NCBI GenBank assembly: GCA_019155205.2
Contig: JAHNZQ020003150.1
Coordinates: 2,570,727 to 2,634,726 of the forward strand
From: Gracilaria vermiculophylla
Lineage: Eukaryota; Rhodophyta; Florideophyceae; Gracilariales; Gracilariaceae
DNA: 64,000 nt
Reading direction: 5' to 3'
The translations under genes and the position numbers were made by a program. Below, one piece after another: positions 1 through 64,000 of the stretch. The notes under the pieces were generated by a model. The model had not been told where the DNA came from. It was given only the letters and a program-made list of their open reading frames with translations, and did no database searches. The first letter of the stretch is position 1. Every line of letters begins with the position of its first letter.

Positions 1-519
1 CAGTATATAAGGAACAATTGTATACCAGGTTTGATGAATGATAGAAGTCAAGCCGAGTCATCAAGATAAATCAACTTTGCATTTATTCAAGTCTATCCTA
101 AGCTCTGTACTACACCTATTTACAATATCTCTTTCATCCAAAGCTCAATGAGCACTCACAATGACACGTTCGTCATGGAGGAAACCTGCACATTCTCCTC
201 CGCTGACGCTTTTAACAGCATAATCGACTGTTTTAGAAAAGTCAATTTAAGTACTGCATTGTACGACACCCAGTGAGGTCCTGTGTTCCCGAATAAACGA
301 TTCAGTGCCCTCTCTCTACTGATCATTAAGCACTTCACCGCTGCCAGGAATCGACTAAAGAGCACCACTCTCTGCTGGTTGCAACAATCCCATCGATGTC
401 TTAACCCACAGTCTAGACGCGCGATCTTCAAGGCTTTTCGAGAACTTGGGTGTTTCCTCGTTTCAAGTCGCGGGCAGCAGCAGGTGTAACTAATATAAGC
501 CATAAACCAGCGGTACGCG

Positions 520-720
520 GTTCAAGCACGTCGCGCTACGTACTGCAAGCGTTGTCGCCGCACGTCGCAACACGACGCACGAGAATATTGCAATTTGTTC
601 GACAACATTGCAATTTGTAAGCACGACGCCTGGTTGAAGCCAAGTCGCAACAGTGCGTCGTGTGCTTCAAGCGCTTCATGCACGCGTCGCATACTCCAAA
701 CGCACGACGACATAGCGCCG
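520..720. repeat. Short degenerate direct repeats (GACGCACG / ATTGCAATTTGT)
   Basis: The block is built from recurring GTCGC, ACGACGC and GACGCACG words. It contains an exact 12-bp direct repeat ATTGCAATTTGT at 587-598 and 607-618. It looks like a decayed minisatellite or the subterminal repeats of a transposon; no function is evident. Confidence 0.4.
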
Positions 721-989
721 TGCGATACGAACATCCAAGCAGATACTCTTCTTGGACGGTAGAAGGTAGGACGCTCAACATCTAGTTTATTGAAACACTG
801 TAAAACAAAGCCAGACCCACCTCTGACGAAAGCGTGGGCCTGGTCAGACTTCTTCCAACTCTCCTGTGTTACAGCTGGCGTGGATACAGATGAAAAAAAT
901 TGCACGTCCGTTTCCTTCAAAGTACATGCCTCCTAATCTCGCAGACATGCCCACCAGCTCCAGAAACTCTCTGTCCTCCGAGTCGTAAT

Positions 990-1301
990 ATGCAAAGTAA
1001 TGACTCAGATATCTTGGCTAGCACAAGAGTGGCCAATTTTGTACGTGTTGTAGATGCAATGATGTTTTGCCACGCAACGTCTAGTACACCACCAGCAGAG
1101 CATCGTTCTCACGAACACGTAATCTTAGCATGGCTACGAGAGCCTAGAGCACTCTCTGAGGCTGATAAGCAAACAGTCCGTGAAACGTTGCGCGCGTATA
1201 ATAGTATGAAAGCGCAAGTAACGACTGCAGGTAGCTCGTACTTAAGAGGCAGGCAGATCGAACCAGTAAACATTTTTTCAAGTACCAGGCGCAGTATATA
1301 A
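990..1301 (+). CDS. Unassigned open frame, 103 codons
   Basis: The frame opens with ATG at 990 and ends at 1301. I do not recognise the product: it has no signal peptide, membrane segment or known motif, and is weakly basic. A longer frame reaches upstream without a better start. Nothing around it suggests an operon or transposon role. It may be a chance frame; reported only because no better interpretation of this stretch exists. Confidence 0.12.
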   Translation: MQSNDSDILASTRVANFVRVVDAMMFCHATSSTPPAEHRSHEHVILAWLREPRALSEADKQTVRETLRAYNSMKAQVTTAGSSYLRGRQIEPVNIFSSTRRSI

Positions 1302-1708
1302 CCTTCGAACTTTTATAGTTATGGGCCCAGAAAGCTCTGTACAGCTGACGTCTAGACCTTGTTTCTCGTCGGATATCAGAAGCGTTTCGTGGACAGACGG
1401 TCGTGGAAATCAGGAACAATATGCAGCAGCCGTATCATTGAGGGACGTTTTTCAAGATACGCTTGCCGACTCTAATAGCAACAAGACTACAAAGCAGGCG
1501 CGCGGTAACATGTTGCAATCTCAATTGTATGGAAGAGTGTAGTGCAACGCAAAAGAGCGGATGCAGCCACGAAGACGTTCGGGATCTTCCTCCTTGGAGG
1601 GCAGCCAGCGAACAGAGCGATTTCAGGGCTGACACGACGCAGTCGGGTGTAAGACCGAGGTCAACCGTCACGACGGGCGTAGAGAGCTGAAAGATTAGCG
1701 ATCCACGA

Positions 1709-1724
1709 GTGTGTGTGTGTGTGT
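1709..1724. repeat. (GT)8 microsatellite
   Basis: An uninterrupted run of eight GT units. It lies between two copies of the 10-mer GATCCACGAG (1700-1709 and 1741-1750), so slippage or a small duplication acted here. Confidence 0.9.
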
Positions 1725-2393
1725 CCCCGAGAGAATGGCGGATCCACGAGAGTGGTGTGACGACCCTCGAATGCAGGCCAGCGATGGCGCGTACACGGAA
1801 CGACAACAACCAACAAAACAACAAACCCAAAGGGAGAAAGAGGCCACGGAAGTGGGCAGCGACCGACGGTAACCCTGTGGGAAAAAAGGAGCGGCGGTCG
1901 CGAGACAGACGGTGTAGGAGAAAAACGGCGACAACGGAGAAAATATCCCAATACTGGGGCGAGCACACGGCAGTGGTATGATAATATAGAAACACGCTTG
2001 CGGCGGTGAAGCTCATGTTGATATAGGGGGATGAACGATCCGTACGTGACGCGGCCACACCTCCTTGAAGTGTGATAGCACGCGGCAGCGGTAGCGTTCA
2101 GAGCCAGAAACCTGTATTGGGGGTCGTACCCTGCTTGAGGAAGTTTACTGAGTGTTAAAGCGAAATCGCCAAGCCACTATATACTGTAGACTGTTGCAGT
2201 AAACTATTAACCTTCCTACAAAAATAGTACATAAAATATAGAAATTACCAGCAGTGCTGTGCCAACCTCTACGTGTAGTAGGCGTCAACCCTCGATGGAG
2301 TGCACAATTAAATAAACCAAAAATACACCTGAGAATGGCCCAATTCCAAGGAGGGTTGTACTACAAAGAGTTTTCGACCTGTAGAAAACTATT

Positions 2394-3730
2394 TTGGACA
2401 GTACGAATCGCTCAAAGAAGGGCAAAGAAGCAATTGTGGACGCCTCATATAAGAAAGATCCACTTGTTGTCGTTTTGGACGTTTTCCAAGACTTTATGGG
2501 ACTATTGAACACCAAAAGGAACAGTAATAAGAGTTTCAAGAACTACGAGTCCAGGTTTCAGGCTCAAGTTTTTCGATAAACGCGCATGGCCCGGAAGCTA
2601 AACTATTAGATGCTCTAGTAACCTTTGCTCTTTTGGCTTATGCGGACGTGGACAACAATCAACGAGTTTCTCTATTGGCCAACGCCGATCCGAAGGACTC
2701 TAGCTTTACATCTTCGTCTACAACTATGGACTACCTCAAATCGATATTGTACGATGCTTTCGCATCTGTACTGAGGCAGTGTGACAAGGTGCGTAACCAA
2801 GGGTCGGAGCAGTCGCCTCAAAAGATCTCCAGTAATATTGCGCATTACGTGGACCGTGGTACTGGGTCAGCAGAGAAACGGTCCAGTTATGGCAAAAATT
2901 CCCGTAGAACCCCAGAGCAGATTGCAACGCTGAAGAGCAGAACGAAGTGTCATAAGTGGAAGACGTTTGGATACTGGAAGGATGACCATCTCGAGGATAG
3001 GTCGTTCAAGCGTGGAGCACAATCTCTGGATTCTGCAGCAACCAGACAGGAATCCGAACGGAATGTAATACGTTTTAACATGGCTACTCTCAGCGAAGGC
3101 AGTACCAAGCGGAACACCTTGGAGAGTTTGCTGGGCCCCTTGCTGGATGATGGGGCGCCGTATATTGGAGTCGGCTCCGTTGAACTGAAACTAATCTCTC
3201 ACATCGTTTGTCCAAAATGGAACGGTGTGTTAGGCCCGCTGCCCAACTCCGTGGCCCATCGTCCTTACTGGCAGTACGGAGGAGACGAGCACAAGAGCGA
3301 GGCGAAGAGAATCAAAGGGTCGGTAGTGTTTAAAGTGCAGACAGACGAAGAAGGCACTGTGCAAATAACGCATCTCATTATTGAAGGCTCGTCTCAATGG
3401 GTCCTCGGACGGAACGTCACTAGCTATTGCGACATTCTGCACGCTAACCAGAACAAATTGGTACTTCCATTAGACTCAAAGAGTAAACACAAAGGAAGCA
3501 TCAGTCTAGTAGATAAAGACATGCACACCTACGTGCCCCATTCTGCATTTACCTCTAGAAATGGTACGCTGTCTCCGGAAAACCAGACAACATTGTTCTG
3601 TGCTTCTGCAAGCATTGAAGAAAATGTGAAAAACAGACCATCGAAGGATGTCAGGAAGATCGTAGACAACGTCTACAAGCACACCTGCGCGCATTCCAGC
3701 TACACAGATATTCGGGTACTACTGGAATGA
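2394..3730 (+). pseudogene. copia-1 gag and protease (frameshifted)
   Basis: Two frames overlap near 2560-2580. The first (2394-2579) has the gag motifs FQDFMGLL and NYESRFQAQ. The second (open from about 2555, to 3730) continues with NAHGPEAKLLDALVTFALLAYAD, the usual gag sequence after that motif. One indel near 2565-2575 therefore splits gag. A degenerate zinc knuckle, CHKWKTFGYWKDDH, lies at about 2948-2990; its second Cys is now Trp and a His is Tyr. The protease active site reads LLDDGAPYIG at about 3142-3171, the DDGAP variant of D-S/T-G-A. Gag would coat the RNA and protease would cut the polyprotein. No stop interrupts 2633-3730. Confidence 0.75.
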
Positions 3731-3775
3731 AACAGCTTGTGGAACCACTAAGGGGATAAGTACCCACAGGCTGTT

Positions 3776-4903
3776 ATGGAGCGTCGCCCCGCATGCAGCA
3801 CAACTTCCAAGCCAAAAAGGACCAGGAAGGTATCTCTTAGCAACATGACCCGGTCAGTCCTTGATGTAGAGTGCGTAGACCACATGTTCTTGAAGCAACA
3901 TTGCGTAAAGCACATCATGGAATCAGCCTCACGTTATCCTGTTCGTGCTTCTGTTGAAGATACGTCGATGGAGAAAGCGATTCAAGTTTTTGATGCGCAT
4001 CGTAAAACACCCTTTTTGCAGCCAAAGGTGGTTACTTACGATCCTGAATTCAGGAATACTATTTTTCTGAAGTAGTTGGAAAGACACGACATAGTGACAA
4101 GACTGTTGCCACCCCGTAGGCATAACAAGAACGTGCTAGAATCAAAGCACAGAATTATCCGAGATGTATTCATACGACTTAAGGAGGCTCAACTATAGAG
4201 CCAAAGGGACTGGCAAAACGCTGTGTACATTCAGCAAACAATCCGAATCTCGAATGACTTTTACGGAAGAGACACACTCTCAGCACAGGAATTGGCCAAA
4301 GGATACGCTAGGCCTATCGAATCCGGAACCATTCCGAAACTAGTATCTCAAGACCTCGTCGATGCTTATCAGACCTTGCTCGCGAAAAGAAATTTGACAC
4401 TAATCCTTCGTTCTAAGGCCATCGAGGAGGTTCCTGTTGCTGTAGGCGACATGGTTCAGATCCTTGTAAAAAACCCCCTCGATAAGAGGGGAAAATGGTC
4501 AACCAACAAGCCAGTGCTGGCGTATGATATAGCAGTCAGGACTGTTGCAGTCCAAGGATCGAAGAAGAGAAAAATATCCCCTTCTGTCGAGGACATCAGA
4601 CCGGCTATTTGCATCAATAAGCTTGCTGCTGCTGTGCAAGATGCGGTATATGATTTGGACAGAAACTTGGAAGATGTTGTAGAAAGCCTGGTGAACAATT
4701 CTGAAATCACCGAAGAACAGGAAGTTTGGTACACGGAAAAGAAAATGCAGACCGAAGAGAAATCGGAAAGCTTTGGCTCCGTTTTCGCAGTGGTCGGCGA
4801 CAAAATCCCGGTGTATTGGCCGATCGATAATCAGTTTTACAAAGGAACAGTAGAGAAGCACGACGAAAAGTCTGGTAAGTATTCAGTTCTCTACGATGAT
4901 TGA
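3776..4903 (+). pseudogene. copia-1 integrase with WP...YDD tail module
   Basis: The integrase core is visible in pieces: first Asp in ECVDHMF, second in VVTYDPEF, and the Glu in NKNVLESKHRIIRDVF at about 4120-4165. That last piece is in another frame from the first two, so an indel lies between about 4075 and 4110. From 4223 a 226-residue frame carries the C-terminal region and ends with the segment VYWPIDNQFYKGTV followed by GKYSVLYDD, resembling a Tudor/chromo-like barrel read as W-P-x-D...Y-x-V-x-Y-D-D. The enzyme would insert the cDNA; the tail module may recognise chromatin (inference). A TGA at 4901 ends the frame although the D-x-E acidic continuation follows. Confidence 0.75.
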
Positions 4904-4919
4904 GATGTAGAGGTACTAG

Positions 4920-5797
4920 ACCAAAAAGACAAAGTATGGAACCAGGTTAAGGACTCAGAAGAAATCACCAAAACAAACCATATACACGTTGCTTCTCAAC
5001 TGGAAGGGGCAGGGGTTCAGCTTTCGCCTGGGGACGAACTCAAAAGTTCGGAAAAAAAAACTTATCAATGTGTACTTCAAGGCATTCGGTAGCGGGGCGT
5101 TTATGTTACATCAGGCGCAAAGATTACCGCAGTATGCAGCAGAAAACACCTATCAGAGAGAAGAAAATTCGTTCAAAAAGACCATGCGCGACGTCGTAGT
5201 TTCCAACATTCCACACGATGCCAACATCGTCACATGCCACGTCCTCTACAATTTAAAGCAGAGTGATGACGATTCCCTTACTCTAGAGGCGAGGATTGTA
5301 GTTCATGGCAACATGGATCGTCACAAAAATGCACTGAAGACCGATTCCGCAACCTGTTCCCCTGTTGGAAAAAGGATTCTATTGTGACTGGCAACGATCT
5401 TTCGCTGGTCTTTAGCGAAGATAGACTTTAAAAGTGCCTTTCTACAGACAAAAGCCAAGCGAGATGTCTACGTGATCCCGCCGAGAGAGTGCAAAACCCG
5501 ACACCAGCACTACTGGCTCTTACTATCGGCAGCCTACGGCCTCGTGAACGCCGGAGCAAAGTGGCAAGAGCTAAGTGACGATGTGCTCAGAAGCTTTGGC
5601 TTTAGTCAACTTGTGTACGTTCCGCTGTTATTTTACCTGAAAAAAAATGGTAAGGTTATCGTGACTGCTGTCAAAGTTGTGGACGATATTCTGTTTGGAG
5701 GAGAATGGAAAAAGCTAGAAGTCGTCATTGAGAAAATTGGCAAGGCCTACAAGCTGGGGCCGATCGTTTATGGACCTGGTAGAAGAGGCAGGCGATA
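4920..5797 (+). pseudogene. copia-1 reverse transcriptase (3'-truncated)
   Basis: The first part (4989-5387) has the fingers region with LEARIVVHGNMDRHKN and TCSPV. A stop at 5385 and a frame change follow; then IDFKSAFLQT (first catalytic Asp), VYVIPPRE, LLLSAAYGLVNA and FGFSQLVYVPLLFY lead to VVDDILFGG, the catalytic DD pair. The sequence leaves the family at YGPG (about 5779). The thumb, connection and RNase H are absent, so this is a 3' truncation, not simple decay. Confidence 0.8.
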
Positions 5798-6405
5798 GCG
5801 AGGCGGCACGCAGCGGTGCAGGCGCTCGTCTTTGCACAAGGCACAGGGCGTCACGGAGGAGTGCCGTGATAGAAATGAGCACAGTTCTACTACTAGGGTT
5901 TCAGGAAGAAAGACAAGAAGCCAAGGTCCAGAGAGAAAACATTATTTTGTTTACTTAAAGCTTTGTACTGCTCAACCGATATTTGCGCGTACTGGCGAAG
6001 GCGTGTAGAGGCGACTTCAAGTAATGGCGACGACTTGTAGTGGCTTCGACGCGGAGGCGTGTAGTGGAAAAGGCGCATTGTGGGGACGGCTTGTAGGAGA
6101 GACGGTGCGTAGTGGAGATAGTGAGTAGTGGTATCGGAAAGCTAGGGCTTGTGACGGCATGAGGGTCGTGGTTTGTGCGGTCTTGCTCGCCCGGATAGTC
6201 AGCTAACGGCAACATGGATCTGGACGGCAACTTAAAACAGAAAGTGGCGCATTGGTATCTTTAGGATAAATCAGGCCTGAAGCAGTTTTCCCGAACCATT
6301 TAGATGAAGTATATGCATCGTAAATGACACCCAGTACTATTGTAGAGCACTTTCTCACTTTCCGGGCATAGTACAAAAAAATTATTTCGCCCATGTGTCC
6401 TCCTC
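5798..6405. other. Junction region without a gene
   Basis: This stretch links truncated copia-1 to the pogo transposase. Its left part is GC-rich and unassigned; the middle is the GTAGTGG repeat block. The right part (6230-6405) may hold a decayed segment of the pogo transposase catalytic domain upstream of the DNC motif, but I cannot align it with confidence. Confidence 0.4.
5995..6145. repeat. Degenerate GTAGTGG minisatellite
   Basis: The core GTAGTGG, or a one-base variant (GTAGAGG, GTAATGG, GTAGGAG), recurs about seven times at irregular 10-25 base intervals. Spacers are rich in GGCGAC. It looks like an old minisatellite. Confidence 0.55.
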
Positions 6406-7248
6406 ATGGATAATTGCGGCCCACATGCTGCTGATTTGGTGGACATAAGAGGGCAAGTACAGATACTCACCGTCCCTCCGAACTGCACATCACTTCATCA
6501 ACCGATGGACATGGGAGTTATCGCAGCATTTAAACGGAGGTATCGTTCACTTCTTTTGCGCAAAATCGTTGAAGATGTTGAAACAAGGAAGGCTCGGCGA
6601 AACGCATCATTAGCGAAGAGAGGAATGCGGGCCTTAGAGGATTGATTTGACCCACATATGCTGGATGTGTGCCATCTGGTTCATACGAGCTGGGAAGAAG
6701 TGAGTTCTACTGCGATTGCAAGATGTTGGCGAAAGGCAAAGGCTTTGCCAGTGCTTTATGAAGCAGATATTAACTCTGTAGAAGGAAAGATGTCTAACAG
6801 AAATGAGGATAAGAACACTGTAACGGAAATGACTGAAGGGATACGCACGTTATCAATTCATGTTACAGCTACTGATCCTTTTAAATAGCAGGTTTTTGAA
6901 ACTATTGAGGCTAGTGATGTTGAGAAGTGGGTAAATATTGAAGAGGATTATGACGTGCGTGAGGCTATGGTCGAGCATGCGCTCGACATCGTTGATGTAG
7001 TGGAAGAGCATGGAGAGAAAGAGGTGGAGGTTGCGGATAGTGATGAGGACGATGGGATTGTTGTACCGCTGCCTTGTGAGCATGATATACAGTTGCTTTT
7101 TCAAGGCATTGAAGAGGTTTCTGTGAACAGTGCAGTGTCTGATGCTGTTTTCTACTTGAGAAGAGCCAAAATAGCTCTGCTGCGAGCAAAACGGAGTGCG
7201 ACGTCAAAGGATGAACGTCAAATGCACATTACTGAGTTATTGGGGTGA
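6406..7248 (+). pseudogene. pogo/Tigger (DDE_1) transposase, C-terminal half
   Basis: The segment starts MDNCGPHAADLVD, whose DNC gives the second catalytic Asp. It continues with LTVPPNCTSLHQPMD, holding the third Asp (PMD), then GVIAAFKRRYR: the hallmark of pogo/Tigger and CENP-B-related transposases. Next comes the W-x-x-V...T/AIARCWRKAKA helix and an acidic tail (EVEVADSDEDD) typical of the family. The reading frame is preserved to 7248 with only two in-frame stops, TGA at 6643 and TAG at 6886. The CENP-B/HTH domains and first catalytic Asp are not recognisable upstream. The enzyme would have cut and pasted a TA-flanked element; it cannot be functional. Confidence 0.85.
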
Positions 7249-7360
7249 AGGTCACCCGGTGAACGAGAGGGTTGGATTTGTTGTTTTGAATATTGCCCAA
7301 CTCGCATTAGTGCCTTTCAAACGCCTTTGGCACATAGTGGCACTACTGCGTGTACCCCAC

Positions 7361-7520
7361 TGTAGTTAGTAATTAAAACCTTCTCTAGTATTTAAGGCCG
7401 TCGCTGCTCTGCAGCCTGCAAGAGAGGAGGGGGGGACTTGGAGGACGGGGGGGAGAGAGTAAAAAGACGAACGACCCGACGGACAGGGGAGAACAGAGAA
7501 CCGATCGACACTCTTTTCCA
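7361..7520 (+). repeat. gypsy-1 5' LTR
   Basis: Begins TGTAGTTAG and ends TTCCA, giving TG...CA termini. It matches the right LTR base for base through the GTATTTAAGGCCGTCGC and GAGGAGGGGGGAC segments; TATTTAAGG is a possible TATA box. A G-rich tract follows. Confidence 0.85.
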
Positions 7521-7522
7521 CT

Positions 7523-7540
7523 TGGTAGCATTGCTACGGA
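7523..7540 (+). other. gypsy-1 primer-binding site candidate
   Basis: TGGTAGCATTGCTACGG begins two bases after the LTR end. TGGTA(G/T)CA is the usual start of an initiator-tRNA-Met primer-binding site in chromoviruses; the match beyond the first eight bases is poor. Confidence 0.45.
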
Positions 7541-7734
7541 CCGATCGACGAACGAATGCCGGACAGACCGTAGTAGATACCGAGACCGAGGACACGTTCG
7601 GCTGCGAGGATTGCATCAGACCTTCGCAACGTTCCGCACTTCCCGAGATGTCGATGAACACCTCTCCAGTACCGGAGGATGTCCAGAAAATGGATTAAGG
7701 CGTATCTATTGGAACAGCTGCCACGATACAAGCA

Positions 7735-8674
7735 ATGCAAGAACAGTTGCAGAGCATGCGTGAGCTGATCGAAGCGCAACAGACCCAGATTGCACAGCTC
7801 ACCAGCGAAGTTCCGCCAGCTCTAACTGCGGTACAAGGAGCCATTTCAGATGCGTTTTATCAGAAAGGTACTGCAGTGAACACCTTACCAATCGCTCCGA
7901 CGAAAATACCCCAAATCAGTTCTTTCACGGGATCCCGCGATGAGCAAAACTCGACCAAAGTGAGAGCTTTCATCTACAACGTGAAGAAGGCGGGAAAGCT
8001 GAGAAAGATGACAGAGTCCAGCATGCTGGACCTTGCAAACTATTACCTAAGAGACCGGGCTGCGACATGGATGATGAACTTAGAAGCAAACGATCGTAAG
8101 CCGACGACCGTGTCAGACTTACAAGAAGCTATTTTTAAGGAATTTGTGCCAGCTGATGAGAAGGCTAGAGCCAAGAAAAGGCTCATGAAGCACAGACTGA
8201 CGAATTCAGTAGATTGGTATGTATCGACGTTTCGCGACTTGGTGGAGATCTGTCGTACACCTTCATCGGAAGCATATTTGTTTTTCTTCAACGGAGTGAC
8301 TGATGAGTTCAAGGAAGAATTCGCGAAGAAGTACCCCACTGGAGGGCCTGAGAGCTTGAAAAACGCTGGAAATAGCCATGAAATGGAACAGCAAATCCAC
8401 GAAACGTGGTACTGACCGCTCCAGCAAGACCAACAAGAATCGTGCACAAACGAAAAAACGAGAAAACAAGAAGGAGGGTGCGACTAAAACCAAGACAAAG
8501 AACCGAGAAAAGAATGCACTGTATTGGGGACCGGTTGAGGATGGAGAGAGGAGTTTGTATCGCGAGAGCGCACGCTGCTACGATTGCGGTGGGAAGTACA
8601 CGCCATCCCACACGTGTCCGGATGACTCTGGAAACGGAAAGACAACCGACGCTCACGATTCCCCAAACGAGTAA
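7735..8674 (+). pseudogene. gypsy-1 gag (one frameshift)
   Basis: A coiled N-terminus (MQEQLQSMRELIEAQQTQIAQL) is followed by the capsid motifs VRAFIYNVKKAG and ATWMMNLE. The KEFVPADEKARAKKRL and SVDWYVSTFRDL segments match Ty3/gypsy gag. The frame stops at 8413, but the expected LEIAMKW helix is found one base over at about 8365, so a single indel in the A-run near 8360 split the gene. In the new frame comes a basic linker and the zinc knuckle CYDCGGKYTPSHTC (8576-8617), the C-x2-C-x7-H-x-C variant seen in plant-type chromoviruses. The stop TAA overlaps the pol ATG by one base. Confidence 0.8.
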
Positions 8675-11600
8675 TGCCGTCCCTCGAGACCGCGAATGAA
8701 GATGACACATCTCCCGAAGTGTCATTGAGGCTGTCATCATTGAATACAGCCACGGACGAGTGCAACATGTTTTATGAATGCTCCGTGAATGGACAGAGAG
8801 AAATCGGAGACCTCTACCCAGGTGCAACTCACTGTTTTATAGATCCAAGTGTGGCTAAACGACTTGGTCTTATGATGATGCGCGTGGACAATGACATTGA
8901 GCTCGGCAACGGATCAACGACCACAGCGCAGTGGAAGGCAATGGCCACACTGACGTTTGGCAACGTCACAAGCACGGAAGAAGTTTATGTTATACCAATG
9001 AAGGGGGACAAAAAGTCTGTTATTGGAAGGAAATGGTTGCGGACAAACAACCTAGATATTGACTGGCGCACAGGTTGCGTCCGAATCAAGAAAGCTGATG
9101 GTTCAACGAAGATTCTGCGCCATCAGAATGCGAGACCAAGCAAGAACGCGATCACGTTCAAAAATATTTCGAGCAAGACAATGAAAAAGCTCGTGCGGAA
9201 ACGGAAGGCAGAGCTATTTGCAGTCAGGATGCAACCCACAAAGAACAGTATGACTGTGTCCCCTGACTTTTCAGACTTGGTGACAGAATTTCAGGACGTT
9301 TTTCTGGATGAACTACCAGACACGCTGCCACCGAAGCGTGGCATTGACTTTGAGATCAACTTGAAGAAGGACCAAGCCCCTCCTGTAAGGCTGGTGCTTC
9401 GACTTTCTCACGATGAGTTATTGGAACTCAAACGACAGTTGCGGGTGCTTCTCTCGAAAGTACTTATCCGCCCGTCTAGCTCGCCATATGCAGCCCCAGT
9501 TTTTTTCGTGAAGAAGAAGGATGGTGACCTTCGAATGGTTTGTGAATACCGGGCGTTAAACAAGATAAACATACCAGACTCAAACCCAATACCACTGATT
9601 TCTGAAGCGATTGATCACGTTTGTGAAGCAAAGATCTTTTCTAGGGTAGACCTATTGGAGGCCTATCATCAGATGCGGATCAGAGAAGAGGACATACCGA
9701 AGACAGCGATTCGACCCCGGTATGGATCATTTGAATGGAGGGTTCTTTGCTTTGGGTTGATGAACGCCCCAGCACGTTTCTCGAGACTATTGTCCACACT
9801 ACTGCGAGACTTAAACGGAGATTGTTTGGTCTTGGTTGTGGATGACGTTTTGGTCTACAGTAAGTCAAAGGAGGAACATGAACAGCACCTGAGGCGGCTC
9901 TTTGAAATCCTGAGAGCAAACACACTGTACGCGAAACACTCGAAGTGTGTTATCGGAGTTAGCCAAGTTGACTTTCTAGGCTATACTGTATCAGCAGACG
10001 GCATTGCCATGCAGGATCGTTTGAGGAATGCAATTCTAGAATGGCAAACACCTATATCCGTACGAGAGGTGCAGCAGTTTATTGGCTTGGCAAATTACTC
10101 CAGGAAGTTTATTAAGGACTATGCCAGGATACTGCAGCCAGTGAGCGACATCTTTCGAGGAAAACAGTTTGAATGGGGGGATGAACAACAGAAGGCGTTT
10201 GACAAACTGAAGACTGCCCTCACATCCGCACCCGTATTGGCTCACCCATCGTCACAGAAGAAATTTCTGTTATCTACTAACGCATCGAAGTACGCCGTTG
10301 GTGCTACGCATGAACAGGAAGGCCGACCAGTCGCATACATCTCACACAGACTGTCCACAGCGGAAACAAACTGGGACACAGGCGATCAAGAATTACTGGC
10401 TTACATGATCGCAGTTCGCGAATGGGACATTTACCTGAAGGGAAGGAAGTTTAGTTTTAAGACAGACCACGAACCCATCAGGTACTTGCGGACAAAGGCC
10501 CGACTCTCTGATCGACAAGCTCGATGGCTTGACGTCTTGCAGTCATACACGTATGAAACCGAACACGTACCAGGTACAAAACACATCGTCCCTGACGTTC
10601 TAAGCAGGAGACCGGATCAACAGCCTGCTTTGCGTCGAATCGAGGTGATGAACGACAAATTGCTGCAGCGAATCAAGACAGGCTATGAACACGACGATTT
10701 TGCTAAGCAGGTGATTTATTTACCGGACAAACAAGTTGATAGGAGCAACAGAGTGACGCATCAAGCGTCGAACTTTGAATTCAAAGACGAATACCTACTG
10801 TGGAAGGGTACTGGGAGTACTAGACTGTATGGTCCCGACAATCAGACAATGGGTATTGACATGATTGAGCAATTCCATGTCCCCGCTCACTTTGGAACTG
10901 AAAAGACTTACGCAAGGATGGCGCGACATGTCTATTGGCCTGGCATGTACAACGATACGGAGAAGTTCTGTTCCGCGTGTCATGTTTGTCAAGTGAACAA
11001 GGTTCCGAACACAGGATTTCAAGGGAAGCTGCAGTCTCATGAGATACCAGCAACGGTATGGGATGTCATAACCATGGACTTTCTGACTGAACTACCATGT
11101 TGTAGTGATTGATTCGACTCTGTGCTCGTCATAGTTGAGAAACTTTCGAAGCGGGCGATATTTATTCCTACGACGAAGGAAGTGACAGCCGCTGGGGCCG
11201 CTCAATTACTGCAGGACGAGGTTTTCAGCAAGCACGGAATATCGGTCAAGATGATATCCGATCGTGACCCGAGGTTTAAGTCAAACTTCTGGAAAAGCTC
11301 GGCTCAGCTTTTAAACGTCAAACTCAACGTATCTACTAGCGATCACCCTCAAACGGACGGACAATCTGAAGTGATGATCAAAGTTTTGAGTAACATGATC
11401 CGAAAGACCATCCAAGAAGAAAAGGAGAGCTGGCATGAGATACTATCCACAATGGAGTTTGAGTACAACTCTTCGAAAAATGCGAGTACGGGACTTACAC
11501 CGTTCGAAGTTGATCTGGGGAGGATCCCACACAACCCAGTGACAAGAAAACTGGAAGCATGTGGTGTTAAATGTCAAAGCGCAGCGGAGTTGGTGGATAA

Positions 11601-12144
11601 GAGAAATGCTTTTCGTGCTTTAGCACGGGACAATCTACCTGTCGCGTAGGCAAGGCAGCAACATTATGCAAATCTCAAGCGAAAAGAGATCATATTTAAA
11701 GAAGGGGATTTGGTTTTGTTGCAAAGCGAAGACTTGAGTGCCTTCAGCAGAGCTGATCTACCTGCAAAGTGGAGAACCAAGTATCTCGGTCCACTTAAAA
11801 TAACCTCAGTCATGGGACCGGTGACTTACCGCGTCGAGCTTCCACCTTCGATCAAAAAGGCTCACAACGTTTTTCATGTTTCGAAACTAGGCAAGTACAA
11901 GAAACCGCTTGGACGCAAGGGGCCATTGTCAGTAGTTATCGACGCAGATGGAACTGTAGAGCAGGAAGTGTTTGCGATTCTCTACAAGAAGCGGGAGAAC
12001 CGTCGCGTATACTACTTGGTACAGTTTGCAGACGACCCTGTTTCGGAAGCTGTATGGATGACCTGAAGCGAACCGAAGAACTGCAAGGACTTGCTTAAAG
12101 AATATGAGACTTCGACGAGGACGTCGAATTTAAGAAAAGGGTGA
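8674..12144 (+). pseudogene. gypsy-1 pol: protease, RT, RNase H, integrase, chromodomain
   Basis: One frame runs 3.47 kb with only three in-frame stops: TGA 11110, TAG 11647 and TGA 12064. The protease site, normally L-D-S/T-G-A-T, reads LYPGATHCFI, so the catalytic Asp is lost. RT shows SRVDLLEAYHQ, FGLMNAPARFSRL and VVDDVLVYS. RNase H has LSTNASKYAVGA (first Asp now Asn) and DQELLAY. Integrase has its HHCC zinc region (HFG...ARHVYWPGM...CSACHVCQ) then the core with VKMISDRDPRF and NSSKNASTG; the first stop falls in front of the core. The C-terminus has the GPL-x4-S-V-x-G-P-V-TYRVELP and HNVFHVSKL signatures, then a chromodomain (EVFAILYKKR, YYLVQFADDP, SEAVWMT, NCKDLLKEYE). A chromodomain would target integration to modified histones. 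Enzyme residues are damaged: non-functional. Confidence 0.92.
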
Positions 12145-12245
12145 GTGTAACACAGTACTTCGTAAACCCTGATGACTTGACCCAAGGCACATAATGACAG
12201 GTGGCGGCCAATTCTGGACATCGTGTCAACTAAAGCCTAACAGTA

Positions 12246-12396
12246 AGTAGTTAGTAATTAAAACGTGCTCTAGTATTTAAGGCCGTCGCTGCTCTGCAGC
12301 CGGCAAGAGAGGAGGGGGGGACCCGGAGGACGGGGGGGAGAGAGTAACGACCCGACGGACAGAGGAGAACAGAGACCCGATCGACACTCTATTCCA
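12246..12396 (+). repeat. gypsy-1 3' LTR
   Basis: Aligned with 7361-7520; the first base is A instead of T, and a short AAAAGACGA segment present on the left is missing. It ends TTCCA at 12396. No clear polypurine tract precedes it. Confidence 0.85.
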
Positions 12397-12650
12397 AAAA
12401 CCATCTTAATTCTATACCCTCGATAGTCGGCTTCCGTACAGGCCAATATTTCTGCGCCGTACGACGAATAAGAGATTCGCCTCTGCTTCAAACTCGTCCA
12501 ATCAATCATATGATATGCCGTAGCGTCCTCTTCTTTTGTGCGGTATCTGACACCAGATACTCCTCCAGTTTGCCCATAGGTTTGGGTAGGAGTAACGATA
12601 AATGCAGCGTCTGAAAGACTATTAACTTCAGCTCTAGAAATAGTATCTTT
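12397..12650 (-). pseudogene. copia-2 RNase H fragment
   Basis: Read on the minus strand: LSDAAFIVTPTQTYGQTGGVSG, then AYHMIDWTSLKQRRISYSSYGAEILACTEADYRGY. This is the copia RNase H with Asp in SDAAF and Glu in YGAEIL. It is cut off exactly at the gypsy-1 LTR end (12396/12397). Confidence 0.85.
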
Positions 12651-12823
12651 GGGGTTTTTTAAACAACATGTTCGGTTGCTATTGTTTCATCTCTCCAAGG
12701 CAGATATTTGCATTAAACATGTCCTTGCTTGACAGTCGAGGCAGGTGTTGCTGCATGTTGGATCCCAGTTGCATTGCGTGCCGTAATGCGCCTCCACCAA
12801 GCCCTCAGTTCTCCCGCCATGTT

Positions 12824-13440
12824 TCAGAAAGATTTCTGTTTACTTGAGTTTGCTGTGTTTATTTGCATTATCCTGCGAGCTTTGCGGATATTAATTGGAT
12901 GTATGGTATCTATATACTTCATTATGGATAAATACACATTATCATTCGTTCTCTGAGTAATCACACACCCTTTAAAATTGATCTCTTCTTCGATAGTGGT
13001 CTTGCCAATTGTGGATCTTGCATTGATATTAAGGCTGAATCGGTTCATGTTATCCATAGAACCCGTAATTGGCATTTCGTCTGTTAGTTTTGCTAACAAC
13101 GGCGCAATGCTACCATTCGCTTTGTAACGCACGAAACCTTGGCTCATACCAGGGACTCTCTTAATGTTGGCCTTCCACAATAGCCATCCTTCAATCGTTA
13201 CTGCCGATTGTCTGCCAGCTTCACTTATCCTGTATGAGAGCTTGACCAGTTTCCATAGGATTCCTCGTCGTCCTTTCCATTCTGTAGGGGATCGGACGTA
13301 CAATTCTCGTGTTAGAGGACCGCTCTGAAAGTATGCTCTATTTATGTCGATGCACTTGAGTTCTGAGATTGAGGACTGTGGCGAGTGAAAGAACGATAGG
13401 AAAAGTATAGAACTGTGCAATAGCAGCATCATCATTACGT
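12824..13440 (-). pseudogene. copia-2 reverse transcriptase fragment
   Basis: The signature KCIDINRAYFQSGPL-x-RELYVRSPTEW followed by LWKLVKLSYRISEAGRQ is the copia RT palm entry (D-I-x-Q-A-Y-x-Q-S...REL-Y-V-x-P). Downstream the frame has diverged and the YVDD box is not visible. The upstream fingers are missing: DNA above 13440 has no RT similarity. Confidence 0.75.
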
Positions 13441-13737
13441 ATGTTACCTTTTTCTCGATCTCGGTTTCCGTGCAGGCAATGTCGGGCTTTCAGTTTTTAT
13501 ACATCTTGTTCTTCGTATTTTACCTTGTACACAATGTCTGAGCTTATCACATTCGCCTATACCGGCACGTCGTTTTCCAAAACCTCAGTTCATTCTCCCT
13601 TCTATTTCTGCTTGATTTATTGATCAATTGCTCTGTAAAAACATCCAAGATGGGGCTCAGTCCACTTTGCGTCTGCAAACTTGAGCGCATCCTGTCGTGT
13701 TGTACATCTTGGTTAGTATTTTTTGTTCATCCGACCA

Positions 13738-14760
13738 TTAACAGGATTCTTCAGAAAGAATCGGTCCGGTTGCAAGCGGTGAACCAATATATTTCTTTGG
13801 GTTGCCATTTTCTGCCTTTGTATATAAAGAAGAAGACCGTATTGATGTTTCTGGATCTGGATTGTCATCGTCTCGTGGGCCAGAAATATCGAGCATGATC
13901 TGCTCCGCGTTATCCAATTCAAATCGTCTGTCGGAATGGTTTGCATTGGCGTCGTAAGTGTCTTCGTTTACTGTATCTGGAGCGTCATCCGCAAGCATAT
14001 CTTCGAGGATGCCTTCCTGTAGTTCTCTTGTCAGCGCTCCATGAGATACTATTCTAATATATTCGTATGCCAATTTCATTGGCGGATCTCGTTTTGATCT
14101 TTGGAATTCAATAAAGAATGGTGTTGTGCATGTGACTGTGGCTTTAATCCAATGCACTGGGTAATTTTGCTTCGACGTGTTGTAGACTACCCATATATCA
14201 GTTCCCGGTTTAAGCAATGATGAAGAGAGTATTGTCATGGCATTTCGGCAGGTTTTGCAGTGCTCTTGTTGCTGTCATACTCTTGTGGGCTTTGACAAGG
14301 CAGTGTGGTGCATGTGAATGTGGTGCACCAAGCAATGAGAAGGAGTATCCACAAGCCAGTTGGAATGCGCTTAGAGTCAATTGGCCATGAAAAATCTTGG
14401 TCAAAAATAATGCTCGTGCCCATAGAGGTTTTGGGAATGCTATCGATATTTCTCGGCATTTGCATTCAAATATGCGTTTGAATAGCCCGTTGTTCCTTTT
14501 CACTATACCATTTTTCGATGATTTCCTTGATGGTCGGTGTTAGACATTGATCTTGCCCGCAGAATGCGCGTTTCTGAGTACTTGCCTGGTAAATTCTGGA
14601 TCAGCGCTAAAGCTCTGAGGAGCGCCATTATGATATATCCATTCTGACTCTAGCATATTGGACATCTTTTGGGCGTTTCGTTTGCGAAGAATTACTCGTT
14701 CGCCATAAATTCTGCCACAATTCACAATATATTAAGCCGCTCGTACTTATCTTTTTCTTT
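13738..14760 (-). pseudogene. copia-2 integrase
   Basis: The core shows NGAPQSFSADPEF with the second catalytic Asp, then KNGIVKRNNGLFKRIF, where the family has GIVERKN: the catalytic Glu has become Lys. The conserved FLTKIFHGQLTLSAFQLACGYS helix follows in another frame. The C-terminal domain is LKPGTDIWVVYN...VHWIKATV...RSKRDPPMKLAYEYIRIVSHG. Frameshifts near 14500 and 14230 break the chain. Non-functional. Confidence 0.75.
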
Positions 14761-15199
14761 ATAGACTACCAAGAATTCTGCTTGTACGTAATGATTGAAA
14801 GCTTCGTTCACGTGGCTAATAGAGACCTTCTTACGGTGTGCGAGTCTTTTTGAGGATATTCATATGCCACAAGCACTCGCAATATATTTACACGCTTAAG
14901 AAAGTGTGTCATCGAGCATTGCAGCGTCCGACAAGATTGACTACATCTCGCCCGCGGGAGCTTGCGTGAATCTATGTATATTTTTCACTGCGTTGGTATT
15001 CATTCCGAGTCCAGTCTTAATAAGCAAGGATTTCATTGTCGATCTATAATGTGGGATTATCTCCCAGCGCAGGCGTTCGTTTTCACTGTGATTTCTAACT
15101 TCAGGAAGTATATAATTGTATCACACTCTTTGGCTCGTCGGCTGGTCGTTGCATACGGAAAATACTCCGTGATTTACGATTGATTGTATCGCAGTATCT

Positions 15200-15600
15200 T
15201 TTCAGATCGAGGCCTAATATCAGCGATTATCCTTCTTTCACAAGGTCGAATGGGATAGCTGTCGTTTTCTCACTTATGTCATCGAATACTAATGTCCATG
15301 GAAATACAATCGGCTGCGCCTCAGCAGCATTGGGTCCCGACCCTCGATTATAGTATGCACAAAGGGGTCCAAATTCAAGGGAAATGCCAAAAGCATCACA
15401 AAGCGCAGCTCAATTTTGGATTCCTCCTGTAAGTGTCGAGACTCTTTCGTCTATTATACGATTGAGATCGGGGCGGAGCGCATCAGATCTCACTGATGAA
15501 AAAGCAATTTGCAAATGGTCTTTTTCGACTCTATATCCGTCTTTCGCTCTTCACCCTCCGGTGATTTTGCGCTCATAAGTTTTTGCCCTTGTTAGATAGG
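15200..15600 (-). pseudogene. copia-2 protease remnant
   Basis: On the minus strand the segment FDLVKEG-stop-SLILGLDLKRYCD resembles the C-terminal part of a copia aspartic protease (LLIGLDL). The catalytic D-S-G is not recognisable. Placed by its position between gag and integrase. Confidence 0.4.
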
Positions 15601-15629
15601 AGAACAACGGGTTTTTTTTTCTTCCTGTC

Positions 15630-16241
15630 TCTTATTATCGCTGTGCATCTGTCATGGTCTTTCAACCAGTGTCTCATATCTCCGCAGGCCATGCAAGGGC
15701 TGTCCTCTTTCATGTTTTTTATGTATTCATGTCATTTGGGTGTATTTAAATCTCTTTGCATGCCTAGAAATGTTCTTTGAATCGTTGTCTGCTCTTTGTT
15801 CTTCATCGTGCCACTAGTAAAAGCATAGACATAAGCAAGTAAAAAAGCCGCACGCTTCATGGTAATCATTAATACGCTCGAGTTCGCCTCGTCATCAAGT
15901 TTCTTTTTCAGCCTTATGGTCTTCTCCCGTATGAATTTTGCATCCTCCTTAACAATAATCTTGTAGAGGTCCTTCAATTCTTTACTTGATAGAATGTGAG
16001 ACATTGTTGCTGTATCCATTCTAGACCCGTCTTTGGCAGTTAACTGGAAAATCAAAGCATGAATGGCGTCTAGGGTCAGCTTTGCATTGCGTAGCATCCG
16101 TATAGCGAACTGTCTCGTGTAGGTCTCCTTCATACTCAGATTATGTTTTGTGTATATTGCCACAGCATACTGAAACTTTCCGGAGGTAGCAGATACAGGT
16201 TCTATAACCTCACGCTGAAAGTTGTGTATGTTGGAAAGCAA
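15630..16241 (-). pseudogene. copia-2 gag
   Basis: A 169-residue frame (16241-15732) ends in a TGA. The same frame continues with the zinc knuckle CMACGDMRHWLKDHDRC at about 15640-15690, a C-x2-C-x4-H-x4-H arrangement. I assign the helical frame to gag because of this knuckle and its position just downstream of the LTR. It would package element RNA. Confidence 0.6.
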
Positions 16242-16463
16242 AAAAAAATTTCATCACACAATCTCGGTTAGAGTATATCGAGCTATCGTCTGAAGGACAG
16301 TTTCAATCATGTTTTCTTTTCCGGGGTCTCATTTGTCATACTGGAAGGAGTGTTTTCCTGATATTTCAGCTTGATTCAGCACCTCTTCTGCCATCGCACT
16401 ACAAGCCAAATATATCCAATGACCTGCGACGTGAAATATTGCTTTTGTCTTAAAGTGCACTTC

Positions 16464-16986
16464 TGGGGTACCGTTAGTTCTCCTTTCGAGGTGGTAGTGC
16501 ACAACGTCCGTTAAGAGTTTTTGTTGACTTTAAAGGCGCGAGTTCATTACGGCGGTCTCCGATAATCGCTATCACGAGCCGGGAGAATTCTGAAAGGGGA
16601 TCGGCACACACCAAGCGGAGATGAAGGATCAGTGCGAGGAAAATGCTCCTACAGGCGTTGCTATGAGGCGACCTGGAGATCGGCTGCTTTGAAACCTAAG
16701 GATGTTCGACAAGAGTCTTCAACCGGAAAAATAGACTTAGACGCAACGGTGCTTGGGTTACTTTCCCAGAGGTGGATCTCGATCGGCAGATTAAGTACCA
16801 CGCCGGGAGCCCACCTCGGTAGGTTTCCCTACTGTAGTAATTACCTGCACCCTTAAACTAAAATAAATCTAAATTCTAACGTTTATGAAGGGTACTGTAC
16901 CGCACGTGGGCCGAATAATGCACCACGCGGCTCAGTTAATAAAATATGAACAACCCTCCTTAGGAATATTCCGCCGTAAAGCTACA
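16464..16986 (-). repeat. copia-2 5' LTR
   Basis: Read on the minus strand it starts TGTAGC and ends GTACCCCA. It aligns along its length with the solo LTRs at 47866-48418 and 53690-54243, sharing AATATTCCTAAGGAGGG, the GGAGTCTCTTGTCGAT-like segment, GCAGCGCCTGTAGGAGCATT and ACTCCTAACGGACGTTG-like segment, but is more diverged and has lost about 30 bases near its start. This is the oldest copy of the family here. Confidence 0.85.
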
Positions 16987-18329
16987 TGAAAATATCACCT
17001 TGGGATCCCCTGTACTACAATTTCTGCAAATTTGGTCATAATTCTCATCCAAGTGCGCAGTGTCTTTCGATTCTGAACTTTGGAGGTACCGTTAGTGAGA
17101 AGAATCGGTGCACAGTTTGAACGTCCTACAAAAGTTTGAGAGCTTAGGCTCTCTGCCCCCAAAACTTCGTGACGAGCGTAATCGTCGGTCATTTTAACGA
17201 AGGGCCGTCTGAGCTTTAGGTGTGACTCGTGCAAAGGATTGTCAGGACAAAAGTGCCCGCGTTGCTTCCTTGGGGTTCGTTCCCCTCCGCATCATTTGTG
17301 CCCTCTTAATTTATCAGTCGTCTCTTCCGTCTTGCGCTCTTTCGCATATGAGTGCCATCTCATCTGTGACCGTTAACCTTTGTACGCCTTCAAGTTAACT
17401 ATTTTCGTACTCCATTGCGATCTCCGCGTCTTACAACTGTACTGTAGCAGGGCAGAAAAAATCGCTCGGAAACCATATATTTTTGCAGAATTCAAAGGAA
17501 TCAGGAAATTCCGAAAATCTTGTCCTGTACATCAGAAAATCGTTCAATTTCGTTCAAAACTGGCATAATTGAAATCAGGAAAAAAACAGAAAATTTTTGA
17601 AAATTCCTGTATTGGCCATTGAACAAACATTGAAATTCGTTTCGGACAAAACTCAAAGAAAATTGTTCTTTTCAATAACTGTAAAAGAGACAGATATATG
17701 TATTCTTTGAAATAACTCGAAAAGTTATTTGTGCAACCATGGAAACAATGGATAGAAACACGTTCACTAGTGTCTATTTGACTCGTGCAATGACCCCATA
17801 TGAGGTCAAATGGACCTCAGATGAGGTCAGTGCACTATCACGCAAAAAAAAATAAAAAATTGAATTTTGATCCGTAGGCTCGTGTATTGCAAATTCAAAA
17901 TTTAAATACATGTTCTCCAGGGTTGACAGTGAATAATAAATAGATGTAGAACACACCATAAGCTATCATAGTAGCTCCGTGGTCATCAGACTCCATACCA
18001 CCAATTAATCTTGAGTTTGAATCTCGCTGAATTTCTAAAAATCTCAAAAACTCCTTCGGGAGTTCGACTAACTCTAAAAATTTTTAAACTCTTAGAACGT
18101 TTTCAACATCCACTTGAACAACAGACAAAAGAAGGTGACATCTGTTAAAGGCGCACTTTCGTTTTAGAGGTTAAGCTATCTAGCAAGTCAAAATAACGCG
18201 GATTGAATTAGTAGGGGGCTTCATGTAAAAGAACTTTTGATCAAAACTTTCATGAAAGTTTAGAATTTTATTTAAGAAATGAATGTTGTCAACGTTGTTG
18301 ACATTTCCTTAAGATAATATGCTTCAGTA
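16987..18329. other. AT-rich stretch without a gene
   Basis: No coding family is recognisable on either strand. A minus-strand frame at 17234-16995 ends beside the LTR and is probably chance. At 17795-17840 the word ATGAGGTCA occurs twice 23 bases apart. A tRNA-like segment at about 17962-18036 is listed separately. Confidence 0.5.
17962..18036 (+). ncRNA. tRNA-like (Met-type) or SINE-head relic
   Basis: TAGCTCCGTGGTCAT resembles box A, CATCAGACTCCATA resembles a Met-type anticodon arm, and GAGTTTGAATCTC forms a T-arm with a seven-base loop and box-B-like sequence. The acceptor and D stems do not pair properly, so it is not a working tRNA. A tRNA-derived SINE head or tRNA pseudogene is likeliest. 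Confidence 0.25.
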
Positions 18330-20280
18330 TACCGTGACGATTCTCAATTTGTTTCATAAAACAATCTCTGTTAGCAACAGTGTGCCGTAAAAACACCTCT
18401 TTTTCCTTCCTTGAATAGCATCCAGAACATACAAACTTCTATTTCGTGTTACCTTTGCAATAATTGCATCGTCCTTGATGTAAGGCTTTTGTAATCATTC
18501 TATTTTTCCCTTTTTCTCTTGGTTTGCATTACATGCAAGCCAGTATTAGCAAACATAGGCTGTCTATAAGTATTCTCATTTTCCGTTTCATTTCTGTTCA
18601 CAGACCAGTGGCGTCCCAAGTATTTTCTATTAATTCATCAGCCAGCTCATAATAAAAAATCTGGTGTAGACTTTTAACGCTTCTGATTCAATTCGCTGCT
18701 TTATACAGTTTCCATGCATCCGCAATGCAAAATGACAAAACGGAGCAATTGACTCGAATTGACCACTATTTCACTACTATTTTCTTTTCCAGATATAAAT
18801 CATCTTGTACGCTTCTGTTATGGCGATGGATCATTGAACATATTTTTTAATATTCTTCACAAAGTTCAGGAATTGCAACTTCAAAATCCCTTTTTTTAGA
18901 AATGGTTCCCTCTTGTCTCCATTTCTCCCTACCAATAAGAGTACCTATTTATCTGTGCCCATGGTTGAAAAAAAGTACTTTCTGTGTCGAACTATCCAAA
19001 TTACTGCCACTACGTCATTATTGGCGATGCTTTCTTTTAAAACCATAGATATAAAGTCGCCTCTCTTCCTTAAAGTGATTTCAGAGAATTGTTTCGTAGA
19101 ATATATCCTAGACTCATTTTTGATTGCTGCAGTAAATCTCAACCCTTTTTCCGTGAGTGCTTTAGCGGTTTTGCCAAATGCAAAATAATAATCAGCGCAT
19201 ATCAAACGATCTGATTCAAACCATGGTTGTACTAAACAGAGTAGAAAAGCCGTTCTAATTGCATTATCAGAATCAAAATCCTGTTCCGGATTTTTGACAC
19301 CCATTTTGAGGTCAAAATTTAGCATTATACTACTTCGTTAGCAACAAACACCTTTTATTTTAAGAACATTTTCGGGCTTTCTATCCAATGCTCTATAATG
19401 CAGAAGCTAAACATCAATCCATTAATCTCCTAATCCGTACCCCCGTGACATTTCTTTATCAACGCAAAAAGCATGTGATAGTGTGACAAAAGAATGGAGC
19501 TAATTATTGACCTCCTTCAAAAAATCGGCTATAAAGGACCATCTTACGATTCCTTGTTCCTCAGTCAAACCATTTCTACTAAAATATATGCAATTTCTGA
19601 GCGACTCGAATCTATTTCGTGACATACAAAGCCCAATTTTAGGTTGTGGAAGGAACTTCGAAAAAGGATCAATGCTCCAAAGATCGTTTCTGTTCGAAAA
19701 CTCAATACGAGTCATTAAACTAAGAAATCTGAATAATTATGGCGCCTTCCCTACTGATGTCCTCCGATTGCCTATAACATCTTGTCGAATATTTATTCTG
19801 CTCACGATAAAATGCAAAATAATGCATAGGAAACATCCATAAAAAGAAATCCATTGCAGTCATCCTTGTAGGAACGTGACGTGAACAGATAAAATCTCCT
19901 GCTAGGCCAGTAGCTCTCAATTGATGCCTTTGCATACAATCATTCAACGGGACTCAACATCGAACATGTTTCCCATATCCGATCATGATCGCTAGTGGAT
20001 TGACAGATTGCATGCGGATTTTGATCATTTGGTTGCTCTTGCATAATTTTGCATATTCGGTGGTGTAACAATAGCTTCACATTCAGCAGTTTTGATGTTA
20101 CTTGGTTCAATCGCATGATTTTGTTCTTCTGCGGCGTGCGGGGCCTCGTCAACACCGGTGCCGAGTTTGAAACTGGACAAAGGTAGGGTATCTTCTTTCT
20201 CACGATTGAATAAACTGAAGATTACTGTCAAGAATGTGAGATATCGATTGGTGATTCTGCGAATATCAACATTTTGAACT
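18330..20280 (-). pseudogene. piggyBac-like transposase (left, minus-strand copy)
   Basis: From N to C on the minus strand: LPLSSFKLGTGVDE; AGDFICSRHVPTRMTAMDFFLWMF; PQPKIGLCMSRNRFESLRNCIYFSRNGLTEEQGIVRWSFIADFLKEVN, the piggyBac entry to the DDE domain; the segment SDRLICADYYFAFGKTAKALTEKGLRFTAAIKN carrying a catalytic Asp; LHQIFYYELADELIEN; and a Cys-rich tail GRCNYCKGN...VCSGCY. The protein would excise TTAA-flanked elements. Many stops and frameshifts separate the blocks. The copy at 21.6-22.9 kb on the other strand matches it segment by segment. Confidence 0.8.
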
Positions 20281-20748
20281 ATTCATTGGACCATGGTGGA
20301 CGTCCAGTAAAATCCATAGCAGCGTTTACATTGTGTATCACTGGTTCTCAGGCGAGTGCGGCTGATGGCAGTTGTTCCAGTAGTTCTGTGAGTACCTGTG
20401 GACGATGTCATAGTTTACGAATGTTTTTGACTGCTCTGATTGATGTAATTGTCACAATTCACCCTTGGTTGTTGTGGACATAGCTCAGCGCTGCGGGCGA
20501 AGACAACATGATAAGGATACCAGAACAAAAAGAAGGGAAAATTTTTAGTGTTTTCACATAATTACAAAGTAATTAAAATTGATAGTATATAAATCACTTT
20601 TTGTAGTTCTTGAACAATGTGAAAAAAATTAAAACTTTTTCCATTTTTCTTTTGATATTCGTATCATGTTGTCGATGCTGGGAGCACTAAGTTATGCCTA
20701 CAGCAACCAAGGGTCCATTTTAACAGTTTCATCAATCAGAGCCGTCAA
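20281..20748. other. Spacer between piggyBac copy and solo LTR
   Basis: No gene visible. It probably includes the 5' end of one or both piggyBac elements. AT-rich at 20520-20660. Confidence 0.4.
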
Positions 20749-21599
20749 TGAAGTGCCACGTCCTCCAGGGAGAGTTTTCCTCGGTACTTCGCCGGTTCAC
20801 GGAATTCCGGTTAGGCCGCACTTATGAAAACGGTTAATGTCACTAGTGCGATTCGTTTCCGTTTACGCGGTGAAATATGAAGTAAGCGAAAGGCGTGTGT
20901 CACGCGCCGTGGCACATGCGCGGCCACCGCGCGCTGCCGGATTGCCGCAGTATGAGCGCCTGTTGGCGCTTGCGGTGCACGATTAATTTAGTACTTTTTG
21001 TGTACTTATTTATTTACTTATTTTGGCCATTTCAGCCCTAGAGCTACAGTACTTAGCGCGACGGCACTTCGGCCGCCGCCCCCAGTAAACCACACCAAGC
21101 TAGAACACCGGTCTGAACAAGCCGCCCACGCGGGTATCTCTCTCCATCTTGGAGAAGTACGCCGTGGACTACGGAAGGCAACCGCCCGTGACGCCTAGAA
21201 CCATTGTCGGGACTATACTTCCATTCTTTTAGGTTCACCCTCCTACGAGGATATCCCGACCGGATTTCCGGTTCAGCACTCGTAGACTACGTCCGTCACC
21301 CGCTCAACGCGGCTTTCCCGAAACCTGCGCGGCCTAATGTAGTACCCGGCCGATCCGAGATAGCCCGACATATTACAGGTAGTTCTCACCGTACTTACGG
21401 AAACAGTCTCAATCACAGGACTTACCGGATCTCCGGTTTCTCCACTCGTCCTCTTCTTGCACCTGATGCCATAGCTTGGCCCTGGGGTTACGCCCGGCTC
21501 GTGTGCCTCGCCCGAGAAATGCTCTTCCCCGGAACTAGCTCGCGAGAGGGAGGTTCAAACATCTTTCGTGGTACTTCCTCTTTAGTGTAATGCATTACA
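20749..21599 (+). repeat. Solo LTR related to the gypsy-2 LTR family
   Basis: Starts TGAAGTGCCACG (compare TGAAGTGCACGC of the family) and ends TGCATTACA (compare TGCACTACA). Inside it has the same order of landmarks: an A/T-rich TTATTTATTTACTTATTT tract, CTACAGTACTTAGCG, GAGGATATCCCG. It is flanked by GTCAA (20744-20748) and GGCAA (21600-21604), a 5-bp duplication with one change. No internal retroviral sequence adjoins it. At 851 bp it is the longest and most diverged copy. It sits between the two piggyBac pseudogenes. Confidence 0.65.
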
Positions 21600-21609
21600 G
21601 GCAACAACA

Positions 21610-22940
21610 TCCGTAATCAATGGAATCGCTCACAGATTTTCACAAAACTGTTGGAACAACTGTTAGCAACCATTTTTGCTTGGTAACTAGGGACGCGGAA
21701 TATAAAATATATTATGCATCTTTGTGGAAGTCATTTACGGTTCGAGAAACAGTTCGTAATTTTGATGTTCACAGAATCAACAGTTGAATATTCAAATTTT
21801 TAATGGTAAATCTGATTTAATTGATCGTAAGAAAGAAGTTACTGTACCGCTTTCCAGTTTCAAAATTTGTACTGGTGTTGAAGAGGTCATGCACGTTTTA
21901 GAGGAATGAAATACTGCGATTGAGCCGAGAAACACCGAAGCTGCTACTTATTAAGATATTCTGACATCCATGAATATGAAACAATTGCAAGAGCAACCAA
22001 CAAGATGATGAATATTGGCATGCAATGTGCAAATTAACTATTGCTCATGGCCGAAAATGGGAAACCTGTATGAATTTGAGTCCTCGGAATGACTTATTCA
22101 TTCGCGTAAGGTGAATTTTACTGGCTCAGCAGGAGACTTTATCTCACCATGTCACGTTCTTTCAGGAATGACTGCATTGGATTTCTCATTCTGGATGTTT
22201 TCAATGCATGATTTGTATTTTATCGTGAGCAGAAAAAATATGTGCCAAGAAAGAAAAAGCGCTCACAGGACCTCAGAAGAAGAACTAATCAAAATGTTTG
22301 GTGTTCCTATTTTAATGAATCGCTTTTGAGTTTTCTAACAGAAAAGAATTTTGTAGCATTTAGTCTCTTTCAAGGATCATTTCAAAACCTATATTTGTCT
22401 TCGTATGTAAAGAAAGAGATTTTAATTTCTGAGGAGTTGCATATGTGTTAGTGGAAATAATGTGCCGGAAGAGCAAGGAATTGTACGATGGTCTTTCATT
22501 GCTGATTTTGTGAGGGCAGTCAATAACCATCGCCTGCCTATTCCCAATCCATCACATGCTTTATGTGTTGGCGAAGGAAAGGCACGGTGGTACGGACTAG
22601 AAGGTCATGTAATTGATGTTCCGCTTCCACACTATACAGAATGAGATGGATAAACCGAAAATGGGCTTAGAATGAATAGTGTTTGCTGTGGATGAAAAGG
22701 TACAATGCTAAATATTGAACTCAATATAGGTGCGAATAATACGGAACATGATTTTCATTCGGACAATACCCACGGATTGGCTATTGTACTCCGTTCAGTA
22801 GCACTGTAGTTTGGATCAGATCGTTTGGTTTACACGAATTTCTATTTTTCGTCTGTCAACACCGCTTAAGAACTCATGAAAACAGGGTTGAGATCTACTG
22901 GATTGATCAAAATTGCTTCACGAGAATTTCTTACGAAACG
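21610..22940 (+). pseudogene. piggyBac-like transposase (right, plus-strand copy)
   Basis: Blocks in order match the left copy: VTVPLSSFKICTGVEE; NFTGSAGDFISPCHVLSGMTALDFSFWMF; PEEQGIVRWSFIADFVRAVNNH; DFHSDNTHGLAIVLRSVAL; FGSDRLVYTNFYFSSVNTA; and TGLRSTGLIKIASREF. It breaks off at 22940 where gypsy-2 begins; its remaining part should lie right of 35437, but I cannot recognise it with confidence there. Many stops. Confidence 0.75.
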
Positions 22941-23048
22941 TGTAGCGCAATAGCTCGCAAGTGGTTTAAGCACAGGAAAAAGTCTGAATATTCTTCTGCA
23001 GAGGTAGTTCAGTGGTAGAGCCCTCTCGAGGGAACAAAATAAAAATGT
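22941..23048 (-). repeat. gypsy-2 3' LTR, detached 3' end
   Basis: Matches the 34714-34820 end of the 5' LTR: TGTAGCGCAATAGCTCGCAAG and GAGGTAGTTCAGTGGTAGAGC. It supplies exactly the part missing from 24381-25048, showing that 23049-24380 is an insertion. Confidence 0.75.
23011..23035 (+). promoter_or_regulatory. tRNA box-A-like block in the LTR antisense strand
   Basis: GGTAGTTCAGTGGTAGAGC followed by a CCCTCTCGAGGG hairpin. The first part matches the D-arm/box A of tRNA-Gly-like genes. It recurs as GGTAGTTCGGCGGTAGAGC at 34779, and on the other strand near 24302 and 53280. It lies on the same strand as the aORF. No box B follows at tRNA distance. Confidence 0.35.
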
Positions 23049-24380
23049 CAGTGAAGTGCACGCCCGTTTTTTCGCATATTCCCGCACATAGGCTCGTGCT
23101 GAAAATCCGCAAGAGGGGAATCATACGACTAAGTCCCACGTAAACGGTCGGCCCCACGCGTCTTTCGCGTTGTTAGATGAAGTGCCTGTGCTGTCACTGA
23201 CAATTTAATGTTCCGGGGACCATGGGCTGCGTTGAATGTTGACTCTGTCTGGTACACGTGTGCAGGTGTGCTACTCGGCACGTTGTTCACTAACTTATGG
23301 TTTTCAGGTGTACACATTGCAAACTCAGCTTAATGTACACCGGATATATTTTAGTGTAATGTGCCTGTTCATGGTAACTATACACACACATTGCTGTATG
23401 GACACGAGTGGTGGTGGAATACAGGGAGTGTAAGGTGGTTGAGTGAATTTGTGCATTGTCATGGTCTCGTGAGTGTACGAAACTGTCATGCCTTGTTGTG
23501 CCTTGCTGTTGTAAGCATTATTGAATTGTGGCTAGTACATTTATGTCATGTTACAATATGATTGGTAGTATTGAGTGTCTCGCCTTTGTAGTGTAATTTC
23601 TGATGCAACCTAGTCGGCGCGACTGAACCACTATATAAGTCGTGGTCGAGGCACCTCCAAGTAAATCCAAGCTAGAGCTGGCGAACGTTCTTAATATCCC
23701 TCCAACCTTTCTTTGCCCCTCTGACCTCCAATACGCGTGTGGCGTGGGGGACTCCCGGAAGGCTCGGTGCCTGGCACAGAGCACGGACGGTGGCCCAGAT
23801 GGTCGGTATTTATTTATTTATTTAGTAGTTTTCCTATTTACTTATTTAGCACTACAGTACTAAAGGGCGCCGGCATCCCTGCCCTCGCCCTCGGTAACCG
23901 GTAACCGAAGTTCCGGCTGTGAGCCTTCCGCCTACGTCAGTATTTACCACTCACTGGGGACATCCCGTAGCGTACGGTTGATCATCGGTCTTGTTAACTT
24001 AGAGCGCCCATACTTGGGTATGTTACCAGTCTCATTGTGCTCGGTCCTGTACAAGAATCTTTACGACTCGCCGTTATTTGCCTAACTTCTTTCCCCCTCT
24101 TTACCACCGTTGTGGTACATCCATTAACTTGCGGATCCCGCGACCCGCGGTCCTTCTTTATTTCCCATCTCGTTCCTCCAAGGAGACACCAGACACACGT
24201 ACACCCAACTAGTGGGGATCTTCCTTATATTTCTCCCGCCAAAAGCTGCCAGGAAACCTTGATCTTACACCTCACACTATTGTGTTCTCCTTCGAGAGGG
24301 CTCTACCGCTGAACTAACTCTACAGAAGAAGATTCGGGCTTCTTCGTTTGCTTTTCCGGCTTGCGGGGCATTGCACTACA
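23049..24380 (+). repeat. Solo LTR of the gypsy-2 family, opposite orientation
   Basis: Starts TGAAGTGCACGCCCG and ends CATTGCACTACA, full family termini, on the + strand. It is inserted in the gypsy-2 3' LTR. The flanks GTCAG and CTCGT both align with GTCGG of the intact LTR, consistent with a diverged 5-bp duplication. Its LTR sequence is broken by about 555 bp of other DNA (about 23163-23718). Confidence 0.7.
23163..23718. mobile_element. Unassigned insertion inside the solo LTR
   Basis: Alignment with the other LTRs resumes at CCTCCAATACGCG (about 23715), so this block is foreign. It starts near TGTTAGATGAAG, has a TATATAAG box at 23632 and no coding sequence; this would suit a solo LTR of a copia element, but no second copy or clear duplication is present. 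Confidence 0.4.
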
Positions 24381-25048
24381 CTCGTGTGTCAGACGGAGAT
24401 CGCCCCTGCAGCATTTTGCGCGAGACTTTTAAACGAAATCCCCAATAGGTGGGTGCATGAGTGTGCGGTGCCTTCATAGAGGAAAGTGGTTGAAAATGAA
24501 GGGAAAGCGAGGGTCGCGAGATTCATAACGTGGAGGATGTACCACCAAGATGGTGATTAAAAGAGGTAGCCACAAGGCAAAAGACTGCGGCCCATAAAAA
24601 ATCTAGAACGAAAAGCAAGCAAAATGAAACTATTAGTATACCCAAGTATGGGCACTTTCAGCAAACAAGGCGGATGATCAACCGTTTGCTACGGGATATC
24701 CCTCGTGTGAGACAAATACCGACGTAAGTGGAAAGCTCAGAGCCGTAACGTTGATCACCGTTTAACCGTTACTAAGGTCAGCGGTAGGGATGCCGACGAC
24801 CTTAATTACTGTAGTGCTAAACAAGTATATAGAAAAACTACTAAATAAATAAATAAATACTCGAGCATTTTTGACACCACCCATGCACTGTCCGTGGCAC
24901 CGCAACTCCATGAAATTCCCATGTTCCATGATTGAAACTCTTACCGCCGGCTGCTCGCGCGGGACTTTTTCATATGAGTCTTATACCGTCGGCTGCTCTG
25001 TACGAGCCCGTAGGTCGGAATACCCCCGAAAAATCGGCGTGCACTTCA
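24381..25048 (-). repeat. gypsy-2 3' LTR, main part
   Basis: Read on the minus strand it starts TGAAGTGCACGCC at 25048. It contains the AAATAAATAAATAAATA-type tract (24842-24860) and GATATCCCGTAGC. It is interrupted at 24381; the missing 3' end is at 22941-23048. Confidence 0.8.
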
Positions 25049-25060
25049 TATCCCCCCCCG
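25049..25060 (-). other. gypsy-2 polypurine tract
   Basis: On the minus strand CGGGGGGGGATA directly precedes the 3' LTR start (TGAAGTGCACG at 25048). The same tract, AAGGGGGGGATA, precedes the LTR of gypsy-4 at 52604-52615. It would prime plus-strand DNA synthesis. Confidence 0.75.
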
Positions 25061-25106
25061 TAACCGACGGCCCGAACCCGATGTGGGCGTACTGCAGGCG
25101 AAAAAC

Positions 25107-26890
25107 ATGCATAACTGTGCGCTCTCTTCCGGTTCGCCAGGATGCCATGGCAGTGAACCGGCAATGCACCCAACAATCGTTGACCGAGCTTCTTTCTCAT
25201 TTCAACCGCTCCCGTCTTCGACGGCTTCTCCGATCGGACAAAATTGTTGCCCCAACCTGAGCGCCCCGTCTCCGTACACTCCGATTTTGTAGGAAAACAA
25301 CGGCCCGAATGCCAAAATAAACTGTTCACAGGTTTTTGCACGGTTTTCGCTCCGCCAGCTGCTTCTCTTGTTAGTTGCAGGGCGAATAAATCCACCATCG
25401 AGAACGCTGACGGCTGAAAATGGCCGTCGTGCGATTTTCTGATGGGACGCAGCCCGCTAACCAGACACAGAGCGATGCAGCTCCAGTTTGCACAGTGGTT
25501 ACTCCCAACTGCTTTAGGGAACACATAAGTTCTTTAGCGTTCGGTCAATAGGGCTGATGTCTTTCCAGGGGATCGTCACGCCATTTTCGTGGATCAAAGA
25601 GATGGGAGGACCAGCGTCGCCTTACAGACGCACCAAGTCCGACGAGGCCGGAAAGATTACCTTCCTGCATCGCACGCTGCGTTGGTGCATTTGGCACACC
25701 GAAAGCAGAGCCATGCATCGCTTAAGTTGATGATCCCGTATGAATTTCAGTTCTATGTGGGTTTTTACCGAATTTGCAGGTAAATTGGCTATTGCAACTT
25801 CTCTGCGGAACAGGAAACTCTCAAATGGCGGAACTTCCCCAACGCGAGGAAGAAGGGCCTTTGCACGACTTGACCAATCCTCCAGGCGGAGTTACGATAC
25901 TTATCACAGTCGTACTGATCGAACTTCTTGCAGAACTGCATCAGTTTTGAACGGAAGGCACGCTCCCGAATGGCATACTTTGTCCCGTATCAGAATTTAC
26001 AAGGCGAAAAAAACGCCCCGGTACACCGAAAAGGTCAGCATGTCCCCTTACCACCGTGGCGGAATCACGTGGAGGCTTATTGTGGGTGCAACGTCATATT
26101 CCTTCCGGTTCTCACCTTTCTGGGGTCCTATCTCGTGAACGACCCGCATGCGGAGATATGGTTGGTGATAATTACAGAACAGGCTGTCCGCACGGCTGCG
26201 AATCTTCTTCCGGAGGCATACGACCAATACCGGCTGTGGTACATGCAATTGCTTGTGTATGCTACCATTGATCACCTTGAAATACCTATTCTATTCGAAA
26301 GGGTAGCCAACTGCTAAGAAGTTGCGTGCCTTATCGATTTCATCGAGTCCGTCCATTAAGATGAAGTACCGGTGAAAATGAGCGGGCGTGGTAAAGCTGG
26401 GCCCGGGGGTCATGGTCAGCGTCTGAGAAGGAACACCGCACGAGTGCGAGATTTCGTTCACTTCGACTCATGGATAGTCCGAGAAATTAGCCGCGAGAAG
26501 GTGGTAGAATATCGGGTGGCTTCGAAAAGTATTCCAGTTGGGCACCCAATCGGTTATAACGACCCAGATGAGTGGTGTTGCTCCTTCGAGTAGGAAGATC
26601 CGGCGGTCGATAAAAAGCGGAGAACTCCGGGAAAAGGTGACCTCGAAGAGGACAATGAAGGAACGATGGCCGCAGCTGACCTGCATGAGCAAGGGCCTGG
26701 GGCACCAGTAATGAACTCGCCATTCGCTTCGGTGCAGGCCAAAACAGAGGCTGTTCAAGGTAACGTGGCTTGATTATCAGTCCCAGCTCTTCCTGGAAAT
26801 CCCGGTGGCTTCTTTTTGAAAATTAGGCTCTCTCGACGGGTGCCAACGAGTCAGACGGCATCCCAAACTTCCTCCGCGGCTATGGCTTGA
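25107..26890 (+). pseudogene. Antisense ORF of gypsy-2 (aORF copy 1)
   Basis: Lies on the strand opposite to gag-pol, between the chromodomain and the 3' LTR, opening about 60 bp from the LTR. The start is set by a conserved ATG (MH...SGSPG) shared with copy 2 at 52558. Shared blocks in order: SGSPG-x2-G-x-EP, LPSSTASP, GPNAK, YRLWYMQ...HLEIP, EVACLIDFIESVH, RRNTARVRDFVHFDSW, DEWC, HEQGPGAPVMNS, AWLSVPALPGNPGG-like. Copy 1 has an extra part of about 800 bp (25420-26220) that copy 2 lacks, containing LPPWRNHVEAYCG and a hydrophobic-helical segment. Two or more frames and several stops (for example within FE-stop-EDP) break it. I recognise no domain. It is not gag, which is on the other strand at 33-34 kb. 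Confidence 0.6.
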
Positions 26891-27390
26891 GCGTTTGCGA
26901 CATATCTGGTGACCTTTTTGCCATGCGAAAAATCCTTGCAAACCACCTTAGCGGAATGCTTCTGCCTCTCAATGGTTAAATGGTTTAGTCCTTTTCAATT
27001 CTCCCCTAAGGCGGTATGTTGCTTTAAACCTGTGTCTTGTTTCCATTTTTCCTGTTTGCAGGATTTCTGCTCCATTTTCCGCAAAGGTGTTTACGCGTGG
27101 TGGCTCCGAAACTAGTCACCACAAAATTACGGTGATTTCGGCGTCGCCGGAAATGTTCGCCATGTGAATAGGAAAAACTATTCCTGTGGTTACGATGATC
27201 ATCGGCCCGCAAGCTGGATAAATAAATCATTCGTAGTTGCTCCGAAAAACTGAAGAGCGAAATGCAGTGGCGCTTACCAGAACTACTGCATCTGCGTCAG
27301 GATGCCCGTTCGACCGGAATTTTATCCTGATCAGCCGTTGCACAGCATGGCTGGAGTCGCTGTGCCCACCTTTTAGTGGTAGCGTACCTG

Positions 27391-29930
27391 GAAAGCATGT
27401 AAGAGATGTTCAATCGGCTCGGCAGTGGCGGACCACGGGTCGTAACTGTTCCCGCGTACATGGTACTGTTGCCTTTCCTCTTTGTTGTGCGAGGGTCCGA
27501 TGATGCATTCAACGACATGTTCTAGTATATGAATCGTCCGGTCATGCCTGTTTATCTTGGTTTCCTCCTGCGCTGAGGTGTGGCTTCCCGTTTCGGGTTT
27601 TGGTTTCTCATCTTGGGATGTTCGCTTCAGCTTCCCGGCATTCCGGTTTGACCGAGAGTCTGTGCGGCTCCCACTCGCGGGGTGATGCCGTGGCGCTTAC
27701 TGCTTTCACATTTCTGCCTCACGTGTGCTGCGGAATCCCCGTGAGCGGCTCGATTGTGCGAGCTCGCCCCTCCCCTGACAGATACACGCGGTTCGGCGAG
27801 CGACCAGTCTCAATTTTTGGAGCCGTTTTGCTTGTCAGGGTGCTGGTCATATCCAAAAACTTTCCCTCTCTTCGGGCCACATCTCCATGCTATACATGTA
27901 GTTTCTCTCTGGAGGCTGGCACGTGCCGGCGCACCACTTGCAATCGGCCAGCTCCGCGAATGCTCTGCACTTGCTGTCACGGGTGTTCTTGTTTGCTTGC
28001 CTTGGTGAGGGCTCTAGGCGATGGCGTCTCGCGATTTTCGTTTCCAACTTGGTTGGTGGTTTTGACTCGTTCAAAAAGGGCGTCCGGCCCGACCGAGGTC
28101 TGCAAAGAGTTCGCAACGGTGTCCATGGTTAAAGCTTTTGTATTTTTGGAGCTTGCCTTCGTCATGAAGGGTGTCATCGTCGGGGCTCTCTATTGTGTGG
28201 GCTACGATCTATAGTGTGGGCTGCGACGAAGATTAACGCATCTATGGGTCATGCCATGTTTCCCGTTCTGATGGCGAACAGACAACCTCCTTGAGAGAAT
28301 TGCAAGAGAGATCCTGCCTCTCTTTGATGGAGTGGCCGGAGACACAGATTGAACTGCTTGACAGGTAAATATTTCAGTTCGAACTGGACTCTTTGTGGGT
28401 TGGTCATCCTGGGCAGGCCATTTCAAGAAGTTCCACTTGTCTCCCGTCACGTACGGGGGATCTAAAAAACCCCGGGAGTGGTGCGGCAAGACGGCAGGCC
28501 GTGTGATTGCCTGTCTAGCAGATGTTGCTGGTGGACGCGAGGCCACTTTGTTCTGTCGGATTGAGCGGTAGAGGATGACCTCCGAGGAGGTAGGAGTAGC
28601 CGGGGTGCCTCGATCACGTGGCAGAAATTCGTCGTTGTCGTTCATGGCAACCACGACTGTATCGGTTGCGGCCAAGATCCCATTCAATGGACCGTCAGTC
28701 TCAAGCGAGAGTTTATGGCGCTTCTTCCTTTTGGAGGTAAAGAATTCTTTACGAATTAACACAACGTCGCAGACTTCAATAGAGTCTAGCGCGTTCTTAC
28801 CGCATGCAAGCGTCGACGTCCCACTTGTAAGTGGCTTGAACACGTGCTATGGACTTCCGCGCAGCGCGGACTAATTTCTTCAAAAAATAGTTCCTCGGTT
28901 TACGGTCGTCACCCACAGATGGGAAAGTGCCAAGCGTAGCTTGGAATTCTAAAGTCGCCGGAGGTGGAATCCGCAACAACACCCACTGAGACGGTGGCAA
29001 ATCGGTACTTTGGTGAACGTACATGATGTATGCGAACATCATCACGTCCGTGTGCAAGTCCCAGATTTTTAGGTAAACGGCAACATAAAATCGCAGAGAA
29101 GCGAGGATAGTACGCTGAAAGCGTTAAACATGCCCATTATATTGAGGGTTGTATGTCGCAGTGAACAGGTTCTTCAAACCCAGGATAAGACAAACATTCT
29201 GTAAGAAATTAGACGTAAATTGTTTTCCTATATCGGATAGTAAGTCTACTGGATGTCCACATCTGAATATCCAATGCGTAACGAACGCATCGGCAACCGT
29301 ATGGGGCGTAATTCTCCGTAGAGAGACAGATCAAACCTTTTTCGAAAACCGGTCTGTGATAACAAGTATGAAATTGTTGCCTCTCTGGGTCGTGAAAAGT
29401 TGACCGACAATGTCGATCGCAACATCTCCAACGGGGCCCGTGCAGTGAAAAGCGAGAGTTCTGTTTTATGTTTGCCGAGCTTCACCCTGTCTCCCACCCA
29501 CTGTGGGCAGAAACGCAGAGTTTCGTAGCTGTCGACCGCCTTGGCAGGCCAGTGCACCTCTCTTCTGAGGGTCAGGCATAGCTTCCCAACGCCCGCGAGG
29601 CTGCTCATCTTCGTGTATTACGAAAAATGCGACACACGCGTTTTGCAAGGGGTGAGGAACTACGATATGAAGGGAGGGATCGACGGTGTGGACTAGATAC
29701 CAGACGTCAGTAACACTCAAAGGGAGAAGCTTAGCACCGTTGATACGGCCTCGTATCTCCATGCAGAACGATTTGGCAAGTTGTTCTCTAATTATTTTCT
29801 CCGGTTGTACCAGTACAAAGCATCCCGGTACGGGGTTCTCATTGTCACTCTCACTTTCAGCTGGGGTATTGTCAATATCAGCTACGAATTTCAAATCGAC
29901 TGGCCGCTCCGGTTCCGTCGAGTCCATCAC
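27391..29930 (-). pseudogene. gypsy-2 integrase and chromodomain
   Basis: The zinc region is spread over two frames (VIHEDEQPRGRWEAM and LTLRREVHWPAKAVDSYETLRFCPQ, as in H-x-G...RR-x-YWP-x-M...C). The core entry is DIVGQLFTTQRGNNFILVITDR. MFAYIMYVHQSTDLPPSQWVLLRIPP is the C-terminal core helix; the region around NALDSIEVCDVVLIRKEFF is the GPY/F-type tail. A chromodomain sits at 27545-27391: IHILEHVVECIIGPSHNKE, QQYHVR and AEPIEHLLHAF. It aligns with that of gypsy-4, with the aromatic W of HVRW replaced by G. Chromodomains direct insertion to heterochromatin. Confidence 0.75.
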
Positions 29931-29979
29931 ATCCGGACTGGAGGACTCTACAGTGAAACACGGCAGTTCACCGTCCTAC

Positions 29980-30500
29980 GAAGGAACAGCTTTCTCGAAA
30001 TTGGGTAGGGAGGATAGGTCGTCAGCCTGGGTGTTCTGTGCATTCTTTTTGTGTACCACTTGGAAGTCGTATTCCGCTAGGCGGAGTCTCCGTCGCATGA
30101 AGAAACCTCAGGGGTCGGAAATTTTCATTAACAACCTCAGTGAGGATTGATCCATGTAAACAGTAAAATGCACCCCCATGAGATGTGGGCGAATGTTGGA
30201 CAGTGCCCATACGACTGCGAGCCACTCCTACTTCGCCCCGAATTAGTTCCGCTCGTGCTAATTGAGAGAGCGTGACCAATAGCAAAATGGGTATCGTTCT
30301 TCTCTAGGGCTGTTTTGATAGAGTGCGCAACCAACTTTATAGTCGCTCGAATCCGTATCATCGGAGTATTCAACACGCGGTTTGGATAAGAACAAGATCG
30401 TTGCTGTAATAACGGCCTCCCTAAGGGAGTTAAAAGCTTTCGTTTGATCGGATGTGAACGGTTACTGTTTGGCTGGCTGACCTTGGCGCAACAGCACATT
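29980..30500 (-). pseudogene. gypsy-2 RNase H
   Basis: Recognisable blocks in mixed frames: TSDQTKAFNSLREAVI, DDTDSSDYKVGCALYQ (where the first Asp belongs), VVWALSNIRPHLMG and SLRWLL, ending with KKNAQNTQADDLSSLP, the usual RNase H to integrase linker (N-x-x-A-D-x-L-S). Frameshifts throughout. Confidence 0.7.
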
Positions 30501-31330
30501 GAGATTTGCGGCAATATCCGAGAAAATCAGCATGGACCGTCTGTATGCGTTGACCAGGCTCAAGAAGAAGCGTAGCTCTGCCTGCGTTCTGGTTTCCTTT
30601 CCCTTGGACAGAGATTTAACACGAGCTTTCTCGATCGATGACTGTCCAACATGGATTATGTGCCATAAAGTACTTCACTGTATCTGAGGAGAACTTGCAC
30701 TTCCTCAGTTTGAGGGTCACCCCTACATCGCGTAGAACGGTCACGTCCTCCCTCACAAGAGTGACGTGGTCATCTAGTTTATCTGAGAATACGACGATTT
30801 CATCCAGGTACACGAGACACATCCGTCACTTAAAATGACTCAACTGGATGGGATGACAATGGCTCGGTGGAATGCACGAGGGGCATTTGTGAGCCCAAAG
30901 GGTATCCGCATGAAGCAGATGTAGCTAGAATGACAAACGAACGTGGTCTTGTCGTGGTTTATGTCGGAAACGGAGACATTCTAGTAGCTTTAACTTGCAT
31001 TTAATGCGTTAAAGACTTTGGAACTCTCAGGAGAGTCGATATAATATTCAATACCAAGAATGAGGTACGCTTCGCGTATCGTTACGGAATGGGGATGGCG
31101 ATAGTCGACGCACTCCTCCAGGCTCAGTCAAAATCCAGACCTCTCACATTTGGAGATGCCCAAGACGACTGAGTAGGTTCTAGCACACCTGCACAGAACA
31201 CCTTGTTCACTTGGAACTGCTCTTCCTTTCGTCCCTTTGATCTGGCCGTGTAAGGGTGCTGTGTCACCGACCTTGCGTCTGGCTGCAGATCAATACGGTG
31301 TTAATTTGCAAAAATCTCCCAAATGGGGCC
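30500..31330 (-). pseudogene. gypsy-2 reverse transcriptase
   Basis: Minus strand: IDLQPDARSVTQHPYTA and GVLEPTQSSWASPNV at about 31150-31300; FMRIPFGLTNAPRAFHRAI at about 30850-30930; then CLVYLDEIVVFSDKL (30822 downward). The catalytic YLDD has become YLDE. The segment GVTLKLRKCKFSSDTVKYF follows. Frames change at least three times. Dead by both frameshift and active-site change. Confidence 0.8.
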
Positions 31331-31997
31331 GTCTCACGTCATGGTCAACAACTGTAGCATATTACGGAGGTGCTCGCGGCGTAACTCCGGAATGTGTCCA
31401 AGGTTAAGATCGTCGAGTGCCTTCGGGGGGTCTATCGCGTCAGAGCTTGTCGGCGTGCGGCTTTCTCTCTCACTGGTCTCTGCCATGCCCTGGTCTGACG
31501 AAGTTACTTACTAGTCGGTACGCGATAGCATCCCCTCTCCCGGAGACATTTCTCCAATCCTCTTTGCAGCACTGTCGTCAGGGACAATCCCGAGGAACTC
31601 AGCCATGGTCATTTTCGTGGGGAACATTGCCAGTTCGTGTGGCGTGACCGAGCAAATGACTTGGGTTTTCACCAGATACTGGGAAGTGTTACCAAGGTTG
31701 GCGAACAGGGTGCGGAACGAGTATCCGGTGTCACCTGCGCAGTGCTGTTTGCAATGGCTAATTGGTACTTCTCGTACACCGAGGAAAAAAGTTGAACAAC
31801 TCATACACCCTGTAGACAGGAAGTCACATCCCCAATAACTTAAGTTTCTGCCCGGAACCGGATCGAAGCAGCTCCCCGGAGCTTTCTCGATTTCGACGAG
31901 ACGGGGGGGCATGCTGCGCAACAAGGAGAGGTACCCGTCTCCAGAAGGCATTCTTTATGAGACGTCGAACGATCGGAACGGAGGATCCATCTTCCAA

Positions 31998-32327
31998 TTA
32001 TACACGTATTTGGCGGATTCGGATGACATCGATGAAGCGGTCGCAGTGGTCACATCCCAGTATCACAGGAGTTGCTAATGACTGGCAAACCACAAAGTCG
32101 AGCTTCACCATCAAGCTTCTCAGAAGTACGATTACGTCGGTGGTTCCCACCGTTTTCAACTGGTTATTGTTCGCACCCTCGATGTCAAGCGCTGTTCCAT
32201 GACGAATTCGAGACAGTAAATGTTGGTGACATACAGATTTAACGACAAAGACGAGGGATGTACCGGTATCTTGCACCGTGAGATTCCGTATAATAGACTG
32301 AGGGCTTAGCCCAAGATTCGCATACAC
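31998..32327 (-). pseudogene. gypsy-2 protease
   Basis: The active site reads VQDTGTSLVFV (D-T-G-T-S), and the flap and C-terminal helix end in VILGCDHCDRF, typical of gypsy proteases (V-I-L-G-x-D-x-x). The frame is open for 109 codons, so the catalytic residues survive although its neighbours are broken. It would process the polyprotein. Confidence 0.75.
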
Positions 32328-32879
32328 CTAATGATTACGCTTGTCCATTTCCAGGACTCTATTCGAGAATCGGTGATATTTCACCCGTATGTACGGTCGA
32401 CGAAAAATAGCGAATCGTTCCGAATCCACGTCTTCTGTGTCCTTTCTGGTTAGGATTCTCCGCCGGAAGCGAGGCGACAGTGCCTCAAGTGTCGCACACC
32501 TCGACCTTGTGGACGCCTCACCTGAAGAAGAGACTCCTACGGTTTGTTTTTCTGGTTCGGGATGTCCTAAATGCGTCGCTAAGTTTCCTCTGTAGCGATA
32601 TCTTGGCCATTTTGTCAATGGTATCCTGCCGAAGCGGAATTCGTTTTTAGCTCCTTTCCATGTAGGCCGTACTGGTCCCACCGGTCCATGCGGCATGAGC
32701 GGGTTTGGTGAGACTGCGCTTAAGTCCGTCTTGGCATGGAGATAGACCGCACTGGGAACCGATGCCTTCTTCTTCCGATTGGGGGCGTAGTAACTGGCTG
32801 AAATCAAAGGCAACTCTCGGATCGAGAGAAGACACTGCGGTGAAGTGTGAACATGGTTATGGCACAGATGAAAGTTCAA

Positions 32880-34401
32880 CCCTATTGCGTGACGCACGGT
32901 AATATTACGAACATCGGGGACTTGTCATTGCGTGCCGGAGTTTGACAAGACTGGACGTTGGTTACGGACAAAGCCGTTTTGAAACATAACAAGAGGGACC
33001 TAAACCTGTCCGTTACCAGCGAGTATTGCTTTATCATCTCACGCGGTTCTTTACGTTCCCTCCGTCGTAGACGGGAGCTGCAAAGTAGGGACCGACGGAG
33101 AATCGCCTGTGGCAAAGTGAACACTGTCATACCTTGTTTATGGCTACTATTCATTCATGAGAAAACGAGAGGGAGACATGTTCTTCACGACCAACGCATT
33201 GCCGGATCTTGACCTCTAATGGGGGTGGTGAGCACAATGCGAATCACCTTCAGCTTGTGTGTAGTGCACAAACTTTAGGTAAGTGAAACTCGTCTTATCT
33301 TACCGACACCGGGCAATCAAGGATTTGATCGCGGGGATCAACCCGTCGGTGAACATGGTACTCCGCTGAGTAGAGGGACAAACGTTACGACAACGGTGGA
33401 AAGCCTTGATAACGCGTACCGTATAGTCGGTTTCCGTCTCTCCATTTTTCTGACGGGTGTCTTGCAGAGCAACAATTGCGGACTGAACCGCCTGGTTGGT
33501 TACATAGGAACGCGGCAGGTATGTCACTGCTTCCGGCCTGCAACGTGTCCCTTCTTCGGAGATTCGCCTTGAACCTCTTACATAGTTGTTGGTTTTCAGC
33601 CACCACCTGAAAGACGTACGGCAAGGTCACATAAGCGTGCACCTCGTTTATCCCGAATACATCGACTTCGGCGACAAATAGAGCAAAAAAATCCAATAAA
33701 AGTATTGGGTCGTCTCCATAAAAGTTGTGTTAATCCAGCGTGGGTTGCGTACTTTTGATGAAATCCCGCACTCTTCCCGTGTCACAGGATGTTCTTTTCG
33801 TAGCGAAATCTTCCAGCCGGTAGTAATGGTAAAACAAAAGCATTCGATATATCGGGATCGTCGGCTTTAATTCCTTGACACCAAGGTGCCACCTGCCCTT
33901 TGTGCGTGCCTTAATAGCACCAGCAGTGCCCCACGACCATTTGGAGCGAGATGAGGGCTCCTTTGGATCCTTAGCATCAGACTCCAAGCTTTCAGAACCT
34001 TCCAAATCACTAGGTGAAGAACTCGACGATGTTAATATGAAATCATACTGGGCATGCTTGTGCCCTATTGACTTCCGCCTACGGCGGTCCTTCGGTATCT
34101 CTCTTTGATTGTCGCGTTGAGAGACTGCAGCTGGCTCAGCCGGAACTTGTGGGTCCGCCAGGAGAGACATTTCATATGTCTTGAGACGAGACCGAACATT
34201 GTGAAACCTGGTTTCAACCACTTCTACAAAAGCATCCGGTCCACCGAAACATTCTAGTATCGTGTTGACATCTGACCTCAGAAGACTCAAGTTCGTGACC
34301 ATCTCACTTACGGGGTTAGTCTCAAAAATCTCCCGTAGGATGGCGAACTCCCTCGGAAGGGTTTCATGGGCAGTTAGTAACGCGTGGAACTGCCCCACCA
34401 A
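32880..34401 (-). pseudogene. gypsy-2 gag
   Basis: A 223-residue frame (34401-33730) begins with the helical N-terminus and has a Ser-rich acidic linker. Then, in other frames, come LDFFALFVAEVDVFGINEVHAY...LPYVF and ALQDTRQKNGETETDYTVRV...FTDGLIPAI, both typical of Ty3/gypsy capsid (RQ-x-E-T-V-x-E-Y and F-x-x-G-L). A zinc knuckle variant FHLCHNHVHTSPQC lies at about 32835-32880. Frameshifts near 33700 and 33400 and a break before the knuckle make it non-coding. Confidence 0.75.
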
Positions 34402-34492
34402 GCTGGGAAGAGATCTCGATTTTACGAGTCATGGCTTAAAGAATTGGGAGCCTTCGCGGCTAGACTCGATTCAGAGCAGATCTGGATCCGTG

Positions 34493-34559
34493 AAGGCAAC
34501 TAATGGCCTGATTGATCACCACCATGAAGCAACTAATGGCCTGATTGATCACCACCATG
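34493..34559. repeat. 33-bp tandem duplication in gypsy-2 leader
   Basis: CAACTAATGGCCTGATTGATC and the following ACCACCATG occur twice head to tail (copies end at 34526 and 34559) with no mismatch in the shared 30 bases. In a heavily decayed element this must be a recent slip. Confidence 0.9.
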
Positions 34560-34713
34560 GTGGAAGCCTCTGCGAATGATTACAGGCTCCATCTTAGATG
34601 GCTTCTTCGACCTCCAAAACTCGTAGGGAAGTGTAAACCACTGAGATCTTCCGCAAACAAATTCTCAAAGAGAAGAAACAGATTGAAGTGATCTTTCCAA
34701 GTCAGGAAACCAC

Positions 34714-35432
34714 TTCTTGTGCAATAGCCCGCAAGCGGAAAAAGCACAACAAGACGTCTGAATCTTTCTCTGCAGAGGTAGTTCGGCGGTAGAGCCCTCT
34801 TGAGGGAGCAAGACTACAGTGTCGGGTGTGAGACTGAGTTTTTCCCCCGGCCGAACTTGGTGGGAGAGGTGTAAAAGAGACGCCCACTATGTCGGTGTAT
34901 GAGTGTGCGATGCGTCCATGGAGAGAAAAGATGGGAAAGCAAGGGGAAGCCCGGGTAGCGGGATCCAGAAGGTGGAGGATGTACCACAAGAATGGGATAC
35001 AGGAAGTTAGCCGTAGACCAAACGATGGGGAGCCAAGTATGGGCGGTCTCAGTGAACAAAGCGGATGGGTAACCGTACGCTACGCGATATCCCTCGTGAA
35101 ATGCAAATACCAATGTAAGCGGAGGTCTCAGAGCCAGGACGTTGAGAACTGCTTACTGAGGGCGGCGGTAAGAATGCTGGTGCCCTTAAGTGCTGTAGAG
35201 CGAATTAAGTAAATAGAGAAAATCCCAAATAAATAATTAAATACACGGCCATTAGAGCCACCATCCATGCAACGCCCCAGGCACTTGTACTTAGAAAGCT
35301 CTCCGTGCCATACGTATTGGACTGGGGCCGCCGGCCGCTCGCGCAATACTTCGTCACATCAATCTTCAACCGTGGCTTTCTCAGTACGTGCCTACATGCG
35401 GAAGTACCGCGAAAGACGGGCGTGCACCTAAA
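34714..35432 (-). repeat. gypsy-2 5' LTR
   Basis: Aligns with 24381-25048 and with the solo copies. Landmarks on the + strand: TGCAATAGCCCGCAAGCGG, GGTAGTTCGGCGGTAGAGC, CGATATCCCTCGTG, AAATAAATAATTAAATAC, CGGGCGTGCACC. The end near 34714 reads TCTTGTGC where the family has TGTAGTGC. Confidence 0.85.
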
Positions 35433-35437
35433 AAACG

Positions 35438-36915
35438 TCCGGAAAACGTAATCAAGTGTAGACCTTACTGAAAATTCGTAAGGAGGTGAGATACAATTGT
35501 TTTAAAGGCCATTAATGTTTCAATGATGCATTTTTATACACCCATTCGAAGAAGTTATTGTCGCAAAGGGTATTTACTCACAATTGCGTGAGCGATGGCT
35601 CACCAAGAAGCGACTGGGTATGTCTTGGTGGCCGAGAAGGTTGTCAGGCCCCTCTCGGATTAGCCTTGAGCCCAAAAAGCACACGTTGAAAGCATTCTTC
35701 ACTTCTTTATAAGTTCTTCTCTCTCCAATATGTCAGTCAGGTTCTCGTTCGCGACGGATTCTAGCCCACGTATGCTTTCTACGTCATTCTCAGGATTTTT
35801 GTTACTTTTTATTGTCTTCAATGACCTAATAGATTGCCGCCCCAGAGTTGGTGCGTATATTGAGATTTTCAAGTAGACTTTGCCTTTGAGCAGCAGATAT
35901 CCTGGTTCCCATTCCGAGTGAAGGACACCTAGCGGTGAGGGCCTTCTCGCGCGGGTGGGGTACATTTGTTTCTCCGTCTTTTCCTTCTGGTGAAGCCCAT
36001 CTTGGTGACGGAGGTGTCCGTCCGGCTGTAATCTGTACTTTGCAGCGTATTTTATCGGCTCCATAGCCTTTTGAGTCGGACGCTGTTTTATGTCCGGTGC
36101 TCTGTTTCCAGGCCTTTGGCAGTCCAATAGCCGTTACGGATGAGCTTTGTGCTACGTGCAATCAGCGGTACTTTTCTGGAAGGTCGAAAACCTTCTCCTG
36201 ATCAATATTATACTAGTTCTACAGGTCTGACGTCATCTTACCTTTCCAGTGTTCGTGCGTTATCCGTGATAGGTTGTTAGAGCCTTCCTTTCCATTGCAA
36301 ATCACCGGACTTCATACGAAACATTGATTGGGCGACGGATCTTCACTCCGTCTGCTGCATTAGATGCGTAACAACGTGAAACTCTTTTCGTCACAGTGGC
36401 AGTGAATAATACCTGCTTCTCCGAAAGTTTTGATTTCCAAACAAATTTGTAGAACGGCAATAGCTCATCTTTGATAGAATGCTTCTATTTTCCGCAGCCT
36501 GTTGGGGAGGCAATGTAGGAAGTCCGATTCTGTACAATGCTTTTAAAAAGAGGACCAATTTTGACGGTTGTAGGCCAATGTACTCTCTCACAAAGAGGTT
36601 TCGGAAAAATATAGAAACAAGTGGTCACGCCCCTGATGGCTAACGAAAATGGATGCATATGCGCGATCTTGAGAGTTCCTGATGAACAACGAAGCCAAGG
36701 CGTCAAATCATTTGCCAGCCAACCAAAACGGATGACTCCTTGCGACCTTGGGAAACGCATTTGGGCAACGATATGCTTCGAAGATGGTACTAGGACGGTC
36801 GAAGAAAAAAAAGTGACACTACCAAATGTAGTACTGCGAAGCGAAAGATGCAATTCGAAAAAGAGTATGGGTGATTCTCATATAGTAACAGCAGATTGTT
36901 CGTCTTTAATGGAAG
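35438..36915. other. Stretch right of gypsy-2 without a recognisable gene
   Basis: It should begin with the displaced end of the piggyBac copy, but only weak similarity is visible. Two open frames (36161-35699 on minus, 36621-36941 on plus, about 106-150 codons) match no family I know; the second has a transposase-like composition but no catalytic motif. Confidence 0.4.
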
Positions 36916-36919
36916 ATAA

Positions 36920-37095
36920 TGTAGTGTGGTATCTTATTTAGCTTGAAAGGACAATACCGTATGCAATTCAATACATGAACACAGTGTAGCATAACGACTG
37001 TGTTCCGAACAGTATTTGACGACAGTGTGGCTTGCCCACTGTCTTTGTGTTTTTGTTTTTCCCAATACCTTTATCTGTCTTACTCATTGTCTGCC
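36920..37095 (-). repeat. Member 1 of a dispersed protein-coding repeat pair
   Basis: On the minus strand the segment RYWEKQKHKDSGQATLSS, then NTV-x-NTV and LNCIRYCPFKL, aligns with RYWYWATQNHTDSLKARLSS, then TVSKTV and LNRIGYRQFNL at 62760-62925. The DNA matches too (GACGACAGTSTGGCTT, CCCAATACC). Probably two remnants of one transposon protein that I cannot name. Confidence 0.5.
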
Positions 37096-37600
37096 AGTCG
37101 TTAGCAGCTCTACGTCGACTGGTATGTGATTTTGATGACCCATTTGCTGATGTCTTTTGGTCCAACCAAAGCTTGGTTGAGATAATTGATGGGTCCTCTG
37201 TCCCAATCGTGCCCTAACCGGTACCGTAATGTTTGCAGAGTCTTAAGTTCGTTGGTAGTCTTCCTGTTTTTAGTCGATTACTTGTGCTACTAACATCCAG
37301 TCTCATCTGCACAAAAATGTTTTTCGAATCTCAATCATTTTGGCAAATGTCTATCAAAATATAAGACTTTTTCGTAAAGCATAGGCTTTTGCTGTGCATT
37401 GAGTGCTTTCGCTCAACCACGACCTTGCAGCGAACAATGATTCGAATTATGGGTTCGAAAGAGCGCTCATCGAGGGCATCTGAACTGCCTGTCTCAATTA
37501 ACATCGTCACTCTAGAATGCCGCGATTTAGAGCACAAAAGCCCTGATGTTTCTCATCGTTTTCTATCATGCAAGAAGATAAGCGACTCCAGTTCACAGTC

Positions 37601-37810
37601 TTAGCCAGTCTCAATACGACACTTGAAGCTCTTTGGCAGCCCGATTAGCCGCTTCTCGTTTTCAACATGCTGACGCACGATTCGGAAGCACGAGAATAAA
37701 TAGTGGCAGTACGGGCAATGTCGCTGTTCCAGAACGCGTGACAAGGCGGCGACATATTCATGCGGATCGGCATCAAAATGGCGGCGTTCAAAATTCCGAG
37801 GCTGTTGCAT
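37601..37810 (-). pseudogene. Zinc-finger protein fragment
   Basis: A 69-codon frame holds HCPYCHYLFSCFRIVRQHV, one C2H2-like finger (C-x2-C-x12-H) whose second His is not clear. The finger style resembles the intact gene 1.2 kb downstream on the other strand. Likely the relic of a related gene; could be chance. Confidence 0.3.
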
Positions 37811-39041
37811 TCTGCGCTGTCGCTAGTCAGCCCTCGATTGCGCTATAGTTGTTGGGTTTTGCGCTAAACTTGATTGGTTTTGGGAAACGTTCAGCAATAA
37901 ACCGATGATCATTTTGTTTTCCGCATTGGCGGTCCCCGTCGATTGGCTGGCATGAGCTTCAAAACTGGTTTCCCGCTTTTTAATGGTTTGTCGTCTTGGT
38001 GATCAAACAGCGAGCTTTTGTGTTTCCAAAAGTCATTATGAAGAAACAGATGTATTTATAATTTTTATTTATTTATTTTCTTCATCAGCTGCTCGTAAAT
38101 GTAGCTCTGACGAACTTGTAATACATTGAGATGCGATGACTTCAAAAACTGATGTCTCTAATACGAAGCTATGGCATGCTCGGATTAATTGGGAATGCTT
38201 TCTTATTTCTCTTCCAACAAAATAATCAACCAGCAACGGAAAATAACATTCGTGGCACAGTTTATTCTCGTATTTATGAATTTCTTTTCAAGACTTTCAA
38301 TTGATGAATATGATTGAAAAAAAAAACTCATATGATCAACAACTTTTCTAATTCTACCACGTGTGTGCTACAGATTCACACGGTATTTAATATCTTTCGA
38401 AAAAGCGTATCTTTAAAGTTGTGATATGTACAATTTCAAAAAGAAAGCCGTTCTAAATACGGCAATGACGAAAACTACCCCGGGACACGTTTAGTGACGA
38501 AGCATCAAGAGCCTCCATCCTCTCCAGTTTTCAGAATTAATTAACAGTTCTACGGAAATCTATTGGACGTGAAATGAAATTTTGACCTAATATTTTGAAA
38601 CTTTTCATTGAGTAAATGGATCGCCTCAGTTTTACAAAGTGCTACAATTTTTGGAGATTGAGAAAGGTTAGAAAAGTTTTGGAATTAAAGTATTTCTTTC
38701 ATTGTAAAACTTTTAAAAGAATCTAAGGCTGTTATGATCCCGAAACCCCGTGTTTGAATCTTTCAATGTTTGATTACTTTAGTCATGGTTTAATCAGAAC
38801 GCGTCCAATATATTAGACATATTTATGACGTATAGCAAAAGAATCATCACAAATTTGTTTGATGCAGACCAAAACAAGTTTGAATACCGAGAAACAGAAG
38901 ATATAGAAACCATCTTGAAAATTCGTCTCGCAATATTTGACAGAATTGGAGAAACTCGCTTAGGGTAATAACGTATAAGAATATCATGAGCACGTTTACG
39001 AAAAGATTGGTGGCCACTTAACATACAAGGCTATTCACAAA
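37811..39041. other. AT-rich stretch upstream of the zinc-finger gene
   Basis: No coding signal. Contains TTTATTTATTTATTTTC near 38060 and several A/T runs. Its last few hundred bases would include the promoter of the downstream gene; I see no definite TATA element. Confidence 0.4.
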
Positions 39042-39725
39042 ATGCAATCATCAGGGAGTGATGGAAATAGTGGTGGCAGTAACGGTAGAGACAGGCGGAC
39101 AAAGCGTGCAGGGTCTTCTAATTTTTCTCAAGGAAAGTCTCACAAAAAGCAAAAGGTTGCAGATAAGCATTCCTTAAATTTTATCCTAAACTCAAGATCT
39201 CCGTCGTCTTCCTCTCGCTCCAGCTGTTCAGGCGAAGGACAGTCAGGACAGGTGGACCAGGGATTCATGTCAGGAAGCAGTGCCGATCCTAGCGAAATGG
39301 CCTTTTTCTCCATTGCAGCTCGGAGCGGTGTTGCATCTTCTACGGGAGGAGTCGCCGGGTCGGTGGCTTCCAGTACTGCACCTATGAGCTCAGGTGGCGG
39401 AAATGTGCATTTGGAAGCCTCTGCTAGCAACTCTCCCAGCAGTAACCAAAGGCAAGCCGGCTTTTCGTGTCTGTACTGTACCACTGGACACGGTTTCACC
39501 ACGATAAGATATTTGAGGATGCACGTGCGCAGATGTCACGGTCCTTTTCACTGTCATCGATGCCATTTTGTGGGTGACAGCCGCCAAGAGATAGACGCTC
39601 ATTTTAACACCAGACACCGAACTTACCGTGTTTTGCAGTCTTGTCCGTATTGTTCGAGTGGTTTCTATGAAGAAGCAATGAATGATCATTTGAGAACTTG
39701 TCCAATTAAAAACAAAGCTTCGTAA
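39042..39725 (+). CDS. C2H2-type zinc-finger protein, 227 residues
   Basis: One uninterrupted frame from ATG 39042 to TAA. Residues 1-140 are low-complexity: Ser/Gly-rich with a basic stretch (KSHKKQK, about residues 32-38) that could be a nuclear localisation signal. The C-terminal third has three Cys/His fingers: CLYC-x14-H-x4-H near residue 143, CHRC-x12-H-x4-H near 171 and CPYC-x11-H-x3-C at 201-220. Finger 1 has a stretched loop and finger 3 is CCHC. Probably a nuclear DNA- or RNA-binding regulator (inference). It has no transposon motif and its frame is intact among wrecked elements, so I read it as a host gene. An AATAAA follows 28 bases after the stop. The start is the first ATG; an ACAAA context precedes it. 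Confidence 0.75.
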   Translation: MQSSGSDGNSGGSNGRDRRTKRAGSSNFSQGKSHKKQKVADKHSLNFILNSRSPSSSSRSSCSGEGQSGQVDQGFMSGSSADPSEMAFFSIAARSGVASSTGGVAGSVASSTAPMSSGGGNVHLEASASNSPSSNQRQAGFSCLYCTTGHGFTTIRYLRMHVRRCHGPFHCHRCHFVGDSRQEIDAHFNTRHRTYRVLQSCPYCSSGFYEEAMNDHLRTCPIKNKAS

Positions 39726-39753
39726 CGGAAGCGGTTTGATTTCTATAGTACGG

Positions 39754-39759
39754 AATAAA
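39754..39759 (+). terminator. Polyadenylation signal of the zinc-finger gene
   Basis: AATAAA, 28 bases after the stop codon of the 39042-39725 gene, followed by an A/T-rich stretch. Confidence 0.55.
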
Positions 39760-41417
39760 TATATTTAGCTTTTGTTACGTTATTTCATTTGAAACGTATT
39801 TGTTCGTGCATTTGGTGAGCGAACATCCTTCCATCTTGCTCATGGTGTAACCCAGGTTTGATGGAAGACAGAACTAGATACGTCAATCAAAAGTAGTTGT
39901 GAACTATATTATCCTTCGTTTTGAGAAAGTTTGCATAACTTATGTACAGCCCGTGTTTGCTTCTAAGGTACTTTGTAGAGGTCCGAACATTATCGGTTTC
40001 GATATTCTTTGATTAGTTAATCAAGGTAATCTATTGCAAAACCATCTATCGCGGCATCTATTGATGCTCTTTTTAAATTGAAACAAGACCATGCATCGCT
40101 AAATGTAGTGCAAAATATGAAATCAAATTGTACTGGAAAAAAAATAGCGTTCTGACGAATGAAAGTTGTCAGGTTTTGCTAGAAGAACAAAAACTTTTGG
40201 CAAATAAGTGGATAAAAATCCTTTGATGAACGTGGAAGAGAGCTCACCCGCGTGAATCTCCCGTGGCGCAAGGAACTCTTTGCGGCTCGGTGATGCAATC
40301 GCGCTTTGTGCTAAAATGCGGGTGTCCACGGCGCTAAAAGACCCAACGCAGCGGCATAGCGATCACTTACGATGGGGAGTTTGCACTGTACGAAATACAT
40401 CTCCCCTCTGATTGTGGGAGGCTCTACCATACTGCGTGCGCTGCGCATTTGGCGAATAAAGTCGACCAACGGCAATTCGCTACGCCGATGAGCAAGGCAG
40501 CGCACGCTCACACTGGCGACACGAAGGGAAGCGGAGCTCACCCCCACAAAAGCATACCGGTGAAACATCGACTGCAATTTGAGATAACTTCGCTGCTCAC
40601 TGAGCTAGAGCCAGAACGTCCCATGTGCACGATGCAACTGACACTTGAATGATGTTGGCCGTGGGAAATCTTTCGCAAAAAACATTGTCAAGTTGTGGAG
40701 CGGTAAACCGCCCTACTCTTCGCGGAATTCTGCAGAGTGGGGATGGTCCTGTTCTTCAGGCACTTGAAATTCATCGGCAAGCGGCTGTAATGATACTTTA
40801 CGCCGTTTCGTGCCGTGAACATTTGATCCAGGATAAACGTTTAGTTTTGTTGCGGAGAAAACGAAGTCTCATGCACGTGATTGTTCGAAAGTAAACGTGG
40901 ATTCTGCTGTTTTTCTTTGAGAATCAGCCAGGCTCCTCTTCTTATGGCATCCTCCGCTTTGCAGTGTTTCAAAACTCGTGTGGTTCACAGAGCAGATATT
41001 TCACAGTCGCGGAAAACACACCACCATTCTAGCTGTTGACCATCTTCGTGGCTAAACGCGTATATCCGTGTTACAAGTTCCCCGGTGGCCGGTACAGTAA
41101 GGTGCTAGTTTTCCAGAAAGAGTGAACCAGCATCATAAGTTTCGAGCGGCTGTTTTCTGCCAATTCGCACACTCGTGACGATGTTGGCAACCGCAGTGGG
41201 CACCACTGCGGGTGGTCCTCGCACCGGTCCCGTTTTTGCAGATGCTCCTTCGAGCCGTTCGCTCTAAGCGAGATTCCCTTCCATGCGCGCTCCACCGCTC
41301 CGCCAGGCGCGAGCCTTCAAGCTGCACCCGCCCTGAAGGCGTCTGCGACCAACGAAGGGGACGGAAAGGCGCCCACCGCCGCCTGCGGGGCGATGCTGCA
41401 CTGCACTCCAACCACGT
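39760..41417. other. Stretch with small unassigned frames
   Basis: Two adjoining + strand frames (40449-40652 and 40649-40894, overlapping by four bases) give 67 and 81 codons and match nothing I know; together they could be a broken gene. GC rises sharply from about 41180 towards the Kazal-like gene. Confidence 0.35.
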
Positions 41418-41903
41418 CTAGCGGCGACCGCACTGGGCGGCGCCCACGACGGCGCCGCCGTCCACGCACTCGCACACACACGCGTTGAGTGCCCAGCGCG
41501 CGCCCGCGCCGCCCGCGCCCGCGCAGCACACGGGCGACAGGTCGGGCGCGCACGCGCCGCCGGCCGGGCAGTCCGCGCCGCCAGCGCTCGCGCACAGGCC
41601 GTCCGCGACGACGGCGCAGTCCGGCACGCACTCGCACTCGCAGCGGTTGCCGTACGTCTCGCGTGCGCCGCCGCGCTCGCCGCACACGGGCGCGTAGATG
41701 TGCGGGCAGACGCACGGCGGGAACAAGGAGACCAACTGCGCGGCGCGCGCACGGAGCGCGGGCGCGGTCGGCGACGGCGCGGCGACGGCGCTCGCGGCGA
41801 GCGTGACGATGACGCAGAGTGCGGCGGCGGCACGCACGGCGCCGCGAAGGCGCGCGGCGCGTGCGCGCTGTCTGGCAGCAGCTGCGGGGATGGCGGCGCG
41901 CAT
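41418..41903 (-). CDS. Kazal-like secreted protein, very GC-rich
   Basis: 161 codons. I chose the ATG at 41903 because it sits in GCCGCCACCATGCG, a perfect Kozak context, and puts an N-terminal signal sequence first: basic RQRARAARLRG, then hydrophobic AALCVIVTLAASAVAA. A longer frame reaches 42056 but has no such start. The mature part has two Cys-rich repeats: CVCPHIYAPVCGERGG-x4-TYGNRCECEC (Kazal signature C-P-x4-PVCG...YGN-x-C) and CAPDLSPVCCAG...NACVCEC. Kazal domains inhibit serine proteases in the secretory path; here the reactive-site identity is unknown. GC is far above the neighbours and third positions are almost all G or C, so it has a different base history. Possible transfer, or a gene under strong codon bias. 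Confidence 0.7.
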   Translation of the reverse strand: MRAAIPAAAARQRARAARLRGAVRAAAALCVIVTLAASAVAAPSPTAPALRARAAQLVSLFPPCVCPHIYAPVCGERGGARETYGNRCECECVPDCAVVADGLCASAGGADCPAGGACAPDLSPVCCAGAGGAGARWALNACVCECVDGGAVVGAAQCGRR

Positions 41904-44524
41904 GGTGGCGGCGTACTGGAAGGCGGGCTCGAGGTTGCGACAAGAGCTCGTCAGGAGGGGGACCGAGCGCGGCGCCTCGTGAGGTAACGCGGCAGCGCGA
42001 CGAGTGGTGGCCGGCAGGCGCTCCGTGTAAAGTACGCCGCCCAAAGATGTGGGCAATCATTAAAAAAGAAAAGTCTAAAAATTGAACTTGACTGATTAAA
42101 AGATACCAAAGATTTACCTTTTTCGCTACGAATTAGAGTGGAACTACATTACAATTCGGTCAAGCAAATGCATTCTAAAGAAGTCAATCAAATATGTTTT
42201 GATAACCCTTGTACTGTACACTTGTATACCGTCCAAAGCAGTTCGAAACAAAAGTTTTGGCAGGTAAAATAAATCAAAAGTTATTGAGAGAAACCTGCAC
42301 TGCTCCGCAAGAATTCTTTCGAAATCGTTCCAACTTGTAGCGTTGATTAAATGAAGAACCACTGCTTTAAAAATTGTAAAAAGTCTACTAGGAAGAACTA
42401 AAAAATTTCAAAAATATATTCGAGTGCAAACATGAAATAGAAAACAGAAGCACATTCCAAATATGAAACCTAAATTGAGAAACTACATCCATGTCATCTG
42501 ACAAATTACTTGAATAAAAAATGCTAACTGGCAACATGAATTGAAGAAGAAAACAATGCTATCTTGAATATAAAATCATATACAGATACTTGTTTAGCAG
42601 TCGAAGATTGTGTAACTATGTTTCATGAGTCCATTGAATCAAGGTCAAAAGGCCAGCAAGATTTTTCCCATATTTCGGAAAATAAGATAATGTCAAACGA
42701 AACGAAACTAGAAGAACGACGTTGATCTAAATCTTGTCCGAAGTAGAATCAGCTAATGAAAAAAAGGACAAATATAAAGGGTTTAGAATCAAACTTCCTG
42801 TAGGTGAGGGTACAAAAGTCTAAAAAAGAATACATAAGAAACCTTTCGAGAAGCTTACCAGGAAGCCATCTAGGCTTGGCTGTGACGTTTAAAAATGTTA
42901 CATAATATCTATGTCTAGAAGAAAAACCCCAAACATACTTCAGGGAAAAGCAAAATAAACAATAGTGAACAAAACGAAAATATCGAATTCTTTCAAGGAA
43001 AATATAAAGCAGAAAAAGGATTTGATCTCTGTTTTTTAAAAGTTGAAAGAGAAAATGTCAATAAAACGTGCAATTTAGTTAAAACATAAGTGAATAATAA
43101 ACTTGTTCCAGTAAAAAAAACTGCGAAGAAAGTTTCTGTATCACTTTCGAATGCAAAAAAAATAAATATAAAAATTTTGAAATCTGGTATCTGAACCATG
43201 AAGATTCTGTTTTTAAAACCAAGTGATGAAGAAATGATTCTCGGAGAACCGCTTGAAATATATTAATCCTGTATCAATAAGGCCCGTTCTGTGTCTGTAC
43301 CATTCTGTGAACCGTGAACTCTGGTTTGAACTCGTTTCAATTTAGTTTCAGTCTTTTATTTTACAAAAAACATAAGGACAAATGTCGAGCGACACATTAA
43401 CTCCACGTTCCAGAGTATGCAGGCCCTCTCTTCCTTAACATGGAACAAAACATTTAGTCACAAAATACAGAAAACCTTTTCAAGGTAGTAGCAAGAAAAT
43501 ATACTCAAAAGCACTAGCAACCATGCCAAAGAAAAGCGAAACTTTCACTGTGAAGTTTTCGTATTTTGTGTGCCACAATACATTCTTTGATGATCAAAAA
43601 CAACAATCATAATCTTCAGTGTTTGTTATCGTACCATGTATTTAATTCTCAAGCTCATATGCACTCTTTGCAATAGTGTCAAAATCGCAATTGCGCACGC
43701 TTTATTCAAGTATTCAATTGAAATTGCGGCGAAAAAAGTAAAACTGTTCCGAAGTAGCATCGTCATTGCAGCCAAAAGAACTGCTCTTTGATACCGTGCA
43801 GCTCTTAACCACGGCAAAATATTTGGATGCATCATGGCTCTACAGAATAGAGTGATCAACTGTATGTTGTATATTTCTGGAAACATTACACGCTCTTAAA
43901 TCAACCTCACCGGATACAAAAATGCCAAAAACAGAAACGAAATGTAATGAAGAAAATTCTCGTTTTCAGCATTTTATGAAGAGACTTTTTCTAGGCTTAC
44001 TTTTTACTTTTGACACGGTTGCATTAGAAAGCCGACGACTATCTTCAAAAGAAAAATCAGATCCTATGAAATACTTCGTCAGAAAAACGTCTTTTGCAAT
44101 TTGTACACAAGCAACAGGGCAGGTCGACTCTAAGTTTTCTTTTGTTTTTGCCCAGAATTCAGGTAAGGCACATGAAGCTACAGCGTTCATCAACACAAAA
44201 TTTTACGAACTATCGCGCGAAACCGATATACGTCCTTGGAACGCTGTGGTAGCTAATTAAACGAGCGCAAACGAACTAAGAGCTCTCTAACTTTATCTAA
44301 AGAGTGATCTAAACAGTATAAAAGATATATGACAGTAGGTTGAATAGAACTTTGCCTTTTTTGCCTGATGCTCTTTGTTAACTAAGAGCACCACTCCTTT
44401 ATATAGACTTTAGATTCTCCTCAGTGGAGAAATCTGGAACAAATTTGTAAGTTTTCCAGCTCAGCAAACTAAGCTGGACAGCTTCCAAACACTTCTAGTA
44501 CCGTCGATGAACTATTTTTCACCA
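41904..44524. other. AT-rich stretch without a convincing gene
   Basis: After the GC-rich upstream region (to about 42040) composition drops abruptly to A/T-rich non-coding DNA. The only frame above 100 codons that starts with ATG and does not overlap a better one is 43922-44260 (+, 112 codons, basic, one hydrophobic stretch GLLFTFDTVAL); I do not recognise it. Confidence 0.4.
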
Positions 44525-46080
44525 TCACACTAAATAAATAAAGTGTAACTTGCAAAATGTATTTCGCACATTTTCCCTTCTCGGATTATTGACGTCCTCT
44601 TCAATGTTACTGCAGTAATATTCCTGCTTGACGAATATATTCCTGCCATACTCCAGTAACGGTTTCATCTTTGTCCACAAATGATTTCGTGCTTTACCAC
44701 TCAGCATCATGAGTGGGCTCTCCTTTCATAAATGTCAGAAACTGATGTCCCTTTCCTCTTTTATTGTGCTTGAGAATGGCTGCAGCTTCATATTCTTTGC
44801 CTTCTTCTGTTTCTATCGGTTCTGGTCCTGGCGGAACAGATGCAGCTATATCAGCTGGTTATTCCTTGTGATGTATCGTATGGCTGAAATGGATAATAGG
44901 ATGAATCTTGATATGATTAGGGAGCTCAAGCTTCAAAAGATTTTTTTCAATTAACTTTCTAATTTCGAAAGATCCAAATCTTCTGACACATAGCTTATTA
45001 GATTCTTGAGACTTCGCATAGACATCATTTAACAATGAACTGTTGAGCCATTCTTTTTCTCCAACTTTATGTTTAGGAGCCCGATATTTCATAGAAGAGT
45101 ATGTTCTTTGGCCAGCTTTTGCAGTTTCGTAAGAGTACTGTGCATCTTCATGTGAGGCTTTCAGCTTTTCTTTGAAATCTTCCACATTTTGCACTGGAAT
45201 TTCTTTCTCAGAAAGCATGTAAGGCGGAGAATTCGGTGTCCATCCAAGATCCAATTCAAACGTTGACATCCAAGGATCATTAGGCACTTTGGAGTTGTAT
45301 GCAAACTCAGTTGCAGGCCGCAGTTCATCCAAGTCATTTTGATGGTAAACACAATAAGAATGTAGATAGTTTTCAAGCATTTTGTTCATGATTTCAGTCG
45401 CTCCATCAGTCTACGGATGTTTGCTCGTAGACATTTTAATCTGAACTCCACAAAGTTTCATCAAATGATCCATAAACGTGAATTTTATATTTGGATCTTG
45501 GTCTCAGGTTAGGCTATCCGGCATTCTATGGTGCTTAAAAACGTTTGCGAAGAAGGTATTTCCAGACTCTCCAGCTAAGTGATCAGTAGTGCACTTTTAG
45601 AAATGAACTGTTCTCCTCAACCGATCAACACTTATAGTTCTCGAATCAAACCCACCTTATTTGACTTGGGTAACTTGCGGTAAAGTCTGTAGACAATGAA
45701 ACCATCTTCTCTCTAGTAAGTCTAAAGATTCTGGGTCAGTTAACTTCTTCTTATTAGAGTCCTTAAACTGCAAACACCGCACGCATCCTTCGATATACGT
45801 CCGAACATCTGGACTCTTGTGCCTCCAATGAAAATTGCTAATTCTCGACAGTGTCTTTTCAAACTGAAAATGACCACTTATCTCAGAAACATATGCTAGT
45901 TACAACACACCGGACACGGAAGTTCTCAATAGGCAACGCTTTCCATTGTAGAAGAGTCTTTCACCATCTTCCTTGAACATTTGGAGTATCTTTTCCAGTT
46001 TCTATCTTTGAATCTGATCGTCTGGCCATTCATTTTTCATGACTTTCACAACAGGACCAAATAATTTATCTTCCTTGTAT
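44525..46080 (-). pseudogene. gypsy-3 integrase and chromodomain-like end
   Basis: The zinc region reads GHPGSEKTLSRISNFHWRHK and YIEGCVRCLQFKDSN; the core has DQDPNIKFTF and MSTSKHP-stop-TDGATEIMNKMLENYL; then a 176-residue frame (45389-44859) with PATEFAYNSKV and FELDLGWTPNSP, and the GPF-type tail IRRFGSFEI-like residues. After it, EYEAAAILKHNKRKG and KARNHLWTKMKPLLEYGRNI are the two ends of a chromodomain with its middle scrambled. Confidence 0.75.
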
Positions 46081-46089
46081 CGAGTTATC

Positions 46090-47860
46090 ACGTCTTCATG
46101 TTTGAAATATGGCACTTCAATGCCATTGCACAATAAGCCACCGTGGATCTCTTCCATACCATGACGATCTCAAGATAGAACATCTTCTAAGACGTGTATC
46201 TTACCGTTTTTAATAGTTATAGGGAGTATTCCGAAGTTTTCAAGATTTCTAAGCCATCTTGATTCTTTTCTGCTTAGTTTCGGTTTTCTAAAGAAACACT
46301 AAAGCTTTTCGCTTTTCAGAAGAGAAGTCGAACTTCGACCCTCCCAGATATCATTTGAACCTATTAAGGAATGAGATAAGCCCAAGAAGCTCTCTTTCAT
46401 TAACTGTATAAACGGACTCTGTTGGGGATAACTTTTTTGAATAGAAGGCAATAATTTGGTCTCCCATTCTCATCGAGTTGTGTTAAAAATTTCACCAACA
46501 GCGGTCAGTGAAGCATCAATTAGACAACTGAACGGCTTAGTCTAATCTGACAAATCCAAAATTGATACATTTGTGATTGCTTTTTTGAACTTCTGAAAGG
46601 TTTCATCAAATTTTATTTTCCATTTCTTCATAGTTCGATATTTCTTTGTCAGATTCGTCTTTGGAGCAGCAACTTCTGAAAACTTTGGTATGAAACGTCG
46701 AAAGAATTGCTAAAAGAGCTGGTTCATAAACGTTCGAAAAGTCGCAGGAGCATTGCACAGCCTTATAGGTATAACAAGATTTTCAAACTGCCCATAATTT
46801 GTGTTGAAGGCAGTCTTCTCGATATCTTCTGGGTTCACCCGCATTTGATGGAATCCCGGCTTTAGATCTAGTTTGGAGAAAACTTTGGCACCTCCCAGCC
46901 TATCAAACATCCCATCGGATCTAGGGATGAGAGCGTTATTTATCTTAGTGAGTTGATCAAGTGCTCGATACTCTACGACTCTTCCTAATTTTTCGTTATC
47001 TTTCACGAAAAATAATGAATCTCCGTACGGTAATTTGCTTGGTCTTACTTTTCCTGATTTGATCAACTTCTCCACATATTCCATTGCTGCTTCTTACACG
47101 ACTGGAGACAGCTGTAATAATGGACGGTGTGGATGCTTCGAGTCTTCTTCAACCTGGATCTCATGATCAATGGATCTCTTCGGTGACAATCCAGAAGGTA
47201 GCCCTGTTTTAAAAACACAATCCGATTCTGCTGGCATTCGCTCCCATTTGGCTTTTTTTTAGTGAACATTTCTCCCTCCGAATGCTTAACCACTCGGATC
47301 TTAACTTGAAACGACTCAACTTTCCTCTTGTTCTTTGTAATCATTCTTCGGAATTTTTTCTCACCTAAATTCGTTACTTGAATCATTTTATCAGTCTTTT
47401 GAATCGCTAGAATATTATCGTGTCCAACCTGCACAATCCTCAGTTCATAATGGGTTGTTGGCTTGTGGGCAACATGCCACAGCATCCCCAACAGAAAATC
47501 ATACTTGCAATTGGCAACGATCCAATTAGACGTAAAGGTATGAGCTCCAAGTCATAAAGTCCCATTTAGTATGACTTACGATGCTTCCTTCTTTGTTCTT
47601 TTCGGAATATGCTCAACTGTAACGTTTTACTATATAACGTCTAAGATATTTCTGCCTCTATACTTAGCCATAAACTTTCCTCATCCCACTTTAGTTTCAC
47701 ATCCATCATCTTTCATTACTTTGTCACTGAGTCTGTTCATGATACCACTCAGTATAATTAAAGGATCTACGGGTATAAGTCCTTCCATGAAGATATTTTC
47801 ATCACGACTCTTAATCATGGGATATGATTCTGCAGTTAATAAACTTGGCACATCATTGCC
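46090..47860 (-). pseudogene. gypsy-3 protease, RT (YxDD deleted) and RNase H
   Basis: The protease site reads VMKDDGCETKV (D-x-G-C type). RT enters with LPSGLSPKRSIDHEI-like residues and continues EYVEKLIKSGKVRPSKLPYGDSLFFVK, YRALDQLTKINN, RSDGMFDRLGGAKVFSKLDLKPGFHQMRV and LCNAPATFRTFMNQLF. Right after, at about 46708, it jumps to FFRRFIPKFSEVAAPKTNLTKK, the segment after the thumb. About 100 residues including the catalytic YxDD are gone. RNase H shows PFSCLIDASLTAVG. Stops and frameshifts occur. Confidence 0.8.
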
Positions 47861-47865
47861 CTTTT

Positions 47866-48418
47866 TGTAGTATAGTGGCTCCTATGGAAATAGGTTGGTT
47901 TGGCCTTAAGGTATAATATTCCTAAGGAGGGCTCGTATTTTATTAGCTGCGCCACGTGGTGCATAATCCCGCCCACGTGCGCTACAGTATCGTTGAAGCA
48001 CGGTAGAATTATTATTTTTTTAAGATAATTTATGCAGGTAATTAGTACAGTAGCGAGACCCGCTGAGACGGGCTTTCGGCTTGATATTTAATCTGCCGGT
48101 TGAGCTCCACCTCTGGGGAAGTAAAGACAAGCACCATTGAGTCTTCATCTACTTTTCCGGTTGGAGTCTCTTGTCGATCAACGCAGGTTTCTAAGCCGCC
48201 GATCCCCAGGTCGCATCGTAGCAGCGCCTGTAGGAGCATTGTCCGCCCAGTGAACCTCCCCCTCCGCTTGGTGTTTGCGGATCCCCTTTCAGAATTCCCG
48301 CGGCTCGCGACAGCGGATACCGGAGGCCACCTTTAAGAATCCGCGCCTTTGGAGTCAACAAAAACTCCTAACGGACATTGTGCTCTACTACCTCGACAGG
48401 AGGGCTGACAGTACCACA
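47866..48418 (+). repeat. Solo LTR of the copia-2 family
   Basis: Starts TGTAGTATAGTGGCTCC and ends CAGTACCACA, 553 bp. It is flanked by perfect CTTTT duplications (47861-47865 and 48419-48423). It interrupts gypsy-3 between gag and protease, and no internal copia sequence adjoins it, so it arose by LTR-LTR recombination after insertion. Confidence 0.93.
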
Positions 48419-48499
48419 CTTTTCTCTGCTGAAGAACTTCACTTCGTCCTTTAGAGATTTCAACGAACTCTCCACTTGGTTGATCACACTTTCTCCGTG

Positions 48500-49330
48500 G
48501 CCAACCTGAGTGTTTACTAATCTTTCAGGGGCACCATTCAGTTTTCCTGAGGATGCGAGTCATTCTCAGGAGTCCAGTTCGTTTCGGTGTTGTTCGCCTC
48601 TACAGTCTTTCCCTTCTTCTGGTTCTTCTCATTCTTGTGTTTCCACGGAAGGCATCCAGGCTTATGACGAAGAAAACAGGCATTTAGCTTCAAATTTCTC
48701 GTTTGCTCAGCACTTATTTCTCGCTGATTATATTGCCTTTGGACATTACCAATCTCCATGAGAACTGTTCCAGTCTGAAAACCTGTATTGAATCCGAATC
48801 TGCGGTTAGAGAAGAATCATGCACCACGGAAAGCTCCGTTGACGTCTACCGCAATCTTCGTTGCTTCTTCAAACATTGTTGGACAGGCTTTCTAAACTTC
48901 CAGGATAATTTGAGGCTTTAATCCTTCAACGAGTCTAGCCAACTTCTCTTTATCATTTATCCCTGCAATGTCGATCGCAATGTTTAGAAACTTAATCAAA
49001 AAGATTGCTACACTAGTTCTCTGCTATAGCTTTTAGAGTCTGTCTCGTGCTCTCACATAACTGTCTTTGGGCACGAATTTGTTCTCGACACAGAGTTTCA
49101 AGGCTTCCCAAGTGGGCGGCACCTTTTCTTCCAGTCCCAGCGTTAACCACTAGTTCGCAGCGGTACCCGTCATATAAATTGAGATGAATTCGACTACAGT
49201 ACGTTCCTCTATGTGAACATCTTGCCCAATTTGAACGAGACGAACATACTTTTCAACTGAGTGGAACTATGCACGAACAGTCAAGGCATAATGGCGGCCA
49301 TAAAACATGTCGGGCTTCTACGGTATCATG
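48500..49330 (-). pseudogene. gypsy-3 gag
   Basis: Minus strand: PDMFYGRHYALTVRAQFHSVE, then WEALKLCVENKFVPKDSYVRARDRL, KEKLARLVEGLKPQI and EEATKIAVDV, the normal capsid order of Ty3/gypsy. A knuckle-like KLNACFLRHKPGCLPWKH follows (C-x4-H/K-P-G). Stops occur about every 60 codons. Confidence 0.7.
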
Positions 49331-49849
49331 GAAGATGTATTGCACAGTTTTGACTCTTCTGAAATTATTATTCTTTTTGATAGTTATAGCACCCGAAAGG
49401 AAAGTCCTTTGACCCCAAGTATGTCTTCTTGGCCAGAATATTTTTAAAATTCAATAACTCTGATATTTTTTATCACTACTCAAGTAATACTAAACTGCCT
49501 TTTCAGGATATTCCCACAATTTTACCTCCAATCACAAGGTGTGATGTGGCCAATGTAGACCTTCACGGTGTCTTTACCTTAATAATTGAGCTTCACAAGT
49601 CGACCGTGACATATAGTGTACAGCGGGTTAAGAGAACCTTGAAAAGTCTACCTCTTCCAATGCTTGACTGTGCTTTTCTCACAAGCATTACTCGAAACCC
49701 GGGCCCAGCCGATCTGACCTAGTTATCAGCCATCGAGTCAGAAGTGTTGAAGAGGATACTTGGCGACACACGAGTTACAACTGGTCCGTACACAGTCTTC
49801 GGTAATCTTTCGTCTTTACATGCACCCGATATCCACGGGCTAGCCACAG
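49331..49849. other. Stretch without a gene, possibly copia-3 LTR
   Basis: Read on the minus strand from 49920 this may be the 3' LTR of copia-3 (start TGTTGGGAGTTGG), but no second copy exists to define its end. The + strand frame 49429-49722 is probably chance. Confidence 0.35.
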
Positions 49850-49918
49850 CAATATGCAAGTGTGGCTCCAACCCCCTACCACAGCACTCTGCAAGTGGTG
49901 CTCCAACTCCCAACATCT
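49850..49918. repeat. Two-unit tandem repeat of about 36 bp
   Basis: On the minus strand GTTGGAGCACCACTTGCAGA and GTTGGAGCCACACTTGCATA head two successive units, each ending TGCTGTGG. It lies at the start of the presumed copia-3 LTR. Confidence 0.7.
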
Positions 49919-49919
49919 A

Positions 49920-50485
49920 GTAGCTGTAGCCCCAGTACTATGTCAACGGTCGCGATGTGAATTGGATGCCTCGCCATCCAGAGCCTTTGTGAATATGTCA
50001 GCTCGAATCTGTGCTGATGAGACATGTTTTGTCGAGACCAAATCATTTTTCATGGCATCCAACACGTGATGATGTAGGATTTCAATTTCCTTAATCTTGC
50101 GCATTCCAAAATCAGTCTTTGTCCATGATATTGCTCTCAATATGCCTTCGCATAATGGTACATGGTGGCCACAAACAATTGCAAGTTCTTCAAAGATGTT
50201 CTTAAGCCAGCAAATTTGTATGATACATTCAGAGAGTGCATAAAGTTCGGCTTTTGTTCTAAAAACAGCGGTCGACTTCTGAAGGTTTGAACTCCATATG
50301 ACTAGTAAATCACCAACGCCGACCACAAATCCCCCGCTTGAGCGACGTTTGTACAAGTCCCGACTCTAATCAGCATCAGATCAGGCTGCTGCAGCCGTAG
50401 AGCACGCGCGCGGAATCAACAATCCGTAGGTGACAGTCCTGATCAAATACCGTTCCATGTTCTTCACGCATTGTCAATGTTGGGG
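49920..50485 (-). pseudogene. copia-3 RNase H fragment
   Basis: Minus strand: NMERYLIRTVTYGLL, SDADQSRDLYKRRSSGGFVVGVG, VIWSSNLQKSTAVFRTKAELYALSE, WLKNIFEELAI and RADIFTKALDG. This is the classical Ty1/copia C-terminus (D-A-D-W-A...KRRSTSG...KQ...S-x-x-E-A-E-Y...ADIFTK). The family has EAEY; here it reads KAEL. Different from copia-1 and copia-2. Directly abutted by gypsy-4 on the right. Confidence 0.85.
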
Positions 50486-50653
50486 TAGCGGGTTAGATGC
50501 AAAAATTTCCGAGCATTGAAACAGACGCACCCGAGTCTGGTCTCGTCCGTGCGCTCAAAAACAACATCGATCTATGCACCTCACTGTGCGGTAAGATACT
50601 CATAAACGTTAACTCAAACGCAGTAGGAATAGCCACAGCACTATATAGACAAT

Positions 50654-51160
50654 ATGTCCTTATGCGCTCCGAGATGGGAGACTGATCGCCAGCCGAATCA
50701 TGGGTACCGGTCAAGGGAGCCACGCCCTCGTCGAACGGAGCCGCTCACGGGTATTTCACAGCCCGCCCAAGGTGTATTTGTCCGAGCTATACGCGTCACG
50801 GTATCACGACGCGAACGGGAGCCACGCACACTTGCGGTCAGATCAGAAAACAGGAAAGGGGGGGTCGACAACCCAGGGCGAGAAAACGAGCCCGAAAGGG
50901 GAACCCGTAACTTCGCACATGAGGAAACCACAATAACCCGGCAAGGTCGTAAGGTTCACATACGAGAATATTTTGTTGAACGAATCGTCGGACACTCTTA
51001 CAACGAGGAAGGGGTGCTGCAGTACCACGTACGGTGGTAGGAATTTGACCTTTCGTCCGACACGAGCGAATCGATCGAGCACCTTTTTCTTGTGGTAAAG
51101 TATCAACGCAATGCGGATACAGCGATTCCAGTGTCGCCTTGACCGCCCAACCAGGGAAAA
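50654..51160 (+). pseudogene. gypsy-4 integrase tail with chromodomain
   Basis: A 128-codon frame ends with VHIREYFVERIVGHSYNEE then VLQYHVRW, a canonical chromodomain start (EY-x-VE-x-IV-x-H...QY-x-VRW). A TAG follows the W; in the same frame EFDLSSDTSESIEHLFLVV is the remainder (S-x-D-T-W-E...L). The upstream part is rich in Arg and Pro, a normal linker. Confidence 0.8.
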
Positions 51161-51589
51161 TCCCCCGTCGAACGATCATATTAGCGCGGGAGCACTATTG
51201 CTGGCAGTCGCTGCTGCACCCCGCCTTTAAATTTTTCTGAGCAACCACGAATGTGGTTTTTATCCAGTTTGATCGTCGATGATGTTCCTAACCATAAGTA
51301 TTGGGTTTTTCGTTCACATGGCGTACATTTCCGCACACACCGTGATCAATGTCATATAATGGTGGCCTAGTTTTCGGGCTTCCACGCCTAAAACGCTCAC
51401 CAGAAGGACAGAAACCCTGAAAACAAGAGAAAAGAAAGCAAAAACAAGTTTAAGGGAGGAAACCTCCTTGAGGGAGAGCTTGGAATAGGGTAGCCCGCTT
51501 AACCGTCCCGAGACAGAGGCATCGCTCTGACCTGGTTCGGAAGGGTTTTCCGCATAGCGGACAGATCACCAGAGAATTCTTAGACGCTC

Positions 51590-52558
51590 ATGACAACAAC
51601 GCTGAAGAAACTCGCAATAAAATCCGACTCACCAGCCCCCGTCGCGGGAGCCCCATTCCCGGAGGGAGAGTCACTGGGATTCCCAGGATCAGTGAGAGCT
51701 GGCAGCCAAACTAGGCTACCAGGAACAGCCTCAGACTCCGCCTGCGCCGGGGGGGGGAGATGAGTTCATCACTGGTGCCCCCGGCCCCTGCTCATACAAG
51801 TGAGCCGCGCCCAGCGCGCCTTTGTCGCCCCCTTTAATGTCCCCTCCTCCCGGAGGCGTTGGCTCGTTATTGACAATCGGGTCATCCTCCTCGTAGAAGC
51901 CACACCACTCATCGCAGTCAACGTCCACGATCGGTAGTCTAGCTGTATTGAGTCTCAGAGCCATCTGTGTTTCCCGCGTCTCCAGGACTTGCCACGGGTC
52001 GAAGAAGATGAAGCCTCACGCTCTTGCTGTGTTCCGTCCCACGTCTGGGCCAGAACCACTGATTCTGCATTCGTGGCCCCCGCTCTATTCCAGCGGTACT
52101 TTGACCGAATGGATTGAATCGATGAAATCGAGAAGGCCCACAACTTCTCCGCCGTTGGTGACACCCCCGAGGGAGATCAACATGTCGAGGTGGCGAATAG
52201 CAGCCCATACACGCGGTTGAATGTAAGACAGTCGGTACTAATCGCACGCCTCCGCGTCGGCATCTTCAATGGCGGATGAACTCGCTACGTGAATAGCACG
52301 AGAAGCAGCCGGCGCAGCCAGAATCGAGTCAACTCTTGTGGACAGGTGGTTTTTTGCATCCGGACCATCGTGTCCCGACGAAGTCGGAGGGTTTGGAGGC
52401 GGTGCGTTCATAGTGCGGCCAAGGGTTTGGTTATCCGGCGACGCCGTCGAAGATGGAAGAAAATGTTGCAATGAGACTGGTTCAACGCTCGTCAAGTTCG
52501 CTACCGGCTCGGTGCCGTCAGATCCCGGAGAACCGGAGAAAGGCGAGGACTTATGCAT
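51590..52558 (-). pseudogene. Antisense ORF of gypsy-4 (aORF copy 2)
   Basis: Starts at the conserved ATG 52558, about 60 bp from the LTR. Blocks in order: SGSPGSDGTEP, LPSSTASP, GPDAK, YRLSYIQ...HLDM, EVVGLLDFIDSIHS, RNTARA-stop-GFIFFDPW, CDEWCGFYEEDDPIV, YEQGPGAPVMNS, then PALTDPGNPSDS in a shifted frame. It lacks the 800-bp middle present in copy 1. Two stops (TGA in RNTARA-x-GF and a TAG after VPLE) and a frameshift in the G-run near 51745. The DEWC to MNS stretch is open for 78 codons. Function unknown. Confidence 0.6.
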
Positions 52559-52603
52559 GCTACCCGCTTGCGAAACGCCCACCTCGGGCTAGTGCCCTTG
52601 TTT

Positions 52604-52615
52604 AAGGGGGGGATA
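52604..52615 (+). other. gypsy-4 polypurine tract
   Basis: AAGGGGGGGATA immediately before the LTR start TGAAGTGCACG at 52616, same form as in gypsy-2. Confidence 0.75.
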
Positions 52616-53356
52616 TGAAGTGCACGCGCGTCTTTCAGGGTATTCCTACATATGGGCTCGTATCGTGCAATACTATGGAGAAGATTGACATAATTAAGTA
52701 CCTTTGGTATTTAGTTTTTTTTTTACTTCGAATTTCCCTAATTATTTAATTAGCACTACGGTACTTGAGGGGACCGCCATCCTTGCCGCCGCCTTCAGTA
52801 AACGGAAACCAAGGTTCCGGCTCTGAAACTTCCCCCTACGTCGGTATTTGCATCTTGCGAGAGATATCCCGTAGCGTATGGTTGTTCATCCGTTTTGTGG
52901 TACTGTCAGCCCTCCTTAGGGCCAAACCACCATATTTCCGTAGGAGCCACTGTACTACACGTTTTTTTTTGCCGAGAGCCCCCATACATGGATATATTAC
53001 CGGATTTACTGTGCTGCCTCTAACTATAAGAATCTTTGGGACTTTTGTCGTTTGTATCACGAATACTTCCCCTTTTTTCCACCGTAGTGGTACATCCTCC
53101 ACCTTGTGGATCGCACGGCCCGCGCTTTCCCGTCTTATCCAATCGTTTACCTCTGAGGAGGCACCGTACACACATATACCTAATTAGTGGATGTCTTTCT
53201 TATGCCTCTCTCAGTGAATGCTGTCAGGCAACCTCGATTTTAGACCCGACATCGTCGTGTTGCTCCCTCCAGCAGGGTCTATCGCCGAACTACCTTTCTA
53301 CAAATCGTTTTGGACGTCTTCGTGTGCATTTCTCGCTTGCGGGCTATTGCACTACA
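52616..53356 (+). repeat. gypsy-4 3' LTR
   Basis: TGAAGTGCACGCGCG to CTATTGCACTACA. Contains GAGATATCCCGTAGCG and the box-A-like block on the minus strand near 53280. Interrupted by a 64-bp miniature LTR of the copia-2 family. Confidence 0.85.
52896..52959 (-). repeat. Miniature (64-bp) LTR of the copia-2 family
   Basis: On the minus strand its first 40 bases are identical to the start of the solo LTR at 53690, and its last 20 (GGGCTGACAGTACCACA) to the end of that LTR; the roughly 490 bases between are absent. It is flanked by perfect CGTTT duplications (52891-52895 and 52960-52964). Inserted in the gypsy-4 LTR. Confidence 0.92.
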
Positions 53357-53375
53357 ATCAGATCATATCGGTGAT

Positions 53376-53654
53376 TTAGATGCATTGAGATTTCTGAGTT
53401 TTTGCAATTGTTTTACACAAAACGATTTTGGGACACAGATCCCATTTTATACTGCGTATATTTGCAGGACGGATAAGGTTTGCACGCCGTGGGGATTCTT
53501 TTAGTCCATAGGTTGCAATATTTTCCAGAAAACGGAGAATTGTGACCAGATGACGGTTCAAAAGTCGGCAAATTTCACCATATAAGAATCCATCTGCTTT
53601 CAGGAATATGACTTCAAGCTGTTTGGAGCGCGAAAGAGGTGATCCTTGAGCCAA
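53376..53654 (-). pseudogene. Tc3-like transposase N-terminus
   Basis: AQGSPLSRSKQLEVIFLKADG then EICRLLNRHLVTILRFLEN is the paired-type helix-turn-helix of Tc1/mariner transposases, equivalent to ARGPPLSKQEQLQIV in transposon 2. The start codon ATG has become TTG. It would bind the TIRs. No catalytic domain is left. Confidence 0.75.
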
Positions 53655-53689
53655 AAAAACCGATGTTTTTATTGTAGTGTTATGAGTAT

Positions 53690-54243
53690 TGTAGTACAGT
53701 GGCTCCTACGGAAATATGGTGGTTTGGCCTTAAGGAATAATATTCCTAAGGAGGGTTCGTGATTTATTAGCTGGGCCACGTGGTGCATAATATTGCCCGC
53801 GTGCGCTACAGTATCCTTAAGGTACGGTAGAATTTATTATTTATTTTAGATATTTTATGGAGGTAATTAGCACAGTAGTGTGACCTGCCGAGGCGGGCTC
53901 CCGGCTATATATTTAAGCTGCCGGTTGAGCTCCACCTCTGGAGAAGTAAAGACAAGCACCCTTGAGTCTCCTTCTACATTTTCCGGTTGGAGTCTCTTGT
54001 CTATTCACCCAGGTTTCTAAGCCGCCGATCCCCAGGTCGCATCATAGCAGCGCCTGTAGGAGCATTGTCCGCCCAGTGAACCTTCCCCTCCGCTTGGTGT
54101 TTGCGGATCCCTTTCAGAATTCCCCTGGCTCGCGACAGCGGATACCGGAGACCACCTTTAGGAATACGCGCCTTTGGAGTCACTAAAAACTCCTAACGGA
54201 CGTTGTGCATTACTACCTCGACAGGAGGGCTGACAGTACCACA
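53690..54243 (+). repeat. Solo LTR of the copia-2 family (in Tc3-like 1)
   Basis: TGTAGTACAGTGGCTCC to CAGTACCACA, 554 bp, flanked by perfect AGTAT duplications (53685-53689 and 54244-54248). It interrupts the 5' untranslated region of Tc3-like transposon 1. Very similar to 47866-48418. Confidence 0.93.
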
Positions 54244-54342
54244 AGTATGAAACGATTTTTACTTGTATGTTGTGCATAAAGCGCACTACAGTACAAATTT
54301 GGCGCGTGTATTAGGCGTGATATGAATTTAAAACGCACTGTA

Positions 54343-54386
54343 CATCGTTTTTGTTGTGAGTACAGCAATAAACACTGCTTTGCTCT
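54343..54386. other. 44-bp spacer between head-to-head TIRs
   Basis: Separates the perfect 16-bp inverted repeat TTTAAAACGCACTGTA (54327-54342) and TACAGTGCGTTTTAAA (54387-54402), the outer ends of the two Tc3-like elements. It is the only host-like DNA between them. Confidence 0.8.
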
Positions 54387-55012
54387 TACAGTGCGTTTTA
54401 AAAACATATTACCCCTTAAAAGTGCGCCAAAACTGTACTGTAGGCTAGATTTTGCACATAGTCTACGTAGAATCGTTTCAAAAAGATATGTACACCGCTT
54501 TCTTTCTAATAAAAATGGCTCGAGGTCCGCCACTTTCCAAGCAAGAACAGCTTCAAATCGTTACGTTTAACGTCAAGAAACATTCTAACAGTGCTATCGC
54601 TAAAACCATAAAGCGTTCTAGGGTCATATTTGCTAGTTTTCTCAAAAACCCGACTCTAAATGGCTTTAAACGATCTCCTGGCCGCCCAAAGAAGCTCAGC
54701 CCAGCAGATAAGAAAGGAATTAAAAGGTAATTAGGCAAAGGAAAAGTATCGTGCAAAAAAATTGGAATTATTCTTAACCTCAACGTTTCTAAATATACTA
54801 TATGGAGGCAGATAAACAGTACAAATTTATTAAATTAGTATAAAATGAATAACCTTTCTTTCTCCAAGACCATCACAAGCAGAAGAGAGTTGACTGGTGT
54901 ACTGGAAAACCCTACTGGAAAAAATAATGGGAAAATGTAATTTCTACTGATGAAAAAAAGTTCATTTTGGACGGACCAAATTGCTACAAATTTAATTGGC
55001 ACGATCTTCGTA

Positions 55013-55453
55013 AGGGGGTTTCTACACCGAAAAGTAGACAGAAAAGAAGAGACACGGCGACTTGTCCACGCCACAGCGTAACATGTCCCAATTGGCTCGT
55101 ATGCTGTCCACAAGCAATGTAGAATCAAAACATGTCACTGGCGCGTAGACAGCGCTTTTCCCGGGAGAGCACATAAGCAAACCCTTGTAGCGCCCCGCCA
55201 AATTGTGTTGCCCCCTTAACAAANNNNNNNNNNNNNNNNNNNNNNNNNNNNNNNNNNNNNNNNNNNNNNNNNNNNNNNNNNNNNNNNNNNNNNNNNNNNN
55301 NNNNNNNNNNNNNNNNNNNNNNNGGACCCAAAGTACGGCACAGTTCTTGGGCAAAGTGGACACATGCACCGTGTCATATTGGGATGGCTTTTCTGAGAAT
55401 TTTAAGGAAAGGAGACAAAATTCTCCGTGAGATGTCTTGGTGTAGAAACCACC
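55013..55453. mobile_element. TA-flanked TIR element (MITE-like) nested in Tc3-like 2
   Basis: Ends AGGGGGTTTCTACACC and GGTGTAGAAACCACC are inverted repeats (14 of 15). TA stands on both sides (55011-55012 and 55454-55455). The transposase reading continues across if one TA copy and the insert are removed, which confirms the limits. No transposase of its own is visible, but 100 bases are unknown. Confidence 0.85.
55224..55323. other. Assembly gap (100 N)
   Basis: One hundred unknown bases, a conventional size, so the true length is not known. Confidence 0.99.
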
Positions 55454-56125
55454 TAAGGAACGTCATGAGTTTTATACCAGGCATTCAGATGGAGGCTCTG
55501 TAATGGTGTGGGCGGGCATTTCTAAAAAAGGTCCAAGGGTTATTGCCTTTATTGAAACAAGCATGAATGCGGAAAAATATCAAAAAGTTCTTTACGATTG
55601 TTTGCTATTCTTTGGTTTATGTTTTCATGAAGAAATTTTCATTTTTCAACAGTATAATTCGCTTGTATACACTTCATCTTTAATCAAAAATTGGCTACTG
55701 GAGTCTGAAGTAACTGTTTTAGAGTGGCCGGCGCGCTCACCAGATTTGAACCCAATTGAAAACGTTTGAGGACTGCTGGCAAGGATGGTTTATGCGCATT
55801 GAAGGAAATTTCAGACAGTTTTTGAACTCAAAAACTGTATTAAAAATTGCTGGAAATCTATAACAGTTTCAACTGTGAAAAAGTGCATCACTTCGATGCC
55901 AAAAACGTTGCATTAGCGTTATACAGTGAAAAGGATGCAAAATAAATTATTGAGCGTCGCGCAGTGAAGATTTGTCATTGCTGATCATATGTTTTTGAAA
56001 CGGTTTTTTGACTTTACTTTTTTCTGAAACCTATTTTTGTAGGCGTGCAATATACATTTCGTAGTATTTTGAGATTTCGTAGCATGTCGTATGTTTTTGA
56101 AACAGTTTGTACCTGTTTCATTATG

Positions 56126-56604
56126 AAGTTCTATTATTCCGTTCTCTTATTTACTTCACTCGTTACCCCGAATCACAACTATTCGAAAGTGATTCCATTA
56201 CGGAAACATCACTTGCTCACTCACAATCTGGATGGCTTTCATTGTAATATGAAAATGAATTATGCATGGATGTCGAAAAACTCTGGAGGATGTCTCCGCA
56301 AAAATTTGCGAATGGAATAATCCGGTGATTTACGTGTGACGGTCACGCCTAGCAACGTTACGGCCCACACAGATGGTTGATGGACTGTGTACAAAGCACA
56401 GAAAGTTTGGAAAATTCTAAAGAACTCATATCAAAGAGTTGTTTTTCTAATTGGAAAGAAGACCTCATCACTTTCACCCCATCTATCTTTGTAATCGACT
56501 TACAAAGAGATGTATTTGAAATAATCGATGAAAAGGGGGTGGGAATTGTCATACATAGAACTCAATTACAGTACGATGGCATAAAAACGACACAGACAAA
56601 CTAA
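56126..56604 (+). pseudogene. Possible broken gene for a small secreted protein
   Basis: An ATG at 56126 opens a signal-like start, MKFYYSVLLFTSLVTP, and runs 65 codons to a TAA. The same frame then has SGDLRVTVTPSNVTAH; from about 56377 another frame carries VQSTESLENSKELISKSCFSNW to 56604. One stop and one frameshift would explain this. It converges on the secreted gene at 57221-56601. I recognise no family; it could be chance. Confidence 0.3.
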
Positions 56605-57221
56605 AAGAACTCAGTGTAGACCAGGACACACCGATTCATTATTCGAGCTTTTCGAGCCGACATTTGCACCACTTCCTTCACCCTAGGCGGCGAAACAGAA
56701 GTATCCAGAACTTCATATTCGGTGAGGTACATCGGAACAAAGGCCCCATTAGGCTTGTATCTGCTCATGGCAACTCCTGGCATACGCGAAATTCCGGATC
56801 CATGCGAATCCGGGATGTTGGCTGTCCTAAACAACGACCCTGGGACGGTCAATTAATTGCATTGAGTGGTCCAGTAGCGACAATTGGAATAAGCTCTGCA
56901 GTGAAATACATATCGCAGAGAATCCATTGATTTAACGTATCCGATAGCTGATTGGTCTTTATTGTACTTCTTAACAATTCTCGGAGTAAAGGCTCCAGAT
57001 AAATATCCATTCATAGAGTAGTTTCCTGTTCCGCATTGCACATGATCATATTCAGCAAGCACTCCTTCAAGTGCAAAATTGCAAAGACCTGAGTCGCCTC
57101 GTACTTCACACCATTCGAAAGTCAAGTATTCGTTTGTCGCCCAAGAAGGAATGGAAATGGCAGATAATGGGCTCTCAACATAAATAAGAAACACCAAAAA
57201 CAAACTGCAGAAGAACTTCAT
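56601..57221 (-). pseudogene. Secreted protein family A, copy 1 (in-frame stop)
   Basis: ATG at 57221; signal peptide MKFFCSLFLVFLIYVESPLSA. The rest aligns along its length with copy 2 at 58730-58110: WCEVRGDSGLC, DHVQCGTGNYSMNG, SGAFTPRIV, GYVKSMDSLR, HGSGISRMPG, YKPNGAFVPMYLTEYEVLDT, SVSPPRVKEV and MSARKARI. A TAA at 56853-56855 lies within a 21-bp segment (56853-56873) absent from copy 2, so the frame is otherwise open to 56601. Either a pseudogene, or the 21 bases are spliced or polymorphic; they lack GT...AG ends. Function unknown; exported protein. Confidence 0.65.
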
Positions 57222-58109
57222 GACGTAATATAGTCATGTGTTATCATTGTGAAATGAATGAACACAAAGGGCCGTCACTTATATACCAAGCACAATGCAT
57301 TCAGTTCGCTGGCAATTTCTGAAAGATTACACACATGTGTTTTTCTTTTTGACCTTGCATTCGCAGAGGAGGCACTTGCGTCAATTTGTTGATCATAGAA
57401 AGGACCAAAGCAAACTGCTAAAGTTTCTGTTCTTCGTAAGCTCTGAAGGCTATAGCCCTTTCTGAACAAGTAACAAAAACAATGTGATTTAAAGCGTGGA
57501 AGCAAATACGCTTCTTGAAACCACGCATCTTTATTATTCGTATCAAATTGACTTCATTTTGTGGTGAACGATATGCATATTGAATTCGTTCATTGTTGTG
57601 TGGAATTCCCAGCCATGAGATGCGCTGAAGCGTTAATGGAACTGGAAAAATATTTAAGCATAAAAGTATTGTTCTGATTTCGATAATTCAAACTCAGCTG
57701 CTTTATGTGATTTGCGCATATTGATTGCAAATAGTCCTAGCTACAGGCTGCCGAATAAGGCTTAGATAAGTATTGTCGTAACATTTTACCTGTAGTTTGT
57801 TGTTTACCTTATTGAAAATCTACAATTCTTTCTTATTTTTTACTCATCATGTGACTCCTATCACTTTCATCTTGCCTCGAACAAAAGGAGAAAAAATGGG
57901 TTTAACTTATTTTAAAGTAGAACATGTTATAACGGATTTACCGAGGACAAAATTAGAGTTAATCAGAAAGATATTTTAAACAATGCACGATTTGCAGCAA
58001 GTCTTGGCCATGATTGTTTTAAGATTGATCGGTAGCATAAAATCCACCTTTCAGCTCACATAGCTGTGCACTGTGGAAGATTTCACAGAATTGTGCCTCG
58101 TTTAGCAGG

Positions 58110-58730
58110 CTAAAATTGGGCGTAAAATAAAACGCATTGGTTCTCTACCCTGGCCTGTCGCGCAGACATCTTTCGAACTTCTCTGACCCGTGGTGGGGAT
58201 ACAGAAGTGTCCACGACCTCATATTCAGTAACATACATCAACACACAAGCTCCATTTGGAACAAACCTTCTCAGAGCCCGCTCATGCCTTCGAGAAATTC
58301 CTGACCCTCTCTCTCCAGGCAAGTTGGAAGAACCAAACAACCATCCCGGAATAGTCAGATACCGACATCTTCTGTTTGAGTAAGTATGATCTTCGTTATC
58401 ATAGTCCGTTTCGCACATGTAGACATCTCTAAGAGAATCGTCCACCTTTACATATCCTACTTCAGCGTCATAGAAATCAGGGTCTTTGTGAATGATCTTG
58501 GGTGTAAATGCTCCTGAATGTGCACCGGTCAAAGAAAAGTTCCCAGAACCCCATTGAACATGATCAAACACACCCCACAAATTCTTGAAACCAAACCTAC
58601 ATAGACCTCCATCCCCGCGTACCTCACATTTTTCGTACGTAACGACTTGATTTGCTTCGAGCGGAGTATATCCATAGACCCACTTATATGTAAGAAGAAG
58701 AACAAATGAGAACAAAATATGATTCACCAT
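58110..58730 (-). CDS. Secreted protein family A, copy 2 (intact), 206 residues
   Basis: ATG at 58730 in the good context CAACCATGG. Signal peptide MVNHILFSFVLLLTYKWVYG, probably cut before YTPLE. Mature part about 186 residues with six or so Cys (KCEVRG, GLCRF, YMCETD, RRCRY, GACVLM, NQCVLF), a GSGNFSLTG-x2-SGAFTPKII block, an acidic VDDSLRD...DYDNEDHTYSN loop and a basic C-terminal helix (REVRKMSARQARVENQ). No transmembrane segment after the signal peptide and no domain I know. Same orientation as copy 1, 0.9 kb apart: a tandem duplication. Probably an extracellular or cell-wall protein (inference from export only). Confidence 0.75.
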   Translation of the reverse strand: MVNHILFSFVLLLTYKWVYGYTPLEANQVVTYEKCEVRGDGGLCRFGFKNLWGVFDHVQWGSGNFSLTGAHSGAFTPKIIHKDPDFYDAEVGYVKVDDSLRDVYMCETDYDNEDHTYSNRRCRYLTIPGWLFGSSNLPGERGSGISRRHERALRRFVPNGACVLMYVTEYEVVDTSVSPPRVREVRKMSARQARVENQCVLFYAQF

Positions 58731-60060
58731 GGTTGTGGCAGTTGTTGGAGAAGTACTAAAGAATCAGCGGCCTTTTGTGGAGGAACTAATCAGCGGAACT
58801 CACGCGATCCCATAAGTAATTCGTTTAAATTGAGAGGAGGATTCTTTTCAAAACCGCTGTATTGTGATTCTCGTACATGTTGTTTGCATGAATCCTTCTG
58901 CACCAACATCGATGAAATGCTCCGAATGATGTACAACAAAGCTTTCATGAATAATAACGGGGGTTTCATTGATGACGCCATACGTTATGCTCGTTGTCAG
59001 AGATCAGATGCACTGAGCAAAGCGGTGTGAAAATTCAGATGTTTGAAAGAATCAGGCATCTACATCCTCTCTCGGCTCTCTTTTTGGGACGGGTCTTGAT
59101 TGGAAAATGTGTTTTAGAGCATCAGAGATATAACGAAAATACCACTTAATTACGCATACTACGTACTCCAGCATGAGCAGCAGTAGTCGGATGATAAGGT
59201 ACATGCATTGTTGTAAGGAATTCATCTAGGATAAATTGGTTCTCATAGTTTGCATGTGTCCCGTGCAGGGTATCATAGCTTAAGGAGGAAACTATCAACA
59301 CAAATCAATGATTTCAAACGCAGACCTGATTTCGTATATGTTTTGTATTAACACATATAACTATTTCTTTTGTTAGATAAAGCTCTTTCTCACATACTTT
59401 TTGTTTACGGCAATCTCTGATTGTGGCTCCGCATACATTTTGCTTCACAAAAGACGAAGTACTTGCGCAGTTCTGATGAACAAGACGTGAGTAGAAAGAA
59501 ATGCAAATCTCAAATGTATTACAAAAAATTCATTTCCATGTATATGTAAATGAAGTATTAGCCCAGAATGATGTCCTGCGACAAAACACTCTTGGGTGCC
59601 TCTCAAACACTCAGTATACGTAAATGATATAAACAATATTTAAACGTTTTAAATTTTAATCTTGTGTTAAAATTGTCTTTAAACTGCAAAACAATGAGTG
59701 TTATGCGTAATTATTAAAAGTTTAGTAGTTATTGGAGTGTCTCGATGACAGATTGCGTCCGCGTTGTTTAACAATATATGCACAATTAAAGTTTATTGCA
59801 GATTTCTCCATCTTTAATGGTATTAAGGTGTTTTTGCGTTAGAATAAGGTAACGACTTTTCTATTTGGTAACCGCGTTGAAGTCTTATTCTGATAAAATA
59901 AATGGAGAGCTTGCCTAAAATCAGTTTTCATCAGAATCAGAAGAATCATCAATCAACAAAGAGAACCCGAGAACAGCTAGAAAGTCTACAAAAAGAAGAA
60001 GACCCCAGAAACCCCGTCTGCAACTGTTTTGGAAGGCAGCAGTTCACCAAGTTGGTGCGA
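58731..60060. other. Intergenic stretch without a gene
   Basis: The + frames at 58719-59030 and 59902-60375 overlap secreted genes on the other strand and have no family; I treat them as chance. Otherwise A/T-rich, with microsatellite-free low-complexity at 59640-59720. Confidence 0.45.
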
Positions 60061-60636
60061 TTACGCCTTTCTACAGGACGGTTTTCCGTGGCGATCGTAC
60101 CTGTTGAAGACGCCTCCACATTTGTTTTCGCAGCATGTGCGACCAACAGTAGCAAACGCCACCCCGATTTGAGAAGTACTTCCCTGTGGATTGGATCGAT
60201 CATATACATCGCATGCTTCGCGATACTCATCGCTCATCATGTAACACGCTCTCATGCAATAATTGACATCGAGTGGAGTGGAGACAAAAATACTCGTGAG
60301 ACCATTATTGGGACATTTGCATTGCACTCCAAATTCTTCAGGGGCATGATCGACGGCCTTCACGGCGCAACTTGAAGGGGTAGGAGATGGAGTTGGGGCA
60401 TTCGGGTTGCGAGAACACGTTGTCCAAGGATGATCGTTGGGACTTCCGCAACTCTTCAGAATACATTGGTTATCGTAGATACCCTGCAAGCAGTCATAGA
60501 GAGATTGAAATGCCGGAAGGCACTGTTCCGAGCATGCAGAAGCACTTCTCTGTGTGGCAAAGATTGATAGTTCGTCATGGACCGCTGCCAGTGCGGTAGT
60601 GAGGCCGATCAATACAAAAGTGAGGAATGATAGCAT
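60061..60636 (-). CDS. Secreted Cys-rich protein family B, copy 1 (intact), 191 residues
   Basis: ATG at 60636 (AATAATGC). Signal peptide MLSFLTFVLIGLTTALAA. The mature part holds about 14 Cys in a regular pattern: ACSEQC, YDCLQG, NQCILKSC, TTCSRNP, SSC, QCKC, YCMRAC, EACD, TCCENKC, SC, split by a Pro/Ser/Thr linker (NAPTPSPTPSS, near residue 77). This suggests two disulfide-bonded modules joined by a flexible linker. No further membrane segment. I do not recognise the family. A broken paralogue lies 1 kb away on the same strand. Extracellular role inferred only from the signal and Cys. Confidence 0.75.
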   Translation of the reverse strand: MLSFLTFVLIGLTTALAAVHDELSIFATQRSASACSEQCLPAFQSLYDCLQGIYDNQCILKSCGSPNDHPWTTCSRNPNAPTPSPTPSSCAVKAVDHAPEEFGVQCKCPNNGLTSIFVSTPLDVNYCMRACYMMSDEYREACDVYDRSNPQGSTSQIGVAFATVGRTCCENKCGGVFNRYDRHGKPSCRKA

Positions 60637-61671
60637 TATTTCAAAGAAGTATTAGGTGAAAGCTGGTGCGGTGGAGATGTTGGACTTGATATGCAGCTTC
60701 AAAAGGAAACAAGAGATGCTTAAGTACTGAAGTATTGGGATGCAGACAGAATTTGTAGAGAGCTGGACGGGGGATATTCGTTTGAGTTCTGGAGCTGGTC
60801 TTGTTGATTCTACGTTTCAAAGCATTGTCAAGAGTGCCATGGGCGGTGAGACGAACGGCGCTTGTCTGGATTGCATTCCTCGCATTTGGCGCTCTTTGTG
60901 ACCTCGGCATGACGAACTGCCAGCGGCGCGCTTGAATTTAAAAAAAACAAAACAAAACAAAACAATTCACGCATTGCGCGAGGCAGCAGGTAAATTATTG
61001 AAGCCATCGGCATATTTGAGCGGTACAGAACATTTGAGCACCGTATTACTTTGTCGGCGAAAATCTCGTCTGGATTGCTATTTAGGATTACCGAGTCATT
61101 CCACTCAAAAACAATTATGTTCCAACGCAGATACTACTTTAACATTTGTTTGAAATGCGATCCTTCACATCATTAACGGCATGCGTGGCAAATTTTTTTT
61201 TGGAGACAATGCGATGACTTCAACATTGAACTCTGTCAATCAGAAATGTTCCGACCAGAACGTGCATGTACGCGAGTACATGATTGCGGTGAGTTGGTAA
61301 ACATGTCAAAGAGCATTGTCCTCAATTTCTCACTTTCCACGCGTCGTCCACAAAACATGAGCAACCAAATGGCCATATGCACTTTGGCAACGGAATAGAA
61401 AACTTCACTTCATGCTTTTATCACTGTCGGTTTTCACTTCCAACAACCATGGAAAGGTTGTGTTTCATATTTTGCAAACTTCAAGAATAGTGATCATAGC
61501 ATCGTATGAGTAACTATTCAATTATTTCAACAAGGACACGGCAATTATATACAACCCCGACGCACATATAAACATCTAATGGAAAAAAGAGCTCCAAGAC
61601 GCATTGCATAGACATTGTATATCTCCCAGGAGGTGTAGATTTTGGTCTGGGACTACGAAACCCATTAAATA
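60637..61671. other. Intergenic stretch between family B copies
   Basis: No gene seen. Contains the run AAAAAAAACAAAACAAAACAAA-like at 60940-60963. The first 200 bases would be the promoter of the gene at 60636. Confidence 0.4.
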
Positions 61672-62255
61672 TTAACATTTTCCACAACTCGGCTTCCCAT
61701 ATCGAGCGAACTTTGTGAACACTCCACTAAACCCATGTTCACAACACGAACGGCCAAGTGCAATGAATGTCGGTTCTGGCTGCAAAAGATCGCCGTTCGA
61801 GCTGTTGCGGTCATTATCATTGCTTGCCTGGCGATATGTTTCACGCATCCTGTAGCATGACCTCACGCAATAGTTTATGTCAAGCGGAAACGATACGAAT
61901 GCGACGCCCAACTCTTGGGTGAGACATCTGCAGACTACTCTAAACTCAGTCTCGCGGTGATCTTTTCCCAGCATAGGACAAATGGAGGGAGTGGGTGCGG
62001 GCTGTGGGGCGATAGGGTTACGGGAACATATCATCTAAGGATGATCGCTGAGACTCTCACAACTTCTCGTTATACACTGGTCATCAATACATATATTTCA
62101 TCCAGACAGTCGTAGAATTATTGAAAAACTGGCAAACAGCGCTCAGAAAATGGATGTGCTTGAGTGCAAGAGTCGTGGAACCATAATTCAGAAAAGCTGC
62201 AAGCCATGCTCGAGAAATGAACTCAGCGAGCACAAACACTATCCTGCAAAAGTAA
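61672..62255 (-). pseudogene. Secreted Cys-rich protein family B, copy 2 (broken)
   Basis: From 62034 a 120-codon stretch CSRNPIAPQPAPTPSIC...VVCRCLTQELGVAFVSFPLDINYCVRSC...GRSCCEHGFSGVFTKFARYGKPSCGKC matches the C-terminal two thirds of copy 1. Upstream the match goes on: SERCLPVFQ-stop-FYDCLDEIY, a one-base frameshift, then DQCITRSC...SDHP-stop, where copy 1 has W (TGG to TAG). So two stops and a frameshift. The signal peptide region (62180-62255) is no longer clear. Confidence 0.75.
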
Positions 62256-64000
62256 AAGCAATAGGATACACTTTAAGTTACACAGTGGAATGTGACGATC
62301 TTTCCGTCATCGTTGGGAGCAGCGCGGCGAAATTCAGCAATTTGAAACTTGTAATCCTTGTCATGGGGGACTAGGTGTACTTTACTAGTAAATCTGTGAA
62401 AGTAATGTACATGTAAGATGCATTGCTGTTCAAAGAAGCTGCAACTCCTATATGAGATCAGTTTTTCAAAACATCTTAGACGCAGAAGCTACGAAAAAAC
62501 AACAAAGGGGTGGAGGAATAGCTTGAAGGAAAACAAAATGAAGTCGGTACTGCGACGGTGGCATTGTGCAAGAAATAAATAAATGCCGAGGCGTGCGAGT
62601 CGGACAATGATATTCGAGGAATATTCTTGTGTAGACAGTGTCAGTTTCGTGCTATGTTTAAAACTGCAGGGCAAAAATGCGGTCCGAACAGGAGTCTGAC
62701 TGATTCTCGTAGGGGAACAGCGGACTCTAAGTCAACAATGAGAGAAAATGCGCTGCGATCGCTAGAGATTAAACTGACGATACCCTATTCGATTCAATAA
62801 TCGAAGACAGCGCAGCCTGAAGACTGTCTTCGAGACAGTTCTGGACGACAGTCTGGCTTTTAGACTGTCTGTGTGGTTCTGTGTGGCCCAATACCAATAT
62901 CTGCGTCTCACTATAGTTGAGAATAGCAATTGAGGGTGGCTGTCGCCGCTGAGGTCCTTAAAGCCGAGGCTTCGGACCGTAGAACTTGAGTTTTTCAGAG
63001 CTTTCTCGAGATTCTGTTTGCGAGCATGTTGCAGAGAGTAATGGAATTTCCAAGAACGCAGAAGATGATTTACGGATTGTGCTGGGTTTAGAGACATTAC
63101 AACGACGGCCGACTTGGCAGGCACCAGTCGCACACGGACCATAATATGGCCATATCACAGTCTTATTACAACCATCGATCGCAATCTCAAGCCGCGATCA
63201 CAAAGATGTTGTATAGCCGTGACTCTTCTGCATGTCCTAGCTTCTTAAAGCCATGGCCGCTGCTGGTCTTGTGCGGTATTGGTTCTGTATCATTTAAGCG
63301 ATTCGCAAAATTCGTTTCCCGCCCACCCCATTCGAAGAAGCAGCCAAAGCCTCCCGGGCTTAGCTTAATGCGATAAATGTTTCCCATCGGTGAAGCCGGG
63401 CATACGCTTGGGCGGCTCTGTGCCTAATACACATACCCAAAACTAAATGATCCCCTTGGGAAGCTCATTAAAAGGAGGCAGTAAAACCTGTTTGTTTTGT
63501 GCATCACGGCGGGGTTCCAGCGCCTCTGAATCTGCTCAAAACTTCCCCGCTGTGCAGGAGAGTAGTCTAATGAAAACCAGTTGAATAGCTCCAGCGCTCT
63601 GGCTGGATGCTCTGCCCACTGCAAGATCTTCATATTGCCGCATTTTTCTATGTATCTAGTGATAAATGACTGCCTGATACATGAGATCTTTGTGTTCCAC
63701 AAGGCTTATTTATTTATGCACTGGGACCCTGTATCAGCAGCGTACTTAACAGCAGCAGCGTTGAGAAGTTCTCTGCCGAGTGCGGGACATGAACCAGAAA
63801 TCGCTGTTCCGGGGCCAAAAACAAATAAAATCAGTTGAACAATTTCGGCGCTCTAGCCCTTTATTCTTACATAATGGGTACGTTACGGACTCTAAAGTAT
63901 ACTTGGCACACAAGTAAACCTGTCATTTTGAACCCTTCACATTCTACTTTTGATCAAATGAGTATCGATTCCCCAAAAAACAGATGGTTATGAATGTTTT
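62256..64000. other. Right end of the window, no recognisable gene
   Basis: Several overlapping frames of 60-126 codons, none with a known motif. At 63560-63610 and 63830-63870 related words (CAGTTGAA...CGGCGCTCTAGCCC / CAGTTGAA...CAGCGCTCTGGCTGG) suggest a degenerate repeat. Includes member 2 of the repeat pair at 62760-62925. Confidence 0.45.
62760..62925 (-). repeat. Member 2 of a dispersed protein-coding repeat pair
   Basis: Aligns in DNA and in the minus-strand frame with 36920-37095. Here the frame is open for 126 codons (63142-62762), so this is the better preserved member; residues before RYWYW have no match in member 1. Confidence 0.5.

Follow-up and report, generated by a model that had tools for sequence, protein, structure and literature searches.

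The window, meaning the whole 64,000-nucleotide stretch of Gracilaria vermiculophylla DNA analysed here (G000:C21:2570727-2634726), contains two chromodomain Ty3/gypsy elements, gypsy-2 and gypsy-4. Both hold remnants of one antisense gene in the interval between the chromodomain and the 3' LTR (Table 1). The antisense orientation proposed in the preliminary description is borne out by Pfam, which places Chromo on the - strand in gypsy-2 and on the + strand in gypsy-4; the motif blocks lie on the other strand in each case. A conserved ATG near the polypurine tract, also described earlier, lies 63-64 bp from the LTR edge read by eye, with a G-rich tract alongside. In gypsy-2 the EQGPGAPVMNS block begins at 26687, and in gypsy-4 it runs downwards from 51793. 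Its DNA differs at four sites between the two copies, as had been reported, but all four differences, rather than three, are silent third positions. However, positions 25107-26890 of gypsy-2 do not form the single open frame that had been described, as they contain 18 stops and several frame changes, and the tblastn layout spreads the gene of this copy (C21+2594333) over three frames. Judged by eye from the homologous C-terminus, the gene ends at a stop at 26977-26979 in gypsy-2 and at 51499 in gypsy-4, in both cases past the end given before. Both window copies are broken, gypsy-4 additionally by its central deletion. A genuine protein-coding gene of a red-algal chromovirus family, now decayed, occupies the interval.

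Table 1. Features of the two chromodomain elements in the window, in window coordinates.
Feature	Position	Strand	Basis
gypsy-2 3' LTR (far edge approximate)	24287..25043	-	Edge by eye, repeat pieces, length by analogy with the 761-bp L070/L077 LTR match
gypsy-2 polypurine tract, just outside the LTR	about 25044-25059	-	Read by eye
gypsy-2 antisense gene from ATG to stop, decayed by frameshifts and internal stops	25107..26979	+	Motif blocks, tblastn layout in three frames, C-terminus homology
gypsy-2 pol end with chromodomain	27376..27696	-	Pfam Chromo E 0.0044, below curated cut-off
gypsy-4 pol end with start of chromodomain	50633..51037	+	Pfam Chromo E 4.6e-4, below curated cut-off
gypsy-4 decayed antisense gene, central deletion of about 0.8-0.9 kb	51499..52558	-	Motif blocks, C-terminus homology
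gypsy-4 polypurine tract	52604..52620	+	Sequence
gypsy-4 3' LTR (far edge approximate)	52621..53377	+	Edge by eye, repeat pieces, length by analogy with the 761-bp L070/L077 LTR match

Several other features share the window. The gypsy-4 region is flanked by direct repeats (47865-48418 and 53689-54243; 86-95% identical, 5.8 kb apart) that are LTR-like and belong to another family, and a piece related to them is inverted at 16464-16697. At 54449-55769 (+) lie pieces whose motifs resemble those of a Tc1/mariner-type transposase, with a masked stretch inside. Two adjacent frames on the - strand (56601-57233 and 58110-58763), one of them broken, have the motif EVRGD-GLC in common and resemble a tandem pair of secreted-protein paralogues. 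A neighboring pair of Cys-rich, secreted-looking paralogues occupies 60061-60651 and 61672-62034 (-). Elsewhere in the assembly, phycobilisome proteins account for 17 PF00502 matches, which, with the named homologues described below, point to a red-algal host, probably one of the Gracilariaceae. Their genes are found on the plastid-like contig C20 and over 170 kb of the 5.16-Mb contig C17 (G000:C17:3006506-3176520), where they represent a nuclear insertion of plastid DNA or an assembly join.

Own-genome searches covered the 44.8-Mb assembly of 27 contigs. With 150 of 476 candidates scored, they returned at least 150 chromodomain matches, some of which lie in long open frames. At least 74 of the 150 have either this antisense gene or a second one, described below, within 3 kb downstream, on the opposite strand in all 74; at the remaining 76 places neither was detected among the gene matches listed. 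The first gene follows at least 50 of the upper 90 chromodomain matches, and the second follows at least 21 of the lower 60 and at least 3 of the 40 unpaired upper ones. Four additional chromodomain loci were inspected individually: L078 carries the first gene, L080 and L081 carry the second, and at L079 neither was found and another transposon is present. The blocks were also considered as the gag of an oppositely oriented element. This idea was prompted by a 140-codon frame beside gypsy-4 (49946-50365, -) that, by its motifs, resembles the end of a Ty1/copia RNase H, although Pfam gave 0 families there. It was rejected because the chromodomain is found opposite the blocks in gypsy-2 and gypsy-4, and at 74 of the 150 places.

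Intact genes are present in relatives of the window copies. The first two chromodomain loci fetched, L069 and L070, both have one on the strand opposite to pol, in stop-to-stop frames of 722 and 627 codons, respectively. Pfam Chromo passes the cut-off at E 1.4e-8 in L070, 6.2e-11 in L069, and 5.8e-8 in a piece at C3:1600097, and a chromodomain at the end of pol points to chromoviruses. In the L070 element the two LTRs are 98.3% identical, with 13 mismatches over 761 sites, and the antisense start codon lies ~85-90 bp away from the 3' LTR. The antisense ORF and pol stand tail to tail in this element, the former ending at 497 and the pol frame stopping at 220-222. With 63 of 272 candidates scored, the L069 protein has at least 66 own-genome matches, which fall at about 60 separate places and show 32-89% identity besides itself; six of the 66 are stop-free within the match, itself included.

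Another antisense ORF follows a chromodomain group that is less closely related (L080, L081). This second-lineage ORF has at least 104 own-genome matches (104 of 708 candidates scored), of which 10 are stop-free within the match, itself included, and the copies L082 and L083 have 708 open antisense codons. Similarity to the first family is weak: tblastn with P0004, a Gracilariopsis protein of the first family, against a single 3.3-kb stretch gives 32% identity over 91 residues (E 8e-6), a single-sequence profile comparison gives E 0.009 with a probability of 5%, and a profile-profile comparison gives E 1.6e-4 with a probability of 51% over 153 columns at 29% identity. Given the unchanged order of the aligned blocks and the shared place and orientation of the genes, the two antisense families are probably homologous, although this falls short of proof.

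Selection was assessed by dN/dS in all frames for seven pairs of family 1 and six pairs of family 2 (L085, which has a masked stretch, was left out of the counts and L081 out of dN/dS). In family 1, antisense dN/dS is 0.90, 0.80, 0.63, and 0.44 for L069 against L071, L072, L073, and L074, and 0.69 and 0.93 for L070 against L075 and L076; the L069-L070 pair gives 0.33 at a near-saturated dS of 1.7. Close family 1 pairs (91-95% identity) decide nothing, because their antisense values are 0.63-0.93, those of other frames are 0.53-1.26, and in four of these five pairs at least one other frame falls below the antisense one. For the two diverged pairs, the other frames lie at 0.95-1.38, except sense frame 2 at 0.52 and 0.48. 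The six family 2 pairs have antisense values of 0.64, 0.48, 0.31, 0.39, 0.54, and 0.30, with 0.70, 0.47, 0.42, 0.48, 0.54, and 0.35 in sense frame 2 and 0.82-1.52 in the other four frames. Taken across families, the five pairs below 85% identity show antisense dN/dS of 0.30-0.44 and 0.95-1.52 in the frames that do not share wobble positions. Sense frame 2 shares its third positions with the antisense frame and carries 14-25 stops in the intact reference copies (14-18 in family 1). In L069, L070, L082, and L083, the antisense frame has no stops and each other frame has 8-25.

Thus, the six-frame comparison proposed in the preliminary description finds antisense dN/dS near 1 only between close copies, no equal conservation of other frames save the stop-filled one that shares wobble positions, and intact copies without any stop in the antisense frame. 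The accessory gene that had been postulated for this family is upheld by intact ORFs in relatives, purifying dN/dS in diverged pairs, and homologues in other red algae, and that it is a selected antisense gene is very nearly certain.

The decayed copies preserve traces of the same constraint. Queries with the gypsy-4 C block (94 aa) and N block (106 aa) returned 34 and 37 own-genome matches, respectively, and 68 loci were merged into 39 stretches; the 33 with an N block were aligned and the six without one were left out. Over the whole gene, the mismatch at antisense codon positions 1, 2, and 3 is 0.374, 0.350, and 0.402. Minor alleles found in at least three copies follow the order 2 < 1 < 3 (0.953, 0.816, and 1.03 per column at positions 1, 2, and 3), and singleton alleles lack the coding pattern (0.807, 0.830, and 0.765). 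A pattern in shared alleles without one in singletons is expected under selection on active lineages and drift in dead copies. Substitutions were also randomly re-placed in 16 disjoint pairs of decayed copies, and the amino acid similarity was scored per frame. Over nucleotides 1-1500, the antisense frame has a z of 6.2 and the other five frames 0.2, 0.1, 2.1, -2.1, and 2.7. Values near 2 carry little weight, because the 130-bp 5' flank reaches 1.9-2.4 in three frames. Stops over the same nucleotides number 16 per 1000 codons in the antisense frame versus 28-37 in other frames. Beyond nucleotide 1500, the antisense signal is gone (z 0.6). Three copies kept a single frame over ~530 codons with 6, 10, and 20 stops; in the 20-stop copy, the antisense frame does not have the fewest. 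The matches to both blocks and the sparing of the antisense frame by substitutions show that the likeness of the window copies is not due to chance.

Copies differ in length, the long ones having ~0.8-1.2 kb more than the short ones between the N and C blocks. An intron there was rejected because the middle is coding in intact relatives, and the short copies look like deletions at GGC microhomology. One deletion junction is common to C1:2033670, C7:1560630, C8:164952, and C9:1807908, which miss ~1.07 kb of the antisense gene; in C4:1225594 and C21:1668020, the upstream edge is roughly shared and the downstream edge comes later. The four copies are possibly a non-autonomous subfamily, or independent deletions at the same microhomology may have produced the common junction. 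RIP-like mutation was rejected as a source of the stops, as the indices of the copies and of the window are ordinary.

The encoded protein has 612 residues from the first ATG in L070 and 712 in L069, and the two are 48% identical where aligned. Over about 610-720 residues, it opens with a region rich in Pro, Ser, and Thr, continues with a conserved Trp-rich core of ~350 residues, and closes in an acidic tail. P/S/T make up 27-37% of the first 150 residues in six proteins, and the last third of these is net acidic (-4 to -23). The core best kept between species runs from ~W124 to D469 of L070 and includes the stretches RPI-RAEFRYL, PYQN-E, GRY-PLP-WW, and E-YDQYR-WY. The mean of the most hydrophobic 19-mer ranges from 1.18 to 1.92 in the six proteins, with 1.18-1.45 in the first family and 1.92 in L083 of the second; the 19-mer scan found no stretch resembling a membrane anchor in the first family. 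A look for short K/R runs gave no clear nuclear signal. AlphaFold2 gave no usable fold for P0004 (eight alignment rows, mean pLDDT 34.6).

Homologues were recovered from other red algae. A profile of five decayed copies (A1) recovered no proteins among 7995 scored candidates, a profile of 10 single-copy pieces (A2) recovered P0001 and P0002 (Agarophyton chilense, 211 aa) among 1708, and a profile of the three intact proteins (A4) recovered P0003, P0004, P0005, and P0006 among 7991. P0004 and P0006 are the Gracilariopsis chorda proteins BWQ96_03215 (617 aa) and BWQ96_10156 (565 aa); the G. chorda homologues are annotated as hypothetical. Pfam assigned 0 families to the three intact proteins and P0003-P0006, and no relative was found in Pfam, NCBIfam, PHROGs, or PDB, where the only PDB matches were at chance level (E 1.6 and 0.71). 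By sequence comparison, the protein resembles nothing found outside red algae.

We propose that the antisense gene is expressed from a promoter in the 3' LTR and encodes a trans-acting nuclear regulatory accessory factor, a model to which we assign a probability of roughly 0.6 as a whole. The antisense mRNA would start from an antisense promoter that lies in the 3' LTR once the element is integrated, and expression would come from integrated copies. This promoter is placed in the 3' LTR, or a few tens of bases beside it, because the start codon is only ~60-90 bp away. The protein would then assist the element's own cycle in trans, as an accessory factor. Copies without the core have apparently still multiplied (four share one deletion), which suggests that the core is not needed in cis and that the protein, if needed, acts in trans. 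It is probably nuclear and regulatory by analogy with the Retand and Grande antisense proteins, for which such a role has been proposed, the TRP28 proteins, and HBZ of HTLV-1, for which it is known; the chances of the regulatory role itself, which comes from this analogy, we put slightly under even. Somewhat more tentative is a deeper history, in which an ancestral antisense gene predated the two chromovirus lineages and the Gracilariopsis/Agarophyton split, and a trans regulator expressed from the 3' LTR, an HBZ-like strategy, arose independently in red algae.

Other functions can be weighed against the same evidence. The protein could be structural or serve in packaging, as a particle component, an envelope-like protein, or a nucleic-acid chaperone, rather than a regulator. 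Its length, globular-looking conserved core, and disordered ends would suit such a part. However, it would be expressed from its own strand, apart from gag, the first family has no membrane-like segment, and L077 has a gag region at the usual place (by eye), so we regard a structural role as unlikely. Still less probable is that the antisense RNA is the active product and the protein secondary, with transcripts from the 3' LTR pairing with genomic RNA to dampen or tune the element. The position beside the 3' LTR would yield antisense RNA, and part of the literature on plant antisense ORFs raises this possibility (PMC7264820), but the amino acid constraint and the open frames of 600-720 codons require a translated product. 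We also see little likelihood that a host gene was captured once and retains a host-protein function, some of the other algal proteins perhaps being host genes. The G. chorda proteins are annotated as hypothetical genes, but in G. vermiculophylla the family lies repeatedly inside elements (40 of the 66 first-family matches listed pair with one of the 90 chromodomains), and no other annotated relative was found. Finally, the absence of any antisense gene, with a chance opening created by a coding sense frame or base composition, is excluded by the intact ORFs and the cross-species homologues: sense frame 2 does have reduced dN/dS as well (0.35-0.75 in 11 of 13 pairs), but it borrows third positions from the antisense frame and is riddled with stops, the codon-position order fits the antisense frame, and pol of L070 has already ended before the antisense ORF.

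Most reports of antisense ORFs in LTR elements deal with single families, the proteins are heterogeneous, and it is doubted whether they work. The present case is one family under measurable purifying selection, with about 60 places and at least 104 in the second group within a 45-Mb genome, and with members in other red algae. It offers a good opportunity to test why antisense genes evolve in retroelements, and it suggests that some red-algal "hypothetical proteins" are retroelement genes encoded opposite to gag-pol. No report of antisense LTR genes in red algae, or of this protein family, was found in the open-access literature.

Several close parallels come from plants. Retand-lineage Ty3/gypsy elements (Retand, Grande with gene23, and RIRE2) carry an antisense ORF that mostly encodes Transposase_28/TRP28 (PF04195), and the Grande gene23 protein is reported to be nuclear (PMC11963269; PMC7264820). 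Like these, the red-algal gene is antisense, lies between pol and the 3' LTR, is long, and is kept across copies and species. However, the Retand lineage comprises non-chromoviruses of flowering plants with 2.9-6.6 kb between pol and the LTR, whereas the red-algal elements have ~2.3 kb there and a chromodomain, which places them outside the non-chromovirus (Tat) lineage. Pfam found no TRP28 match in the antisense proteins, and the single one in the assembly is below cut-off (E 0.38) and lies elsewhere. In the REXdb survey of plant LTR elements, extra ORFs in reverse orientation with 250 or more codons are described from the 3' part (eORF-3'R). Their proteins are highly heterogeneous even within lineages, while the red-algal family is a single one, kept in many copies and in several red algae; the survey's main text does not contain the term "red alga" (PMC6317226). 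Outside plants, the fungal element Boty of Botrytis cinerea and Sclerotinia resembles the red-algal elements by description in having an antisense ORF between pol and the 3' LTR (PMC7264820). HBZ of HTLV-1 and APH-2 of HTLV-2 are likewise encoded opposite to gag-pol near the 3' LTR and have their promoter in that LTR (PMC10186651; PMC11963269), where the red-algal promoter is only presumed; unlike HBZ, the red-algal protein has no bZIP or other known regulatory domain in Pfam or PDB. Antisense ORFs at the same place are thus already known, and the red-algal gene is a different protein family, carried by a chromovirus.
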